This document shows, one piece after another, positions 1-64,000 of a stretch of 64,000 bases of DNA. Source of the stretch: Ruegeria sp. HKCCD8929 (GTDB lineage Bacteria; Pseudomonadota; Alphaproteobacteria; Rhodobacterales; Rhodobacteraceae). The first letter of the stretch is position 1. Each line of letters opens with the position of its first letter. The DNA lies in NCBI RefSeq assembly GCF_013031405.1, contig NZ_WPZY01000009.1:62001-126000 (forward strand). The letters are read 5' to 3'. The translations under genes and the position numbers were made by a program. The notes beneath the pieces are model-generated. The model was not told the DNA's origin and searched no databases. It was given only the letters and a program-made list of their open reading frames with translations.

Positions 1-1069
1 CGTCTACCGGTTCCAGGATGACGACACCGCAAACGGGACCTTCACCACCGAGGTGACCTCCGCCACCCAGGGGTGGTTCGTGGGTGACGAAGGCGGAAGC
101 GCACCGGTCTATGCGACATTCGACACCGACAACGTTCAGCCCAACAGCAATCAGGCCTTCGAGATCGCCGGGCTGTCCTACACGCTTGGGCAGCAACTCA
201 ATCGCGCCTCGGGCGACGGTGTCGGGGGTGGGGATTTCATCCTCAGCACCAGCGGCAGCGGCCCGATCGAAGGCTTCCGGCCTTACGTCCTGATCTCTGG
301 CAGCCGGAGCGATCGTGACGGCAACAGCAGCGCCCCCGCGCTCTCGTCCAACATGTGGAGCGTCAGTGCCGGGCTGACACGCGATCTGGGCACCGGGCTG
401 AGATACGGGTTCGGGGCCAGCTATCTGGAAAACGACGGCACATTCGGGGCCAGCTCCTTCGAGACCTCGGGGGCCTACCTCAGCGCCATCGTCGCCCAGA
501 ACTTCGGTTTTGCGGATGTGAGTTTCGGGCTGGGCTACGGCAATCTGGACCACAGCGAAACGCGCACGATCATCGGTGCGTCCGATGCCAACGCGGACTA
601 TTCCAGCGACATGTTCACCGCCCTTGTCGCGGCTGAGCGCGAGCTGGCCCTGACGAACGGAATGACCCTGACCCCGCGGGCAAGCTTCCTCTATGGCGAG
701 CAGAACCTGGATGGGTACACCGAGACGGGATCCGTGACGAACGCCACCGTGGGCGACCGCAAAATCACCTTCAACGAAACCCGGATCGGAGGCGCGTTTG
801 CCACCCCGGCCGCAGGCGGAACATTCTCGGCCTCGCTGGCGGCGGTGCATCAGGACGCCGACGCGCCCTCGGCCATCGACGTCGTGATCTTCGGCAACAG
901 CGCGACCCTGGCGTCCGGTGGCAGCGGCTCGGATACGTTCGGCGAACTGGGGCTCAGCTATGAAAAGACCTTTGATCATGGCGGCCTTTTGCTGTTGGAG
1001 GCGAAATCCACGCTGGGCGCGGACGTATCGACGCAAGGCGTCTGGGCCTCTTACGAGTGGGGGTTCTGA
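1..1069 (+). CDS. Autotransporter-type outer-membrane beta-barrel protein, 3' part
   Basis: The reading frame is open from base 2 of the window, so the N-terminus lies outside. About 355 residues are visible. They show alternating polar/hydrophobic strands rich in Gly, Ser, Thr and aromatics, such as ASYEWGF at the very end. A terminal Phe after a short amphipathic strand is the usual C-terminal signal of outer-membrane barrels recognised by the Bam machinery. The pattern fits an autotransporter barrel domain of about 270 residues preceded by the end of a passenger or linker. No passenger function can be read from this fragment. A strong inverted repeat follows about 100 bases downstream. The barrel assignment rests on composition and the C-terminal signature, not on a specific family motif. 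Confidence 0.72.
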   Translation, partial: VYRFQDDDTANGTFTTEVTSATQGWFVGDEGGSAPVYATFDTDNVQPNSNQAFEIAGLSYTLGQQLNRASGDGVGGGDFILSTSGSGPIEGFRPYVLISGSRSDRDGNSSAPALSSNMWSVSAGLTRDLGTGLRYGFGASYLENDGTFGASSFETSGAYLSAIVAQNFGFADVSFGLGYGNLDHSETRTIIGASDANADYSSDMFTALVAAERELALTNGMTLTPRASFLYGEQNLDGYTETGSVTNATVGDRKITFNETRIGGAFATPAAGGTFSASLAAVHQDADAPSAIDVVIFGNSATLASGGSGSDTFGELGLSYEKTFDHGGLLLLEAKSTLGADVSTQGVWASYEWGF

Positions 1070-1165
1070 AGCCTGCAGGCGATCCCTGAACCGCGCCTGC
1101 CCCTGGCAGCGCGGTCAGGGAGACGGGCCGATTCTGCTTCTGAGCGGATGCAGCTCTCAACAAAC

Positions 1166-1196
1166 AAGGCGCCCTGGACTCCGGCCAGGGCGCCTT
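1166..1196 (+). terminator. Perfect 12-bp hairpin after the beta-barrel gene
   Basis: AAGGCGCCCTGG (1166-1177) and CCAGGGCGCCTT (1185-1196) are exact inverted complements around a 7-base loop. The position, about 100 bases after the barrel gene stop, fits transcription termination. There is no clear T run on either side, so intrinsic termination may be weak. Confidence 0.55.
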
Positions 1197-1337
1197 ATGC
1201 GTTGAACGACACTGTCGTGGCGTATTTCCCGAACGGGCAGTGAAGCAGCAGGTCGGATGGGATGGATAGGGCGCAATCTGGCGATGTGATATCCTCTCCC
1301 CGTCAACCCCAGTGTCAATTTCCAACCGCCCGGCCCG

Positions 1338-1805
1338 ATGCCGAACCAAGCCGCAATCGTGTTTCCAATCCTCGTTATGCTGTCCTCGCAGCCAACTCAG
1401 GCGGAGGCGATTGATCCCTGTGCGCTCCTCACCCTGCAAGACGCCGAGCAGCACTTGGGAGCTGCCGTCGACGGGCCGCTGAACACGCCGGACAGCTATT
1501 GTGGATACTCCAATGCAGCTTACCAATCGGTCGCGGTCAGCATTGAGAACGCCAGCGCCTATGCCGACGGCAACGCACAGGATCTGGCGGACAAGCTGAA
1601 CGAGATACAGCGCGCCAGCAGCTTCACCGCGGATTTCCCGCCCTGGCAAGTGGTGGATATCCAAGGGTATCTGGCCGTGGGTCAGGAGCTGTCAAACATG
1701 GCGTCCGTTCGGGTCGTGCACGGCGAGGTGGGTCTGCTGGTGGTCGCGCCAACTCTGGACGTCGCGATTGAGTTGGCGCGGGAACTGGCATCCCGGGTGC
1801 CATAA
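1338..1805 (+). CDS. Small secreted protein with DPCALLT-type N-terminus, function unknown
   Basis: This 155-residue protein begins with a hydrophobic leader (IVFPILVMLSSQ) and a plausible signal peptidase site near TQAEA, so it is probably periplasmic. The mature N-terminus reads DPCALLTLQDAEQHLG, followed by a second Cys in SYCGYS. This resembles small secreted proteins of the DUF3558 type, where a Cys pair flanks a helix, although that family is best known from actinobacteria and the match is by eye. No catalytic motif is visible. The ATG was chosen because it places the leader at the extreme N-terminus. It sits alone between the barrel gene and the convergent rtcR. Function is not assigned. 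Confidence 0.6.
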   Translation: MPNQAAIVFPILVMLSSQPTQAEAIDPCALLTLQDAEQHLGAAVDGPLNTPDSYCGYSNAAYQSVAVSIENASAYADGNAQDLADKLNEIQRASSFTADFPPWQVVDIQGYLAVGQELSNMASVRVVHGEVGLLVVAPTLDVAIELARELASRVP

Positions 1806-1858
1806 ATCCTGCCTGTTTGTTTGGATCACATCCGGTGAGCATGCCCCTCATGCCACCC

Positions 1859-3421
1859 TCAAATCGCCTCCCACTCCAATCCGAACTTGGCCATGTACTT
1901 TCGCAACCGATCCGCGTCGTTCTGCGTTTTCCGCTTGCTGCGCGACACCGAAAACAGGGTACGCCCGGCCTCGCTCAGGCTGGAGGATTCGCGGCAGACC
2001 CGGATGACCTCGGCAAGCTGGACCAGATCGAACCGGTCGAGGTCGTTGACCCCGTCCCCCAGCACAGCGTGAACCAGCCGGAAATCGTGGTCCGCATCCG
2101 CCCGGCTCCACCCGCTGCGAAGGGCTGCGATTTCTTCGTCCACCATGGCCCGCGTGATCCGCCCCCGGGGCGCCAGAGTGCACAGCCGCCGGACCGAGGC
2201 GCTGAAATCCCGGAAGTTGCCCGGCCAGAGCGTGGCCGGGTTTTCTGCAAAGCGCAGAAACTTCTCGCGCGCGTCGGTGTTGAAGCCGACCTGAACGCCC
2301 AGGCTCTTTTCCGAGCGGACAAGCTCGAACGCCAGATTGGCCTCGATATCCTCGCGCCGGCTCCTCAGCGGCGGCAGCACGAAGCTCCACATATCAAGCC
2401 GCGCCAACAGATCGGGGCGAAACCCGCCGTCAGCGGCCAGCGCGCGCAGGTCGCGGTTGGCGCCGGCAATGACCTGAAACCGGCTGGTCACCTCATGATC
2501 GGAGCCCAACGGGTAAAAACGTCCGGTTTCCATCGCGTGCAACAGGATCGATTGGGCATTCGGGTTCAGCTCGTCCACCTCGTCCAGAAACAGGACCCCG
2601 CCATCGGCCTCGCGCAACAGCCCGCTGCGCTCGGACCCGGCCTGACCGGTATAGCTGCGGCGCTGGCCGAACAGCGATGCCAGCGCATCCGGGCCATTCA
2701 GGGTGGCGCAGTTGACATGGACCAGCCGGCCCTTGACGCGGCGGCGATCCAGTTTGAGGTTGTAGATCCGCTCGGCCAGTTCTGTCTTGCCGGTGCCGGT
2801 TTCGCCCAGCAACAGGATCGGCTCATCCGAATTGCTGGCCACCAGTTCGATCCGGTCGATCAGGGTGTTGTACGCGGCGTTTTTCGTTTCGATCCCGCCC
2901 TTCAGCTGATCGCTGTATTCGCGCGAAAGCTGATCGAACCGCTGTTGCAGCGCGTTGTACCGGCTCAGGTCCAGATCGATGATGTCGAATTTTGGCGCGT
3001 CCTCGCCAGCACCGGGCGGTCCGGTCTGGATCAGACGGGCCGGGATGTGACGGCTTTCAGTCAGCAGGAACCAGCAAATCTGCGCCACGTGCGAGCCGGT
3101 GGTCAGGTGAACGTGATAGCGCTCGCGCTCTTCATCGAACCCGTAGGTGCGCGCAAAATCGAAAAGCTTGCCATAGACCTCCTGAAAATCCCACGGATCG
3201 TCCAGATCCAGGTTCTGTAACAGAACCTCGGTATCCGGCGATGCCTCCTGAATCTCGCGCTGCACCTGCCGGGCCAGACGATGGAAATTCATGTCGTACA
3301 GAATCTCCAGCCGCTCGATCGGGAAATCGTCATGCTGGATCAGGCTGAGCGTCGGCCGCCAGCGCCGCTTTTTGCCCATATCGAGCTGCGTACCCAGAAA
3401 GCCCAGAACGACATTCTTCAT
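1859..3421 (-). CDS. rtcR: RtcR, CARF/AAA+ transcriptional regulator of RNA-repair genes
   Basis: RtcR senses RNA ends through an N-terminal CARF-like domain and activates rtc operons through a sigma-54 AAA+ domain. The start used gives MKNVVLGFLGTQLD, which aligns with known RtcR N-termini. An ATG 12 bases upstream (3433) is possible. Residue numbers here count from 3433. The CARF signature HLTTGSHVAQICWFLL lies near 109-124, Walker A GETGTGKT at 210-217 and Walker B VLFLDEVDEL at 280-289. The C-terminal NDADRLRKYMAKFGLEWEA is typical of RtcR. The L1 loop that is GAFTGA in classical activators reads RSYTGQ (259-264) and looks one residue shorter. It is divergent from the TROVE-array-RtcB operon, its expected target. 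Confidence 0.93.
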   Translation of the reverse strand: MKNVVLGFLGTQLDMGKKRRWRPTLSLIQHDDFPIERLEILYDMNFHRLARQVQREIQEASPDTEVLLQNLDLDDPWDFQEVYGKLFDFARTYGFDEERERYHVHLTTGSHVAQICWFLLTESRHIPARLIQTGPPGAGEDAPKFDIIDLDLSRYNALQQRFDQLSREYSDQLKGGIETKNAAYNTLIDRIELVASNSDEPILLLGETGTGKTELAERIYNLKLDRRRVKGRLVHVNCATLNGPDALASLFGQRRSYTGQAGSERSGLLREADGGVLFLDEVDELNPNAQSILLHAMETGRFYPLGSDHEVTSRFQVIAGANRDLRALAADGGFRPDLLARLDMWSFVLPPLRSRREDIEANLAFELVRSEKSLGVQVGFNTDAREKFLRFAENPATLWPGNFRDFSASVRRLCTLAPRGRITRAMVDEEIAALRSGWSRADADHDFRLVHAVLGDGVNDLDRFDLVQLAEVIRVCRESSSLSEAGRTLFSVSRSKRKTQNDADRLRKYMAKFGLEWEAI

Positions 3422-3433
3422 GTGTATATCCAT

Positions 3434-3462
3434 TTGGATAAGTTTGTATCTACACGTATAAT
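3434..3462 (+). promoter_or_regulatory. Candidate sigma-70-like promoter for the TROVE-array-rtcB operon
   Basis: TTGGAT (3434-3439) and TATAAT (3457-3462) are separated by 17 bases in an AT-rich intergenic region, facing the TROVE gene. The -35 box abuts the rtcR start and lies in a TATCC-ATTT-GGATA palindrome (3427-3440), which could be an operator. I found no GG-N10-GC sigma-54 element in 3434-3596. AT-rich DNA gives chance hits, so confidence is limited. Confidence 0.4.
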
Positions 3463-3486
3463 ATTTTGCAGAGCGTATTTCAGCAA
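3458..3486 (-). promoter_or_regulatory. Candidate promoter for rtcR
   Basis: Read on the minus strand, TTGCTG (complement of 3481-3486) is followed 17 bases later by TATTAT (complement of 3458-3463). This is a reasonable housekeeping promoter for rtcR. It overlaps the plus-strand candidate, so the two directions could compete. Confidence 0.35.
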
Positions 3487-3596
3487 TATCGGATTTTATG
3501 ATTTAGGAACAATGCATTAAGCGAAAAACGATTTCTTGTCGGAAACCAGGGCGTTCCATGCCAAAAACATCCTCGCTAACTAAGAGGATCAGAGAA

Positions 3597-5153
3597 ATGG
3601 CAAACAAATCCATGTTTGCATCGATTAAAGGCCGGTTGCTGCCAAAGGCAACTGCAAGGAACGCCCACGCGGCGCCGGCCTACGCCTATTCCGAAGCACA
3701 TGCCTTGGCTCAGGTTGCCGTGACCGGCACCTTCGGGGGCATGTTCTATCAGTCTCCGCAGGAGGAACTGGAATATGTCGTGGACGTGGCCGAGGCCGTC
3801 GACACGCGGTTTCTGGCCCGGGCAGCAATCTATGCGCGCAAAAGCGGGCACATGAAGGACATGCCGGCGGTGTTGCTGGCGGTTCTGGCCCGGCGCGATC
3901 CGGTGCTGTTCCGCGCCGTCTTTGATCGCGTGGTCGACAACGGCAAGATGCTGCGCACCTTTGTGCAGGTCGTCCGCTCGGGGCAGACCGGGCGCAAATC
4001 TCTGGGGTCGGCCCCGAAGGCGATGGTGCAGAACTGGCTGAACGCGGCATCCGAACGCGCGCTGCTGAACGCCAATATCGGCAACGATCCGTCCCTGGCT
4101 GACGTGATCAAGATGGTGCACCCGAAACCGGCAAGCCCGGAGCGGGAGGCGCTGTTTGCCTGGATCGTCGGGCGGCCGTGCAATCTGGCACGGCTGCCAG
4201 GGGCCCTGCAGAATTGGATCGCGTTCCGGGAGACCGGGAAAGGCCCGGTGCCGGATGTGCCGTTTCAGATGCTGACGCAGCTGGATCTGTCCGCCCATGA
4301 CTGGGCCCGGATCGCGCGCAACGGGTCGTGGCAGATGGTGCGCCAGAACCTGAACACCTTCCACCGCCACGGCGTTTTCGGCGTGGCCCGGAATGTGGAG
4401 CACGTGGCTGCCCTGCTGCGCAACCCCGAGGCCATCGCCAAGGCGCGTGCGTTTCCGTACCAGTTGATGGTGGCGGCGCAGAACGTGGCCGCGGACATGC
4501 CGCATCAGATCGTGGACGCGCTGCACGACGCGATGGAAATCGCGGTGCAGAACGTGCCGAAGATCGCGGGGCAGGTTGTCGTCTGCCCGGACGTGTCCGG
4601 CTCGATGACCTGGTCGGTGACCGGGTATCGTCCGGGCGCGACCTCGGCCGTTCGCCACGTGGACGTGGCCGCACTGACGGCGGCAGCGTTTGCGCGGGTG
4701 AACCGTGGATGTCAGGTGCTGCCGTTCGACTTCGACGTGCGCGATGTACGTCTGAGGCCGCGCGACACGATCCTGACCAATGCCGAGCGTCTGGCCGCGC
4801 TGGGCGGTGGCGGAACCAACTGTTCCGCACCGCTCAAGTGGTTGAACGGTCGCGGACGGTCGCCGGATCTGGTGGTGTTCGTGTCTGACAACCAGTCGTG
4901 GGTGGATGCCCGCACGGGCGGTCAGGCAACGGCGATGATGAAAGAATGGGAGGTGATCAAGCGTCGCAACCCGAAGGCCAGACTGGTCTGTATCGACATC
5001 GCCCCATACGGGACCACGCAGGCGCAGACCCGCGAGGACGTTCTGAATATCGGCGGGTTCTCGGATGCGGTCTTTGGCCAGATCGCGGCATTTGCCGCCG
5101 GTCGGGCCGGCCCGGATCACTGGGTCGGCGAGATCGAAAAGATCAAACTTTGA
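3597..5153 (+). CDS. rsr: TROVE/vWA-domain RNA-binding protein (bacterial Ro60, Rsr)
   Basis: This is an orthologue-type member of the Ro60 family: a ring-shaped TROVE domain that binds Y RNAs and structured or damaged RNA, followed by a von Willebrand A domain. From the start at 3597 it has 518 residues, a usual length for bacterial Rsr. The TROVE HEAT-like helices cover about residues 20-320. The vWA MIDAS motif PDVSGSMTWS begins near residue 331, and the metal-site Thr is probably in GGGGTNCSAP. The start at 3597 is preferred over the ATG at 3558 because AAGAGG lies just upstream, while 3558 has no ribosome site. The first Y-RNA-like element starts 4 bases after its stop, so protein and RNA partners are co-transcribed. 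Confidence 0.93.
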   Translation: MANKSMFASIKGRLLPKATARNAHAAPAYAYSEAHALAQVAVTGTFGGMFYQSPQEELEYVVDVAEAVDTRFLARAAIYARKSGHMKDMPAVLLAVLARRDPVLFRAVFDRVVDNGKMLRTFVQVVRSGQTGRKSLGSAPKAMVQNWLNAASERALLNANIGNDPSLADVIKMVHPKPASPEREALFAWIVGRPCNLARLPGALQNWIAFRETGKGPVPDVPFQMLTQLDLSAHDWARIARNGSWQMVRQNLNTFHRHGVFGVARNVEHVAALLRNPEAIAKARAFPYQLMVAAQNVAADMPHQIVDALHDAMEIAVQNVPKIAGQVVVCPDVSGSMTWSVTGYRPGATSAVRHVDVAALTAAAFARVNRGCQVLPFDFDVRDVRLRPRDTILTNAERLAALGGGGTNCSAPLKWLNGRGRSPDLVVFVSDNQSWVDARTGGQATAMMKEWEVIKRRNPKARLVCIDIAPYGTTQAQTREDVLNIGGFSDAVFGQIAAFAAGRAGPDHWVGEIEKIKL

Positions 5154-5157
5154 AAAC

Positions 5158-5233
5158 GGGTCAGGCGGAATGCCTGCGGGACTACAGCTGCAACCTGTCG
5201 GATGTCTCGCAAACACATTTGTCCGCCTGACCC
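5158..5233 (+). ncRNA. Y-RNA-like element Y1 (short type)
   Basis: The element is closed by a perfect 12-bp stem (5158-5169 with 5222-5233). An internal loop follows, with ATGCC on the 5' side and TTTG on the 3' side, then an upper stem TGCGGGAC/GTCTCGCA (5175-5182 with 5204-5211, one G-U). Two stems around a conserved asymmetric loop is the layout of Ro60-binding Y RNAs. GAATGCC and GACTACA recur in the other elements here. The apical part is short and has no tRNA-like module. It begins 4 bases after the TROVE stop codon. Confidence 0.75.
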
Positions 5234-5259
5234 ACCCAAGATGAGATGAAAGGAACAAA

Positions 5260-5411
5260 CTCGGCGAATGCCGGTGGAACTACAGATTGTTAATCTCCGT
5301 GTCGCGGGTTCGAATCCCGCCATCGCAGGCGCGATGTAGCTCAGTCAGGTAGAGCAGGGCGTTTCACCATGGTCGCGATTTGCGTGCAAACGCGACCGCC
5401 TTGTCGCCGGG
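5260..5411 (+). ncRNA. Y-RNA-like element Y2 (long type) with permuted tRNA(Asn)-like module
   Basis: The lower stem pairs 5260-5267 with 5404-5411 (8 bp, one U-G). The upper stem GGTGGAAC/GTTTCACC pairs 5273-5280 with 5361-5368. Inside, tRNA parts occur in circularly permuted order: an anticodon arm with loop TTGTTAA (5287-5293, anticodon GTT), a perfect T arm (GCGGG-TTCGAAT-CCCGC, 5304-5320), acceptor 3' strand CATCGC (5321-5326), an AGGC loop, acceptor 5' strand GCGATG (5331-5336), then a D arm GCTC/GAGC (5339-5342 with 5352-5355). A separate hairpin GGTCGCG/CGCGACC follows near 5371-5397. tRNA mimicry is established for bacterial Y RNAs (YrlA type). The permutation here is read directly from the sequence. 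Confidence 0.8.
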
Positions 5412-5426
5412 ACTTAATGAAACCGA

Positions 5427-5500
5427 CGAAGGTGGGCTCGTGTTGGATAGAGCGCCGCATTTGCAAGCGGTAATCGAAGGTTCGATTCCTTCATCTTCGC
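5427..5500 (+). tRNA. tRNA-like element L1, non-canonical, between Y2 and Y3
   Basis: This has a linear cloverleaf order. The acceptor CGAAGGT/ATCTTCG (5427-5433 with 5493-5499) forms 7 bp with one G-U. The D arm is GCTC/GAGC with GG in its loop. The T arm GAAGG-TTCGATT-CCTTC (5476-5492) is perfect. The anticodon arm is defective: a 4-bp stem CCGC/GCGG with an 8-base loop ATTTGCAA, one base short of the normal 17. Positions 8-9 are GG rather than TA, and no CCA is encoded. A functional Ala (TGC) or Cys (GCA) tRNA is unlikely. It could be a decoy or an RNase P/Z processing signal. Confidence 0.6.
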
Positions 5501-5502
5501 AG

Positions 5503-5597
5503 CAGGAGGAATGCCTGCGAGACTACATCTGGTGCTGCCTGTTCGATTCAGGCTCGCCCTTCGGGGTTAGAATGTCTCGCAACCGATTGTCCTCCTG
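5503..5597 (+). ncRNA. Y-RNA-like element Y3 (short type) with T-arm-like hairpin
   Basis: The lower stem CAGGAGGA/TCCTCCTG pairs 5503-5510 with 5590-5597 (8 bp). The loop again has ATGCC opposite ATTG. The upper stem TGCGAGAC/GTCTCGCA pairs 5516-5523 with 5574-5581 (8 bp). The apex holds a perfect T-arm mimic GCCTG-TTCGATT-CAGGC (5537-5553) and a CCC-TTCG-GGG tetraloop hairpin. Its flanks match Y1 closely (GGAATGCCTGCG at the 5' side, ATGTCTCGCAA at the 3' side), so Y1 and Y3 look like duplicates. Confidence 0.72.
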
Positions 5598-5616
5598 ACC
5601 CGAAACGAAAGGATAC

Positions 5617-5771
5617 CCCCGGCGAATGCCGAAGGAACTACATGGCTCAACCTGACCGGAGACCGAGCGGGTTCAACTCCCCTCCTTGCCGGCGCCCAGA
5701 CGGCAAACGCATCTGCCCATTCAGATGCGGGGCGGGTCTCCGGGTTGTTTCTTCTCCCCTTGTCGCCGGGG
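5617..5771 (+). ncRNA. Y-RNA-like element Y4 (long type)
   Basis: The lower stem CCCCGGCGA/TCGCCGGGG pairs 5617-5625 with 5763-5771 (9 bp). The upper stem GAAGGAAC/GTTTCTTC pairs 5631-5638 with 5747-5754. A third stem CCGGAGACC/GGTCTCCGG (5656-5664 with 5735-5743) closes a module with a T-arm-like GGG-TTCAACT-CCC (5669-5681), an acceptor-like TTGCCG/CGGCAA hairpin (5686-5706) and CGCATCTG/CAGATGCG (5708-5729). The GGCGAATGCCG and GGAACTACA blocks match Y2, so Y2 and Y4 appear to be duplicates. The tRNA-like content here is more decayed or remodelled. Confidence 0.7.
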
Positions 5772-5781
5772 CCAGACATGA

Positions 5782-5856
5782 TCGGTTGTAGCTCAGCTGG
5801 CAGAGCAGCGGGTTGTTACCCCGTATGTCGCAGGTTCGAGCCCTGCAACCGAGCCA
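5782..5856 (+). tRNA. tRNA(Asn)-like element L2 (anticodon GTT, encoded CCA), between Y4 and Y5
   Basis: This is a near-complete cloverleaf: acceptor TCGGTTG, T8-A9, D arm GCTC/GAGC, anticodon arm GCGGG-TTGTTAC-CCCGT (5808-5824, anticodon GTT, one G-U), a five-base variable loop ATGTC, a perfect T arm GCAGG-TTCGAGC-CCTGC (5830-5846), then AACCGA, G and an encoded CCA (5854-5856). One base is missing in the 3' acceptor strand: only 6 acceptor pairs form if the T stem keeps 5, and a seventh pair would have to borrow C5846. C38 is unusual. It may be a decoy or a processing signal rather than a decoding tRNA. If functional it would be tRNA-Asn. Confidence 0.6.
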
Positions 5857-5875
5857 GAGAAACGAAAGGAAATCA

Positions 5876-5953
5876 TCCGGGGGAATGCCCGTGGGAGTAC
5901 ATCGCTTGAAACGATCCGCCGAAAGGCCTCTCACGAACCCCTTGTCTCCCGGA
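5876..5953 (+). ncRNA. Y-RNA-like element Y5 (short type)
   Basis: The lower stem pairs 5876-5884 with 5945-5953 (9 bp, one G-U). The loop is ATGCC opposite CTTG. The upper stem CGTGGGAG/CTCTCACG pairs 5890-5897 with 5928-5935. The apex has ATCG/CGAT and a GCC-GAAA-GGC GNRA hairpin. No tRNA-like module is present. It is preceded by GAAACGAAAGGA, a linker also seen before Y4 and in a related form before Y2. Confidence 0.68.
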
Positions 5954-5960
5954 CACAAGT

Positions 5961-6010
5961 TATCACGGCGAATGCCGACGGAACTAAAGTCACCCCCTCG
6001 TTGTCGTGAC
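5961..6010 (+). ncRNA. Degenerate Y-RNA-like element Y6 just before rtcB
   Basis: The block GGCGAATGCCGACGGAACTA (5967-5986) matches the 5' part of Y2 and Y4, and TTGTC recurs on the 3' side. Only a short lower stem TCACG/CGTGA (5963-5967 with 6005-6009) forms, and the upper stem is missing. It ends 23 bases before the rtcB start, so it could instead influence rtcB translation. This is probably a truncated copy. Confidence 0.45.
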
Positions 6011-6033
6011 TGGTGTTAGAGTGAGTTGAACAG

Positions 6034-7449
6034 ATGAGTGAAGAAAACACATACGACCCGGTGACCGGGGACCACCTGAAAGACTGGGGCCATCGCCCCG
6101 GCAAGCATTTCCCGGCACTGCTGGCAAAAGCCAACGAGATGCGGGCCGAAGGGTTCGGGCTGGTGCGTATCCGGCAGGAGCTGGAGAGCGAAATTCCCCC
6201 CGCGCCGGTTCGGATGGAGCTGCGCGCGACCGGTGACGTTGCCTATTTCGAGAATATCGAAAGCAGCCACCCGGACGAACAGGACAACATCGGCAAGGTA
6301 CGCGAAACCATGGGCGAGCTGATGCGCACGCCCACTATCGAGGCCGGTGCCATCATGCCCGACGCCTGCCCGGCAGGTCCGGTCGGAACCATTCCGGTCG
6401 GCGGTGTGGCCGCGGCACGCAACGCCATCCATCCGGGAATGCATTCCGCCGATATCTGCTGCTCGGTGATGATCACGGATCTGGGCAATGCCGACCCCAA
6501 GGCGGTGCTGGACGCCGCGCAGTCGGTCACGCATTTCGGCCCGGGCGGCCGCCCGCAAGGCAAGCGGTTCACGACCTCGCTGAAACTGCTGGACGCGTTC
6601 CGGGAAAACCCGTTTCTGGACAATCCCAAGTCGCTGCGGATGGCGCAGGAGCATATGGGGACGCAAGGCGACGGCAACCATTTCCTGTTCGTCGGACGCT
6701 CGCGCAAGACCGGACGCACCGCGATCGTGACCCATCACGGGTCGCGTGGGCCGGGTGCTGTTCTGTATAAGCACGGGATGCATGTGGCTGAAAAGTTCCG
6801 CAAGCAGCTCTCGCCGCAAACCGCGAAACAGAATGCCTGGATCCCGACGGACACCGAAGAGGGGCGCGACTATTGGGAGGCCCTGCAACTGATCCGCAAG
6901 TGGACCAAGGCAAACCACAACGCGATCCATCAGGCGACGGTCGAGGCCGCGCGCATCGGCGATGTCGGCGACCGGTACTGGAACGAGCACAACTTCGTCT
7001 TCAAACGCGGCGATCTCTACTACCACGGCAAGGGGGCAACGCCTGCGTGGGATGACTATGCGGCGGATGCCACGGGTCTGACGCTCATCCCGCTCAACAT
7101 GTCCGAGCCGGTGCTGGTCGTGCGCGGCAAGGACGCCAGGAAAGGGCTGGGCTTCTCGCCGCACGGTGCCGGGCGCAACTTCTCGCGCTCCGAGCACAAG
7201 CGCCGGATGGGGTCGGTGACGCCCGACCAGATGCTGAAGGCCGAGACCGAGGGGCTGGATATCCGCTTTCACGCCGGTGGGGTCGACGCGTCCGAGCTGC
7301 CGTCCAGCTACAAGAGCGCGAAAAGCGTCGTGGCGCAGATAAAATCCTACGATCTGGCCGAGATCGAGGATTACATCGACCCCTATGGGTGCATCATGGC
7401 GGGCGATGTCCCTCCGTTCTGGGCGAACAAGAGGAAGGGGCGGCGCTGA
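6034..7449 (+). CDS. rtcB: RtcB-family RNA ligase
   Basis: RtcB joins RNA 2',3'-cyclic-phosphate or 3'-phosphate ends to 5'-OH ends using GTP and Mn2+. This 471-residue protein keeps the expected ligands. They are the Cys of DICCS (about 143, where most RtcB have DIGCG), the His of GDGNHF (216), the His of THHGSRG (234), the His of NEHNF (319) and the guanylylated His of HGAGRNFSR (377). The DICCS variant and the overall divergence suggest a distinct RtcB subgroup. No RtcA cyclase or archease gene is in the window. It is the last gene of the TROVE-Y-RNA operon and starts 23 bases after the degenerate Y6. The likely job is sealing cleaved tRNAs or the co-encoded RNAs. Confidence 0.92.
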   Translation: MSEENTYDPVTGDHLKDWGHRPGKHFPALLAKANEMRAEGFGLVRIRQELESEIPPAPVRMELRATGDVAYFENIESSHPDEQDNIGKVRETMGELMRTPTIEAGAIMPDACPAGPVGTIPVGGVAAARNAIHPGMHSADICCSVMITDLGNADPKAVLDAAQSVTHFGPGGRPQGKRFTTSLKLLDAFRENPFLDNPKSLRMAQEHMGTQGDGNHFLFVGRSRKTGRTAIVTHHGSRGPGAVLYKHGMHVAEKFRKQLSPQTAKQNAWIPTDTEEGRDYWEALQLIRKWTKANHNAIHQATVEAARIGDVGDRYWNEHNFVFKRGDLYYHGKGATPAWDDYAADATGLTLIPLNMSEPVLVVRGKDARKGLGFSPHGAGRNFSRSEHKRRMGSVTPDQMLKAETEGLDIRFHAGGVDASELPSSYKSAKSVVAQIKSYDLAEIEDYIDPYGCIMAGDVPPFWANKRKGRR

Positions 7450-7469
7450 ACCAAAGCGGCGCGGCCCCC

Positions 7470-7513
7470 AGAGTAGAAATCGAAAACTCTGCAAATTAAC
7501 TCGATTTCGCTCT
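7470..7513. terminator. Hairpin between convergent rtcB and pseudouridine synthase genes
   Basis: AGAG-T-A-GAAATCGA (7470-7483) pairs with TCGATTTC-G-CTCT (7501-7513), with one mismatch and a bulge. It lies between two convergent stop codons and overlaps the stop of the minus-strand gene. It probably acts in both directions. Confidence 0.45.
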
Positions 7514-8159
7514 AGAACTCCGCGTCCGCCCGGAACTTCATCGAGATGCCGCCATCGGGATGTTTCAGCCGCAATTCCTCGGAATGCAGCATCAGGCGGG
7601 GAAAATCGCGCGCGGCGCCCTCCGCATAGAACGGGTCGCCCAGGATCGGATGGCCCAGCGCCTGCATGTGCACCCGCAACTGGTGCGAGCGTCCGGTCCT
7701 CGGGCTGAGCCGGACGCGGGTGGTACCATTCTCATAGCGCTGCACCCGCCATTCGGTCACCGCCGGTTTGCCGGTCTCGTGACAGACCATCTGCCGGGGC
7801 CGGTTCGGCCAGTCCACGATCAGCGGCAGGTCGACGGTGCCGGTCTTGGGCTCAAGCCGTCCCCAGACACGGGCGACATAGGTCTTCCGGGTCTGCCGCT
7901 TCTCGAATTGCAGCCCAAGATGGCGCTGCGCGTGGGGGGTCTGGGCAAAGACCATCACGCCGGACGTGTCCCGGTCGAGCCGATGCACCAGCAGCGCCTG
8001 CGGGAACGCCGCCTGCACCCGGGCCAGCAGGCAATCGGCCAGATGCGCCCCCCGCCCCGGCACCGACAACAGGCCCGAGGGTTTGTTCACCACGATCAGC
8101 TGCGCATCCTCGTGCAGCACATCCAGCGGCGTTTGCGGGGGATCATAGGTCTCGCTCAT
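7512..8159 (-). CDS. RluA-family pseudouridine synthase
   Basis: This 215-residue enzyme belongs to the RluA/RsuA pseudouridine synthases, which convert specific uridines in rRNA or tRNA. The catalytic block HRLDRDTSGVMVFA carries the essential Asp. The RTGRSHQLRVHMQALGHPILGD block is typical of the RluA branch. There is no S4 domain, so it matches the short RluA type (dual 23S rRNA/tRNA specificity in E. coli). The exact target cannot be told from sequence. The start at MSETYD was chosen because upstream residues are low-complexity Arg-rich and a GGCAGG lies nearby. It is convergent with rtcB, so the proximity of another RNA enzyme may be coincidence. Confidence 0.87.
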   Translation of the reverse strand: MSETYDPPQTPLDVLHEDAQLIVVNKPSGLLSVPGRGAHLADCLLARVQAAFPQALLVHRLDRDTSGVMVFAQTPHAQRHLGLQFEKRQTRKTYVARVWGRLEPKTGTVDLPLIVDWPNRPRQMVCHETGKPAVTEWRVQRYENGTTRVRLSPRTGRSHQLRVHMQALGHPILGDPFYAEGAARDFPRLMLHSEELRLKHPDGGISMKFRADAEF

Positions 8160-8257
8160 GCGCGCCTGCCTATCGCAGGGGGCAACCTCCCGCAACGTCG
8201 TCCTTGTGTGTGCCGCGCGCTTCCGCAACCCTTGGCGCAACCGGGAAAGGAGAGATC

Positions 8258-8668
8258 ATGCACCCCACCATCGCCAGATTGCAGGAGGTCGTGGCCAAGG
8301 GCGACGAGAGCCTGATCCACGACCTGCTGGCCGAGGACGTGCGGTTCATGCCGCCGACCTATTACAAGACATGGACAGGCCGCGCGCCGGTGGCTGCCGT
8401 GCTGGGCCATGTGGGACAGGTGTTCTCGGATTTCCGCTATCGCCGGGTCATGGGCGAAGGCTCGGATTGGGCGCTGGAGTTCCAGTGCAAGGTCGGCGAC
8501 CTGGATGCCGTGGGCGTCGATCTCATCACCCTGAACGACGCGGGCCAAATTCAGGAGTTCGAAGTGGTGATGCGCCCCTACAAGACCGTCGGCGCCCTGC
8601 GCGATGCGATGAACGCACGGGTGATGACCGATGCGCGGTTCCTGAAATTCCGCGAGGCGCTGTCCTGA
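8258..8668 (+). CDS. SnoaL/NTF2-like small protein
   Basis: This 136-residue protein has the pattern of an NTF2-like (SnoaL-type) cone fold. It has an N-terminal helix pair (IARLQEVVAKGDESLIHDLLAEDV), the FMPPTYYKTWTGRAPV segment, and central strands with EFQCKVGDLDAVGVDLITLNDAGQIQEFEVV. Such proteins are ketosteroid-isomerase-like enzymes or ligand binders. No confirmed catalytic residue can be named. The start has an excellent ribosome site (AAAGGAGAGATC). The SGNH hydrolase gene begins 2 bases after its stop, so the two are translationally coupled. This supports a shared, unknown role. Confidence 0.7.
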   Translation: MHPTIARLQEVVAKGDESLIHDLLAEDVRFMPPTYYKTWTGRAPVAAVLGHVGQVFSDFRYRRVMGEGSDWALEFQCKVGDLDAVGVDLITLNDAGQIQEFEVVMRPYKTVGALRDAMNARVMTDARFLKFREALS

Positions 8669-8670
8669 CC

Positions 8671-9417
8671 ATGCCCGCCCCGATCGCCGCCGACCAGATC
8701 CTGCGCCTGCCGCTGCTGCCGGTATTGGCGGCGCAGGGCCTGTGGGTGCGGCGCACGGCCCGGCTTTTGCCGGAACCATCAGGGCCGCGCGCAGGGTGCG
8801 AAGGGCATGGACCCCGGCTGCGGCTGCTGATCGCGGGCGACAGCTCGGCAGCGGGTGTCGGGGCCGAGACGCAGGCGCAGGCGCTCTCGGGCCAACTCGT
8901 GCAACGCCTCGCCCAAGACTATCGCGTCGCGTGGCGGTTGGAGGCCACCACAGGGCACACCACGCGCGACACGCTGGACCGCTTGCGGCAGATCGACGGC
9001 CCGTTCGACGTGGCGGTGACCGCGCTGGGTGTCAACGACGTGACCCGCGCCACGACGCGGGCGCAGTTCATGGCGCGCCAGACCGCGCTGCTTGAACACC
9101 TCACTGTCCCGCTGGGCGCGAACTGCGTGGTCCTGACCGGCGTGCCACAGATGCAGCGCTTTCCGGCATTGCCGCAGCCGCTGGCCTGGGTTCTGGGCCA
9201 GCAGGCGGCGCGCCTGGATGCAGGGCTGCATCAGGTCGCGGCCCGGTTTCCGCAGGCTCACCACCTGGCGCTGGACTTTCCCGACGATCCCGCCCTGGCG
9301 GCTCCCGACGGCTACCACCCCAGCCCGCGCGCCTATGCGCTATGGGCCGAGCGGCTGGCGCAGGACATCCACGCTCAGACCCGGGCGCGCATCTGCCGGA
9401 CCAGCGGCACCGAATAG
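8671..9417 (+). CDS. SGNH/GDSL-type hydrolase
   Basis: This 248-residue SGNH-fold esterase or lipase shows block I GDSSAAGVGAE with the nucleophile Ser, block III GVNDVTR with the oxyanion Asn, and block V DGYHPSPRAY with the Asp/His pair. The N-terminus carries a hydrophobic stretch (LPLLPVLAAQGLWV) that may anchor it in the membrane. The substrate is unknown. It starts directly after the NTF2-like gene. Its last 43 bases overlap the 3' end of the convergent rarD gene, with both frames open, so the two mRNAs are complementary there. Confidence 0.85.
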   Translation: MPAPIAADQILRLPLLPVLAAQGLWVRRTARLLPEPSGPRAGCEGHGPRLRLLIAGDSSAAGVGAETQAQALSGQLVQRLAQDYRVAWRLEATTGHTTRDTLDRLRQIDGPFDVAVTALGVNDVTRATTRAQFMARQTALLEHLTVPLGANCVVLTGVPQMQRFPALPQPLAWVLGQQAARLDAGLHQVAARFPQAHHLALDFPDDPALAAPDGYHPSPRAYALWAERLAQDIHAQTRARICRTSGTE

Positions 9418-10280
9418 ATCACCAGCGCCGACCAGATCATCGGAAAGGCGATCATCCGGCCTCGGTCCAGCGCTTCTCCGAACACGAAGATGGCGGTCAG
9501 AAAGATCATCGTCGGCGCGATGTATTGCAGGATGCCGATGGTCGACAGCCGCAGCAGCTTGGCGCCATTGGCATAGATCAACAGCGGCACCGCCGTCACT
9601 ACGCCTGCCCCGATCAGCAGGGCGGTGTCCATCGTCGGCGCCCCGAAATGCCCGCCACCCCCGGCGCCCAGCCAAAGGACATAAGCCAGCGCGGGAAGAA
9701 GCAGAATCAGCACCTCAAGCAGAAAGCCCTGATTGGGACCGATGGGCAGGGATTTCTTAAAAAACGCATAAAACCCCCAGGTCACCATCATGCCCAGCGC
9801 CGCCCAGGGGATCTGCCCCGCCTCCAGCACCAGAACCAGCACGCCCAATGCCGCCAGCAGCACCGCCGCCAACTGCACCTTCGTCAGGCGCTCGCGCAGC
9901 AGAATCGCGCCCAGCGCGATGCTGAACAGCGGGTTGATGTAATATCCCAGCGCCGCGTCCAGCGCGTGGTCATTGGCAATCGCCCAGACGAAGATCGCCC
10001 AGTTGATCGAGATCAGCGCCGCCGTCAGGCACGCCATGCCCAACATCTTCGGATTGCGCAGCGCCGCCTTCAAATCCCGCGTCCGCCCCAGCGCGATCAA
10101 CAACAGACCCGCAACCGGAACCGACCAGATCACGCGATGCGCCACGACCTCGACCGGGGGAATATGGGCAATCGTCTTCATGTAGAGCGGCAGAAACCCC
10201 CACAGCAGATACGCCGTGACGGCAAAAGCCAGCCCCTGCGGCGTGTCCACATTCTCGGAAGGGTGAGGCTGCTGCGCCAT
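9375..10280 (-). CDS. rarD: RarD, EamA-family transporter
   Basis: This 301-residue inner-membrane protein has about ten hydrophobic segments arranged as two EamA repeats. The opening QGLAFAVTAYLLWGFLPLYMK and the central AALGYYINPLFSIALGAILLRERL are characteristic of the RarD subgroup. Near the end, QYIAPTMIFLTAIFVFGEAL marks the second repeat. RarD proteins are drug/metabolite-superfamily carriers whose substrates are mostly undefined. E. coli RarD is named from chloramphenicol sensitivity. Its stop lies inside the convergent SGNH hydrolase gene. It appears to be monocistronic. Confidence 0.88.
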   Translation of the reverse strand: MAQQPHPSENVDTPQGLAFAVTAYLLWGFLPLYMKTIAHIPPVEVVAHRVIWSVPVAGLLLIALGRTRDLKAALRNPKMLGMACLTAALISINWAIFVWAIANDHALDAALGYYINPLFSIALGAILLRERLTKVQLAAVLLAALGVLVLVLEAGQIPWAALGMMVTWGFYAFFKKSLPIGPNQGFLLEVLILLLPALAYVLWLGAGGGGHFGAPTMDTALLIGAGVVTAVPLLIYANGAKLLRLSTIGILQYIAPTMIFLTAIFVFGEALDRGRMIAFPMIWSALVIYSVPLVRQMRARV

Positions 10281-10418
10281 CTCGGTCTCCGCACGATTCT
10301 GGCGGCCTTTATGGCAGGGCAGACGATAAAGGAAACACCTTAAACTGTGCGACGCGCCATCACGGTTTGTGATGAGCGATCGGCCGCATCGACCCGGCGG
10401 CTTTCAGGTTTGTTTATT

Positions 10419-10463
10419 GCGAGGCTCTGCCTCGCGCTCCGGGATATTTATGAACAGAAGAAG
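10419..10463 (-). repeat. Dispersed intergenic repeat, family A (minus copy)
   Basis: The minus strand reads CTTCTTCTGTTC, an ATATCCCGG block and a GCGAGG/CCTCGC hairpin (10419-10435). It lies head-to-head with the plus copy that starts 20 bases away. The pair forms a large palindrome between rarD and the demethylase gene. Confidence 0.6.
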
Positions 10464-10482
10464 CAGGGGAATGTGTTCTGTC

Positions 10483-10557
10483 CTTCTTCTGTTTGAAAAC
10501 ATCCCGGTGGGATGAACAGGCTTCCCGGACGCGATGCGCGATGGGGGCAGAGCCCCC
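10483..10557 (+). repeat. Dispersed intergenic repeat, family A (plus copy)
   Basis: It starts CTTCTTCTGTTTGAAAACAT, continues CCCGG, and ends with GGGGGCAGAGCCCCC (10543-10557), a hairpin also found at the copy ending at 37716. It lies in the 290-base gap between rarD and the convergent end of the FAD/GcvT gene, in which I found no coding region. Confidence 0.65.
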
Positions 10558-10571
10558 GCCCGGCGACCCGC

Positions 10572-13025
10572 TCAGACCTTCACCCGTTCGGATTTTGGAT
10601 CGTACATCGGCTTCAAGGAAGCTTCCGCTTTGACCTTCACACCGCAAACGTCGATCTCGTAGGTCGAGCCCAGCACATCCGCCGCCTTTTCGCCTTCGCA
10701 AGGCACGTAGCCCAGACCGATGGCGCCCCCCAGCGTGTGGCCATAGTTGCCCGAGCTCAGATAGCCCACATATTCGCCGTCACGGAGGATCGGCTCATTG
10801 TGGAACAGCAGCGGCTCGGGATCGGTCAGCCTGAACTGCACCAGACGGTTCTTGGGCCCGCTTTCCTTGCGCGCGATCACAGCCTCGCGCCCGATGAAAT
10901 CGCAGCCCTTGTCGACCTTGACGGCAAAGCCCAGCCCCGCATCTACCACATGATCCTCGCAGGTGATGTCGTGGCCGAAATGGCGGAAGCCCTTTTCGAT
11001 CCGGCAGCTGTCCATCATGTGCATGCCGCAGAGCTTGAGCCCCATATCCTGACCCGCCGCGTGCAGCGTCTCAAACACATGGCCCGCCATGTCGGAGGAG
11101 ACATAGACCTCCCACCCAAGCTCACCCACGTAAGTTACCCGGTGGACGCGGGCGAGGCCCATGCCCAGCTCGATCTTTTGCGCGGTGCCAAACGGGTTGG
11201 CGGCGTTCGAGAAATCGTTGGGCGAAACCTTCTCCAGCAGCGCGCGCGCGTTCGGGCCCATGACCGCCAGCACGCCTTCGCCTGCGGTCACGTCGGTGAT
11301 GACGACGCGGAAATCACCCAAATGGCGCATCATCCAGGTCTGGTCGGCCAGCCTGGTGGCGGCGGGGGTGACGACCAGATAGGCGGTCTCGGACAGGCGG
11401 GTGACGGTCACGTCAGCCTCGATCCCGCCGGTACGGTTGAGGAACTGGGTGTAGACAATTTTGCCGTTGGGCACTGCATAATCGCCGCCACCGATATAGT
11501 TCATGAAGGCCTGCGCGTCCGGCCCCTCGACCCGGATCTTGCCGAACGAGGACATGTCGTACATGCCCACATTCTCGCGCACGGCGCGGTGCTCGGCGGC
11601 CGAGTTCTCGAACCAGTTCTGGCGCTTCCAGCTGTACTGGTATTCGCGCTCCTGCCCTTCGTTCGCAAACCAGTTGGCACGTTCCCACCCGGCCAGCTCG
11701 CCCATAACCGCGCCCTGTTCCAGCAGATGGTGATGGAACGGCGTCCGCCGTACGCCGCGCGCGGTGGCCTTTTGGCGATAGGGGTAGTGGTCGGCATAAA
11801 GCAGACCCAGCGTTTCTTTCGAGCGTTCAAAGAGGTACTGTTTGTTGCCCTGGAACGGCTGCATCCGGCTGATGTCCACGTCACCCAGATCGAACGGCTT
11901 CTCGCCCGTGTCCATCCACTCGGCCAGCGCCATGCCCGCGCCCCCGGCAGACTGGATACCGATCGAGTTGAAGCCCGCCGCGATCCAGACATTGTCCATC
12001 TCGGGAGCCAACCCAAGGTGATAGGCATCGTCGGGCGTGAAGGATTCCGGGCCGTTGAAGAAGGTGTGGATACCGGCCTCGGCCAGAATCGGCATGCGTT
12101 CACACGCCGCTTCCAAGATCGGTTCGAAATGGTCGAAATCCTCGGGCAGTTGGTCGAACTCGAACGTGTCCGGAATGCCCTCCATCGCCCAGGGCTTGGC
12201 GTTGGGCTCGAACGCGCCCAGCAGGATCTTGCCCGCATCTTCCTTGTAATAGGCGCATTCATCCGGCACGCGCAGCACCGGCAACTGAGTCAGGCCGTCG
12301 ATGTTTTCGGTGACGATGTAGAAATGCTCGCAGGCGTGCAGCGGCACGTTGACACCCGCCATGCGGCCCACTTCGTGCCCCCACATGCCCGCACAGTTCA
12401 CCACCATGTCGCATTCGATATGGCCCGAGACGCTGCCATCATCGGCCACCCAGTCCACACCGATGACGGTGCGGCCGTCCTTGACGATATCGGTGACTTT
12501 CACACGCTCCTTGACGATGCCGCCGCGCTGACGTGCGCCCTTGGCCAGCGCCAGCGCGATATTGGCCGGATCGCCCTGTCCGTCGAGCGGCAGGTGCACG
12601 GCGCCCTTGACCCCTTCGAGGTTCAGATGCGGATAAAGCTCCTGCACCCGCTCGTTGGAAATCTCCTCGACCTCGACGCCAAAGGCGCGGGCCATGGCGG
12701 CCTGACGATAGATCTCTTCCTTGCGCTCTTCTGTCAGCGCCACGGTGATCGACCCGTTGCGCTTGAAGCCGGTGGCCACGCCGGTCTCTTCCTCCAGCGA
12801 GCCATAGAGTTCCTGGCTGTATTTCGCCAGCTTGGTCATGTTCGCCGTTGCACGCAGCTGGGCGATCAGACCGGCGGCGTGCCAGGTGGTGCCGGATGTC
12901 AGTTGCTTACGTTCCAGCAGCACAACATCGGTCCAGCCCTTCTTCGTCAGGTGATAGGCGACCGAACATCCGATCACGCCGCCGCCAATGATGACCACGC
13001 GGGCCTTGGTGGGAAGATCAACCAT
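10572..13025 (-). CDS. FAD-dependent oxidase/GcvT fusion (dimethylglycine/sarcosine dehydrogenase-like), copy A
   Basis: This 817-residue two-module protein has an N-terminal DAO-type FAD domain (VVIIGGGVIGCSVAYHLTKKG). The SGTTWHAAG block near residue 50 holds the His that is covalently flavinylated in dimethylglycine and sarcosine dehydrogenases. The C-terminal half is a GcvT/aminomethyltransferase-like folate domain (roughly 440-817) that takes the one-carbon unit onto tetrahydrofolate. Such proteins oxidatively demethylate N-methyl amines. The start at 13025 gives GGAG eight bases upstream. An ATG at 13031 is possible. It is the last gene of an eight-gene minus-strand run with a paralogue (16099-18549). 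The substrate is not determined. Confidence 0.87.
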   Translation of the reverse strand: MVDLPTKARVVIIGGGVIGCSVAYHLTKKGWTDVVLLERKQLTSGTTWHAAGLIAQLRATANMTKLAKYSQELYGSLEEETGVATGFKRNGSITVALTEERKEEIYRQAAMARAFGVEVEEISNERVQELYPHLNLEGVKGAVHLPLDGQGDPANIALALAKGARQRGGIVKERVKVTDIVKDGRTVIGVDWVADDGSVSGHIECDMVVNCAGMWGHEVGRMAGVNVPLHACEHFYIVTENIDGLTQLPVLRVPDECAYYKEDAGKILLGAFEPNAKPWAMEGIPDTFEFDQLPEDFDHFEPILEAACERMPILAEAGIHTFFNGPESFTPDDAYHLGLAPEMDNVWIAAGFNSIGIQSAGGAGMALAEWMDTGEKPFDLGDVDISRMQPFQGNKQYLFERSKETLGLLYADHYPYRQKATARGVRRTPFHHHLLEQGAVMGELAGWERANWFANEGQEREYQYSWKRQNWFENSAAEHRAVRENVGMYDMSSFGKIRVEGPDAQAFMNYIGGGDYAVPNGKIVYTQFLNRTGGIEADVTVTRLSETAYLVVTPAATRLADQTWMMRHLGDFRVVITDVTAGEGVLAVMGPNARALLEKVSPNDFSNAANPFGTAQKIELGMGLARVHRVTYVGELGWEVYVSSDMAGHVFETLHAAGQDMGLKLCGMHMMDSCRIEKGFRHFGHDITCEDHVVDAGLGFAVKVDKGCDFIGREAVIARKESGPKNRLVQFRLTDPEPLLFHNEPILRDGEYVGYLSSGNYGHTLGGAIGLGYVPCEGEKAADVLGSTYEIDVCGVKVKAEASLKPMYDPKSERVKV

Positions 13026-13114
13026 CCTCATCTCTCCGAATCTTCAGATTTGCCGCATCCTGCCATGGGAAGGCGGCAGAAAATCCACCAAAAACGTCAC
13101 ACCAATGGCGATAA

Positions 13115-14098
13115 TCACCCCGGCCCGACGGCCCGCCGCTGACGGCGCAGGACAAAGGGCGTGATGCCGTAAAAGCTCTTGTAGACCGCCGAAAACCCGT
13201 TCGGGAAGCCGCAGGCAAGACCGATCTCGCGCACGCTCATGGTGGTGTTGAGCAGCAGGTTGTTGGCCTTGGCCAGCCGCATCTCGCGGTAGAACCCGTT
13301 GGGGGTGGTGCCCAGATAGGACTTGAACTTGCGTTCCAGCGAGCGGTTGGACAGGCCCAGCGCGTTGACCAGTTCGTTAATCGGCACCGGTTCTTCGATA
13401 TTGGCCTGCATGATCTTGATGCACTGGTCCAGCGTCTGATCGCCGGTGGTGGTGGTCTTGATCCCGGAAAACGGCTGCATCGAGCTGAAATCGCGGATGT
13501 TTTCATGCAGCATGATGTCGGCCACGGTCATCCGCGCCGCGCCCGAGATATGCCGCCCGATCACCGCCAGCGCGACGTCCACCGTGGCCCCCATCCCGGC
13601 GCAGGTGACGACGGGGCCATGCTCGGTGGCAATCGAAAACTTGGCATCGAACCCGGCGCCGCGCTCGCGCAGGAACGAGGCGTTTTCCCAATGGGTCGCG
13701 TGATCCTCGGCGCCCTTGTCCTTGATATAGCGGCTGGCGGCCTCCGCCAGCAGGAACACCTTCGCATCGCGATAGGTGTAGTCCGAGATCACCCGCGCCA
13801 GCGACAGTTCCGGGTTGTCCGGATCGGTGTTGCCGATGACAAAGACATAATCCGCACGCGGCTGAGCCGGGATCGGGTCGGTCGGCACATAGGCCCCGGC
13901 GCTGCTGGACACCAGCCCGCCCTTGAGCGAGCGGTAGGTAAAGGTGAAGGGCGGCATCGGGCAGACACGGTTGGCGATCCGCAGCACGTCTACCACGCCC
14001 GCCAGCTCGGTCAGCACGAACCCATCGGCCACGATGATGTCGAACTGCCATTGCCGGGCAATGCCGGATGCCGATGCGTAATCTCCTCTGACTGCCAT
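13115..14098 (-). CDS. GlxA-family AraC-type transcriptional regulator
   Basis: This 327-residue regulator has an N-terminal DJ-1/PfpI-like domain (WQFDIIVADGFVLTELAGVVDVLRIAN) lacking a usable catalytic triad. Its C-terminus is an AraC double helix-turn-helix (NALGLSNRSLERKFKSYLG and MSVREIGLACGFPNGFSAVYKSFYG). GlxA-type regulators such as GbdR and CdhR control glycine-betaine, dimethylglycine and carnitine catabolism, which fits the demethylase genes on both sides. AGGAGG precedes the start. It lies 12 bases after the homocysteine methyltransferase gene, so it is probably autoregulated within the operon. Confidence 0.88.
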   Translation of the reverse strand: MAVRGDYASASGIARQWQFDIIVADGFVLTELAGVVDVLRIANRVCPMPPFTFTYRSLKGGLVSSSAGAYVPTDPIPAQPRADYVFVIGNTDPDNPELSLARVISDYTYRDAKVFLLAEAASRYIKDKGAEDHATHWENASFLRERGAGFDAKFSIATEHGPVVTCAGMGATVDVALAVIGRHISGAARMTVADIMLHENIRDFSSMQPFSGIKTTTTGDQTLDQCIKIMQANIEEPVPINELVNALGLSNRSLERKFKSYLGTTPNGFYREMRLAKANNLLLNTTMSVREIGLACGFPNGFSAVYKSFYGITPFVLRRQRRAVGPG

Positions 14099-14110
14099 GT
14101 CGCCGCCTCC

Positions 14111-15004
14111 TCAGACGATCTCGTGCCCGGCGGCGCGCAGGGCGCGGGCCAGCTCGGCGATGTGATCGGGACCAACCTCGCAACAGCCGCCGACAATGGT
14201 GGCACCCTGTTCGACCCAGCCCATGGCGAGGGTTGCATAGGCGTGCGGGCCGAGATCCTGCCGCTGTTCCAGCGCATCCACGGTGGGCGCGTCCTTTAGG
14301 AACCCGTCAGAAATCCGGGTGAAGCCGTTGGCATAGGCCCCGAACGGGCAGCCCAGCCCCTTGACGATCTCCAGCGCCGCCGGGATCGCCTCGGGACGGG
14401 AACAGTTTATCAGCACCGCCGTTGGGGCAAAGCGCGCGACCAGCGGCGCAATGTCGCCCAGCGCCTCGCCCGAGCGCAGGCGGGTGCCGTCATCGTCCAT
14501 CACCGTCAGCGCCAGCCAGACCGGCTTGCCGCAGCCTTCCGTGCCGCGCAGGGCGCCTTCGCCCTCCTGCACCGAGGACACGGTTTCGATCAGGAACAGA
14601 TCGACGCGCGGCGCCATCAGGGCCACAAGCTCGCCGAACTTCTCCGCCGCGTCCGCCGGGTCAGGGTTCAGGTCGGGCCGGTACGAGGCCAGAAGCGGCC
14701 CCAGTGCTCCGGCGATCCGGCTCCCGGTTCCCGCGCGGGCGCGCTCGGCCTGCGTCAGGGCGGTGTCGATCAGGGTCGGCACCTGATCCTCCATCCCCAC
14801 CCGCACCAGGCGCGAGCGGTGGACGGCATAGGTGTTGGTGGTGGCAACCGTGGCGCCGCAGCGAAAGTATTCACCATGCACCTCGCCCACCAGATCGGGA
14901 TAATCGATCATCACCCGCGTCGACCACAGCGGCGTCGCCCGGTCGCCGCTGCGTTTCACCAGTTCCTGCCCGATCGAGCCATCCAGAAGCGTGATTTGTG
15001 CCAT
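14111..15004 (-). CDS. Homocysteine S-methyltransferase family protein (betaine/Hcy methyltransferase-like)
   Basis: This 297-residue TIM-barrel methyltransferase transfers a methyl group to a thiol, typically homocysteine. The zinc-binding Cys residues are in INCSRPEA and in the paired Cys of GGCCEVGPDHI near the C-terminus. The opening LLDGSIGQELVKRSGD is typical of the pfam S-methyltransferase family. Between two FAD/GcvT demethylases, the simplest reading is betaine-type demethylation with homocysteine as acceptor, feeding the product to the oxidative demethylases. That role is inferred. It starts 9 bases after the upstream oxidoreductase gene. Confidence 0.83.
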   Translation of the reverse strand: MAQITLLDGSIGQELVKRSGDRATPLWSTRVMIDYPDLVGEVHGEYFRCGATVATTNTYAVHRSRLVRVGMEDQVPTLIDTALTQAERARAGTGSRIAGALGPLLASYRPDLNPDPADAAEKFGELVALMAPRVDLFLIETVSSVQEGEGALRGTEGCGKPVWLALTVMDDDGTRLRSGEALGDIAPLVARFAPTAVLINCSRPEAIPAALEIVKGLGCPFGAYANGFTRISDGFLKDAPTVDALEQRQDLGPHAYATLAMGWVEQGATIVGGCCEVGPDHIAELARALRAAGHEIV

Positions 15005-15013
15005 GCGAGCCTC

Positions 15014-16060
15014 TTACGGAATCAGAACCAGTTTTCCGGGCAGGGCCTTGGACTGAAAGTCCTCCTGTGCGGTTGCTATGTCGCGCAGCGGATACGTCTT
15101 TGAGATCAATGGCTTGATCCGGCCCTCGTTGATCAGGGTGACAAGGCGGCCAAAAACCTCGGGCGCCTGATGGGTGCAGCCGTGGATGGTGATGTCCCGC
15201 AGGTAGATGTCGCGCAGATCGGCCTCGACCATCGGGCCTGCGATGGCCCCCGAGACGGCATAATGCCCGCCGGGTTTCAGCGCCAGGATAAGCCCGGGCC
15301 AGGCCGGGCCGCCCACCACGTCGATGACAACGTCGAACTTGTCCCTGGGTAGCGGCGCGCCCCGGTCAAAGGTCTCGGCGGCGCCTTGCGCCCTGACCAC
15401 CTCGGCCTTGGCCGGGCTGGTCACGCCCCAGACCGACGCACCCCGCAAGGCGGCCAGTTGCACCGCCGCCAGCCCGACCCCGCCCGAGGCACCGGTGATC
15501 AGAACCTTGTGCCCGGCAGTGACGCCGGCCCGGGTCAGCAGGTTTTCGGCGGTGCCGAACGCGCAAGGGATGGCGGCAATCTCCGCATCCGACAGCGGCG
15601 AGGCGGTGACGTCATAGAGATCCCCCACGTCAACCACACAATATTGGGCAAAGGCGCCGTCGATTTCCGAACCCAACGCGATAAAGCCCTGCGGGTTGCC
15701 CGGGCACGGGCGCGGCAGGTTGATCGGGCAGGTAACCCGCTGCCCGGGGCTGAACCCGGCATCAGGACCGGCCTCTTCGACGATGCCGCACAGATCCCCG
15801 CCCTGAATGCGGGGAAAGGCCAGGGCACCGCCCCAGCCGCCTGCATCCACCTCCTGATCCACAGCATCCGTCGCGCCGGTCACGTCCGGGGAATACCACC
15901 CAACGCGGGTATTGATGTCGGTGTTGTTGACCCCGGCGGCTGCCACCCGGACCAGAACCTGCCCCGGCCCGGGGACCGGAACAGGAATGTCTTCGCGCCA
16001 TTCCAGCGCCTCCGGCCCGCCATGCCGGGTGAGATAGACGCCTTGCATCAGCCGGGTCAT
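15014..16060 (-). CDS. Zn-type alcohol dehydrogenase/quinone oxidoreductase family protein
   Basis: This 348-residue medium-chain dehydrogenase/reductase has a GroES-like N-terminal domain (AAGVNNTDINTRVGWY) and a Rossmann domain with ITGASGGVGLAAVQLAALRGA. The structural-zinc Cys set is absent, and catalytic zinc ligands are not obvious (the usual GHE motif is replaced by GGDLCGIVEE). It resembles quinone oxidoreductase-type members that use NADPH. AAAAGGAGAGCG supports the ATG at 16060. It sits 38 bases after the upstream demethylase in the same operon. The substrate is unknown. Confidence 0.82.
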   Translation of the reverse strand: MTRLMQGVYLTRHGGPEALEWREDIPVPVPGPGQVLVRVAAAGVNNTDINTRVGWYSPDVTGATDAVDQEVDAGGWGGALAFPRIQGGDLCGIVEEAGPDAGFSPGQRVTCPINLPRPCPGNPQGFIALGSEIDGAFAQYCVVDVGDLYDVTASPLSDAEIAAIPCAFGTAENLLTRAGVTAGHKVLITGASGGVGLAAVQLAALRGASVWGVTSPAKAEVVRAQGAAETFDRGAPLPRDKFDVVIDVVGGPAWPGLILALKPGGHYAVSGAIAGPMVEADLRDIYLRDITIHGCTHQAPEVFGRLVTLINEGRIKPLISKTYPLRDIATAQEDFQSKALPGKLVLIP

Positions 16061-16098
16061 CGCTCTCTCCTTTTCACGGGCGGGCCGGGTCCGTCACA

Positions 16099-18549
16099 TC
16101 AGGCGCGCAGGCGCTCGTTGGCCGGATCCCACAGGGGTTGGTCCTGCTCGACAATCGCGCGGCGCTTCTCGCCGTAGATCTCGACCTCAAGCTCGGTGCC
16201 CGGGTTGGCAAGCTCGGCCCGGATCATGCCCAGCGCGATGGACTTGCCGACGCGATAACCCCAGGCGCCGGACGTGGTCTCGCCCACGATCTCGCCATTC
16301 TGCCAGATGCAGGACATATACGGCGCGTCGCAATCGCCCGCATCCACCGTCATGGTGACAAAGGCCTTTTTCACACCCTGCTGCCTTTCGCTCAGGATCG
16401 CCGCCTTGCCGGGGAAGTCCTGCGGCTTGTCGAGCTTGACGAACCGCTCCAGCCCGCCTTCCAGTAGCGAGTAGTCGGAGCTCAGATCGCCCTTCCACGC
16501 GCGATAGCCCTTTTCGATGCGCAGGGAATTCAGCGCATACATGCCGAACGGCTTGGCACCTGCGGCAAGGATGGCCTCGTAGATCGCAGGCATATGCTCG
16601 TTGAGCGCATGCACCTCCCAGCCCAGCTCACCGGCAAACGAGACTCGGATCAGATAGGCAGGCTGGCCCGCAACGGTGGCCGACTGATGGGTCAGCCAGC
16701 CCGAGGACAGGTCCGCGTCGGTCAGGCCCGACAGAATCTCGCGCGATTTCGGGCCGGTGACGATCAGCGTGTCGCGGGTGGTGGTCACATCCTCGACGGT
16801 AACACCGGCAGGCATCACGTTCTGCAGCAGGTCGCGGTCATGCCATTGCGCGGGAGCGGCGGTGATCATCATGAACTCATCCTCGCCCATGCGGACACAG
16901 GACATCTCGGTCAGGATGCGGCCGCGGGGGTCCGAGATATAGACGAGGTTGATGCGCCCCACCTTGGGCAGACCGCCGGTAACCAGACCGCGCAGCGCCT
17001 CTGCGGCACCCTCGCCCTTGACCATGAAGCGCGAGAAACCCGGCAGGTCGAGCACACCGCAATGGTCGCGCACGGCCTCACATTCCTCTTTGATCCGCTG
17101 CTCCCACGGGCCCGACCGGCCCCAGGTGTGGGTGCTTTCCTCGGACACATCATCGCCCGGCTGCGCGAACCAGTTGGCGCGTTCCCAGCCATTGTAGGCG
17201 CCCATGACACCGCCCAGTTCCTTGACGCGTGAATGTACCGGCGACAGCTTCTTGTCCCGCGCGGCGGGCCATTCGTGATAGGGGAAATGCATGGAGTATT
17301 CGTTGCCGTAGGTCTCCATCCCCTTTTTCACGCAATAGTCGTGATCGGTGTAGTCGGTGTAGCGGCGCGGATCGACCGCCCACATGTCCCACTCGGTGGC
17401 GCCATCGACGATCCATTCGGCCAGCACCTTGCCCGCGCCGCCGCCCTGGGCGATGCCGAAGGTAAAGACACAGGCCTCGAACGCGTTCTTCACGCCCGGC
17501 ATCGGACCGATCAGCGGCAGACCGTCGGGCGCATAGGGGATCGGGCCGTTGATGACCCGGGACACACCCGAGGTCGCCATCAGCGGCACCCGCTCCATCG
17601 CATCGGTGACGATATCCTCGATCCGGTCCAGATCGTCGGACCAGAGCTGAAAGCTGAAATCGTCGGGCATCGGGTCCGCGTCGGTATCCCAATGCGCCTT
17701 GCAGTTCGGCTCATACGGGCCGAGGTTGAAGCCGTGCTTCTCCTGCCGCAGGTAGTACGAGATATCCACGTCGCGCAGCAGCGGCAGCTTGCTTCCGCCA
17801 TGCGCCTTGGACCACGCTTCGACCTCGGGGATTTCATCGGTCAGCAGGTACTGGTGGCTCATCACCATCATCGGCACGGTGCGCCCGCCATACGGCTTGA
17901 ACCATTCGCCGACACGCTGTGCGTAATACCCGGCAGCGTTGACCACATAATCGCAGTCGATAACGCCTTTCCCGGTATGCACGGTCCACGTCCCGTCCTG
18001 ATGCTGGGTCACACCGGTGGCCGGGGTGAAGCGCAGGATGCGGGCGCCCATGTCGCGCGCACCCTTGGCCAGCGCCTGGGTCAGCTGCGCCGGGTCGATG
18101 TCGCCATCGCTGGGATCGTACAGAACACCTTCGAGGTCGTGGGTTTCCAAGAACGGATAGCGCTCCTTCGCCTCTTCGGGCGACCACATCTCCATCTCGA
18201 TGCCCTGATAGCGGCCCATGGCGTGGGCGCGCTCGAACTCCTGCACCCGTTCCTTGGTATGCGCCAGACGGATCGAGCCCGACTGGTGATAGTTCATCGG
18301 GTAATCGACCTCTTCCCCCAGCCGCGCATACAGCTCGGTCGAATAGCGCTGCATGTTCATGATCGCCCACGAGGTCGAGAATGTCGGCACGTTGCCCGCC
18401 GCATGCCAGGTCGAGCCGGCGGTCAGCTCGTTCTTTTCCAGCAGAACGCAATCGGTCCATCCCTTCTTGGCCAGATGGTAGAGCGAGGAGGTCCCCACCA
18501 CACCGCCACCGATAATGACCACGCGGGCCTTTGTCGGAAAATCACTCAT
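16099..18549 (-). CDS. FAD-dependent oxidase/GcvT fusion (dimethylglycine dehydrogenase-like), copy B
   Basis: This 816-residue paralogue of the 10572-13025 product has the same module order. It has FAD-binding VVIIGGGVVGTSSLYHLAKKG, a flavinylation block AGSTWHAAGNVPTF, a central substrate domain, and a GcvT-like C-terminal domain (about 430-816) ending in the usual aminomethyltransferase barrel. It likely oxidises an N-methylated amine and passes the C1 unit to tetrahydrofolate. The two copies differ clearly in the active-site region after HAAG, which suggests sequential or distinct substrates. It is flanked by the GFA gene (19 bases upstream) and the oxidoreductase gene. Confidence 0.87.
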   Translation of the reverse strand: MSDFPTKARVVIIGGGVVGTSSLYHLAKKGWTDCVLLEKNELTAGSTWHAAGNVPTFSTSWAIMNMQRYSTELYARLGEEVDYPMNYHQSGSIRLAHTKERVQEFERAHAMGRYQGIEMEMWSPEEAKERYPFLETHDLEGVLYDPSDGDIDPAQLTQALAKGARDMGARILRFTPATGVTQHQDGTWTVHTGKGVIDCDYVVNAAGYYAQRVGEWFKPYGGRTVPMMVMSHQYLLTDEIPEVEAWSKAHGGSKLPLLRDVDISYYLRQEKHGFNLGPYEPNCKAHWDTDADPMPDDFSFQLWSDDLDRIEDIVTDAMERVPLMATSGVSRVINGPIPYAPDGLPLIGPMPGVKNAFEACVFTFGIAQGGGAGKVLAEWIVDGATEWDMWAVDPRRYTDYTDHDYCVKKGMETYGNEYSMHFPYHEWPAARDKKLSPVHSRVKELGGVMGAYNGWERANWFAQPGDDVSEESTHTWGRSGPWEQRIKEECEAVRDHCGVLDLPGFSRFMVKGEGAAEALRGLVTGGLPKVGRINLVYISDPRGRILTEMSCVRMGEDEFMMITAAPAQWHDRDLLQNVMPAGVTVEDVTTTRDTLIVTGPKSREILSGLTDADLSSGWLTHQSATVAGQPAYLIRVSFAGELGWEVHALNEHMPAIYEAILAAGAKPFGMYALNSLRIEKGYRAWKGDLSSDYSLLEGGLERFVKLDKPQDFPGKAAILSERQQGVKKAFVTMTVDAGDCDAPYMSCIWQNGEIVGETTSGAWGYRVGKSIALGMIRAELANPGTELEVEIYGEKRRAIVEQDQPLWDPANERLRA

Positions 18550-18568
18550 GTCTTTCTGTTCCCTTTAT

Positions 18569-18946
18569 TCATGCCTCTTGAGGCAGGTCGTCCGTGATGT
18601 CGTAGTAGTCTCCCTTGTCCGCCACAAAGATGTGACGGGCGAGGGTCAGTCCGGTGGGCGCATTGAGCGCCCCCATGGAGATCGAGATCGTGTCCTCGTC
18701 ATTGTGCTTCCAGAACAGGAACGATCCGCAATTGCTGCAAAAGCCGCGCTTGGCGATGTCCGAGGCGCGGAACCAGCCGAGCGTGTCGCTGGCGGCGAAA
18801 CTCAGGTTGTTTTCGTGGGTCGAGGCCGAGGACCAGATATGGCCCGACTGTCTGCGGCACTGGCCGCAATGGCAGGCCGAGGGCGGGGAAAGCTCTCCGT
18901 CGATGCGGAAGGCGACCGAGCCGCACAGGCAGGAACCGGTATGCAT
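18569..18946 (-). CDS. GFA-family protein (glutathione-dependent formaldehyde-activating fold)
   Basis: This 125-residue protein carries the zinc-binding signature of the GFA/CENP-V family: SCLCGSVAF at the N-terminus, ACHCGQCRR in the middle and GFCSNCGSFLFW further on. Members are described as binding glutathione and formaldehyde, although enzymatic activity is disputed for some. In this operon a formaldehyde-handling role next to oxidative demethylases would make sense (inference). The start at MHTGSCLCG (18946) places the first Cys pair correctly and has a G-rich ribosome site. It begins 4 bases after the LysE stop. Confidence 0.85.
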   Translation of the reverse strand: MHTGSCLCGSVAFRIDGELSPPSACHCGQCRRQSGHIWSSASTHENNLSFAASDTLGWFRASDIAKRGFCSNCGSFLFWKHNDEDTISISMGALNAPTGLTLARHIFVADKGDYYDITDDLPQEA

Positions 18947-18950
18947 CTGT

Positions 18951-19574
18951 TTACCCCCTTGCTGCAGGCGTGGTGCTGGTGCCCAGCAACACACCGTAGA
19001 TGATGAAACAGGTGGCCATGACCCGGCGCACCCACGCGTTGAACACCGCCCCCATCGCCGCGCGGCCCATCAGAGCCCCAAGCAAGGTGAACCCGGTATA
19101 GCTGAGTGCGGTGATGGTGAGCGCGGTGGGCATGATCACGGTCATCTGCTGCCAGATCGGCACGCCGGGCTGCACGAATTGCGAAAACGCGGCAAGGTAG
19201 CCCGCGACGCTCTTGGGATTGATCGTCGCGATGGCAAGCGCGTGCAGATAGATGTGGCGCGCCGGACGTTCGGTGGCGGGCACGGGTTTGGTCGCATTCA
19301 TCCAGCCCCGCACTCCCAGCCAGATCAGAAACCCCGCGCCGATCAGCTTGGCGGCAAAGAACCCGGTCGGCGAGGCGGCGATCAGAGCGGTGACCCCCAG
19401 CGCCGACAGGATCAGAAACGCGCTGGCCTGCGTCAGGATCGCCAGCACGCCCAGCAGGGCCTTGGCAAAGGGCAGGCTCATCCCGTTCGAGATGCAGTTG
19501 ACCGCGTTCGGCCCCGGGGTGGTGACGAAGACCACCCAGAACAGCGCGAATATGGTCCAGGCCTCGAAACTCAT
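18951..19574 (-). CDS. LysE-family amino-acid/metabolite exporter
   Basis: This 207-residue inner-membrane protein has about six hydrophobic helices and the family N-terminus FVTTPGPNAVNCISNGMS, with the conserved PGPN motif. LysE/RhtB proteins export amino acids or related compounds. ATINPKSVAGYLAAFSQFV is the second conserved block. Its start overlaps the stop of the XRE-cupin gene by one base (TGATG) and the GFA gene follows at 4 bases, so it belongs to the demethylation operon and may export a product or a toxic substrate analogue. Confidence 0.87.
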   Translation of the reverse strand: MSFEAWTIFALFWVVFVTTPGPNAVNCISNGMSLPFAKALLGVLAILTQASAFLILSALGVTALIAASPTGFFAAKLIGAGFLIWLGVRGWMNATKPVPATERPARHIYLHALAIATINPKSVAGYLAAFSQFVQPGVPIWQQMTVIMPTALTITALSYTGFTLLGALMGRAAMGAVFNAWVRRVMATCFIIYGVLLGTSTTPAARG

Positions 19575-20143
19575 CAGTACACCGGTGGCGCGATGACCCA
19601 GACGGCCACGGCTGGCTCGTCATAGGGGTTGGCCCATTGATAGGGTTCGTTCCGGATCCGGAAACTGTCGCCAGGGCCGACGGTAAAAAACCGGTCGCCG
19701 ATGGTCAGTTCCAGCCGGCCCGAGACCATGTACCCGACCTCCTGCGTCGGGCGCTCGGCCGGGTTCTGCATCAGCGACCGGGGCTGGAACGTGGAATGCA
19801 CCATCTCGAAATCGTCTGTCAGATCGGGCGAGAGCAGCTCTTCGATCAGCCCCTCATAACCCGACCCCATGGCCCGCCGCGCCCCGGCGCGCACCACGTA
19901 CCCCTGTTCCTCGGCGGGCACCGAGTGATGCGCAAACAGCATCGACATCGGCACGCCCAGACACTCAGCGATCAGCCGCAGGTCCGAGATCGAGGGCTCG
20001 GACTTGTCGCGCTCCACCTGGCTGAGCCAGCCGACGGACCGGTCGAGCCGCTCGGCAATGTCCACCAGGGTCAGCCCACGCGCCTTGCGCAGGGCCCTCA
20101 GATCGGCACCCAAGGTTGCACTTTGTGGAGCTTGACTGTTCAA
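19574..20143 (-). CDS. XRE-family regulator with C-terminal cupin domain
   Basis: This 189-residue regulator has an N-terminal helix-turn-helix (LRALRKARGLTLVDIAERLDRSVGWLSQVERDKSEPSISDLRLIAE, about residues 14-60). It is followed by a cupin barrel (about 110-185) with RPTQEVGYMVSGRLELTIGDRFFTVGPGDSFRI. XRE-cupin proteins usually sense a small metabolite and control polyamine, amine or amino-acid catabolism. It is the first gene of the eight-gene minus-strand run and overlaps LysE by one base, so it may repress its own operon. Confidence 0.87.
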   Translation of the reverse strand: MNSQAPQSATLGADLRALRKARGLTLVDIAERLDRSVGWLSQVERDKSEPSISDLRLIAECLGVPMSMLFAHHSVPAEEQGYVVRAGARRAMGSGYEGLIEELLSPDLTDDFEMVHSTFQPRSLMQNPAERPTQEVGYMVSGRLELTIGDRFFTVGPGDSFRIRNEPYQWANPYDEPAVAVWVIAPPVY

Positions 20144-20259
20144 GGCTGTGGTCCGGGTCGTGAAAAATTCTCGCTGATTTTCACGATGCCGCGAATCGGT
20201 GAAATTTCCAAACGTTTTTTCATTGGCCTTCGGATTCTTACTCGGCTATCCCGGCGGCC

Positions 20260-20541
20260 ATGTGGATCGCGATCATGTATCTCTGGATCGTCAACGGGGC
20301 GACGGTGCTGGCATTCGGCTGGGACAAGCTGCAGGCCCGCCGGCGGCGCTGGCGTATTCCGGAACGCAGGCTGCTATGGCTGGCGGCCATCGGCGGCAGC
20401 CCCGGCGCGCTGGTCGGACGCTGGATCTTCCGTCACAAAACCCGCAAGCGCGGCTTCGTCAAATGGCTGTTCATCATCGTCGCGATCCAGGCCGTGGTCG
20501 GCTATTTCCTGCTGACGGAAATCCTGCCGGAACTGCGGTGA
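20260..20541 (+). CDS. DUF1294 small membrane protein
   Basis: This 93-residue protein has hydrophobic segments at the N-terminus (MWIAIMYLWIVNGATVLAF) and C-terminus (WLFIIVAIQAVVGYFLLTEIL). Between them is the DUF1294 signature: WRIPERRLLWLAAIGGSPGA followed by RHKTRKRGF. The family is widespread, membrane-located and functionally uncharacterised. It is divergent from the XRE-cupin gene and convergent with the next minus-strand gene. Confidence 0.83.
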   Translation: MWIAIMYLWIVNGATVLAFGWDKLQARRRRWRIPERRLLWLAAIGGSPGALVGRWIFRHKTRKRGFVKWLFIIVAIQAVVGYFLLTEILPELR

Positions 20542-20562
20542 CCTGTTCCGCGCTCCGATACG

Positions 20563-21177
20563 TCACGCCGCACCGGCCTCCCCGCGTATGACCCGGCCCA
20601 GCACGACGGGCGAGAAATGCGCCTGTCCGCTGGGTCCAAAGACAAGCTTTTGCAGCTTGGCAAAGGCTTCGATGTAATGCGCGTATGAGGCCAGGTTGAC
20701 GCCGCTGGGCGCGGGCAGCATCTCACCCAGCATGCCGCAATAGCCGCGAACGCTGATCTCCATCTGCGCGCGCGACAGGCCCAGTTGCGCCTCGGCGGCG
20801 ATGTTGGGAACGGTGACCTGAACGCTGCTCTTGAAGGTGGTCGCCTCGATCTTGAGCTGCACCGCGACACCGATCTCGACCCGCTGGCCCTCGATCTCGC
20901 GGACCGTATACATCTTGGCCTCTTGCACGACGCCGACGGATTTACCCTCGGCATCGCCCTTCAGCAGCCCCGCGAACCAGCTCATCTTGCCGCTTGCCTC
21001 GCGTGTATAGGCGACCGAGGTGACAAAATGCTGATCCAGAGTCACCACGTCCTCCGGCGCACCGGCCGCCGTCGTCGCAAGGCCTTCTTCGCCGGACGGG
21101 CCGCCCACGCGGAACCGATAGCCGGACAGGGTTTCATCGCCGTCGAGCAGCGGGATGTAGGTGAGTGCGTCTGACAT
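20563..21177 (-). CDS. Conserved hypothetical protein, about 204 residues
   Basis: I do not recognise a named family. The protein is soluble, without a signal peptide or membrane segment. The middle part (residues about 60-140) alternates strands (SVGVVQEAKMYTVREIEGQRVEIGVAVQLKIEATTF). The C-terminal third looks helical (AHYIEAFAKLQKLVFG). The strand-rich core could be a ligand- or lipid-binding fold. A TTG three codons upstream (21186) is an alternative start. The ATG at 21177 is used. Codon use fits the host. It is convergent with DUF1294, and no operon partner is seen. Confidence 0.62.
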   Translation of the reverse strand: MSDALTYIPLLDGDETLSGYRFRVGGPSGEEGLATTAAGAPEDVVTLDQHFVTSVAYTREASGKMSWFAGLLKGDAEGKSVGVVQEAKMYTVREIEGQRVEIGVAVQLKIEATTFKSSVQVTVPNIAAEAQLGLSRAQMEISVRGYCGMLGEMLPAPSGVNLASYAHYIEAFAKLQKLVFGPSGQAHFSPVVLGRVIRGEAGAA

Positions 21178-21411
21178 GTCATTCAATCCAAATCGGGTTC
21201 AAAGAATGACAACAGGTTAACACATCACCTCATTTGCCCAAAGTTTGCTTAGGTTCATGTGGAGCGTCGTGAAACTTTGAGTCGAAGAGCGTGATTTTCT
21301 GAATCCGATCAGTGAACCGCGTCGCGCATCACTGGCCCAAACGACAAGCATATTCGACCCAACGTCGGCTGTGCCGGACGAAACGGTCGAAAGGTCATTT
21401 AGCGAACCTCC

Positions 21412-21807
21412 TCAGATCAATCGTTCCAACCGCCCCTTACGCTTGTAAATGTTCTTATAATCCCACTGGATGTTCTGACCCTTTGTCAGCCACCGCTTCA
21501 GATCTTCCGCATCTATTTCTTCGGTGGCGGTGTAGCGGACTGATGCGTCTTTGAATTTGCCCGTCCCTGGCTTCAGACTGGGCTCGCCAAAATCGGCGCC
21601 ACTCCAAAACATCAGGCGGATACAGCCCTTTAGCTTGCTATACCCGACAATCGGATTTCCAGCCAGAAACCAGACCGGATGGCCATGCCATATCTTGCTC
21701 TCGGCATTTGGGAGGCCAATGTCAATCTCGCTACGTAGCAGGTCACATATAGCTCTGTCTTCTGGCGACTGAGCACCGTGAAACTCGGAAATTGTTGTAG
21801 GTTTCAT
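21412..21807 (-). CDS. DUF1801-family protein
   Basis: This 131-residue protein matches the DUF1801/YdhG-like pattern. It has an N-terminal helix (SPEDRAICDLLRSEIDIGLP), then ESKIWHGHPVWFLAGNPIVGYSKLKG and IRLMFWSGADF, with a C-terminal basic helix. The fold is small alpha/beta with no known enzyme activity. The gene looks less GC-rich at third positions than its neighbours, and its flanks contain no recognisable genes, which hints at recent acquisition. It appears monocistronic. Confidence 0.75.
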   Translation of the reverse strand: MKPTTISEFHGAQSPEDRAICDLLRSEIDIGLPNAESKIWHGHPVWFLAGNPIVGYSKLKGCIRLMFWSGADFGEPSLKPGTGKFKDASVRYTATEEIDAEDLKRWLTKGQNIQWDYKNIYKRKGRLERLI

Positions 21808-21963
21808 GACAACATGAATAGCATTGGATCGAAGACAATTGAATGTCCTGCTCGGGCCCTTTTCGACACCTGCGCCGCAGCTTGCGCCAAGGTCTGTTGT
21901 TCAATTTCGGGTCAGTTTGTGACGTGAAGGTCAAAGTCATCCGACGTTCGACTGTTCAGGACC

Positions 21964-24006
<2,043 letters not shown>

Positions 24007-24126
24007 TCAGGATTTGCGCCGAAGATTGACGCGCACGTCAACTTTGTCACGCGAAACCTGACGTCACCCCCTGTTCTGCCGGGATGGTGCTTGTTAGAGA
24101 AGGGTGAATTCAGGACGAGGCCGCAG

Positions 24127-24633
24127 ATGACCCCCGAAGAAATCGCCAGACTGCCCTACCGCCCCTGCGTCGGGCTGATGCTGATGAATACCGACGGCAA
24201 GATCTTTGTCGGCCAGCGCAACGACCGTCACAAGGACGCCTGGCAGATGCCGCAGGGCGGGGTGGACAAGGGCGAAGACCCACGCGCCGCGGCCCTGCGC
24301 GAGCTGTGGGAAGAGACCGGCATACGTTCTGACCTGGTCGAGGTCATCGCCGAATCCGAGGATTGGCTGCCCTATGATCTGCCACATGACATCGTGCCCA
24401 AGATCTGGAAAGGCCGCTATCGCGGTCAGGAACAGAAATGGTTCCTGCTGCGCTTTGTGGGCTCGGACGACCAGATCGACATCGAGACCGATCACCCCGA
24501 GTTCACCCGCTGGAAATGGCAGGACCCGGCGCGGCTGGTGGGCGACATCGTGCCCTTCAAACGCGCGGTTTATGAACAGGTCCTCGCGGTGTTTTCCGAG
24601 CACCTCGACCATGGCGCAACACCATCCCGGTAA
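24127..24633 (+). CDS. rppH: RNA pyrophosphohydrolase RppH (Nudix)
   Basis: This 168-residue Nudix hydrolase removes pyrophosphate from 5'-triphosphate mRNA, starting 5'-end-dependent decay. The Nudix box [23 protein letters not shown] is complete, and the RppH hallmarks [17 protein letters not shown] and KWFLLRF are present. Length matches the family (about 160). The ATG at 24127 follows a GACGAGG-type site. It is followed by a strong terminator hairpin at 24669-24711, so it is probably monocistronic. Confidence 0.93.
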
Positions 24634-24668
24634 ATGACCCCTCTTTGGCACCGTAATTTATTAAATGA

Positions 24669-24711
24669 GATCAAAGTGTTTTTCGATCCGCTCACTTTGA
24701 TTCCCTTTTTT
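24669..24711 (+). terminator. Rho-independent terminator of rppH
   Basis: ATCAAAGTG (24670-24678) and CACTTTGAT (24693-24701) are exact complements, followed by a T-rich tail (CCCTTTTTT, to 24711). The position is 36 bases after the rppH stop. Confidence 0.75.
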
Positions 24712-24967
24712 CGGCACCGTTTTCCCTTGAACTGGCACATCCCGCAAAAGTGAGACCGCCCGGATGCCGGCATAGCCTGCATCCGAATAGAGCGCAGTCA
24801 CGAACTGCAGCCTCGGGATTTGCCCCAGTCGCCATTGGCGACATGCAGAAAGTGGTGGGTGGGTTCACACCGTGGACAATTCCGCCATCGAGAATTACGG
24901 AATAAATGTCCGCATTCTAGAGTGTGCGGGTTTTCCAAGATGCCACAGCCTTGCACCACGTCAGTGG
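24712..24967 (-). other. Gene-poor stretch with a possible decayed ORF
   Basis: No intact gene was recognised. On the minus strand a 66-codon frame (24798-24998) contains ECGHLF and NCPRCEPTHHFLH, a Cys/His pattern like a small zinc ribbon. In another frame just downstream, ALYSDAGYAGIRAVSLL reads like protein. This could be a frameshifted remnant, but nothing identifies the parent gene. Confidence 0.2.
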
Positions 24968-25303
24968 TCAACTGTTCGGCTCGTTCGTTTTTGGACAAAG
25001 CGGTACAAACAGGTACTTAACTTCGCGTTCGTTGATCAAAAGATTTGCCAGTGTGCTGTCCATCTCCGGCGTTGCCGCGGGCCGTGTGCACAGATGAAAC
25101 ACATCGCCGACAGCCTGCACAATACGTGGATCGCCGTGGCGGATTTGCGTTTTCAGGCTGCGGATATAGTAGCCGTCGGGGTTGGCGTCGATATCCTCCA
25201 ACGACACAGCCTCATTCACATGGCCCGGCCCACATAACGCGTCGATGCGGCTTTCGGCTTGGGCGGCGGCAAGTGTCAGCGCGGCGGAAATAATCAGTTT
25301 CAT
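24968..25303 (-). CDS. Small secreted protein, function unknown
   Basis: This 111-residue protein starts MKLIISAALTLAAAQAESRI, a clear signal peptide with cleavage likely after AQA, so the mature protein of about 95 residues is periplasmic. Two Cys residues (ALCGPGHVNEA and HLCTRPAA) and a third near the C-terminus may form a disulfide. The start has a strong ribosome site (ACAGGAGAAATAAG). It is divergent from the ToxR/CadC-like regulator with a 92- to 107-base shared promoter region. Such a regulator often controls its divergent neighbour, so it may be a target or a modulator (inference). Confidence 0.68.
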   Translation of the reverse strand: MKLIISAALTLAAAQAESRIDALCGPGHVNEAVSLEDIDANPDGYYIRSLKTQIRHGDPRIVQAVGDVFHLCTRPAATPEMDSTLANLLINEREVKYLFVPLCPKTNEPNS

Positions 25304-25410
25304 CTTATTTCTCCTGTCGTTTCTCGGATTGATGCGCGCCGCCTGAGGGCTGGTGAGCTTGCCAGCAGCGCGCCCGGTTCGCTATATTAGGACACGTGGA
25401 GGAGCGTGAT

Positions 25411-27081
25411 TTGTCCCGAAATGGCGACGAAATTGACACGAATTCTTCTGAAATCGTTCGCATTGGCGATTTCACGCTCTCTCTTGAAAATCTGGAGATT
25501 CAAAGCGTTACAGGACAAACCGTTGATCTGCGCAGCCAAAGCGCGGACGTTTTGGCGGTTCTGGTGCAGCATGCCGGAGAGATCGTCTCCAAAGACACCC
25601 TGATAGACCGCGTCTGGGCCGATACTTTTGTGACCGATGACAGCCTCGTCCAATGCATCGCTGATATCCGGCGGGCGCTAGGTGACACGGATCACAAACT
25701 GGTTCAGACATTTCCTAAGAAGGGGTACAAACTCAACGCGACACCGGTCGATACCGCCGAAAAGACAGTTCATACCGGTCTCGCGTCCCGGGCTAGCCCT
25801 TCGGCCAGACGGCGTAACGTCATAGCGATTGCGTCGCTAGCCGCGCTGGCGCTGATCGGCATGATCTATCTGATACCTGGTGATCCGCCGCGCGGTGAAA
25901 GCGACCACTCCCCGCGCATCGCGGTGCTGGCCTTCGACGATTTCAGCGCGGGCGAGGATAAGGGCTACCTGTCGGATGCGATCGCCGAAGGCATTATCAC
26001 CGAACTTGCCCGGTCGCGTTTTTATGACGTGATCGCCCGCAACTCGAGTTTCCGTTATCGCGGCCAGCCCATCGACATTCATCAGATCGGCGAAGAACTT
26101 GGGGTACAATTCGTCCTTGAGGGCAGCCAGCAAAAGTCAGGTGACAAGCTGAAGGTCACTGCGCAGCTCATAGACGCCACAACCGGAGAGCATCTTTGGG
26201 CGCATACCTACGACCAGAACATCGGGGATCTGTTTGTTGTGCAGGACCAAATCGTCCGAACGCTCGCTGACCGTGTGGGCGAGCGCCTCATGCGCCCAAG
26301 CCCCGTGAGCGACCCGGACAAAGTCACCGCCCAGCATCTGTTCCTGAAGGCCCGTCAATTCGTCGTTGATGACTTTTCCGAAGCAAGCAATTGGAAAGCA
26401 TACGAAACCGTACAGAAAATTTTCGAAGTGGACCCCGACAGCCACTATGCACATCTCGGTATGGTGTTCGTGTATCGTCATGCCGGCGAATTCGGCTGGC
26501 ATGGCTGGGATCGGCAGGAAGCCTTCGATACCGCGCTGGAGCATGGCCTTAAAGCACTAGAAATCGCTGCGGACGATCCAAGCACACACTACTTACTGGC
26601 GTTGCTAAGAGGCTCGCGCGGCGAAAATGAAGAAGCGTTGGCGCACTACGACAAGGCAGTGGCACTTAATCCCAGCGCGTCACGGTATCTGGCAGCCAGT
26701 GCAACTCCCTTGCTCAATGTTGGCCGTACTGACGAGGCAATCGAACGACTGGAACGGGCCAAGGGTATCGACCCCTTCCACTCTCGAAACGTCCATTGGA
26801 GGATGGGTTGGGCACTTTGGCAAAAGGGGGACTGTGAAGGAGCGCTTGATGCTTTTCTGCAAATGGACAAGATCGTGAAGGGCGCGCACCGCATGCTGGC
26901 CGCGATCTATGCGTGCCTCGGCGAGGTCGAAAAGGCGCAGGACGCATACAAAGTGTTTTACGCCGACGCGCATGAGCCGACGATTGCCGAGCAACGCGCC
27001 GAAAGTATCGACACCTGGACCGCGCCCGGCGCGTTAGAGCGCTATCTGGATCACATGCGTATTGCCGGGATGAAAGACTGA
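25411..27081 (+). CDS. ToxR/CadC-type transmembrane regulator with TPR-like C-terminus
   Basis: The protein has about 556 residues. An N-terminal OmpR/ToxR-type winged helix (residues about 10-105; VLVQHAGEIVSKDTLIDRVW and LVQTFPKKGYKL) is followed by one membrane helix (VIAIASLAALALIGMIYLI). A periplasmic TolB-N/FlgO-like domain (IAVLAFDDFSAGEDKGYLSDAIAEGI) precedes TPR-like repeats (EEALAHYDKAVALNPSASRYL and DEAIERLERAKGIDP). The TTG at 25411 is used because GGAGGAG lies 6 bases upstream. A GTG at 25396 is in frame but has no such site. The gene is less GC-rich than its neighbours, suggesting transfer. It faces a divergent small secreted protein. Confidence 0.85.
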   Translation: MSRNGDEIDTNSSEIVRIGDFTLSLENLEIQSVTGQTVDLRSQSADVLAVLVQHAGEIVSKDTLIDRVWADTFVTDDSLVQCIADIRRALGDTDHKLVQTFPKKGYKLNATPVDTAEKTVHTGLASRASPSARRRNVIAIASLAALALIGMIYLIPGDPPRGESDHSPRIAVLAFDDFSAGEDKGYLSDAIAEGIITELARSRFYDVIARNSSFRYRGQPIDIHQIGEELGVQFVLEGSQQKSGDKLKVTAQLIDATTGEHLWAHTYDQNIGDLFVVQDQIVRTLADRVGERLMRPSPVSDPDKVTAQHLFLKARQFVVDDFSEASNWKAYETVQKIFEVDPDSHYAHLGMVFVYRHAGEFGWHGWDRQEAFDTALEHGLKALEIAADDPSTHYLLALLRGSRGENEEALAHYDKAVALNPSASRYLAASATPLLNVGRTDEAIERLERAKGIDPFHSRNVHWRMGWALWQKGDCEGALDAFLQMDKIVKGAHRMLAAIYACLGEVEKAQDAYKVFYADAHEPTIAEQRAESIDTWTAPGALERYLDHMRIAGMKD

Positions 27082-27082
27082 C

Positions 27083-27102
27083 ACCGGCCTTGGCGCGCCG
27101 GT
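27083..27102 (+). terminator. Short GC hairpin after the ToxR/CadC-like gene
   Basis: ACCGGC (27083-27088) pairs with GCCGGT (27097-27102) across an 8-base loop, directly after the stop codon. There is no T run, so termination strength is uncertain. Confidence 0.35.
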
Positions 27103-27344
27103 TCACTCCCTCGGGGAATGCCATTCGTAATTTCAATAGCAGAACGCATGACCGATCTCTTGACTTCGACACAGATCTGTCTCTGCGCAACGTCTGGCAC
27201 AGAGGCTGACCTTCATACGTTTCGTAGCATTAGTCGAAATTGGGCTCTCCCCGGCCGCTCTCTGTGCGCTGAACAAAGGTCTGGGTCGGTGTCAAAGGAA
27301 ACCCAAGTGCTAAAAGGAAGAACTGTGGGAGTCAGGTTACCAGC
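27103..27344. other. Intergenic stretch without recognisable genes
   Basis: About 240 bases between the regulator and the ilvE terminator. Frames are short and lack family resemblance. I see no tRNA, repeat or promoter that can be supported. Confidence 0.5.
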
Positions 27345-27381
27345 TCAAACAAAACGCGCGGTGGATCAGACCCCCGCGCGT
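27345..27381 (-). terminator. Rho-independent terminator of ilvE
   Basis: On the minus strand ACGCGCGG (complement of 27374-27381) pairs with CCGCGCGT (complement of 27354-27361), followed by a TTTTGTTTG tail. It lies 20 bases after the ilvE stop. Confidence 0.65.
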
Positions 27382-27400
27382 TCACGTCGTGACAGACAGA

Positions 27401-28267
27401 TCAGCTCCTCACAAGTGCCTCATACGCCTCGGCAATCTCGCGGGTGATGTCGCCGACCTCGAACCGGTAAGGCCCGATCTCGCCCACCGGAGTGACCTCG
27501 GCGGCAGTGCCGGTCAGCCAGCATTGTTCGAACCCTTCCATCTCTTCCGGCATGATGTGACGTTCATGCACCGTGATGCCGCGATCCTTGAGCAGGCCGA
27601 TCACCGTCTGGCGGGTGAGCCCGTTCAGGAAACAGTCGGGCAGCGGGGTGTGCACCTCGCCATCCTTGACGAAAAAGATATTGGCCCCCGTCGCCTCGGC
27701 CACGTAGCCGCGATAGTCCATGAACAGCGCATCCGAGCAGCCCTGCGCCGTCGCCTTATGCTTGGAGATGGTGCAGATCATGTAGAGACCGGCGGCCTTG
27801 GCATGCACCGGGATGGTCTCGGGGCTGGGCCGTTTCCACTCGGCAATCGCCAGCTTGGCGCCCTGCATCTTGGCGTCGCCATAATACGCCCCCCAACCCC
27901 AGACCGCGATCGCCATGCGCACCGGGTTCGCAGCCGACGCCACGCCCATGTCTTCACCCGAGCCCCGCCACACGAGGGCGCGCACGTAAGCGTCCTGCAG
28001 GCCGGAGGCTTTGAGCGTCTCTTCCTTCGCGGCCTCGATCTGATCCACCGTGTAGGGCATCGGCATGTCCAGCGCCTCGGCAGAGGCAATCAGACGCTCG
28101 GAATGCTCACGGCTCTTGAAGATCTTGCCGTTATAGGCGCGCTCGCCCTCGAACACCGACGAGGCATAGTGCATGGCGTGGGTCAGGATATGTACCTGTG
28201 CATCCCGCCACGGGACCAGCTCTCCATCCATCCATATGACACCATCACGATCGTCATAACCCGCCAT
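27401..28267 (-). CDS. ilvE: Branched-chain amino-acid aminotransferase
   Basis: This 288-residue fold-type IV PLP enzyme transaminates Leu, Ile and Val with 2-oxoglutarate. Recognisable blocks are the N-terminal WMDGELVPWRDAQVHILTHAMHYASSVFEGER, the PLP-lysine region near ICTISKHKATAQGCSDALF, and GYVAEATGANIFFVKDG with GLTRQTVIGLLKDRGI for cofactor phosphate binding. Length is normal for IlvE. The order ilvE divergent to a MarR regulator and an OmpR-type response regulator is recalled from other Rhodobacterales. It carries its own terminator, so it is monocistronic. Confidence 0.92.
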   Translation of the reverse strand: MAGYDDRDGVIWMDGELVPWRDAQVHILTHAMHYASSVFEGERAYNGKIFKSREHSERLIASAEALDMPMPYTVDQIEAAKEETLKASGLQDAYVRALVWRGSGEDMGVASAANPVRMAIAVWGWGAYYGDAKMQGAKLAIAEWKRPSPETIPVHAKAAGLYMICTISKHKATAQGCSDALFMDYRGYVAEATGANIFFVKDGEVHTPLPDCFLNGLTRQTVIGLLKDRGITVHERHIMPEEMEGFEQCWLTGTAAEVTPVGEIGPYRFEVGDITREIAEAYEALVRS

Positions 28268-28415
28268 GCCGCAACCTCCTGAACCGGGCCGATTTTCCGA
28301 AAATTGCGCAACTTAGGACCGAAGCGGACACATTGTTGCGCAAAAGCTTCGATTCGATACCTGTTCACTCTTGGAATGTCAACAAGACTGACATAAAGTG
28401 GCCGGAAGCAACAAA

Positions 28416-28943
28416 ATGGGGCGCGATAACATGTCCGAAACCCGTACGGCGCAGGCATTTGGCGGAGAAAGCCTGCTGTTTCTGACCGACGAGCAGTTGC
28501 GGCAGGGGATCGAGGCAATGTTCTTTGCCTATCGCGGGTTTACCGCCGATCCCGACCGGATTCTGGCCGAGCTGGCCTATGGCCGCGCCCATCACCGGGC
28601 GATCCATTTCATCAACCGCGCGCCGGGCACCACGGTGAACAATCTGCTGGCCATTCTGGGCGTCACCAAACAGTCTCTGAACCGGGTGCTTCGGACCCTG
28701 ATCGCCGACGGGCTGGTCGAAAGCCGCGTCGGCACCGTCGACAAGCGTGAACGGCACCTGTTCCTGACCGAGGCGGGCGCCGCGCTTGAGACAAAACTGT
28801 CCGATGCCCAGCGCGCCCGCATGCGCGCCGCCTACAAAGAGGCCGGGCCCGAGGCGGTAACCGGTTTCCGCAAAGTACTTGAAGCAATGATGGATGCTGA
28901 TATGCGTCGGGCCTACACCAAACTGCGGGATACCACCTCATGA
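28416..28943 (+). CDS. petP: MarR-family regulator, PetP-like
   Basis: This 175-residue winged-helix regulator has a MarR core with FINRAPGTTVNNLLAILGVTKQSLNRVLRTL as recognition region and VGTVDKRERHLFLTEAG as wing. The start at 28416 follows GGAAG at 7 bases. ATG 28431 and GTG 28398 are alternatives. Its stop overlaps the response regulator start (ATGA). A MarR gene fused in this way to an orphan OmpR-type response regulator is the petP-petR arrangement described in Rhodobacter capsulatus, where petR is needed for cytochrome bc1 expression. The name here rests on this context. Confidence 0.75.
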   Translation: MGRDNMSETRTAQAFGGESLLFLTDEQLRQGIEAMFFAYRGFTADPDRILAELAYGRAHHRAIHFINRAPGTTVNNLLAILGVTKQSLNRVLRTLIADGLVESRVGTVDKRERHLFLTEAGAALETKLSDAQRARMRAAYKEAGPEAVTGFRKVLEAMMDADMRRAYTKLRDTTS

Positions 28944-29641
28944 GCGATCTGGACGCCCACCTGCTGATTGTCGACGATGACGAGCGGATCCGCGACCTGC
29001 TCAAGAAATTCCTGATGCGCAACGGCTTTCTGGTGACGGCTGCCCGGGATGCGGCCCATGCGCGGCGGGTGCTGTCGGGGCTGGATTTCGACCTGATCGT
29101 GATGGATGTGATGATGCCGGGCGAGGACGGGGTCAGCCTGACACGCAGTCTGCGCGAAACCCAGGCCACCCCGATCCTGCTGCTGACCGCCCGCGGCGAG
29201 ACCGAACACCGGATCGCGGGGCTTGAGGCCGGGGCCGACGATTACCTCGCCAAACCGTTCGAGCCCAAGGAACTGCTGCTCAGGATCAACGCCATCCTGC
29301 GGCGGATGCCCGACACCCCGGCGCAGGACACCGCGCCCAAGATCCTGCATCTGGGCCCGATCCGCTACGACATCGAACGCGGCGAGATGTGGCAGGGCGA
29401 CGACCCGGTGCGCCTGACCGCGACCGAAAGCCAGCTGATGAAGATCTTCTCGGCCCAACCGGGTGAGCCCATCAGCCGCGCCAAGCTGGTCGAGGATCTG
29501 GGCCGCGACAAGGGCCAGGCGCAAGAGCGCGCGGTGGACGTACAGATCACCCGCCTGCGCCGCAAGATCGAACAGGACCCCAAGCAACCGCGCTATCTGC
29601 AGACGGTGCGGGGCGCGGGATATATGCTGGCGCCGGACTGA
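28940..29641 (+). CDS. petR: OmpR-family response regulator, PetR-like
   Basis: This 233-residue protein has a receiver domain with the acidic pair in LLIVDDDERIRDLL, the phospho-acceptor Asp in IVMDVMMPGEDG, and the Lys in DDYLAKPFEP. The C-terminal winged helix carries AQERAVDVQITRLRRKIEQDPKQPRYLQTVRGAGYML. No histidine kinase is adjacent. It overlaps the MarR gene by 4 bases. The pair resembles petP-petR of R. capsulatus, where PetR is atypical and needed for cytochrome bc1 genes. The identity is supported by context more than by any unique motif. Confidence 0.78.
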   Translation: MSDLDAHLLIVDDDERIRDLLKKFLMRNGFLVTAARDAAHARRVLSGLDFDLIVMDVMMPGEDGVSLTRSLRETQATPILLLTARGETEHRIAGLEAGADDYLAKPFEPKELLLRINAILRRMPDTPAQDTAPKILHLGPIRYDIERGEMWQGDDPVRLTATESQLMKIFSAQPGEPISRAKLVEDLGRDKGQAQERAVDVQITRLRRKIEQDPKQPRYLQTVRGAGYMLAPD

Positions 29642-29689
29642 GCGGCCAACCGTCTCCGATAGCCTCAGCCCAACGTATAAGGGACCCCG

Positions 29690-30616
29690 ATGAAAACAGC
29701 CCTGATCACCCATGCCGATTGTCTGGGCCATGTGACCCCCACCGGCCATCCCGAACGGGTGGCGCGGCTGGAGCACATCCTGCACGCGCTGGAGCCGCTG
29801 GACTTGAACCGGGTGACCGCGCCGCTGGCGGCTGACGATGACATTCTGCGAATCCATCCGGCCTCGTACCTGAGCGACATCCGCGATGCCCGGCCCGCAG
29901 AGGGGTTCACCCAGATCGACGGCGATACCTTCATGTCCCCGGGCTCGGTCGATGCCGCCTTTCGCGCGGCGGGCGCCGTGGTGCGGGCGGTGGACATGGT
30001 GATGGGTGGCGAGGCGCCCAACGCCTTCTGCGCCGTGCGTCCGCCGGGGCACCATGCCGAGACATCCACCGCCATGGGGTTCTGCCTGTTCGGCAACGCG
30101 GCACTTGCGGCAAAACATGCGCTCGATCACCACGGGCTGTCCCGCGTGGCGGTGGTGGATTTCGACGTGCATCACGGCAACGGCACGCAGGACCTACTGT
30201 GGGACGAGCCGCGCGCGCTGGTCATAACCTCGCAACAGATGCCGCTCTGGCCCGGCACCGGTCGCCCGGACGAAACCGGCGCCCATGGCAATGTGCTGAA
30301 CCTGCCGCTGGCCCCCAACACCGGCGGGGCCGAGATGCGCGCGGCCTGGCGCGATCAGGCTTTCCCACGCCTGCGCAGTTTCCGCCCCGAGCTGATCGTG
30401 ATCTCTACCGGGTTCGACGCCCATGCCGACGATCCGCTGGCCAATCTGAACTGGGAAACCGAGGATTTCGCGTGGATCACATCCGAGCTGTGCACGATTG
30501 CCCGCGAGGTCTGCGACGGACGTATCGTCTCGACTCTCGAAGGCGGGTATGATCTGAACGCGCTGGCCGCGGCAACGCGCGCGCATGTGCAAGAACTGAT
30601 GAAGGCTGCCCAATGA
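29690..30616 (+). CDS. Histone-deacetylase-family amidohydrolase
   Basis: This 308-residue Zn-dependent deacetylase is of the HDAC/acetoin-utilisation/acetylpolyamine amidohydrolase family. The active-site blocks are RPPGHHAE (tandem His), DFDVHHGNGTQ (Asp and His Zn ligands) and STGFDAHADDPL (second Asp). Bacterial members deacetylate acetylpolyamines or other small amides, and the substrate is not evident here. A 48-base gap separates it from petR, and its stop overlaps xseB (ATGA), so it is translationally coupled to xseB. Confidence 0.9.
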   Translation: MKTALITHADCLGHVTPTGHPERVARLEHILHALEPLDLNRVTAPLAADDDILRIHPASYLSDIRDARPAEGFTQIDGDTFMSPGSVDAAFRAAGAVVRAVDMVMGGEAPNAFCAVRPPGHHAETSTAMGFCLFGNAALAAKHALDHHGLSRVAVVDFDVHHGNGTQDLLWDEPRALVITSQQMPLWPGTGRPDETGAHGNVLNLPLAPNTGGAEMRAAWRDQAFPRLRSFRPELIVISTGFDAHADDPLANLNWETEDFAWITSELCTIAREVCDGRIVSTLEGGYDLNALAAATRAHVQELMKAAQ

Positions 30617-30855
30617 CCGAGACACCCGTTGATCAGATGACCTTCGAACAGGCGATGAAGGAACTTGAGGCCGTGGTCGGCCAGCTGGAACGCGGCGACG
30701 TGGCGCTGGACCAGTCCATCGCGCTCTATGAACGCGGTGCCGCGCTCAAGAAACGCTGCGAGGATGAGCTGAAGCGCGCCGAGGAAAAGGTGGCCGCGAT
30801 CACGCTGGACGCCAAGGGCGAACCCACCGGGACCCAGCCTGTCGAAGGCCAGTAA
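30613..30855 (+). CDS. xseB: Exodeoxyribonuclease VII small subunit
   Basis: This 80-residue helical protein has the XseB signature FEQAMKELEAVVGQLERGDVALDQSIALYERGAALKKRCEDEL, a coiled coil that packs on XseA. Exonuclease VII degrades single-stranded DNA from both ends. XseA is not in the window. It overlaps the deacetylase gene by 4 bases and ends directly at the ispA start. The xseB-ispA-dxs order is widespread in Proteobacteria. Confidence 0.93.
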   Translation: MTETPVDQMTFEQAMKELEAVVGQLERGDVALDQSIALYERGAALKKRCEDELKRAEEKVAAITLDAKGEPTGTQPVEGQ

Positions 30856-31722
30856 ATGTTTCGCGAACAACTGGCGCAGGATGCGGCGCAGATTCAGGAC
30901 CAGTTCGATCTGGTTCTGGGCGCGCTGGACGATCTCGATGTGACGCGGGCCATGGCCTATACCACGCGGGGCGGCAAACGCCTGCGCGGGTTTCTGGTAC
31001 TCGAAAGCGCCCGGTTGCATGACGTGGACGTGGCCCGCGCGATCTGGCCCGCAACCGCGATCGAAGCGCTGCACGCCTATTCGCTGGTTCATGACGACCT
31101 GCCCTGCATGGACGATGACGATCTGCGCCGGGGCAAACCCACGGTACATGTGAAATGGGACGAGGGCACCGCCGTTCTGGCCGGGGACGCCCTGCAAACG
31201 CTGGCATTCGAGCTGTGCGCCCGGCCCGAGACCGGCCCCGCGGAGGTCCGCGCCGATCTGGCGCTGACATTGGCGCAGGCCAGCGGCGCGCAGGGCATGG
31301 TGCTGGGACAGGCGCTGGATATCGCTGCCGAAACCGCTTCCGCACCTCTCACGCTTGATGAAATCACCCGCCTGCAGGCGGGCAAGACCGGCGCATTGAT
31401 CGAATGGTCGGCCTGCGCAGGCGCCCGGCTGGCTGGGGCAGATCCCGAACAGTTGCGCCAATATGCCCGCGCGCTGGGGCTTGCTTTCCAGATCGCCGAT
31501 GACATCTTGGATGTCGAGGGCGACGCGGAAAAGGCCGGAAAACGCCTGCAAAAGGACGCCGAGGCGGGCAAGGCCACCTTTGTCTCGCTTCTGGGTCTGG
31601 ACGCGGCACGGGCCCGCGCGGCAGAGCTGGTGGATCAGGCCTGCGCGGCGCTTGACGGATACGGACCGCGCGCGGAAACCTTGAAGGAGGCCGCCCGCTT
31701 CGTTATTGCCCGCGACAGCTAG
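30856..31722 (+). CDS. ispA: Farnesyl diphosphate synthase (polyprenyl synthetase)
   Basis: This 288-residue short-chain E-type prenyltransferase makes farnesyl diphosphate from dimethylallyl/geranyl and isopentenyl diphosphates. The first Asp-rich motif is [18 protein letters not shown] and the second is [26 protein letters not shown] is the substrate-binding block. The ATG immediately follows the xseB stop. It lies in xseB-ispA-dxs, so it supplies the same isoprenoid pathway as the following dxs, giving quinones, undecaprenyl phosphate and possibly carotenoids. Confidence 0.93.
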
Positions 31723-31744
31723 CCGTAAGGGACGCGCCGAAAAC

Positions 31745-33676
31745 ATGACGTCTGACCGCCCGAATACCCCCCTGCTGGACCTTGTGAACCGCCCCGCGGA
31801 CCTCAAGCAGTTCTCGGATGCCCAACTGACCCAGTTGGCAAGCGAGCTTCGGGCGGAAACCGTCTCGGCGGTCTCGGTCACCGGCGGTCACCTGGGCGCA
31901 GGTCTGGGCGTGGTGGAACTGACCGTGGCGCTGCACGCAGTGTTCGACACCCCGCGTGACAAGATCGTCTGGGACGTCGGCCACCAGTGCTACCCCCACA
32001 AGATCCTCACCGAACGCCGCGACCGCATCCGCACCCTGCGGATGAAGGACGGCCTCAGCGGCTTCACCAAACGCAGCGAAAGCCCATACGACCCGTTCGG
32101 CGCCGCCCACAGCTCAACCTCGATCAGCGCCGCGCTTGGTTTCGCCGTCGCCCGCGACCTGGGCGGCGTGACGCCCGAAGGGCTGGGCGACGCGATTGCC
32201 GTGATCGGCGACGGCTCGATGTCCGCCGGCATGGCCTTCGAGGCAATGAACAACGCGGGCCACCTGAAAAAGCGCCTGATCGTTATCCTCAACGACAACG
32301 AGATGAGCATCGCCCCGCCGGTCGGCGCGCTGTCCAACTACCTCTCGCGCCTCTACGCAGAAGAACCGTTTCAGGAGCTGAAAGCCGCCGCCAAAGGCGC
32401 CGTCTCGCTGCTGCCCGAACCCTTCCGCGAAGGCGCCAAACGCGCCAAGGAGATGCTCAAGGGCATGGCCGTCGGCGGCACCCTGTTCGAAGAGCTTGGC
32501 TTCTCCTATCTCGGCCCCATCGACGGGCACGACATGGACCAGCTCCTGCCGGTTCTGCGCACCGTCAAGGCCCGCGCCACCGGTCCGATCCTGATCCACG
32601 TGCTGACCAAAAAGGGCAAGGGATACGCCCCCGCCGAGGCCGCCCGCGACCGCGGCCACGCCACCGCCAAGTTCGACGTTGTGACGGGCGAGCAGAAAAA
32701 GGCGCCCTCGAACGCGCCCTCCTACACCTCGGTCTTCGGCAACACACTGGTGGATCAGGCCGCCCGCGACGACAAGATCGTCGCCGTCACCGCCGCGATG
32801 CCGGACGGCACCGGGCTGAACCTCTTTGCCGAGCGCTACCCGTCGCGCTGCTTCGACGTGGGCATCGCCGAACAGCATGGCGTCACCTTCTCGGCCGCGC
32901 TCGCCGCCGGCGGGCTGAAACCCTTCTGCGCGATGTATTCCACCTTCCTGCAACGCGGCTACGATCAGGTCGTGCACGACGTGGCGATCCAGCGCCTGCC
33001 CGTGCGCTTCGCCATCGACCGCGCCGGACTGGTGGGCGCGGACGGCGCCACCCACGCGGGCTCGTTCGACATCGCCTACCTTGCCAACCTGCCCGGCATG
33101 GTGGTCATGGCCGCCGCAGACGAGGCCGAGCTGATGCACATGATCGCCACCGCCGCCGCCCATGACGACGGCCCCATCGCCTTCCGCTACCCGCGCGGCG
33201 AAGGCGTGGGCGTAGACCTGCCCGAACGCGGCGAGGTGCTGGAAATCGGCAAGGGCCGCATGATCCAACAGGGCGCCCGCGTGGCCCTCCTGTCCTTCGG
33301 CACCCGCTTGGCCGAGGTGCAAAACGCCGCCGAGGCGCTTGACGCAAAGGGCATCACCCCCACCATCGCCGACGCCCGCTTCGCCAAACCGCTGGACCGA
33401 GACCTGATCCTGCGGCTGGCCTCCGAACACGAGGCCCTGATCACCATAGAAGAGGGCGCCATCGGCGGCTTCGGCAGCCACGTGGCGCAATTGCTGGCGG
33501 ACGAGGGCGTCTTCGACCACGGCCTCAAATACCGCTCAATGGTCCTGCCCGACACCTTCATCGACCAGGCCAGCCCGGCGGACATGTATGCCGTGGCGGG
33601 CATGAATGCCGAGCACATCGAAGCCAAGGTGCTTGAGGTTCTGGGCGTAGCGCAGATCGGGGAAAAGCGGGCGTAG
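31745..33676 (+). CDS. dxs: 1-deoxy-D-xylulose-5-phosphate synthase
   Basis: This 643-residue thiamine-diphosphate enzyme condenses pyruvate and glyceraldehyde-3-phosphate in the first step of the MEP pathway. TPP binding is at [18 protein letters not shown] with a downstream [22 protein letters not shown] and the transketolase-like [22 protein letters not shown] are family hallmarks. The start is MTSDRPNTP. The in-frame ATG at 31706 overlaps ispA and is less likely. It follows ispA after 22 bases, the usual arrangement. Confidence 0.94.
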
Positions 33677-33795
33677 AGGTTTGGGGCATGCCTTGAAAGC
33701 GGGCGAAGCGCATGATCGCTTCGGCAAGTCCGATACTATCTTCCGTGCGCGCCTTGCAAAGCGATGCGAACACAACGCCTCCTGAAGTACCGCCC

Positions 33796-34977
33796 TTAAC
33801 CCTGCACCCTCAACCGTCCCGCCAAAACCGTAGCGAGAAGCGCCAACCCCATGAGGAGGGTAAAAGACAAGCGCATACCAGTGACTTGGGCGGCAAATCC
33901 TATGATCGGCGGTCCAAGCAGCATGCCGCCGTAGCCTAAGGTGGCCACGCTGGCGATGGCAGGGCCTGCGGCCACGTGGGGGTCCCGCGCCGCGCGGGAA
34001 AAGACGAGCGGCATGACGACGGCATAGCCAAGCCCTGTAAACGTGAAGCCGATGAGAACCATCGGAACGCTTTGGCCGATGATTGCGATTGCAAGGCCAA
34101 AGGCGGCTGTCGACGCGCTCGCACGAACGGTGGCGACGGCGCCAAAGCGCTCTACGAGAAGGCCGCCGCAGAGACGCATCAAGACCATCGCCGCACTGAA
34201 GACCGCGTATCCGAGCGCAGCCTGCGCCTCGGTCGCCTCGGCTGCGACCCGCAAAAAGACGGCACTCCAGTCAGCCATGGCGCCCTCACCCATCGACACC
34301 GCAAAAGCGATGAGACCGACGAGGAGGAGTGGTCCGGATGGCAGTGCAAATAGAGTGCCGGAGGCTGAACTGGCCGCAGCATCGTTCGACCTCGATGCGG
34401 GAAGCATCACCGCAAGTGCGACCGCTCCGCCGACAAGTGCCACAGCAGCGAAGTGTTCGCTGGGCCCTTGGCCAAAATGGGCGGCGGCGAAGCCGCTGGC
34501 AGCACCAAGCCCTGCTCCGAGGCTGAACATGGCGTGAAACACCGACATTGTGCTGCGCCCCGTGCGCATTTCCACCCGGGCCCCCCATCCGTTCATGGCC
34601 ACGTCCATGGCGCCGTGCAACGCGCCGAAGATTGCCAATGTCACCCCAAGTGCCAGCGGCGTCGGGGCAACTGTAAGAAGGACCAACGCAGGTATGTAAA
34701 CCCACGCGCAGCGCACGGTGAGCCTGGGTGCGCCCCACCGCTCCGACAAGGCGCCGGCCAGCGGGAATGCCGCGATGGCACCCCCGGCCAGAGCAAGGAG
34801 AAGCAGGCCCAGAGTGCCGGGGGCGAGACCGAAACCGTCCTTGAAGGCCGGTACGCGTGCAGCCCAGGCACCGAACAGAAATCCGTTAAGCGCGAAAGCG
34901 GCGACAACGGCGCGCCATTCAGCATCCGCCCACAAAGCTTCGACGGCATCACCGTCCCGCACTACACCGTCAGACAT
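33796..34977 (-). CDS. MFS transporter (YbjJ-like)
   Basis: This 393-residue major facilitator has about 12 hydrophobic segments, with FALNGFLFGAWAARVPAFKDGFGLAPGTLGLLLL at helix 1-2 and GAMDVAMNGWGARVE in the middle. These resemble the YbjJ/inner-membrane MFS subgroup, whose substrates are unknown. It overlaps the DeoR-family gene by 8 bases and has a strong ribosome site (GGAGGTATTCC). The DeoR regulator probably controls its expression. A sugar or polyol substrate would be expected from DeoR context, but this is inference. Confidence 0.82.
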   Translation of the reverse strand: MSDGVVRDGDAVEALWADAEWRAVVAAFALNGFLFGAWAARVPAFKDGFGLAPGTLGLLLLALAGGAIAAFPLAGALSERWGAPRLTVRCAWVYIPALVLLTVAPTPLALGVTLAIFGALHGAMDVAMNGWGARVEMRTGRSTMSVFHAMFSLGAGLGAASGFAAAHFGQGPSEHFAAVALVGGAVALAVMLPASRSNDAAASSASGTLFALPSGPLLLVGLIAFAVSMGEGAMADWSAVFLRVAAEATEAQAALGYAVFSAAMVLMRLCGGLLVERFGAVATVRASASTAAFGLAIAIIGQSVPMVLIGFTFTGLGYAVVMPLVFSRAARDPHVAAGPAIASVATLGYGGMLLGPPIIGFAAQVTGMRLSFTLLMGLALLATVLAGRLRVQG

Positions 34978-35728
34978 GGAATACCTCCATTCCTGCCTCC
35001 GCGAATGGGTTCGTCGCGTGATCCGATGCATCCGTGACCAGCGCGTCAATTTCGTTGAGTGAGAGCACACGATGGCGCCCAAGCCGGTCCAGCTTCGTCG
35101 CTGAAGTGACGACCACAATCTGCGTCGCAGCTCTCGCCATTGCGCGCTTAACACCTGCCTCTCCGGCATCCTCGGCGCTCAGCCCGAAGTCGGGCCAAAG
35201 CCCGCAGGCCCCGAGCATACAGAGGTCCGCCGCAATTGCAGTCACAGCCGCCTCCGCCTGACCACCCGTCGACATGGCCCCCTCGGGACAAAGGGCGCCT
35301 CCGACGAGATGCACCCGGGCTCCTGCATTCAATGCGGCAAGTGCGACCGAGGGCGCCGCCGTCACAATAAGACCACGAAAGCTCTGTGGAATACGGGCGG
35401 CAATCGCATTCATAGTTGTGCCCGCGTCGAAGAACACGGTGCCGTCCTCTGGCACCAGCTGTACCGCGCGTTCAGCCAAAGCTCCAAGAATGGGATCGGG
35501 TTCTTCGGCACGGGCGATGTAAGGAGGCATCGGGGCCGTGGTAGGTACCGCGCCTCCACGGACGCGGCGGACCAACCCTTGCCGCTCAAGAGCGATCAGG
35601 TCGCGGCGCACTGTGTCGATGGATACGCCAAGTTCTGCTGCAATGGACGCTGCAACGAGGGGAGCGCCCACGTCGAGCCTTTCGCGCAAGACGTTCTGTC
35701 GGGTAAGCGGGTTGTTAAGATCGAGCAT
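34970..35728 (-). CDS. DeoR/GlpR-family transcriptional regulator
   Basis: This 252-residue regulator has an N-terminal DeoR helix-turn-helix (IAAELGVSIDTVRRDLIALERQGLVRRVRGGAV, about residues 28-62). Its C-terminal sugar-phosphate-sensing domain includes FFDAGTTMNAIAARIP and VTAAPSVALAALNAGARVHLVGG. DeoR regulators usually repress sugar or polyol operons and respond to phosphorylated intermediates. It overlaps the MFS gene by 8 bases and likely controls that transporter. No catabolic enzyme gene is adjacent, which is unusual for the family. Confidence 0.85.
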   Translation of the reverse strand: MLDLNNPLTRQNVLRERLDVGAPLVAASIAAELGVSIDTVRRDLIALERQGLVRRVRGGAVPTTAPMPPYIARAEEPDPILGALAERAVQLVPEDGTVFFDAGTTMNAIAARIPQSFRGLIVTAAPSVALAALNAGARVHLVGGALCPEGAMSTGGQAEAAVTAIAADLCMLGACGLWPDFGLSAEDAGEAGVKRAMARAATQIVVVTSATKLDRLGRHRVLSLNEIDALVTDASDHATNPFAEAGMEVFHV

Positions 35729-36072
35729 TGCAGTGACATGCGTGATTTTGCGGAAAATTGCAAGTCACTGCAAAAACTCGAATCCGATTGGCGATTGTGC
35801 CCGCCAAAGCGGCTATTTATTCGCCGGGCAGCAGCGGTCACTCTGAGCTCAGAACCGCCATTTAGGCCTTTCGACTGATGACGGTCTCCCGAACATCGAT
35901 CAGATGTTCCGTGAGCACCGAGCGTAGGGAAGATCGGCGTGAAATGCCCAAAGTTCCGCCCGTCGCAACATGTACAAAACGGCACACACCCCTCTGGCAC
36001 CCTGTACAAACCGGACAATTCGCCCTGAACCGGGAGCAAGAGGCTCCCGTTCGGTCCCCGGGTTTCAGGCGA
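35729..36072. other. Intergenic stretch without a supportable gene
   Basis: This 344-base gap is bordered by two minus-strand genes. I see no intact gene, repeat copy, tRNA or hairpin that can be defended. Short frames here lack family resemblance. It may hold remnants, and the promoter of the DeoR-MFS unit must lie near its left edge. Confidence 0.5.
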
Positions 36073-36918
36073 TCAGATTTGATCCACCAGAGCCTCCAGC
36101 CCCACCCGATAATTCGGATAGATCAGCTCGACCCCCAGGTCCTCCTTGATCCGGTCATTCCGCACCCGCTTGTTTTCATTATAAAAACTGCGCGCCATCG
36201 GAGTCATGTCAGCCTCCTCGAACGGCACCGCAGGCGGCAGCGGCAGCCCCTGCAACTCGGCCGCATACCCGATCACATCTTGCGGCGGCACCGGCTCATC
36301 ATCACAAACATTATAAATCGCCCCCGCATCAGGCCGCGCCATCGAAGCCGCCAAAACCTGCGCGATATCGTCCACGTGAATGCGGCTAAATACCTGATCT
36401 TGCTTTATAATTCTCCGCAACCCACCCCGACGCAGCTTCGAAAACGGCCCCCGCCCCGGCCCATAAATCCCCGCCAAACGAAAGATATGCAACGGCAATC
36501 CATCAACAGCAGCCCACTGTTCCTCCGCCTTCACCCGCCAGCGCCCCCGCTCAGCCGTCGGCGCCGGAGGCGTCGTCTCATCCACCCAGCCACCCTGATG
36601 ATCCCCGTAAACAGCGGTGGTCGAAAGATACCCCACCCACTCAAACTGCCCCGCCCGCGCGGCAATCTCCTCACCCAGCGCCGCCAGAACTGGATCGCCC
36701 GCCGCACCCGGCGCGGTCGAGATCAACACATGGCTCACCCCCTCTAGCGACGGCTCCTCACCCGGCCAGACCACCGGTTCAGCACCCGAGGCGCGAATGT
36801 CCTGCACCTGCTCGGGATTGCGCGTGGTGCCGGTGATCCGCCAGCCCTGTGGCGCCAGCAGGCGCGACAGCGCGCGGGCGGAATAGCCATGTCCAAAGGA
36901 TAGAAGCGTGCCTGTCAT
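36073..36918 (-). CDS. NAD(P)-binding epimerase/SDR-family protein (YeeZ-like)
   Basis: This 281-residue extended SDR-like protein has SFGHGYSARALSRLLAPQGW at the N-terminus, a dinucleotide-binding variant in which the glycine motif reads GHGYSA. Further blocks are YLSTTAVYGDHQGGWVDE and HIFRLAGIYGPGRGPF, and later FSRIHVDDIAQVLAASM. This pattern matches YeeZ-type proteins, whose function is unknown. The YxxxK dyad is not conserved in the usual place, so activity is doubtful. The start at MTGTLLSFG was chosen, as the in-frame codons upstream overlap the divergent methyltransferase leader. Confidence 0.8.
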   Translation of the reverse strand: MTGTLLSFGHGYSARALSRLLAPQGWRITGTTRNPEQVQDIRASGAEPVVWPGEEPSLEGVSHVLISTAPGAAGDPVLAALGEEIAARAGQFEWVGYLSTTAVYGDHQGGWVDETTPPAPTAERGRWRVKAEEQWAAVDGLPLHIFRLAGIYGPGRGPFSKLRRGGLRRIIKQDQVFSRIHVDDIAQVLAASMARPDAGAIYNVCDDEPVPPQDVIGYAAELQGLPLPPAVPFEEADMTPMARSFYNENKRVRNDRIKEDLGVELIYPNYRVGLEALVDQI

Positions 36919-37006
36919 GCGTCCTTGATGGGCCGCCCCGCGAGCGGATGCAAGCGCCCGATGGACGCACTTGATTCGAATCCCCCCTTCGGCCTTTGAT
37001 GAAAAC

Positions 37007-37639
37007 ATGAGCGACAAGACACCCGACCTGCGCACGGCTTATTCGCTGGAAAGCCCCGAGGACCACAAACGGCTCTATGCCGAGTGGGCCGGGGATTATG
37101 ACGAGAGCTTTGCCGCGCGCGAGGATTACCAGTTGCACATCCACACCGCCCGCGCCTTTGTCGGCGCCGGGGGGCAGGGTCCTGTGCTTGACGTGGGCGC
37201 GGGCACCGGCCTCTGCGGCGCGGTGCTGGCGGGTCTGGGTGTCGGCCCCATCGATGCCACCGATATCAGCGCCGAAATGCTGGATCAGGCCATGCGCAAG
37301 GACATCTACCGCGACGCCATCGAGGCCGACCTGAACGAGGGCATCCCGGTCCCGCGCGAAAGCTATTCCGGCATCGTCTCATCCGGGACTTTCACCCATG
37401 GCCATGTCGGCCCCGAAGCTCTGTCTGCCCTGCTCCGCGTCGCCCGCCACGGCGCCCAATTCGCGCTGTCGATCAACACTAAGCATTTCGAGGCCAAGGG
37501 CTTTGCCGACGCCCTCCGTGCCCTCGAACAGGACCAGATCGAGAACCTCAAACTACCCCAGGTCCGCATCTACGGCGACCTCGCCGCCGGAGACAACAAA
37601 GACGACACCGCCTTCATCGCCCTTTTCGAAAAATCCTGA
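37007..37639 (+). CDS. Class I SAM-dependent methyltransferase
   Basis: This 210-residue protein has the SAM-binding motif VLDVGAGTGLCGAVLAGLG (motif I) and DATDISAEMLDQA (motif II), followed by IVSSGTFTHGHVGPEAL. Such methyltransferases act on small molecules, and no substrate can be inferred. The N-terminal YAEWAGDYDESF block recalls MenG/UbiE-like methyltransferases. The ATG at 37007 follows GATGAAAAC. ATG 36971 is in frame but overlaps the divergent SDR promoter region. A repeat family A element lies directly after its stop. Confidence 0.82.
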   Translation: MSDKTPDLRTAYSLESPEDHKRLYAEWAGDYDESFAAREDYQLHIHTARAFVGAGGQGPVLDVGAGTGLCGAVLAGLGVGPIDATDISAEMLDQAMRKDIYRDAIEADLNEGIPVPRESYSGIVSSGTFTHGHVGPEALSALLRVARHGAQFALSINTKHFEAKGFADALRALEQDQIENLKLPQVRIYGDLAAGDNKDDTAFIALFEKS

Positions 37640-37653
37640 GCGAACTCCAGCCC

Positions 37654-37716
37654 CTTCTTCTGTTTGAAAATATCCCCGGGGGAGTCCCGGCTTGCCGGGA
37701 CGGGGGCAGAGCCCCC
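37654..37716 (+). repeat. Dispersed intergenic repeat, family A, with two hairpins
   Basis: CTTCTTCTGTTTGAAAATAT (37654-37673) is followed by CCCCGGGGG, hairpin GTCCCGG/CCGGGAC (37684-37701) and hairpin GGGGGC-AGA-GCCCCC (37702-37716). It separates the convergent methyltransferase and enoyl-CoA hydratase genes and may terminate both. Confidence 0.7.
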
Positions 37717-38495
37717 TAGCACCCCTTCCAAACCGGGTCCCGCTTCTCAGCAAAGGCGCGCGCGCCTTCCAAATTGTCCTCGGAGCCATAAAGAACATCC
37801 ACCGTCCGCAACTGCCGCTTGGTGATCTTGTTCATCGCGTCCTGAAACTTGGCGTCTTCCGCCTCGCGCACGATCTCCTTGATGGCGGCATAGACCAGCG
37901 GCGGCCCGCTCGCCAGCAGACGCGCCAACTCCCGGGCCCGGTCCATCAGCTGGTCGGCGGCGACGATCTCGTTCACCAGCCCCCAGCGATGCGCCTCTGC
38001 CGCGTCGAACCAGCGGCCTGTGAGCAGCAGCTCCATGGCGATGTGATAGGGGATGCGCTTGGGCAGCTTGACGCTCGCCGCATCCGCCACGGTCCCTGAC
38101 CGGATCTCGGGCAGGGCAAAGCTCGCGTGATCGGCGGCCAGGATCATGTCCGCGCTCAGCGCTAGTTCCAGCCCGCCGCCGCAGGCAATGCCGTTCACCG
38201 CGGCAATGACCGGCTTGTTCATGTCCCGCAGCTCCTGCAGGCCACCGAAACCGCCAATGCCATAGTCGCCATCCACGGCATCGCCCTCCGCCGCAGCCTT
38301 CAAATCCCAGCCGGGGCAGAAGAATTTCTCACCGCCCCCGGTCAGGATCGCCACCCGCAGCTCGGGGTCATCGCGGAAATCACGGAACACCTCGCCCATG
38401 ACCCGGCTGGTGGCCAGATCGATTGCGTTGGCCTTGGGCCGGTCCAGCGTGACCTCCAGAATGGCGCCATCGCGCTTGGTCTTCACAGGGTTCAT
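37716..38495 (-). CDS. caiD: Enoyl-CoA hydratase/isomerase (carnitinyl-CoA dehydratase-like)
   Basis: This 259-residue crotonase has the oxyanion and CoA pocket FCPGWDLKAAAEG and NGIACGGGLELALSADMILA. The candidate catalytic acid is in FALPEIRSGTVADA. The CaiD-like features and its partners suggest hydration or dehydration of crotonobetainyl-CoA/carnitinyl-CoA. Assignment to carnitine is inferred from the adjacent GlxA/CdhR-type regulator and acyl-CoA ligase. Its start overlaps the ligase stop by 4 bases. Confidence 0.78.
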   Translation of the reverse strand: MNPVKTKRDGAILEVTLDRPKANAIDLATSRVMGEVFRDFRDDPELRVAILTGGGEKFFCPGWDLKAAAEGDAVDGDYGIGGFGGLQELRDMNKPVIAAVNGIACGGGLELALSADMILAADHASFALPEIRSGTVADAASVKLPKRIPYHIAMELLLTGRWFDAAEAHRWGLVNEIVAADQLMDRARELARLLASGPPLVYAAIKEIVREAEDAKFQDAMNKITKRQLRTVDVLYGSEDNLEGARAFAEKRDPVWKGC

Positions 38496-40507
38496 GAGCT
38501 TGCCTTTCGGATCAGGGCATCCACCGCAACCGCCCCGTCAGCGGTACAGATGAGCGGATTGATTTCAACTTCACTGACGCTGGCCGCATTGGCAACCACA
38601 TAGGCCTGCACCGCCTCGACGGCGTCCAGCAGCGCGTCCATGTCGGCCCCCGGTTTGCCGCGATACCCGGCGAGCAGGGGGGCACAGGCCAGCCGCTCGA
38701 ACGCGGCGCGTATGGCTGTGCGATCCGACGGCACCAGCAGTGAGACCGTATCGCACAGTATTTCGGTCATCACCCCGCCTGCCCCCAGCGTCAGCACAAA
38801 CCCGTGCGCCGGATCACGTGTGATGCCGACCAGTAACTCGGCCACAGTACCGGTCGTCATTTCTTCGATCAGCACCATGGCGGTGCCGACACCTCTGGCG
38901 GCCTCGCAGACGCCGTCGGCACCGATGCCCAACTGCACGGCGCCATATTCGGATTTATGGGCCAGGCCGATCCCCTTGACCGCAAACGGCGCCGTCAGAT
39001 GTGACGCAGCCTCGACCGCCTGACAGGCCCGCACCTCGCAGCTGCGCGGCACGGTCAGACCGTATTCCGCCAGCGCCGCCTTGGCCTCGGCTTCGGTCAG
39101 GATCACATCGGCTTCATCCTGCCCCGGCAGCAATACCGGCGCCGATGGGGCAGGCACAGGCCGCGCAGCGGCCTCGGCGGCCGCCAGGGCCTCGTTGAGC
39201 CCCGCAAACGGCACCGCGCCGCCTGCTATCAATTCCTGGGCCACATCCTCGGGCATCAGCTCGGGCAACGATGCCGCCACCGCGAAGGGCCGCCCGGTCT
39301 GTTCCACGACGCTCTGCGCCGCTCGCGTCGCACAGGACCAGTCGGCGGCATCGGTGTGCGGGTAGTCGACAATCGACAGGGTCATCCCGATCTCCGGCCC
39401 TGTCATCCCGGCCCAGGCCCGCGCCATCGCGGGCGCATCGCGCCATATGTAGGTGTGGTAATCCAGCGGATTTGCCAGCGCCACCATCGGCCCCAGGGCC
39501 GCGCTCAGCGCATTCCGCTGCGCCTGCGTCAGCGGCGGAAACTCCAGATCCCGTCCCACCGCCATATCCGCGATCAGGCTCGCCTCACCACCCGAACAGC
39601 TGATCGAGGCGATGCGGTTGCTCTCCAGCCGCCCGGTCACGTGCAACAGCTTCAGGGTCTCAAGAAACCCCGGCACATCCTCAAGCCGCGCAATCCCCAG
39701 CCGGTCCAGAAACGCCTGTGCTCCTGCGTCATCCCCGGCCAGCGAGGCCGTGTGCGACACCGTCGCCGCCCGCGCCTGCGCCGAGCGCCCGGCCTTGAGT
39801 GCCACGATCGGCACGTCGCGCTCCCGCGCCTTGGCCGCCAGCGACTCCCACTTGCGCAGATCGCCGAATCCCTCGATGTGAACGCCAATCGCGGTGATGC
39901 GCGGATCGTCCAGCAGGGCCATGGCGATCTCGGCCTGATGGGTCTGGGCTTGATTGCCGCAGGTCATCATCACCGCCAGCGGCAGGGCGCGGCGCTGCAT
40001 GGTCATGTTGATGGCGATGTTCGAGCTTTGCGTCAGAATGGCCACGCCCCGCTCAACCGGCCGCATCCCATGCTGATCCGGCCAGACTGCCACGCGGTCG
40101 AGCGCGTTGACGAAACCGTAGCAATTCGGCCCGAGGATCGGCATACCGCCCGCCGCCGCGATCAACTGCGCCTGCAGATCGGCGGCCCCGGCATCCTCGG
40201 CCAAAGCCTCGGTAAAGCCCGAGGCGAAACAGACGGCACCGCCTGCCCCCATCTCCGCCAACTCGGCAACCGCCTCGATCGTCGCGCGGCGATTGATCCC
40301 GACAAAGGCCACGTCCGGAGCATCCGGCAGCTCCCCCAGCGCGGCATAAGCCTGCTCCCCCGCAACCTCTGCGGCTTTTGGGTGCACCGGCCAGATCGCG
40401 CCCTCAAATCCCAGCTTCCGCGCCTGCCGGATGACCTCGGCACACCACGCACCGCCGCCAATCACCGCCAGCGACCGGGGACGCAGCACACGGCTCAGAT
40501 CACGCAT
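38492..40507 (-). CDS. ADP-forming acyl-CoA synthetase (acetate-CoA ligase family)
   Basis: This 671-residue NDP-forming CoA ligase has an N-terminal CoA-binding domain (SLAVIGGGAWCAEVIRQARKLGFEGAIWPVHP) and a succinyl-CoA-ligase-like flavodoxin domain. Its C-terminal ATP-grasp domain contains AKAALAEYGLTVPRSCEV and FAVKGIGLAHKSEYGAVQLGI. These enzymes activate a carboxylate to its CoA thioester with ATP giving ADP. The usual carnitine-CoA ligase (CaiC) is AMP-forming, so this would be an analogous replacement if the pathway guess is right. It overlaps caiD by 4 bases. The CTTCTTCTTG repeat complement lies at its ribosome site. Confidence 0.83.
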   Translation of the reverse strand: MRDLSRVLRPRSLAVIGGGAWCAEVIRQARKLGFEGAIWPVHPKAAEVAGEQAYAALGELPDAPDVAFVGINRRATIEAVAELAEMGAGGAVCFASGFTEALAEDAGAADLQAQLIAAAGGMPILGPNCYGFVNALDRVAVWPDQHGMRPVERGVAILTQSSNIAINMTMQRRALPLAVMMTCGNQAQTHQAEIAMALLDDPRITAIGVHIEGFGDLRKWESLAAKARERDVPIVALKAGRSAQARAATVSHTASLAGDDAGAQAFLDRLGIARLEDVPGFLETLKLLHVTGRLESNRIASISCSGGEASLIADMAVGRDLEFPPLTQAQRNALSAALGPMVALANPLDYHTYIWRDAPAMARAWAGMTGPEIGMTLSIVDYPHTDAADWSCATRAAQSVVEQTGRPFAVAASLPELMPEDVAQELIAGGAVPFAGLNEALAAAEAAARPVPAPSAPVLLPGQDEADVILTEAEAKAALAEYGLTVPRSCEVRACQAVEAASHLTAPFAVKGIGLAHKSEYGAVQLGIGADGVCEAARGVGTAMVLIEEMTTGTVAELLVGITRDPAHGFVLTLGAGGVMTEILCDTVSLLVPSDRTAIRAAFERLACAPLLAGYRGKPGADMDALLDAVEAVQAYVVANAASVSEVEINPLICTADGAVAVDALIRKASS

Positions 40508-40518
40508 GAACGCCCCCG

Positions 40519-40568
40519 CTTCTTCTTGCGAAAAATACGCCCGCCGGAGGCATCGCGCGCCAGCGCGA
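40519..40568 (+). repeat. Dispersed intergenic repeat, family A, degenerate copy
   Basis: CTTCTTCTTG (40519-40528), an AAAATACGC block and a GCGCG-rich inverted end. On the minus strand its AAGAAG complement is just before the ligase start. Confidence 0.4.
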
Positions 40569-40582
40569 TACGATCCCCATCC

Positions 40583-41743
40583 TCACGCCCCCAACGCGCG
40601 CAGCAGGTCGCGGCTGATGATGTGGCGCTGAATTTCCGAGGTACCGTCCCAGATTCGTTCGACCCGGGCATCGCGCCAGAACCGCTCCAACGGATAGTCG
40701 TCCATCAGCCCCATCCCGCCATGGATCTGGATCGCCGCATCGGTCACCCGCGCCAGCATTTCCGAGGCGTAGAGCTTGGCCGACGCGATTTCGCGATTGG
40801 CGGGCAGCCCCTTGTCCAGCCGGTCCGCGGCGGCGAGTGTCAGCAGATCGGCGGCGTCGATCTCGGTGATCATGTCGGCGATCTGGAACGACACGCCCTG
40901 AAACTTGCCGATCTTCTGCCCGAACTGCTCGCGCGTGGCGGCATAGTCCAGCGCATAGTCGAAAGCCCGGCGCGCCCGGCCCACGGACATGGCGGCAACC
41001 GTGATGCGGGTGGCGTAGAGCCAAGTGTTCATCACCTCGAACCCGCCATCGACCTCGCCCAGAACCTGCGCATCAGGCAGGCGGCAATCGTCGAATTCCA
41101 GCACCATGTTCTTGTAACCACGGTGGCTGACCGATTTGTAGCCGTCGCGGATGGTGAAACCGGGCGTGCCGCGGTCCACCAAAAACGCAGTGATCCGCTT
41201 TTTCGGCCCTTTCGGCGTCTGATCCTCGCCGGTGGCGATGAACACAATGATGAAATCCGCGTGCTCGGCGCCCGAGATGAAATGCTTGGTCCCGTTGACC
41301 ACCCAGTCGCCACCATCACGCACCGCCGAGCATTTCATGCCGCGCACATCCGATCCGGCGCCGGGTTCGGTCATCGCCAGCGCGTCCATCCGCTCCCCAC
41401 GCACGGCGGGCATCAGGTAGCGTTCGACCTGCTCGCCCTCGCAAGCCATCAGGATGTTCTGCGGGCGGCCAAAGAAGTGGTTCAGCGCCATCGACCCGCG
41501 CCCCAGCTCACGCTCGACCAGTGCAAACTCAACATGGTTCAGCCCGGCGCAGCCCACGCTTTCAGGAAAGTTGCAGGCGTAAAAGCCCAGCTCGAGGGTC
41601 TTGCGCTTGATCTCGTCCGCGATCTCCTGCGGGACTTCACCGGTGCGTTCTACCAGTTCTTCATGCGGATAGATCTCGTTCTCGACAAAGCTGCGGACGG
41701 TCGAGACGATCATTTCCTGTTCATCGGTCAGGCCATATTGCAT
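40583..41743 (-). CDS. Acyl-CoA dehydrogenase (crotonobetainyl-CoA dehydrogenase-like)
   Basis: This 386-residue FAD acyl-CoA dehydrogenase has the FAD/substrate block ALAMTEPGAGSDVRGMKC. Other blocks are FISGAEHADFIIVF, YAATREQFGQKIGKFQGVSFQIADM and the C-terminal IQIHGGMGLMDDYPLERFWRDAR. Length is normal. It could oxidise or reduce a betainyl-CoA (CaiA-like) or another medium acyl-CoA. The start at 41743 has GGAG nine bases upstream. It lies 75 bases upstream of the ligase gene and is divergent from the GlxA-type regulator, which supports co-regulation. Confidence 0.84.
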   Translation of the reverse strand: MQYGLTDEQEMIVSTVRSFVENEIYPHEELVERTGEVPQEIADEIKRKTLELGFYACNFPESVGCAGLNHVEFALVERELGRGSMALNHFFGRPQNILMACEGEQVERYLMPAVRGERMDALAMTEPGAGSDVRGMKCSAVRDGGDWVVNGTKHFISGAEHADFIIVFIATGEDQTPKGPKKRITAFLVDRGTPGFTIRDGYKSVSHRGYKNMVLEFDDCRLPDAQVLGEVDGGFEVMNTWLYATRITVAAMSVGRARRAFDYALDYAATREQFGQKIGKFQGVSFQIADMITEIDAADLLTLAAADRLDKGLPANREIASAKLYASEMLARVTDAAIQIHGGMGLMDDYPLERFWRDARVERIWDGTSEIQRHIISRDLLRALGA

Positions 41744-41821
41744 CGCTGCACTCCGGGAATGAGGTTGCACCTATCCTGCCCGGGGCTTGCGCGACCGATC
41801 ATGCAAAAGTAGACGTTCATC

Positions 41822-42769
41822 ATGCAGGATTGGTCAAAAACTCCCTCTGCAACGCAGCATATCGGCGTGCTGCTGTTTGACGGCTTTTCGAACCATTGCC
41901 TGGCCAACACGATCGAGCCCCTACGCGCCGCCAACACCCTGTCCGGGCGGGCCTTGTATGACTGGCGGTTTCTCGCGCTGGACCCCGGTCCGGTCTCCTC
42001 GTCCTCGGGCCTGCAGGTCTCGCCGCACGACATACTCGCCCAGTCGGCGGGGGACATGCTGGTGGTGATGCCGTCTTATGGCTTTCTGGATCATGGCGGC
42101 TGGCGCACGCAGGCGGCGCTGCGGTCGGCGGCGGGGCGCTTCGGCGTGCTAGCCGGGATGGATACAGGCAGCTGGCTGCTGGCCGAGGCCGGGCTGCTGG
42201 ACCGGCATCGCGCCACAATTCACTGGGAAGAGCTGACCGGCTTTGCCGAACGCTTCCCCGAGGTGGATGCGTGTCGCGAGCGCTTCGTGATCGATGGCAA
42301 CCGCATCACATGCTCCGGGGCGATGGCGGCCTTCGATCTGGTGATGCATCTGATCGGGCGGGATCAGGGGCAGGCGTTGGCGCTGGAGGTGGCGCAACTG
42401 TTCATGACCCGCGACTCGGCGCGCTCGCATATGGGCGGGGCTGGGTCGGCCAGCGGCTATGTCAACCGCGCGCTGGCGGTGATGCAGGAAAACCTCGAGG
42501 CCCCTCTGCCCATCCCCGAGATCGCCCGCCGGGTGGGGCGGACGCAAAAGGTGCTCGAAGCCCGGATGCGCGCCGATCTCGGTGCAAGCCCGGCACAGGT
42601 CTATCGCCGCCTGCGCCTGAATCTGGCGCGCAAACTGGTGGCTGAGACTGACCTGACCGTGGCCGAGATCGCCCTGCGCGCAGGCTATGACGACCCCAGC
42701 GCAATGACCCGCGCGTTCCGGGCGGAATTCGGGCAATCGCCGCGCGCCATGCGGTCGGCAAATGCCTGA
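41822..42769 (+). CDS. GlxA-family AraC-type regulator (CdhR-like)
   Basis: This 315-residue regulator has an N-terminal DJ-1/PfpI domain (HIGVLLFDGFSNHCLANTIEPLRAANTL). Its AraC C-terminus reads IPEIARRVGRTQKVLEARMRADLGASPAQVYRRLRLNLARKLV. The subgroup includes CdhR, the carnitine-catabolism activator. Divergent placement 78 bases from the acyl-CoA dehydrogenase gene supports control of the neighbouring operon. The effector cannot be read from sequence. It is convergent with the sterol-desaturase-like gene, separated by a 10-bp inverted repeat. Confidence 0.83.
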   Translation: MQDWSKTPSATQHIGVLLFDGFSNHCLANTIEPLRAANTLSGRALYDWRFLALDPGPVSSSSGLQVSPHDILAQSAGDMLVVMPSYGFLDHGGWRTQAALRSAAGRFGVLAGMDTGSWLLAEAGLLDRHRATIHWEELTGFAERFPEVDACRERFVIDGNRITCSGAMAAFDLVMHLIGRDQGQALALEVAQLFMTRDSARSHMGGAGSASGYVNRALAVMQENLEAPLPIPEIARRVGRTQKVLEARMRADLGASPAQVYRRLRLNLARKLVAETDLTVAEIALRAGYDDPSAMTRAFRAEFGQSPRAMRSANA

Positions 42770-42807
42770 ATTGTCCGGAGTAGAGTACCTGTGCTGAACT
42801 TTTCTTT

Positions 42808-42839
42808 GGCCGCCGCCATTGAGGTGTCAGGCGGCGGCC
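42808..42839. terminator. Perfect 10-bp inverted repeat between convergent genes
   Basis: GGCCGCCGCC (42808-42817) and GGCGGCGGCC (42830-42839) flank a 12-base loop between the CdhR-like gene and the convergent di-iron hydroxylase gene. No T tract follows on either strand. Confidence 0.45.
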
Positions 42840-42854
42840 TGAAGATGTTGGCAA

Positions 42855-43886
42855 TCAGCCGAACATCCGCTTCTTGCGTGCGCGGGTCTCGGCAGTCGCT
42901 TCAGGCGAACCGTCATGGAACGTGCCAAACCAGCGGTCCCACGGCATCTCCTGATTGCCGTAATTGCACTCGTAATACCGGTGGTGCAGTTGGTGATAGA
43001 AGGTGCCCAGCGCCAGCCGCCGCTTGTCCTTGATCAGCAGGTCCTCATATCCGGTATGGGTCATTGCCGCCCCCGGCCCCTGGAACACGATGTGGAAATA
43101 GAGGTGGATCGGATGCGACGCCACGATCCAGTGGATACAGAGCGTGGTCAGGTAGATGAAATGCTCGACCGGATGCATCGAGAACCCCGACCACGGACCG
43201 ATATTCACGTTGCGGTGGTGCAGCGAGTGCACGCGCTTGTAGAGGAACGGCTGATGCAGCAGGCGGTGAACCCAGTAGAAATGGAAGGCTGACCACATCG
43301 GGATGATCACCAGCCAGGCCAGGAACCAGACCGGGTTCTCGGCGAGTGTGATGACCGGCGCATAGCCATTGGCCATCAGCCACATGGTCACGACCTGAAA
43401 CCCGGTCAGTTGCAGCACGCCCGAGCCCAGCGACCAGAACATGTTATCGTGGACCTGATCGCTGAAATCCCACAGTTTGTTGTTCTTGCCCTGATCCCGG
43501 CGCTCGAATTTCAGCTTTCTGCCCTGACCCTTACGCATGTAGAAATACCAGTGCAGGCCGCCTGCTGTGGCGAAGATCATCACAAAATTCACCACCCAGA
43601 TCTGGAAAATCCAGCCAAGGGCAAAACTCTTGGCCGTCTCCAGCGACGGGTAGAAGAAGTACCACAGCGCCACGGCGAGGATCAGCATCAGCACTCGCTC
43701 GCTGAGCGTCAGCCAGTTCTTCGCCAGCCAACCCGCCAGAAACGCCGGATCGGGCGGCCAGCGAAAGATCGACGAGTTTTCCAGAGGCAACCCGGGGTGA
43801 TAGTTCCACTCCCGGCTCATATCCTCCATCTGTTCGCCCTGAACCGGCTGGATGGGCTGATCAAGGGACGATGTTGCGCCGGTCAT
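42855..43886 (-). CDS. Sterol desaturase/fatty-acid hydroxylase-family di-iron membrane protein
   Basis: This 343-residue integral membrane protein has the eight-His di-iron pattern: HRLLH (HX3H), HSLHHRN (HX2HH) and HQLHHRYY (HX2HH). Several hydrophobic helices precede it (VLMLILAVALWYFFYP and others). Family members hydroxylate or desaturate lipids or sterols using O2. Its role in this operon is unknown. GAGGAGATGCCAAA supports the ATG at 43886. It is last in a minus-strand run with the DddP-like M24 enzyme (26-base gap), the PanB-like enzyme and the aldolase. Confidence 0.85.
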   Translation of the reverse strand: MTGATSSLDQPIQPVQGEQMEDMSREWNYHPGLPLENSSIFRWPPDPAFLAGWLAKNWLTLSERVLMLILAVALWYFFYPSLETAKSFALGWIFQIWVVNFVMIFATAGGLHWYFYMRKGQGRKLKFERRDQGKNNKLWDFSDQVHDNMFWSLGSGVLQLTGFQVVTMWLMANGYAPVITLAENPVWFLAWLVIIPMWSAFHFYWVHRLLHQPFLYKRVHSLHHRNVNIGPWSGFSMHPVEHFIYLTTLCIHWIVASHPIHLYFHIVFQGPGAAMTHTGYEDLLIKDKRRLALGTFYHQLHHRYYECNYGNQEMPWDRWFGTFHDGSPEATAETRARKKRMFG

Positions 43887-43912
43887 TTTGGCATCTCCTC
43901 TTTGGCCAAAAC

Positions 43913-45229
43913 TCAGATCTCGCGCGACAAGAGCGCGTCTTCGAACGGGTAGCGCGACAGGCAGACCGCGCCGGTATCGGTGATGAGGTACTGGTCTTCG
44001 AGCTTGACGCCCTCATGCCCGCCAAGCTTGCCCACATAGCTTTCGACACAGATCACCATGCCGGCCTCAAGCTCTCCGTCGTAATGGAACTGCTCGTCCG
44101 CGGGGTAGTAGATTACCGGGTATTCGTCGGCCATGCCGAGGCCGTGCATCATGCAGGGATAGGTCTGGTCGTTATACTCTTCGGGCTGGCGGTAACGCTG
44201 CTCGATCAGCTCGCGAAAGCTGATGCCGGGGCGCAGAAGCGCACCGTTATGCGTCACCTCGTTATGGGCGTATTGATAGAGCCTGCATTGCTCATCCGTG
44301 GGCCGCCCCGGCCCGCAGTGGTAGGCGCGGCTGATGTCGGCGCCATAGCTCCACGGGCCCACCATGCCGCAGTCGAACACCACCAGATCGCCCGCCCGGA
44401 TTGTGCGGCTGGAGGCCTCCTGCTGCCACGGGTTGGTGCGCTCGCCCGAGGCCAGCAGGCGATAGTCGATCCACTCGCCGCCGCCCTCGATATTAGCGGC
44501 CCACATATGCGACCACAGCTCCTGCTCTGTGATGCCGTTGACCAGATTGTTGCGCATCCGGGTCATGCCGTCCTCGGCCACCGCGATGGTCTGGTTCATA
44601 CACAGGATTTCTTCGGGGCTCTTGATCTTGCGCGCATGGGCCAGCGCCTCACCCGCATCGGCCAGAGTTAGGCCCTCATTTTCAAGCGCCTGATGTGGCA
44701 GCGGCGCGGTGCGCTCAACGCCGATCCGGGTCTCGCCGCCGCAGTGTTCATCCACCAGTGCCTTCATTTGCTGCGCCCATTTGGTGCACCATTCCTGATG
44801 GCGGTAGCCCGCGAACATGTAGGAAAGTGGCAACAGGTCGTCGCGGATCTCATCGATGGTCTCAAGCTGCGCGCCGGTGTCCCGGCCCGGTTCACCGTCG
44901 AAATAGATCACCGGACCCTCGGCGGGCAGGAAGAGATAGCCCGCATGAATGTGCATCTGAAACAGGGTGCAGTTGCGCACCCCGGTGGCGTAGCGGATCG
45001 ACAGCGGATCGGTCAGGATCACGGCGGCCAGCCCCTGCGCCTTCATCTGCTCGCGCAGGCGGTTCTGGCGATACCGCCGCATCCGGGGGACGTCGATCAT
45101 GCCCTCGGTATCCACCAGTTGGGTCGGCGGCGTCATCCACGCGGCCTGTTCCAACGTCAGCGGCAAGGGCTTGGCCGCGAAGCGCTTGGTGTAGTCGGTG
45201 GCATCGTTCACTGATGTACGGGCGTCCAT
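43913..45229 (-). CDS. M24-family metallo-enzyme resembling DMSP lyase DddP
   Basis: This 438-residue M24 (pita-bread) enzyme has the five metal ligands D286 (VVFDCG), D298 (GADISRAY), H362 (MHGLGMADE), E396 (CVESYVG) and E411 (KLEDQYL). The spacing matches DddP of Ruegeria-type bacteria as I recall it. The acid-base Asp after the His (D368) and the Tyr five before it (Y357) also align with DddP catalytic residues. DddP cleaves DMSP to DMS and acrylate. Other M24 enzymes are prolidases or creatinases. Its N-terminus overlaps the PanB-like gene by 22 bases. The operon partners argue for a different, related substrate, so dddP is not assigned. Confidence 0.78.
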   Translation of the reverse strand: MDARTSVNDATDYTKRFAAKPLPLTLEQAAWMTPPTQLVDTEGMIDVPRMRRYRQNRLREQMKAQGLAAVILTDPLSIRYATGVRNCTLFQMHIHAGYLFLPAEGPVIYFDGEPGRDTGAQLETIDEIRDDLLPLSYMFAGYRHQEWCTKWAQQMKALVDEHCGGETRIGVERTAPLPHQALENEGLTLADAGEALAHARKIKSPEEILCMNQTIAVAEDGMTRMRNNLVNGITEQELWSHMWAANIEGGGEWIDYRLLASGERTNPWQQEASSRTIRAGDLVVFDCGMVGPWSYGADISRAYHCGPGRPTDEQCRLYQYAHNEVTHNGALLRPGISFRELIEQRYRQPEEYNDQTYPCMMHGLGMADEYPVIYYPADEQFHYDGELEAGMVICVESYVGKLGGHEGVKLEDQYLITDTGAVCLSRYPFEDALLSREI

Positions 45230-46047
45230 TTGTCCAAAGCCTCTTTGAGTTTCTCATGCTCGCCCGGCAGCATTCCCACGGTATGCGCCGCATCCGGGAA
45301 CGCCCCCGACTGCACATCCGCGCGAAAACCGGTCAGCGCCTTCTCACGCTCGGCCCCCATCGCCCTGCGCAGCGACAGCAGGTCGCCCCATGCCTTGGCA
45401 TGACGCGGCGGGTTTTCTACGTCGCCGCAGATGTCTTCCATGAAGGAAAAGATGATGTCGCCGCCCGACCCGGCGCCGATGGAATGGGTCAGAAGCGAGG
45501 TCTTGTGGTTGATCGCCTCCAACGCCTCGACCGCGACGCATTCCACCTCGACCGCCGCCGCCCCTGCATCCTCGTACCGGCGCATCCAGTCCAGAAGCTG
45601 CATCGCTTCATCCGCGGTCTTGCCATAGGTCTTCAATCCCCCGGTCAGGGTCGATTTTCGCGGCACCAGGCCAACATGCCCTTGCACCGCCAGCCCTTCA
45701 TTGGCGATCAGTTCGACAATGCCCATGCCGCGGGGGGTAAAGATCGCATCCGCCCCCTTTTCGGCGGCCTTCAGTGCCGCCGTCAGGCAGTCCTGCGGCG
45801 CGTAATACTGGCACATGGTCTGGCTGGAGGTGATAAACGTATAAGATGCGCCGCGCCGCACAGCGTCATAGTCCAGATCCGAAATGGTGATCATGTCGAT
45901 CCCCATCTCTTCGCAGGCGCGCGCCTCTTCCTCGGTGGTGGCCGAGGCCTGAGTCATCTTCCGCCCCGCCGCCTTGTTGGCCCGCAGGCAGGCAACGGTC
46001 AGATTGCGACGGGCCGGTCGACCGCCGTATGTGTAGATATTCTTCAT
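45208..46047 (-). CDS. PanB-like (3-methyl-2-oxobutanoate hydroxymethyltransferase family) enzyme
   Basis: This 279-residue TIM-barrel protein has VQGHVGLVPRKSTLTGGLKTYGKTADEA and GIGAG-type HSIGAGSGGDIIF, the ketopantoate hydroxymethyltransferase signatures. PanB adds a hydroxymethyl group from methylene-THF to ketoisovalerate. Here it sits in a catabolic-looking operon without PanC and is probably not the pantothenate enzyme. A related aldol-type or C1-transfer reaction is possible. The start at 46047 has AGGGACC upstream. The 3' end overlaps the M24 gene by 22 bases. Confidence 0.72.
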   Translation of the reverse strand: MKNIYTYGGRPARRNLTVACLRANKAAGRKMTQASATTEEEARACEEMGIDMITISDLDYDAVRRGASYTFITSSQTMCQYYAPQDCLTAALKAAEKGADAIFTPRGMGIVELIANEGLAVQGHVGLVPRKSTLTGGLKTYGKTADEAMQLLDWMRRYEDAGAAAVEVECVAVEALEAINHKTSLLTHSIGAGSGGDIIFSFMEDICGDVENPPRHAKAWGDLLSLRRAMGAEREKALTGFRADVQSGAFPDAAHTVGMLPGEHEKLKEALDKWTPVHQ

Positions 46048-46057
46048 CTGGCGGTCC

Positions 46058-46813
46058 CTATTGGGCGTAGGTCGAACCTTCGGCGTCGAGGATGGCCTTG
46101 ATCTCACGCATATGCGCCTCGGCCTGACCGGGATAGTCGTCCAACTCCTGCGCGGTCTTCTCCGCGATCTCGTGGCTCAGCACCCGCAGCTTCTGCCCGG
46201 TCTGCAAGGCGCGGATATAGGTTTCGGCGGCGCGCTCGAAGTAATAGAGTCTGTTAAAGGCATCCGCCGGGTCGCTGCCGATCACCAGAACGCCATGGTT
46301 GCCCATGATCATCACCTTCTTCTTCGGGTCGGTCAGCATCGAGGCACAACGTTCACCCTCGCTTTCAAAGGCCAGCCCACCGAATTCCTCGTCAATCACA
46401 TAGCGGTTGTAGAAGGTGGCGGTGTTCTGGTCGATCGGCGGCAGGTTGCTGTCGGCCAGCGAGGCCAGAACCGTGGCGTGGATCGAATGCACATGCATCA
46501 CGCAGCGCGCTTGCGGGCACAGCCGGTGGATCGAGCCATGCAGCCCCCAGGCCGTCGGGTCCGGCGCGCCGGGCTGGTCCATCACGTTCGGGTCATTGGC
46601 ATCCAGCAGCAGCAGGTCCGAGGCGCGAATGCGCTCGAAATGCATCTGATTGGGGTTCATCAGGAATTGGGTGCCATCCTCGTTCACCGCCAGGCTGAAA
46701 TGGTTGGCCACCCCTTCATGCATGTTCAGCCGCACCGTCCAGCGGAACGCGGCGGCCATGTCCACACGCTCGGACCAGTGGTCCATGTTGGGTCGCAGAT
46801 TGGTGACTGTCAT
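46058..46813 (-). CDS. Class II aldolase/adducin-family protein
   Basis: This 251-residue zinc-dependent class II aldolase-like protein has the His ligands in CVMHVHSIHAT, with the downstream MGNHGVLVIG block carrying another conserved His. Members act on sugar phosphates or related hydroxy-carbonyl compounds. The start at MTVTNLRPN is used, as upstream codons lie in the divergent promoter region. It is the first gene of the four-gene minus-strand operon. The PanB-like gene begins 10 bases after its stop. The divergent LysR regulator likely controls it. Confidence 0.84.
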   Translation of the reverse strand: MTVTNLRPNMDHWSERVDMAAAFRWTVRLNMHEGVANHFSLAVNEDGTQFLMNPNQMHFERIRASDLLLLDANDPNVMDQPGAPDPTAWGLHGSIHRLCPQARCVMHVHSIHATVLASLADSNLPPIDQNTATFYNRYVIDEEFGGLAFESEGERCASMLTDPKKKVMIMGNHGVLVIGSDPADAFNRLYYFERAAETYIRALQTGQKLRVLSHEIAEKTAQELDDYPGQAEAHMREIKAILDAEGSTYAQ

Positions 46814-46875
46814 GGCTGATTCTCCGTGGTGCCAGGGCCTTTTCCCCGGGTATCTAAAAACCTGCATCCCGCGCC

Positions 46876-46899
46876 CGAATTTGACCAACGAAAAATTCG
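46876..46899. promoter_or_regulatory. Dyad operator candidate in the LysR/aldolase divergent region
   Basis: CGAATTT (46876-46882) and AAATTCG (46893-46899) are exact inverted complements separated by 10 bases, in an otherwise GC-rich region. This resembles an LTTR box and is placed between the aldolase and LysR starts. Confidence 0.45.
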
Positions 46900-46933
46900 C
46901 AGCTATTCCATTAGCTCAACTTATGCCAAGGTT

Positions 46934-47815
46934 ATGCACATGCAGAACCCACTCCCCCCGCTTGGCTGGCTGCGCACCTTCGAGGCCGCCGCCCGCCATC
47001 TGTCCTTTACCGGCGCCGCGCGCGATCTGAACATGACGCAAAGCGCGGTCAGTCAGCAGATCAAATCGCTTGAGGGCTATCTGGGCCAGCCCCTGTTTCA
47101 CCGCCGCCCCCGTGCGCTGGAACTGACCGAGGCGGGCATCACCTATCTGCCCGTGGTCCGCGAGGCGTTCCGCACGCTGGTGCGCGGCACGCGGGCGGTA
47201 ACCGGGGATCAGCAGAACACGGTGCAGGTGCAGTCCAACATCACCTTTGCGGTGAACTGGCTGGGCCCCCGCCTGCCGGCCTTTCGCGCGCTGCATCCCG
47301 AGGTGCAGTTGAACATCTTCACCGAATTGTGGGAGCCGCGCGAGATGGCAGAGGGCGCGGCAGTCGAGATCCGCTATTCCCTGCGCCCCGCCGACACGGT
47401 GCGGACCGAGCTGTTGCGGACCGATCACTACTATCCAGTCTGCGCCCCCGATTTTGCGGTGACGCTGGACGATCTGCACATGCAGCCGCTCTATGACTGC
47501 TCGAACCTGCTTTCGAACTGGACGAGCTGGGCCGAGGATCAGGGTCTACCCTGGTCCAACCCGCCAATCACCTATGCGACGACCTATATGGTCAGCCTGT
47601 CGGTGGCGATGGCGAGGGGCGGGCTGTGTCTGGCCCATGACACCATTGCGCGCGGCCTGATCGCAGAGGGTCGTCTGATCGCCCCGTTTGAACACCGCGT
47701 GCCGATGCCCGAGGCCTATTACCTGCTGCTCTCCCCACAGGCCGAGGAAACCCCCGGCGCGGTGGCGTTCGCCAACTGGATACGGGCGGAGATTGCGGCG
47801 GAAGTAACGGATTAG
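46934..47815 (+). CDS. LysR-family transcriptional regulator (GcvA-like)
   Basis: This 293-residue LysR regulator has an N-terminal helix-turn-helix with RTFEAAARHLSFTGAARDLNMTQSAVSQQIKSLEGYLGQPLFHR. Its effector domain includes NITFAVNWLGPRLPAFRALHPEVQLNIFT. The subgroup is GcvA-like. The ATG at 46934 (or 46940) follows an AAGG site. It is divergent from the aldolase-PanB-M24-hydroxylase operon and is the obvious candidate regulator of it. The dyad at 46876-46899 may be its site. Confidence 0.87.
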   Translation: MHMQNPLPPLGWLRTFEAAARHLSFTGAARDLNMTQSAVSQQIKSLEGYLGQPLFHRRPRALELTEAGITYLPVVREAFRTLVRGTRAVTGDQQNTVQVQSNITFAVNWLGPRLPAFRALHPEVQLNIFTELWEPREMAEGAAVEIRYSLRPADTVRTELLRTDHYYPVCAPDFAVTLDDLHMQPLYDCSNLLSNWTSWAEDQGLPWSNPPITYATTYMVSLSVAMARGGLCLAHDTIARGLIAEGRLIAPFEHRVPMPEAYYLLLSPQAEETPGAVAFANWIRAEIAAEVTD

Positions 47816-47843
47816 AGACTGGTCGAGCAACTCATAGCCCACG

Positions 47844-48009
47844 GAGGGCCGCGCCCTCCCTCGGGTGGGCGGTCGGAACGCCAATGGTCAGCGATTTATC
47901 TCAAAGCGCCAGACGACGGCGGAACGGCGCGCGACACTGCCTCCGCGCCCTCCCATGCGGGAGGGAGGGCGCGGCCCGGCGGCACTGCGTGCCTTGATTC
48001 CGGGCCTGA
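47844..48009. repeat. Dispersed 166-base repeat family B, copy 1
   Basis: GGGCCGCGCCCTCCC (47846-47860) and GGGAGGGCGCGGCCC (47963-47977) are perfect inverted repeats around a core with ATTTATCTCAAAGC. The tail GGCGGCACTGCGTGCCTTG ends near 48009. The same block recurs at 52352. No ORF of its own is evident. Confidence 0.7.
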
Positions 48010-48023
48010 CAAACCCCTCGGTT

Positions 48024-48455
48024 TCACTCAACCTGGTCCTTGGGGCGGCTCGGCACCCACGCATATCCGTTTTCACACAGGATATAGGCCTCGCGCAGCC
48101 CGTGTGGCTTGTCAGCGGCGGCCTGTAAAACCATCGCACCGGCCTCCTCGGCGCGCGCGGCGGCGGCATCCGGATCGGTATCATACAGCCGGATTTCCAC
48201 CCCCGCCCCGCGCGGTGGGCTTTCCGGCAGCAAACCCAGCAACGGATTGGAATGATAGGTGCCATCGCTATGCAGCTGAAACACCTGATCCCCATAGGTG
48301 ACAATGGCAAAATCCGCCGTCACCTGATGGCTCTCCATCCCAAAAACAGTCTCTAAAAAGGCACATTCCGCCTTCACATCCCGCACCAGCAGGTTCAACC
48401 CGATCCCGCGCAGGGACCGGCCGAACCCGTCCGCATCTATCGTCTCATAATCCAT
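48024..48455 (-). CDS. VOC-family (glyoxalase/dioxygenase fold) protein
   Basis: This 143-residue VOC-fold protein has the N-terminal IGLNLLVRDVKAECAFLETVFGM, a strand with FAIVTYGDQVFQLHSDG and C-terminal PHGLREAYILCENGYAWV. Metal ligands cannot be fixed by eye. VOC proteins include glyoxalases, dioxygenases and resistance proteins, so the substrate is unassigned. The start at MDYETID fits, and the longer in-frame N-terminus is low-complexity. It is convergent with the LysR gene across repeat family B copy 1 and divergent from ade. Confidence 0.75.
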   Translation of the reverse strand: MDYETIDADGFGRSLRGIGLNLLVRDVKAECAFLETVFGMESHQVTADFAIVTYGDQVFQLHSDGTYHSNPLLGLLPESPPRGAGVEIRLYDTDPDAAAARAEEAGAMVLQAAADKPHGLREAYILCENGYAWVPSRPKDQVE

Positions 48456-48580
48456 GCGCCCACCCTGACCCGGGCACGCAAGGGCACGCAAGCCCTTATG
48501 ACCAAGCAGATTTCATGACGGTTTCACGATACCGCCTCGGCGGGGGTTGCACCTGCCGCAGCATTCGGGAAAGTTGAGCC

Positions 48581-50383
48581 ATGGAACACGCACCCTTCCC
48601 CAGTTGGCCCGATGTCGCCCCCCGTCTGATCGCCGTTGCCGCCGGCCGCGCGCCCGCAGACATGGTGATCCGTGACGGCATCTGGATCAACGTCCACAGC
48701 CGCGAGGCGCTGCCCAATCATTCCATCGCCATCACCGCAGGCCGCATTGCCTTTGTCGGCCCCGACGCCTCGCATTGCATCGGGCCGGACACGCAGATCG
48801 TCGAGGCAAATGGCCGCTACATGATCCCCGGCCTGTGCGACGCGCATATGCACATCGAATCCGGCATGCTGACCCCCGCCGAATTCGCCCGCGCGGTGAT
48901 CCCGCACGGCACCACCTCGATGTTCACCGACCCGCATGAGATCGCCAATGTGCTGGGGCTGAACGGCGTGCGGATGATGCATGACGAGGCGCTGATGCAG
49001 CCGGTGAATATCTTCACCCAAATGCCCTCCTGCGCGCCCTCGGCGCCGGGACTTGAGACCACCGGGTACGAAATCACGGCCGAAGATGTGGCCGAGGCGA
49101 TGACCTGGCCCGGCATCATCGGACTGGGCGAGATGATGAACTTCCCGGGCGTGTCCAATGCCGACCCCAAGATGCTGGCCGAGATTGCCGCCACTCAGCG
49201 GGCAGGCAAGACGGTCGGTGGGCACTATGCCTCGCCCGATCTGGGGCCCGACTTCGCAGCCTATGTCGCCGGTGGTCCGGCAGACGATCACGAGGGCACC
49301 TGCGAGGCCGACTCCATCGCGCGTGTGCGTCAGGGGATGCGGTCGATGATGCGGCTGGGCTCGGCCTGGTATGACGTGGAAAGCCAGATCACGGCGGTGA
49401 CCGAAAAGGGCCTCGACCCGCGTAGCTTCATCCTGTGCACCGATGACTGCCACTCGGGCACTCTGGTCAATGACGGCCACATGAACCGCGTCGTCCGCCA
49501 TGCAATTGGCTGCGGCTGCGATCCGCTGGTTGCGCTGCAGATGGCCACGATCAACACCGCCACCCATTTCGGGCTGGAGCGCGAGATCGGCTCGATCACC
49601 CCCGGGCGCCGGGCGGATGTGATCCTCAGTTCCGACCTGACCGAACTGCCCATCGAACTGGTGATCGCGCGTGGCCGGATCGTGGCCGAAAACGGCTCTA
49701 TTACGGTGGATTGTCCACATTACGACTGGCCGGATACCGCCCGCAACACGGTGCATCTGGGGCACGCGCTGACGGAAGAGGACTTCGAGATCAAGGCCCC
49801 CGAGGGCGCCAACCGGGTGCGTGCAAACGTCATCGGCGTGGTGGAAAATCAGGCCCCGACCAAGGCGCTCAAGGCCGAGTTGCCGGTGGCAAACGGTCTG
49901 GTCGAAGGCGAGAGAGATACCTGCCAGATCGCGCTGGTCGAACGCCACCGTGCCACCGGCGGCGTCACCAACGCCTTTGTCTCGGGCTTTGGCTATCATG
50001 GCCGGATGGCCATGGCCTCGACCGTTGCCCATGACAGCCACCACATGATCGTGGTGGGCACCGACCGCGCGCAGATGGCGCTGGCCGCCAACCGGCTGGC
50101 CGAGGTTGGCGGCGGCATCACCATCTTCCGCGACGGCGAAGAACTGGCGCTGGTGGAACTGCCCATTGCCGGGCTGATGTCCGACAGCCCGGCCACCGAG
50201 GTTGCCGCCAAGGCGCAGGCCTTGGTCGAGGCGATGCAGGCCTGCGGCTGCCAGCTGAACAACGCCTACATGCAGCACTCGCTGCTGGCGCTGGTGGTGA
50301 TCCCCGAGCTGCGGATCTCGGACCTGGGCCTTGTGGACGTCCGCACTTTTCAAAAGATCGACCTTCTGGAACCGCTTGCATGA
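48581..50383 (+). CDS. ade: Adenine deaminase
   Basis: This 600-residue AdeC-type adenine deaminase converts adenine to hypoxanthine. The metal-binding block is GLCDAHMHIESGM, followed by PHGTTSMFTDPHEIANV, and later LCTDDCHSGTLVNDGHM with the active-site Asp. The C-terminal adenine-deaminase domain starts around 430 (GGVTNAFVSGFGYHGRMAM). It overlaps the amn start by 4 bases (ATGA), forming a purine-salvage pair: amn releases adenine from AMP and Ade deaminates it. Confidence 0.94.
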   Translation: MEHAPFPSWPDVAPRLIAVAAGRAPADMVIRDGIWINVHSREALPNHSIAITAGRIAFVGPDASHCIGPDTQIVEANGRYMIPGLCDAHMHIESGMLTPAEFARAVIPHGTTSMFTDPHEIANVLGLNGVRMMHDEALMQPVNIFTQMPSCAPSAPGLETTGYEITAEDVAEAMTWPGIIGLGEMMNFPGVSNADPKMLAEIAATQRAGKTVGGHYASPDLGPDFAAYVAGGPADDHEGTCEADSIARVRQGMRSMMRLGSAWYDVESQITAVTEKGLDPRSFILCTDDCHSGTLVNDGHMNRVVRHAIGCGCDPLVALQMATINTATHFGLEREIGSITPGRRADVILSSDLTELPIELVIARGRIVAENGSITVDCPHYDWPDTARNTVHLGHALTEEDFEIKAPEGANRVRANVIGVVENQAPTKALKAELPVANGLVEGERDTCQIALVERHRATGGVTNAFVSGFGYHGRMAMASTVAHDSHHMIVVGTDRAQMALAANRLAEVGGGITIFRDGEELALVELPIAGLMSDSPATEVAAKAQALVEAMQACGCQLNNAYMQHSLLALVVIPELRISDLGLVDVRTFQKIDLLEPLA

Positions 50384-51843
50384 CAACGATAAAAACACCG
50401 AACGCACCCGAACCGGAACGATTCACCGACGCCGACGCTGCCGTCGCGCGGCTGGAGGAGCTATACAAACAGGCCACCGATTTCCTGTGCCAGAAGTTCT
50501 CGGAAACCATGGCAAACGGGACGCCCAAAGGCCGGTACCGCGCCTTCTACCCTGAAATTCGCATCGCAACGTCATCCTATGCGCAGGTCGACAGCCGGTT
50601 GAGCTATGGGCACGTGTCGAACCCCGGCTCTCACGCCACCACCGTGACCCGGCCCGACCTGTTCCGCGCCTACCTGACCCAGCAGATCGCCCTGCTGATC
50701 CGCAACCACGGCCAGCCGGTCACGATCGGCCCTTCGACAACGCCGATCCCGGTGCATTTCGCCGTGGCCAACAACCCGGATCTGGTGGTGCCGCAGGAAG
50801 GCGCCGCCGGTTTCACCTTGCGCGACGCGTTCGATGTGCCCGACCTTTCGACCACCAACGACGACATCGTCAACGGCACCAACAGCGAAGAGGACGATAC
50901 CGGCCCGCTGTCGCTGTTCACCGCCCAGCGCGTCGATTACTCGCTGGCCCGGCTGGCACATTACACCGCCACGGCGGCCGAGCATTTCCAGAACCACGTG
51001 CTGTTCACCAACTACCAGTTCTACGTATCCGAGTTCGAGGCTTATGCCCGCGCCCAACTGGCCGATCCGGACAGCGGCTACACTAGCTTCGTTTCCACCG
51101 GAAATGTCGAGATCACCAATGCCGAGACCGAGATCGAGGCACCGCTGAAGCTGCCACAGATGCCCACCTATCATCTGAAACGCGAGGATGGTTCGGGCAT
51201 CACGCTGGTCAATATCGGCGTCGGTCCGTCGAACGCAAAAACCGCCACCGACCACATTGCGGTGCTGCGCCCGCATGCCTGGCTGATGGTCGGCCACTGC
51301 GCCGGGCTGCGCAACACGCAGGCGCTGGGGGATTTCGTGCTCGCCCACGCCTATCTGCGCGAGGATCACGTTCTGGATGACGACCTGCCGGTCTGGGTGC
51401 CGATCCCGGCACTGGCCGAGATCCAGATCGCGCTGGAGCAGGCGGTGGCCGAGATCACCGAGCTCAGCGGCTACGACCTCAAGCGCATCATGCGCACCGG
51501 CACCGTCGCCACCATCGACAACCGCAACTGGGAACTGCGCGACCAGTCCGGTCCGGTGCAGCGCCTCAGCCAGTCCCGCGCCATCGCGCTGGACATGGAA
51601 AGCGCCACCATCGCCGCCAACGGCTATCGGTTCCGGGTCCCCTACGGCACACTCCTCTGCGTCTCGGACAAGCCATTGCATGGCGAATTGAAGCTTCCCG
51701 GCATGGCCTCGGCGTTCTATACAACCCAGGTCAGCCGCCACCTGAGGATCGGAATCCGGGCCATGGAGGCGCTGCGCGGAATGCCACTGGAGCGGCTCCA
51801 CAGCCGGAAATTGCGCTCATTTGACGAGACGGCCTTCCTCTGA
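50380..51843 (+). CDS. amn: AMP nucleosidase
   Basis: This 487-residue enzyme hydrolyses AMP to adenine and ribose-5-phosphate. The N-terminal Amn domain (about 1-170) carries YGHVSNPGSHATTVTRPDLFR. The C-terminal nucleoside-phosphorylase-like domain contains GVGPSNAKTATDHIAVLRPHAWLMVGHCAGLRNTQALGDFVLAHAYLRED and the late DMESATIAANGYRFRVPYGTLLCVSDKPLHGE. Length matches E. coli Amn (about 484). Its start overlaps ade by 4 bases, so the two are co-translated. Confidence 0.94.
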   Translation: MTTIKTPNAPEPERFTDADAAVARLEELYKQATDFLCQKFSETMANGTPKGRYRAFYPEIRIATSSYAQVDSRLSYGHVSNPGSHATTVTRPDLFRAYLTQQIALLIRNHGQPVTIGPSTTPIPVHFAVANNPDLVVPQEGAAGFTLRDAFDVPDLSTTNDDIVNGTNSEEDDTGPLSLFTAQRVDYSLARLAHYTATAAEHFQNHVLFTNYQFYVSEFEAYARAQLADPDSGYTSFVSTGNVEITNAETEIEAPLKLPQMPTYHLKREDGSGITLVNIGVGPSNAKTATDHIAVLRPHAWLMVGHCAGLRNTQALGDFVLAHAYLREDHVLDDDLPVWVPIPALAEIQIALEQAVAEITELSGYDLKRIMRTGTVATIDNRNWELRDQSGPVQRLSQSRAIALDMESATIAANGYRFRVPYGTLLCVSDKPLHGELKLPGMASAFYTTQVSRHLRIGIRAMEALRGMPLERLHSRKLRSFDETAFL

Positions 51844-51898
51844 GCGCAAAAAATCCTCGATTTCCCCCTATTTTTGGGCTTTTCATCGCTACTATTCG

Positions 51899-51914
51899 TT
51901 GTGTTACTACACAA
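51899..51914. promoter_or_regulatory. Palindrome upstream of the HU gene
   Basis: TTGTGT-TACT-ACACAA (51899-51914), 60 bases before the HU start in AT-rich DNA. It may be an operator or part of the promoter. No confident -10/-35 pair was chosen. Confidence 0.3.
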
Positions 51915-51974
51915 TATACCGTTAGAGTTACGCGGTGAGGCCCTATGGATCGGGCACAGTAAGGAGACCAAGAA

Positions 51975-52262
51975 ATGGCAAAGCCTATGACCAAAACTCA
52001 GCTCGTCGCAGCACTGGCCGAGGAAATGGGAACCGACAAGAAATCCGCCAACGCCGCGCTTGAGGCGATCACCGGCCTGATCACCCGCGAAGTGTCCGCG
52101 GGCGGCGCCGTGACCCTGCCGGGTGTTGGCAAGATCTACTGCCGCGAGCGCCCCGAGCGCATGGTGCGCAACCCCGCCACCGGCGAGCAGTTCAAGAAAG
52201 AGGCCGACAAGGTGGTCAAGATGACCATCGCCAAGGCGCTCAAGGACAGCGTGAACGGCTGA
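51975..52262 (+). CDS. HU-family DNA-binding protein
   Basis: This 95-residue histone-like protein has the N-terminal helices MTKTQLVAALAEEMGTDKKSANAALEAI. The beta-arm region GKIYCRERPERMVRNPATGEQF carries the DNA-intercalating RNPxTG motif, whose Pro is present. HU compacts and bends DNA. An AAGGAG site lies just upstream. It is monocistronic with its own terminator at 52287-52320. Which HU paralogue (hupA/hupB/ihf) it is cannot be told, but no IHF-specific feature is seen. Confidence 0.92.
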   Translation: MAKPMTKTQLVAALAEEMGTDKKSANAALEAITGLITREVSAGGAVTLPGVGKIYCRERPERMVRNPATGEQFKKEADKVVKMTIAKALKDSVNG

Positions 52263-52286
52263 TCGGATCATTCGGATCGAACACCA

Positions 52287-52320
52287 AGGGGTCGCCATGG
52301 GGCGGCCCTTTTTCGTTTTT
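52287..52320 (+). terminator. Rho-independent terminator of the HU gene
   Basis: The stem GGGTCGCC/GGCGGCCC (52290-52297 with 52302-52309, one U-G) has loop ATGG and extends by AA/TT pairs. It is followed by TTTTTCGTTTT (to 52320), a canonical intrinsic terminator 25 bases after the stop codon. Confidence 0.85.
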
Positions 52321-52351
52321 CCACTCTGAGAAGAGGACCCCCTGCACAACA

Positions 52352-52517
52352 GAGGGCCACGTCCTCCCTGGGGTGGGCGCGCACCACGCATGTGGTCAGC
52401 GGTTTATTTAAAAAGCCCCGGACGACGGCTGAACGTTGCAGAACATCGCCAATGCGTCCTCCCAATGGGGAGGGAGGGCGCGGCCCGGCGGCACCGCGTG
52501 CCTTTGTTCCGGGCCAG
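52352..52517. repeat. Dispersed 166-base repeat family B, copy 2
   Basis: It aligns with 47844-48009: GGGCCACGTCCTCCC at the left, a TTTATTTAAAAAGCCC core, and GGGAGGGCGCGGCCC (52473-52487) with the tail GGCGGCACCGCGTGCC. The left end is degraded by substitutions. It occupies most of the gap between HU and the DMT transporter, where no gene was found. Confidence 0.7.
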
Positions 52518-52643
52518 AGACTCATTAGGCAAGGGTCGGAAGAAGAACTCAAACTACTCAAAGCACTTACTGCCGACAATCATGTCTTGCACAGCCTACT
52601 AAAATCCGAAACTGTCGCGCCGACCTGAGACGAGAGGAACATC

Positions 52644-53522
52644 ATGGACATCCGCGCCATCGCCATGGGGCTGGCCTTTGCCTTCATGTGGTCCTCCGCC
52701 TTCACCTCTGCCCGCATCATCGTGACCGACGCCTCACCGCTCTTCTCCCTCGCCCTGCGCTTTCTCATCTCCGGCCTGCTGGGCGTGACCATCGCCCGCG
52801 CCATGGGCCAAAGCTGGCACCTGACCCGCCCGCAATGGTACGCCACCATCCTGTTCGGCATCTGCCAGAACGCGCTCTATCTGGGCCTCAACTTCTACGC
52901 CATGCAAACGGTCGAGGCCTCCGTCGCCGCCATCATCGCCTCAACCATGCCGCTGCTCGTCGCATTGGCGGGCTGGGCCCTGTTCGGCGAACGCCTGCGC
53001 CCGCTCGGCATCGTCGGCCTGCTCGCTGGATTCGCCGGGGTCGCCATGATCATGAGCGCCCGCATCAGCGCCGGGATCGACATGTTCGGCGTGCTTCTGT
53101 GCTGCGTCGGCGCGCTGGCACTGGCCACGGCAACGCTGGCCCTGCGCGGTGCCACCTCGGGCGGGAACTTCATGATGGTGGTCGGGCTGCAGATGCTGGT
53201 GGGCTCGGGCGTCCTCTTCCTCGCCGCGCCGATCTTCGAGACCATCCGCATCAACCCGACGCTGCCGCTGGCACTGGCCTTTGCCTATACCACCCTCATT
53301 CCCGGCCTGACCGCCACCTTCGTCTGGTTCCTGCTGCTCAATCACATCGGCGCGATCCGGGCGGCCACCTTCCATTTCCTCAACCCGGTCTTCGGCGTCG
53401 CCATCGCTGCTCTGCTGCTGGGCGAGGCCCTCGGCCCCCTCGACGCGCTCGGCGTCGCGATCACTACCCTCGGCATCCTGGCCGTGCAACTCTCGCGCCA
53501 GCCGCTGCCGAAACCCGCCTGA
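52644..53522 (+). CDS. DMT-superfamily (EamA) transporter
   Basis: This 292-residue protein has ten hydrophobic segments in two EamA repeats (ALAFAFMWSSAFTSARIIV at the first and IRAATFHFLNPVFGVAIAALLLGEALG at the second). Such transporters export amino acids, nucleotides or drugs, with substrates mostly unknown. ACGAGAGGAACATC gives a usable ribosome site. It lies between HU and msrB. No regulator is adjacent. A degenerate repeat family A copy follows its stop. Confidence 0.85.
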   Translation: MDIRAIAMGLAFAFMWSSAFTSARIIVTDASPLFSLALRFLISGLLGVTIARAMGQSWHLTRPQWYATILFGICQNALYLGLNFYAMQTVEASVAAIIASTMPLLVALAGWALFGERLRPLGIVGLLAGFAGVAMIMSARISAGIDMFGVLLCCVGALALATATLALRGATSGGNFMMVVGLQMLVGSGVLFLAAPIFETIRINPTLPLALAFAYTTLIPGLTATFVWFLLLNHIGAIRAATFHFLNPVFGVAIAALLLGEALGPLDALGVAITTLGILAVQLSRQPLPKPA

Positions 53523-53525
53523 CCG

Positions 53526-53580
53526 CTTCTTCTTGCCCCAAATACGCAAATCCCGCCGCCACAACCGCGCGAGGCGGTTG
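53526..53580 (+). repeat. Dispersed intergenic repeat, family A, degenerate copy
   Basis: CTTCTTCTTG (53526-53535), CCCCAAATACGC and a GC-rich inverted tail (CCGCC/GGCGG), directly after the DMT transporter stop. It is similar to the copy at 40519. Confidence 0.4.
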
Positions 53581-53646
53581 AAACAATCCTTTGCATCGGT
53601 CACAGGAATGCCATCTACTGCCTCAGCCGAACAGTAAGGAGGAGCC

Positions 53647-54096
53647 ATGACCCGCTATTTCAAAGACCCCGAGGCCATCGCCGCCCTCTCCCCCGAAGAG
53701 TTCCGCGTCACCCAACGCGATGGCACCGAGCGCCCCGGCACCGGTAAGCTGCTGAACAACAAGGAACCGGGCATCTACGTCGACATCGTCTCGGGCGAGC
53801 CGCTCTTTGCCTCATCCGACAAATACGAATCCGGCTGCGGCTGGCCCAGTTTTACCAAGCCCATCAAACCCGCCCATGTGACCGAGCTTGAAGACCGCTC
53901 GCTGGGAATGATCCGCACCGAGGTCCGCTCGGCCCACGGCGACAGCCACCTGGGCCACGTCTTTCCCGACGGCCCGCGCGACCGCGGCGGGCTGCGCTAT
54001 TGCATCAACTCCGCCTCGCTCCGCTTCGTCCATCGCGAGGACATGGAGGCCGAAGGCTACGCAGACTACCTGAACCAAGTGGAGGATATCGCATGA
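53647..54096 (+). CDS. msrB: Peptide-methionine (R)-S-oxide reductase
   Basis: This 149-residue MsrB reduces methionine-R-sulfoxide in proteins. The catalytic Cys is in [11 protein letters not shown] near residue 118, and [13 protein letters not shown] and [11 protein letters not shown] are the other family blocks. The CxxC zinc-site pairs of the metal-binding subtype are not present. AGTAAGGAGGAGCC gives a strong start. It overlaps msrA by 4 bases, so both methionine-sulfoxide reductases are co-translated. Confidence 0.93.
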
Positions 54097-54605
54097 CCGA
54101 ACATCGCGCCGTACTGGCCGGGGGCTGCTTCTGGGGCATGCAGGACCTGATCCGCAAACTGCCCGGCGTCAGCCGCACCCGCGTGGGATACACCGGCGGC
54201 GACGTGCCCAACGCCACCTACCGCAACCACGGCACCCACGCCGAAGGGATCGAGATCTGGTTCGATCCCGCGCAGATCTCCTATCGCGAGTTGCTGGAGT
54301 TCTTCTTTCAGATCCATGATCCCACCACCGTGAACCGCCAAGGCAACGACATCGGGATGAGCTACCGCTCGGCCATCTACTATGTCGACGAAGATCAGAA
54401 GGCGACCGCGCTCGACACCATCGCCGATGTGGACGCCTCAGGCATCTGGCCCGGGAAAGTGGTGACCGAAGTGGAACAGGTTGGCGATTTCTGGGAGGCC
54501 GAGCCGGAGCATCAGGACTATCTGCTCCGCCACCCCAACGGCTACACCTGCCACTTCCCGCGCCCCGGCTGGGTTCTACCCAGACGCACCGACGCCGCAG
54601 AATAA
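54093..54605 (+). CDS. msrA: Peptide-methionine (S)-S-oxide reductase
   Basis: This 170-residue MsrA has the catalytic GGCFWGMQD at the N-terminus, [12 protein letters not shown] and [23 protein letters not shown]. It reduces methionine-S-sulfoxide. The start ATG lies in the last codon and stop of msrB (ATGA). It complements MsrB to restore both sulfoxide isomers. A hairpin-rich spacer separates it from the convergent hydantoinase gene. Confidence 0.94.
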
Positions 54606-54631
54606 GACCCAACCCCAGCCACACGCAAAAT

Positions 54632-54656
54632 CCCCTCTCCCCTCGGGGGAGAGGGT
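54632..54656. terminator. CCCTCTCCC/GGGAGAGGG hairpin between convergent genes
   Basis: CCCTCTCCC and GGGAGAGGG flank a short CTCGG loop region (about 54632-54656), between the msrA stop and the convergent hydantoinase stop. This type of repeat is common in GC-rich genomes. Confidence 0.45.
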
Positions 54657-54678
54657 CAGGGTGAGGGGGACATCTGCC

Positions 54679-56682
54679 CTACCCCAACGCCACCCGAGGC
54701 CGCCCGCTCGCCTCAACGGTCAGCATCCCCTCGACAAACACATCACGCCCCTCAACGCGCACGGTGCGGATATCCCGCTCGACCAGAACCCGAATATCTT
54801 CGGCCCCGGCGTCCTTGGCCGCACCCTCGGCCTCGCCCCGCAATACGCTTTCCAGCAACGCCAGTGCCTCATCCGACCCGTCGAAATCCTGCGGCCCATC
54901 CTCAAGATGCACCCGATACCGCCCTTCCGAGGGCGACGTTACCGTCCCGGCCCGTCGGAACGTCACCCGGCCCACCACCGCGCCGATGGCATTGGCAACC
55001 CCTGCATGCTCGGGCAGGACCATCTCGCACCGCAGCCGCTCCCCAACCGCCGGATAATAGCTCGGCGCCGAGGCACCAAGGCCCACCACATCCACATTCA
55101 GCGCCGTATCCAGCGCCAGCAGCCCCCTGTGCCGCGCCAACCCGCGCTGGGTCAACACATGCCGTGCCAGTTGCTCCGACGGCAGGCCAAACTCTTCGGC
55201 TTCCTCCGCAAAAGCAGTCTCTAACAAAGTCAAAGCGGTCTGTTCCGTCAGCTGATCGAAGATTATCTTCGCCAGCGCCTCAGGCCCCGCAGCCAGCCGA
55301 TCACCGCTGCCGGTCCGCTTGCGGGCGAACAGTTCCAGCCCCTTGCGCGCGGCCTCGGCATCCCATGCATCAAGCCGCCCCAACACGTGGCTCGCATCCG
55401 ATGGCGTCACGCCCGAGACCTGCACGATCCCACGATCCACCAGCCGCGTCAGCGCCCCATGCTCCATCCGGGTTCGCAGCAACGTGCCCAGCGGCAGCAC
55501 CTGATCGCCCAGCCGCTCCAACAACGTGGCCTCGCGCGCGCCGATCCCATCCACCGGCATCCCGGGAACCGCACGGGCAAAGCGCGCATCATGCTCGCCC
55601 ACCGTGGTTGCGCGTAGCTGCTCATCCAGCGCCGCGTGCACCACGCCTCTGGCCTCAGCCGCCATCAGCGACACCGGCAACACCCGGCGCGGACCGAGGA
55701 ACACGCCTCCGCCCAACCCCTCGGTCACCGCATGAACCTGACTGTCCCCGCCCAGCCCGTGGGTGCGCATCGCCACCGCCTCGACCATGGTGCGGAACCC
55801 ACCCACGCGTGCACCCGCCGGGTCAATCGCAGGTTTGCCGCCCCGGATCAGAGCCACATCCGTGGTCGTCCCGCCGATATCCGAAACTAGCGCCTCCTCG
55901 ACCCCGGTCAGCCAGCGCGCACCCACGATCGAGGCCGCCGGCCCGCTCAGGATTGTCTCAATCGGCCGTTCCCGCGCCTGTTCGGCACTCATCAACGCCC
56001 CATCACCGCGCACCACCATCATCGGGGCAGTGATGCCCAATTCGCGCAGCGTGTCCTGCGCCCGCCCGATCAGCCGGTCGATCATCCCGATCAACCGCGC
56101 GTTCAGCACCGCCGTCACCGCCCGCTTCGGCCCGTTCAGCTTGGCAGACAACTGGTGCGAACAGGTCACCGGCGCCCCGGTCCGCTCGGCGATGATCCGC
56201 GCCGCCTCGATCTCATGCGCCGGATTGCGGGTGGCAAACTGTGCCGCCACGGCAAACCCGGAAACGCCGGGATTCGTGTGTAGAAACGCCTCCAGCGCTG
56301 CTACATCCAGCGGCGCCACCTCGCCACCCGCATAGCTGTGCCCACCCGCCAGAACCAGTGCCGGATCGCCCTTGAGCGCATCCTTCAGCCCGTGCTTTTC
56401 CAGATCACTCTCGCGGAAACCGATATAGATCAGCGCCACCCGGCCGCCCTGCCCCTCGACAAGCGCATTGGTGGCAAGCGTTGTCGACAACGAGGCCAGC
56501 GACACCTCCTCTGCAGCCACCCCTGCCTCGTCCAGAACGGCGCGGATCGCCCTGCCGACCCCAATCGCCAGATCGGCGCGGGTGGTCAGGGACTTGGCCG
56601 AGGCAATCACCTCCTTCTCATCCCGGATCAGCACCGCATCGGTATAGGTTCCGCCCGTATCCACTCCCAAAGCCAGCGCCAT
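54679..56682 (-). CDS. Hydantoinase/oxoprolinase-family ATPase (HyuA-type)
   Basis: This 667-residue protein has the ASKHA ATP-binding N-terminus LALGVDTGGTYTDAVLIRDEKEV. The oxoprolinase/hydantoinase core includes VRGDGALMSAEQARERPIETILSGPAASIVGA and SDIGGTTTDVALIRGG. HyuA-type subunits hydrolyse cyclic amides (hydantoin, 5-oxoproline) with ATP, usually with HyuB. No HyuB gene is adjacent, so the activity is uncertain. AAGGAGGGTTCCC strongly supports the ATG at 56682. It is convergent with msrA. Confidence 0.84.
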   Translation of the reverse strand: MALALGVDTGGTYTDAVLIRDEKEVIASAKSLTTRADLAIGVGRAIRAVLDEAGVAAEEVSLASLSTTLATNALVEGQGGRVALIYIGFRESDLEKHGLKDALKGDPALVLAGGHSYAGGEVAPLDVAALEAFLHTNPGVSGFAVAAQFATRNPAHEIEAARIIAERTGAPVTCSHQLSAKLNGPKRAVTAVLNARLIGMIDRLIGRAQDTLRELGITAPMMVVRGDGALMSAEQARERPIETILSGPAASIVGARWLTGVEEALVSDIGGTTTDVALIRGGKPAIDPAGARVGGFRTMVEAVAMRTHGLGGDSQVHAVTEGLGGGVFLGPRRVLPVSLMAAEARGVVHAALDEQLRATTVGEHDARFARAVPGMPVDGIGAREATLLERLGDQVLPLGTLLRTRMEHGALTRLVDRGIVQVSGVTPSDASHVLGRLDAWDAEAARKGLELFARKRTGSGDRLAAGPEALAKIIFDQLTEQTALTLLETAFAEEAEEFGLPSEQLARHVLTQRGLARHRGLLALDTALNVDVVGLGASAPSYYPAVGERLRCEMVLPEHAGVANAIGAVVGRVTFRRAGTVTSPSEGRYRVHLEDGPQDFDGSDEALALLESVLRGEAEGAAKDAGAEDIRVLVERDIRTVRVEGRDVFVEGMLTVEASGRPRVALG

Positions 56683-56753
56683 GGGAACCCTCCTTCTGTT
56701 CGCCTGATGCTGAATAACGGCTGCACCCGGCACGTCCCGCCTGTTTGCGTCAT

Positions 56754-57785
56754 TTACGCCAGTCGTTTCACCGCCCAGCGTGCCGCATCGGCCACCGCCG
56801 GGTCCGGATCGCCCACCAAAGCCTGCGCCGCCGGCAACAACCCAGGCTCGCCGGAATTGCCAATGGCATAGAGCACGTTACGCACAAAGCGGTCGCGGCC
56901 GATCCGCTTGATCGGAGAGCCGGAAAACAGCGTCCGGAACGCCGCATCGTCCAGCTCCGCCAGTTCGGCCAGCTTCGGCGCTTTCAACTCCTCACGCGCC
57001 GCATAGCGCATGTCGCTGGCGGCCACTGCAAACTTGTTCCATGGACAGGCGGCCAGACAATCGTCGCAGCCATAGATCCGGTTGCCCAGCTTGCCGCGCA
57101 ATTCTTCCTCTACCGGACCTTTGTGCTCGATGGTCAGATAAGAAATGCAGCGCCGCGCATCCAGTTGATAAGGCGCCGGAAACGCGTCCGTCGGACAGCT
57201 GTCCAGACACGCCCGGCAAGAGCCACACCGATCTATCTCAGCCGCATCAACTGGTAGTTCCAGAGTGGTAAAAACAGACCCTATGAAGGCCCAATTGCCC
57301 CAATCCCGGCTCAGCAGGTTGGTGTGCTTGCCCTGCCAACCCAGCCCCGCCGCCTGACCCAGCGCCTTTTCGGGTACCGGGGCGGTGTCGACAAACACCT
57401 TCACCTCACCGCCACCCTCGGCAATCAGCCAGCGCGCCAGCCGCTTGAGCCGCTTCTTGACCAGATCGTGGTAGTCCTTGTTCTGCGCATAAACCGAGAT
57501 CGCACCCCGGTCCCGCTGCGGCAGCACCGCCCTCGGGTCATGCTCGGGCGTATAGCTCTCGGCCAGCATGATCACGGAGCGCGCCTCGGGCCACAGCGCC
57601 GCCGGATCGCCGCGCCAATGCATCCGCTCGGCCATCCAGCCCATCTGACCGTGATACCCGGCCTCGACAAAGGCCGCCAGCCGCTCGGGCACTTGCGGCA
57701 CATCCCACGGGCGACAGACGCGGCAGGACACGAACCCCTCGGACCGGGCCCGTTCCACCAGCTTATCTTTCAGCGAAGACCCCAT
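56754..57785 (-). CDS. queG: Epoxyqueuosine reductase
   Basis: This 343-residue QueG has two 4Fe-4S clusters with Cys in [16 protein letters not shown] and [13 protein letters not shown]. It also has [30 protein letters not shown] for the cobalamin site. It reduces epoxyqueuosine to queuosine in tRNA. The start at 57785 is embedded in repeat family A, whose complement AGAAGAAG supplies the ribosome site. The long in-frame upstream ORF overlaps the GST gene and is unlikely to be translated. Confidence 0.92.
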
Positions 57786-57786
57786 T

Positions 57787-57855
57787 CTTCTTCTGTTTCC
57801 AAATATCCTCGGGGGTGAATTGGGCCAGCGGCCCAAGAGGGGGCAGACAGCCCCC
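57787..57855 (+). repeat. Dispersed intergenic repeat, family A, with two hairpins
   Basis: CTTCTTCTGTTTCCAAATAT (57787-57806), CCTCGGGGG, hairpin TTGGGCC-AGC-GGCCCAA (57820-57836) and GGGGGC-AGACA-GCCCCC (57839-57855). It fills the gap between GST and queG. On the minus strand its start overlaps the queG ribosome site. Confidence 0.7.
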
Positions 57856-57870
57856 TGTACCCCGTTGATA

Positions 57871-58536
57871 TCAGAAATCCAGATCGGCGTAATGGGCGGG
57901 CGGGCGAAACCCGGGGATCTGATCCGCCAGGATCGAGCGGAAGGCCGGGCGCGACTTGATCTTGGCGTACCAGTCCTTGACGGTCTGCGACCGGTTCCAG
58001 TCAACGTCCGAGATGTAATCCAGCGTCGACAGATGCGCAGCGGCGGCGAAATCGGCGAGCGTCATCTGATCCCCGGCCAGCCAGCGCCGATGATCCAGCA
58101 GCCAGGCCATGTAATCCAGATGATACTTGATCGCCTTGGCGCCCTCCTTGACGTTCTTGCTGTCGGGATAGCCCTGCCCGGTCACCTTCTTGTTGACCCG
58201 CTCATAGAGCAGTTTCGAGGTCACCTCGTGATGGAATTTGTCATCGAACCAGCCAACCAGCCGGCGCACCTCGAACCGCGCCTCGGGCTTGCTTGGCATC
58301 AGCGGCGGCTGGGGGCGGGTTTCCTCAATGTATTCGCAGATCGCAGCGCTCTCCGCCATGACCTGCCCGTCCAGCCGCAGCACCGGTACCTTTCCGGCCG
58401 GGTTGCGGCGCAGGAAATCGGCGTCGCCTTCCCAATATCGCTCTTCGACCAGCTCGACCTCGATCTTCTTTTCGGCCAGAGATAGCCGGACCTTGCGGCA
58501 GAACGGAGACAGGGGAACGTGAAACAGGCGCGCCAT
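57871..58536 (-). CDS. Glutathione S-transferase family protein
   Basis: This 221-residue GST has the N-terminal thioredoxin-fold half [20 protein letters not shown], with a CPxC-like SPFC that suggests a Cys-type or beta-class enzyme. [13 protein letters not shown] and [13 protein letters not shown] form the glutathione pocket, and the rest is a helical C-terminal half. The substrate is unknown. The start at MARLFHV gives the canonical N-terminus. The longer frame upstream runs into mtgA. Its stop precedes repeat family A and queG. Confidence 0.85.
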
Positions 58537-58594
58537 GGAATTCCAATTGAACCAGTGAATGCCCCACAGCAATAGCCTTGCCGGGTGGGAAAGT

Positions 58595-59335
58595 TCAATC
58601 CTCGAAACAGTCGTCGCGCCCGTCTGCGCGGATGGTGGCCGCCCCGTCCAGGATCGCCGTCGCCCGTCTGCGCGTGCGATCCGAGGGGTCCCTGACCGAC
58701 CGTTTGCGCGGCGAGGGCAGGATCGCCGCAATCCGGGCCGCCTGCACCGGGCTCAGGTCTGCGGCGGCAACACCGAAGGATTGGCGCGCCACCGCCTCGA
58801 CCCCGAACACCCCTTCGCCCGTCTCGGCAACGTTCAGATAGACCTCGATGATCCGGCGTTTGGACCAGACCAACTCAACCATCGGAGTGATCGTTGTCTC
58901 CAATGCCTTGCGGATCCAACTGCGGCCCTGCCAGAGGAACACGTTCTTGACCACCTGCTGCGAAATGGTCGAGGCACCGCGGCCCGAGCCGTCCTCAAGC
59001 GCCGCGCGGATCGCAGTCACGTCAAAACCCCAGTGCAGGCAGAAATTGGCATCCTCGGCGGCCACAACCGAGCGGGCCATGATCGGAGCGATCTCTTCAA
59101 TCGGAACCCATTCCCGCTCGACCTTGCCGAGCCGGCGCCATTCCTGCCAGATCGTGTGGGTCACGGGCGGATTAACCACCGAATAGACCAGAATCAGAGC
59201 CAGAACCGCCGCGAGGCAACCAAGGACAACACGCGACACGATCCTGCCAATCCGGCAAAAAAATCCGGACTGCCGTGTTGTGCTCTTTTTCGCTTTTTTC
59301 CTGCCGCTTGTTTTGCGCGCTGCTTTCTTCGCCAT
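58595..59335 (-). CDS. mtgA: Monofunctional biosynthetic peptidoglycan transglycosylase
   Basis: This 246-residue glycosyltransferase-51 enzyme polymerises lipid II. A basic N-terminus and one membrane helix (IGRIVSRVVLGCLAAVLALILVYSV) precede SVVAAEDANFCLHWGFDV, with the catalytic Glu in AAED. GASTISQQVVKNVFLWQGRSWIRKALE and KRRIIEVYLNVAETGEGVFGVEAAA-like blocks follow. There is no transpeptidase domain, as expected for MtgA. It is transcribed in the same direction as GST and queG. Confidence 0.92.
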   Translation of the reverse strand: MAKKAARKTSGRKKAKKSTTRQSGFFCRIGRIVSRVVLGCLAAVLALILVYSVVNPPVTHTIWQEWRRLGKVEREWVPIEEIAPIMARSVVAAEDANFCLHWGFDVTAIRAALEDGSGRGASTISQQVVKNVFLWQGRSWIRKALETTITPMVELVWSKRRIIEVYLNVAETGEGVFGVEAVARQSFGVAAADLSPVQAARIAAILPSPRKRSVRDPSDRTRRRATAILDGAATIRADGRDDCFED

Positions 59336-59373
59336 GACCCAGCTATACGAGCCTGATCAGAGTTCGTGAATGC

Positions 59374-60291
59374 CTAAATTGCCATCAATCGCGCCTCATA
59401 GACCCTAAGTATGGGCCGCGCCGAGACATATTCGGTGTTTGTCACCGGCTCCAGTTCCTTGAACAGCGACAGCACTTCGGCTTGGGCCTCACGGTCGGAT
59501 TGCGTAAGCGCATGCGCCGGATAATAGCTTTCGGTCTTGGCGCCGTTGGCAAAAATCACTTCGTGACGCGAGAACAGCAGATGGATGTACTCAACCTCAC
59601 CACCCTCGACCTGGGTGACGCTTGTGCCATTGACCAGGGAATGCGCGGGCACCAGCACTTCGCCAAAGCCGAAGAAGTAATTGGCCCGCCAGTCATCGAT
59701 CAACATGCGATGTTGCGACGAGACCAGTGTCGGCCGCGTCAGGCCAAGGACGCCAGCCTCAAACCGGATCGGAGCCAGCTTTCCCTCGGCTGGAACCTTG
59801 GTTTTGCCGATCCATAGAATTTGCTGACAGCCGTGATCAGCGGTCTCGACCCTATCGCCCGGAACCAGAGATTCGATCGGCCGCTCGCCATCCGGGGTAA
59901 GGATCATCGTGCCCGGCGTGAAACAAGGCGGGCCCAGATCCGTGGCGGTGTCCAAGGGACCTTGCGAGGTCACAAATGTGGTCGAGACCAGAGTGCCGCT
60001 TTGCAGCACCTGACCATCGGTCGGCGTAAACACCCGCGACCCGTCGGCAAGGTAAAAGGTCGTGCCGGTGTAAGTGACGTTGCCGACACCAGCCACATTG
60101 ACGGTAACGGTATCCCCAGGCCAGGACCGCGTCACATCCTGGCCGTTGACAGTGTCATTGTTGAACCTGTCGACGTCACCATCGTCGTTCTGATCGACCA
60201 GATCGAGTTTCGAGACGGTCAACAGCGTTCCGACCGGCGGCGGGGCTGCCGGGTCCATCAAAAAGAACTGGTCCGTGAAAGTCGTCGGCAT
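59374..60291 (-). CDS. Hint-domain-containing protein
   Basis: This 305-residue protein has a Hint (Hedgehog/intein) module from about residue 115: CFTPGTMILTPDGERPIESLVPGDRVETADHGCQQILWIG, with the block-A Cys at its start and SSQHRMLIDD further on. Preceding Asp-rich sequence (VDQNDDGDVDRF) resembles calcium-binding repeats. Rhodobacterales encode many Hint_2 proteins of this type. Their function is unknown, and self-processing is possible. The start at MPTTFTDQF (60291) has an AAGG site. Confidence 0.84.
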   Translation of the reverse strand: MPTTFTDQFFLMDPAAPPPVGTLLTVSKLDLVDQNDDGDVDRFNNDTVNGQDVTRSWPGDTVTVNVAGVGNVTYTGTTFYLADGSRVFTPTDGQVLQSGTLVSTTFVTSQGPLDTATDLGPPCFTPGTMILTPDGERPIESLVPGDRVETADHGCQQILWIGKTKVPAEGKLAPIRFEAGVLGLTRPTLVSSQHRMLIDDWRANYFFGFGEVLVPAHSLVNGTSVTQVEGGEVEYIHLLFSRHEVIFANGAKTESYYPAHALTQSDREAQAEVLSLFKELEPVTNTEYVSARPILRVYEARLMAI

Positions 60292-60344
60292 AAACCGTGC
60301 CTTTCCCATCTCAAACGGGCTGAATCGTTACAGTCACTGTCTCG

Positions 60345-60360
60345 GGGCACCCTTGTGCCC
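60345..60360. other. Short hairpin upstream of the Hint gene
   Basis: GGGCAC-CCTT-GTGCCC (60345-60360) lies 54 bases upstream of the Hint start, between it and the gltB terminator. It may be part of a terminator or an operator. Confidence 0.3.
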
Positions 60361-60410
60361 GCCCTCTCATCCGACGTTTTCTCAGCCGAAATGGCTGGAA
60401 ATAAGGCGCC

Positions 60411-60447
60411 AAAATGACAAAACCCGCGCAGCAACACTGCACGGGTT
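60411..60447 (-). terminator. Rho-independent terminator of gltB
   Basis: On the minus strand AACCCGTGCAG pairs with CTGCGCGGGTT (11 bp, one U-G; complements of 60437-60447 and 60421-60431), loop TGTTG, followed by TTTGTCATTTT. The position is just after the gltB stop. Confidence 0.8.
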
Positions 60448-60470
60448 CCGTCAATTTTCGGTTTATCGGC

Positions 60471-64000
<3,530 letters not shown>

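What the first reader, a model, noticed from the sequence alone, without database searches (positions are those of the whole stretch)
5158..6010. Expanded Y-RNA/tRNA-like array inside a TROVE-RtcB operon
Between the TROVE gene and rtcB lie 850 bases with no plausible protein. Hand-folding shows six elements with the same plan (lower stem, ATGCC/TTG asymmetric loop, upper stem) plus two tRNA-like cloverleaves. Bacterial Y RNAs next to rsr and rtc genes are known, usually one or two per locus. An array this large, alternating with tRNA-like units and bounded by RtcR and RtcB, suggests a dedicated RNA-repair or RNA-quality system whose substrates and guides are co-encoded. That the elements are transcribed, bind the TROVE protein and are processed is inference.
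Basis: partly seen in the sequence, partly recalled or inferred. Interest (0 to 1): 0.95.

Follow-up and report, generated by a model that had tools for sequence, protein, structure and literature searches.

The report
Y-RNA and tRNA cassette, RNA-repair operon
Between the Ro60-like gene and the RNA-ligase gene of a bacterial RNA-repair operon lies a conserved string of small Y RNAs, in many relatives interleaved with tRNA genes, which suggests that the operon makes its own tRNA look-alikes and spare tRNAs when tRNAs are damaged.

Summary
Window 5158-6009, between the TROVE/Rsr gene and rtcB, holds five intact Y RNAs, a sixth cut short, an Asn-type tRNA gene and a decayed Pro-type tRNA. It is not unusually expanded: in 80 named relatives the interval carries a median of 4 Y RNAs, 302 elements in all with the window and 0 antisense. 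Two Y-RNA classes show strong covariation: Rfam YrlA, whose head is a tRNA cut open at the anticodon arm, and a class without Rfam match in the loci scanned, whose head is a tRNA cut open in the D-loop (relatives only). tRNA genes lie outside the Y elements in 43 of 81 loci; 63 of 66 are Asn-GUU, Gln-UUG, Lys-U/CUU or Pro-U/CGG, all sense strand. Identity positions are mostly kept. All 14 distinct Pro have A37; every native tRNA-Pro examined has G37; a Rhodobacter phage tRNA-Pro has A37. Best reading: a known kind of operon (RtcR-Rsr-Y RNA-RtcB) in a variant with spare tRNAs and two permutations of tRNA-mimic Y RNA. Transcription and function are inferred.

The parts
1859..3433 (-). RtcR, CARF-AAA+ activator, divergent from the operon; lacks the GAFTGA motif
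   Evidence: PF06956 245.8 bits; NF038308 679 bits over cut-off 650; SYTGQA in place of GAFTGA
3434..3557 (.). intergenic promoter region; no sigma-54 -24/-12 site above the shuffle level
   Evidence: best score 7 of 12, mean of 20 shuffles 7.1
3558..5153 (+). TROVE / Ro60-like (Rsr) protein
   Evidence: PF25045 vWA_Ro60 and PF05731 TROVE; aligns with Deinococcus Rsr 2nvo over residues 31-516, E 4.3e-17
5158..5233 (+). Y RNA 1, short class A (76 nt)
   Evidence: parser; model R1 38.5 bits at 5163-5228; folds at -38.2 kcal/mol
5260..5411 (+). Y RNA 2, YrlA type: tRNA-like head cut at the anticodon arm, plus an extra hairpin before TTG
   Evidence: Rfam RF02553 66.6 bits, gathering 69; covariation of alignment A3, which includes this element
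5428..5500 (+). degraded tRNA; by similarity a decayed copy of the array tRNA-Pro of relatives
   Evidence: RF00005 26.1 bits, below cut-off; the six nearest array tRNAs are all Pro
5503..5597 (+). Y RNA 3, class A with a T-arm-like hairpin
   Evidence: RF02553 43.1 bits, below gathering; R1 36.4 bits
5617..5771 (+). Y RNA 4, class C, 155 nt, with T-arm-like hairpin and further hairpins
   Evidence: parser; one class C element in each of 47 of 81 loci; MFE fold
5782..5856 (+). tRNA-Asn(GUU)-type gene with encoded CCA; one nucleotide short at the acceptor/T-stem junction
   Evidence: ARAGORN; RF00005 53.7 bits; alignment A4
5876..5953 (+). Y RNA 5, class D (78 nt)
   Evidence: parser; class D in 20 of 81 loci; R1 36.8 bits
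5963..6009 (+). truncated Y RNA: lower stem and ATGCC...TTG kept, head lost
   Evidence: sequence reading against L090 8306-8433; fold
6034..7449 (+). divergent RtcB RNA ligase
   Evidence: PF01139 121.4 bits; phmmer alignment to P. horikoshii RtcB 1uc2/4dwr

Best explanation
This is the non-coding half of an RtcR-Rsr-RtcB RNA-repair operon. One transcript carries rsr, a string of Y RNAs and tRNAs, and rtcB. The Y RNAs bind the TROVE/Rsr ring through the conserved ATGCC/TTG lower stem. Many of the heads are tRNA-elbow mimics with a closed acceptor stem: YrlA types are cut at the anticodon arm, and in relatives others are cut in the D-loop. They tether or compete for proteins that recognise the tRNA elbow. 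The interleaved tRNAs are spare, chargeable copies of Asn, Gln, Lys and Pro tRNAs. They top up decoding when chromosomal tRNAs are cut, while RtcB reseals the halves, and processing at the tRNA ends helps release the Y RNAs. Shown here: anatomy, conservation, covariation, isotype restriction, identity positions. Inferred: co-transcription, binding, induction by tRNA damage (shown by others in Salmonella, PMC7790460), supply function. In this window both tRNAs are partly decayed, so here the spare-tRNA role may be weak or lost.
For: RtcR lies divergently upstream of TROVE in 80 of 80 named loci; 57 of the 80 have a same-type RtcB (over 50% identity, aligned from near its start) behind a 388-3056 nt gap holding 2-8 Y RNAs. 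Y elements occur at 3.05 per kb in the gaps, 0 antisense, against 0.03 per kb in flanks. Model R1 gives 271 matches in 91 sources; by eye all lie on TROVE's strand downstream of it, and before RtcB where one is held, the L160 interval being uncertain. Covariation: D-loop-cut class, 26 of 35 pairs with changes on both sides (13 of 21 within the head); YrlA class, 20 of 33; array tRNAs, 15 of 21. For all three the covariation score exceeds all 500 shuffles and every slid control. tRNA genes: 66 in 98.9 kb of gaps against 10 in 840 kb of flanks. Identity positions (recalled as such) among 58 distinct array tRNAs: Asn GUU and G73 20/20; Gln U1-A72, G2-C71, G3-C70 13/13; Pro C1-G72 13/14 and A73 14/14. 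Native Asn genes exist elsewhere in 13 of 13 relatives tested, so array copies are extra. Pro A37 is shared with a phage of a related host. Precedent: in Anabaena one repressor, TrcR, controls a 26-gene tRNA operon and rtcB, relieved by translational stress (PMC10272220, passages; abstract start).
Against: No transcript or binding data. The anticodon loops of array Asn, Lys and Gln tRNAs mostly equal the native ones of G000, so only Pro hints at nuclease evasion. 3 of 14 distinct Pro have C33, 4 of 13 Gln have A73, 2 of 11 Lys have T73, and 10 of 11 Lys have a C2-A71 mismatch, odd for translating tRNAs. L162 has a Gln-like body with a defective anticodon loop. 38 of 81 loci show no such tRNA, and ARAGORN found none downstream of TROVE in the 8 more distant loci. 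Only 107 of 303 Y elements were classed as permuted tRNA by motif; 74 more have just a T-arm motif and 122 neither. The measure 'further pair types' does not exceed shuffles for the D-loop-cut class (360/500 as high) or the tRNAs (255/500). The tRNA covariation mixes four isotypes, so part of it is older than the array; two-sided changes also occur within isotypes. In Salmonella YrlA was not cut, and a competitor role was only suggested (PMC7790460).
Confidence: 0.48

Rival explanations
1. Decoy or sink: array tRNAs and tRNA-mimic Y RNAs soak up tRNA-cutting nucleases (or feed RtcR with cut halves as an amplifier) rather than serve translation.
For: Asn, Lys and Gln anticodon loops mostly equal the native ones, so they should be cut equally; C33 in some Pro and a broken anticodon loop in L162; Hughes et al. 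suggest YrlA as a competitive inhibitor of the nuclease (PMC7790460, passage).
Against: Charging-identity positions and encoded CCA are mostly kept, which a decoy for an anticodon nuclease need not have. The YrlA and D-loop-cut heads that I read carry no ordinary anticodon arm.
Confidence: 0.2
2. Punctuation: the tRNAs are only processing signals that let RNase P and tRNase Z cut Y RNAs out of the long transcript.
For: tRNAs lie beside or between Y RNAs, always on the sense strand, some within a few nucleotides of a Y element.
Against: Only four isotypes recur and identity positions are mostly kept, which punctuation does not need; many loci have Y arrays without such tRNAs.
Confidence: 0.18
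3. Relic of mobile or phage tRNA genes caught in a long non-coding gap and kept by descent, without a role in repair.
For: The Rhodobacter phage RcXuper tRNA-Pro is 81% alike and shares A37; the window copies are decaying.
Against: Stem pairs change on both sides also within isotypes, for example Gln acceptor and Asn T-stem, and 63 of 66 ARAGORN tRNAs keep CCA, which a relic would not keep; Asn and Gln types persist across genera.
Confidence: 0.12

Closest known systems
rsr-yrlBA-rtcBA RNA repair operon of Salmonella (Hughes et al. 2020, PMC7790460; passages read)
   Same: Rsr, Y RNAs with tRNA-like head and RtcB, with RtcR encoded alongside
   Different: Here no RtcA (0 of 13 genomes), usually more Y RNAs, tRNA genes, a divergent RtcB, and an RtcR without GAFTGA
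YrlA RNA, Rfam RF02553 (structure 6CU1; described as a circular permutation of tRNA in PMC11472068, passages read)
   Same: The class B head, including window 5260-5411, is of this type; it exceeds the Rfam gathering score at 13 places in 9 of 11 loci scanned
   Different: The D-loop-cut class of relatives opens the tRNA at a different place; RF02553 gave no gathering-level match to it in the 11 loci scanned
Anabaena trn operon co-regulated with rtcB by TrcR (PMC10272220; passages and abstract start read)
   Same: Stress-inducible spare tRNAs regulated together with an RNA ligase
   Different: There 26 genes on a megaplasmid, rtcB at another locus, a different regulator, and no RtcR
Phage-borne tRNAs proposed to evade anticodon nucleases (van den Berg et al. 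2023, PMC10264068; passages read)
   Same: Extra tRNAs that supplement host ones; altered anticodon loop in the Pro type
   Different: Carried by bacterial genomes, inside a repair operon; Asn, Lys and Gln loops mostly unaltered
Band-7/SPFH-RtcB systems with a tRNA-like RNA (Burroughs and Aravind 2016; recalled, paper not held)
   Same: RtcB neighbourhood with a tRNA-like RNA
   Different: In the window only TROVE lies between RtcR and RtcB; the scaffold is TROVE with Y RNAs

Membership tests
Bacterial Y RNA | terminal stem with conserved ATGCC opposite TTG, next to an rsr gene | tested here: met
   five elements in the window; TTG in 301 of 303 elements although the parser required only TG
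Bacterial Y RNA | binds Rsr | not testable with these tools
   needs CLIP or gel shift
YrlA (RF02553) | covariance-model score at or above gathering (69 bits) | tested here: inconclusive
   window best 66.6 bits; homologues in L090, L095, L101, L115, L118, L126, L127, L130 and L140 exceed 69
tRNA (RF00005) | score at or above 29 bits | tested here: met
   5782-5853 scores 53.7; 5428-5499 scores 26.1 and fails
RtcR-controlled RNA repair operon | divergent RtcR with CARF domain | tested here: met
   NF038308 over cut-off
RtcR-controlled RNA repair operon | sigma-54 promoter and GAFTGA motif | tested here: not met
   absent in the window; present together in 12 loci, L160 and L169 with GSFTGA
RtcR-controlled RNA repair operon | RtcA cyclase present | tested here: not met
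   PF01137 in 0 of 13 genomes including G000; E. coli control rings
Ro60/Rsr | TROVE plus vWA, aligns with Rsr structure | tested here: met
   NCBIfam Rsr model only 73.5 bits, far below its 900 cut-off
RtcB ligase | catalytic Cys and the HGAGR His | tested here: met
   alignment with 1uc2/4dwr shows DICC and HGAGR; roles of the residues recalled; the N-terminal piece scores only 2.3 bits

The most novel reading that the evidence does not exclude
Rhodobacterales RNA-repair operons carry an emergency kit: spare tRNAs for Asn, Gln, Lys and Pro, the Pro copy bearing a phage-like A37 that may dodge anticodon nucleases or m1G37-dependent recognition, plus a family of Ro60-bound tRNA-elbow mimics made by two different circular permutations (cut at the anticodon arm or in the D-loop), all placed behind a tRNA-damage sensor that no longer uses sigma-54.
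Probability: 0.35. Interest if true: 0.86.

Novelty: new variant of a known kind. Interest (0 to 1): 0.74.

Why it matters
The roles of bacterial Y RNAs and of Rsr in RNA-repair operons are open. A conserved cassette that combines Y RNAs with restricted tRNA isotypes points to particular tRNAs (Asn, Gln, Lys, Pro) as the ones under attack, which can be tested directly. Two different permutations that both keep the tRNA elbow suggest that the elbow is the functional surface of these RNAs.

Tried and rejected
Rejected: chance folding (shuffles, antisense and flank controls). Rejected without a test: protein-coding content; the 103-aa minus-strand ORF 5647-5958 lies across Y 4, tRNA-Asn and Y 5 and was not pursued. 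Rejected: a sigma-54 promoter for the window. Rejected: array tRNAs being the only copies; native Asn present in 13 of 13 relatives. My notes called 5428-5500 a decayed Lys slot; one search shows Pro types are nearest, so I changed that. Phage origin of the tRNAs: the best listed rows are 79-88% identical; 20 of 380 records for Asn reach 90-95%; left open. A relaxed ARAGORN run listed many doubtful tRNAs and was not used. Not done: structure prediction. Key papers (Chen 2014, Sim and Wolin 2018, Sim 2020, Wang 2018, Burroughs and Aravind 2016) are not held, so whether multi-Y arrays, D-loop-cut Y RNAs or tRNAs in such operons are already in print cannot be settled; in the searches I saw none by title, abstract start or the passages read, which is not the same as reading the papers.

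Full report
What is there. The window comes from a genome in a family where 25 of 394 genomes searched hold the TROVE gene, the window's own among them and one match weak. Named relatives are mostly Rhodobacterales by title. The order is RtcR (minus strand), TROVE, an interval of 880 nt, then RtcB. The interval holds five complete Y RNAs, one truncated Y RNA, a tRNA-Asn type gene and a decayed tRNA. My stem parser looks for ATGC(N) or similar, a lower stem, TG, and an upper stem. It finds 6 hits in the window interval, one an overlapping duplicate, against a mean of 0.42 (maximum 3) in 200 dinucleotide shuffles.

Conservation. RtcR is divergent and upstream in 80 of 80. With the window, these loci hold 302 Y elements in 98.9 kb of interval (3.05 per kb), 0 on the antisense strand of those intervals, and 51 in 1.68 Mb (both strands) of flanks (0.03 per kb). 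Where no RtcB was in reach, 3.5 kb downstream was taken. Five loci scored zero; for three of them (L160, L162, L168) a 3.5 kb stretch at a lower threshold did show elements, L148 gave one weak hit and L151 none. Y RNAs per locus: median 4, maximum 8. Several loci are close relatives (for example L099/L100, L133/L147, L142/L143), so counts are not independent. Two plasmid-borne operons (Rhizobium, Methylosinus) have R1 matches too.

Two kinds of tRNA mimicry. Class B, including window 5260-5411, is YrlA: the head is a tRNA whose chain begins and ends in the anticodon arm, with the acceptor stem closed by a loop. Rfam YrlA exceeds its cut-off at 13 places in 9 of 11 loci scanned, while the window copy is just below it. 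A published comparison describes bacterial Y RNA 6CU1 as a circular permutation of tRNA (PMC11472068, passages). A second class, found in relatives but not in this window, runs D-arm 3' strand, anticodon-arm hairpin, variable arm, T-arm, acceptor stem closed by a small loop, then D-arm 5' strand (for example L095 7706-7843). It is a tRNA opened in the D-loop. By motif, 14 of 303 elements are strict D-loop-cut cases and 93 are anticodon-cut; 74 others have only a T-arm motif and 122 neither. Sixteen D-loop-cut elements were aligned: 13 of the 14, leaving out L100, plus L139, L149 and L157. 26 of 35 pairs change on both sides, 13 of them in the lower and upper Y stems and 13 of 21 in the head; covariation score 0.485 against 0.229 in shuffles and at most 0.134 in slid controls. 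The acceptor hairpin varies in 5 of 5 pairs and the T-stem in 2 of 5; the D-stem never varies, so it has no covariation support; the anticodon-arm and variable-arm columns are poorly aligned, mostly 60-69% paired. 'Further pair types' did not exceed shuffles. The GG that would be G18-G19 and the TTC of the T-loop are invariant. For YrlA, 20 of 33 pairs change on both sides, 0.318 against 0.132 (20 sequences that I chose from many). A covariance model from the D-loop-cut class gives 271 matches at E of 0.05 or less in 91 sources, including the window at 5163-5228, 5504-5596 and 5878-5951; most of these are Y RNAs of other classes matched through the shared stems. By eye all lie on TROVE's strand downstream of it, and before RtcB where one is held. 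In 190 whole genomes of the class it matched 12; several of those are weak and were not followed.

The tRNAs. ARAGORN at default finds 66 tRNAs in the intervals of window plus 80 loci, all on the sense strand: Asn-GUU 20, Gln-UUG 15, Pro-UGG 11, Pro-CGG 4, Lys-UUU 10, Lys-CUU 3, and three odd ones. 43 of 81 loci have at least one of the four isotypes. Rfam shows at least one more that ARAGORN missed (L140 7637-7709). The flanks of the same loci hold 10 in 840 kb. None was found by ARAGORN downstream of TROVE in the 8 more distant loci. Among 58 distinct sequences the cloverleaf shows changes on both sides in 15 of 21 pairs, score 0.665 against 0.147; 'further pair types' did not exceed shuffles, and the set mixes isotypes, though two-sided changes are seen within isotypes too. 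The positions that I recall as charging identity elements are largely kept: Asn GUU with G73 20 of 20; Gln U1-A72, G2-C71, G3-C70 13 of 13 but G73 only 9 of 13; Pro C1-G72 13 of 14 with A73 14 of 14; Lys A73 9 of 11. Oddities: C2-A71 mismatch in 10 of 11 Lys; C33 in 3 of 14 Pro; A37 in 14 of 14 Pro. Native tRNA-Pro has G37 in all 3 isoacceptors of the window genome and in 9 of 9 Pro genes read from 6 relatives; these were found by similarity to the window genome's own tRNA-Pro(UGG), which may favour alike genes. Of four phage tRNA-Pro read, Rhodobacter phage RcXuper has A37; two Acinetobacter phages and one Synechococcus phage have G37. Native tRNA-Asn genes exist elsewhere in 13 of 13 relatives, 11 of 13 identical to each other, while the array Asn genes differ from them. 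So the array tRNAs are extra copies. In the window the Asn gene is one nucleotide short and the other tRNA fails the Rfam threshold, its nearest relatives being array Pro tRNAs.

Regulation. In Salmonella, RtcR binds 5' tRNA halves ending in cyclic phosphate and switches on rsr-yrlBA-rtcBA (PMC7790460, passages). In the loci examined here a sigma-54 type site upstream of TROVE goes with a GAFTGA or GSFTGA motif in RtcR in 12 loci: scores 9-12 of 12, 11 of the 12 at 10 or more, L161 at 9 being within its shuffle range. In the other loci and the window GAFTGA is absent and the best site scores 6-9, nearly always within the range of 20 shuffles (L113 scored 9 against a shuffle maximum of 8); RtcR of L142 and L143 is cut by the contig end and says little. 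rpoN (PF04552) is found in only 5 of 13 carriers, the window genome among them, and RtcA in 0 of 13. The sensor in this lineage therefore probably works with another sigma factor, as recalled for Rhodobacter NtrC.

Mechanism, with steps marked. Shown: arrangement, conservation, covariation, isotypes, extra copies. Inferred: one transcript; processing; Y RNAs on the TROVE ring; elbow mimicry recruiting or blocking a tRNA-binding protein; spare tRNAs replenishing those destroyed; RtcB resealing. The closest precedent for spare tRNAs with an RNA ligase is Anabaena (PMC10272220), and for altered extra tRNAs it is phages (PMC10264068).

Limits. No expression or binding data; the 80 loci are those nearest the query; key Y-RNA papers are not held, so priority cannot be judged.

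Noticed in passing
window 1859-3433 and RtcR of the named loci: RtcR of the Rhodobacterales type lacks the sigma-54-contacting GAFTGA loop and the operon lacks a sigma-54 site; 8 of 13 carriers tested have no rpoN match. Suggests a switch of sigma factor.
   Followed up: partly
window 6034-7449: RtcB is a divergent subfamily far below the NCBIfam RtcB cut-offs; no RtcA in 13 of 13 carrier genomes tested.
   Followed up: partly
L162 7324-7396: tRNA with Gln-like acceptor and CCA but a defective anticodon arm, next to a second odd tRNA and a tRNA-Pro: possible non-decoding tRNA.
   Followed up: no
phages collection, e.g. Myxococcus phage Mx1 OR576727 56915-58561: TROVE homologue 44% identical over 98% of the query in a phage; 118 phage records match the window TROVE protein.
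   Followed up: no
L208 (Rhodobacter phage RcXuper 1580-1656): Phage tRNA-Pro(CGG) with A37, 81% alike to an array tRNA-Pro.
   Followed up: partly
window 5371-5397 and L102 about 7578-7605: Extra strong hairpin inserted between the upper stem and TTG of a YrlA-type Y RNA; the last Y RNA of L102 seems to have one too.
   Followed up: no
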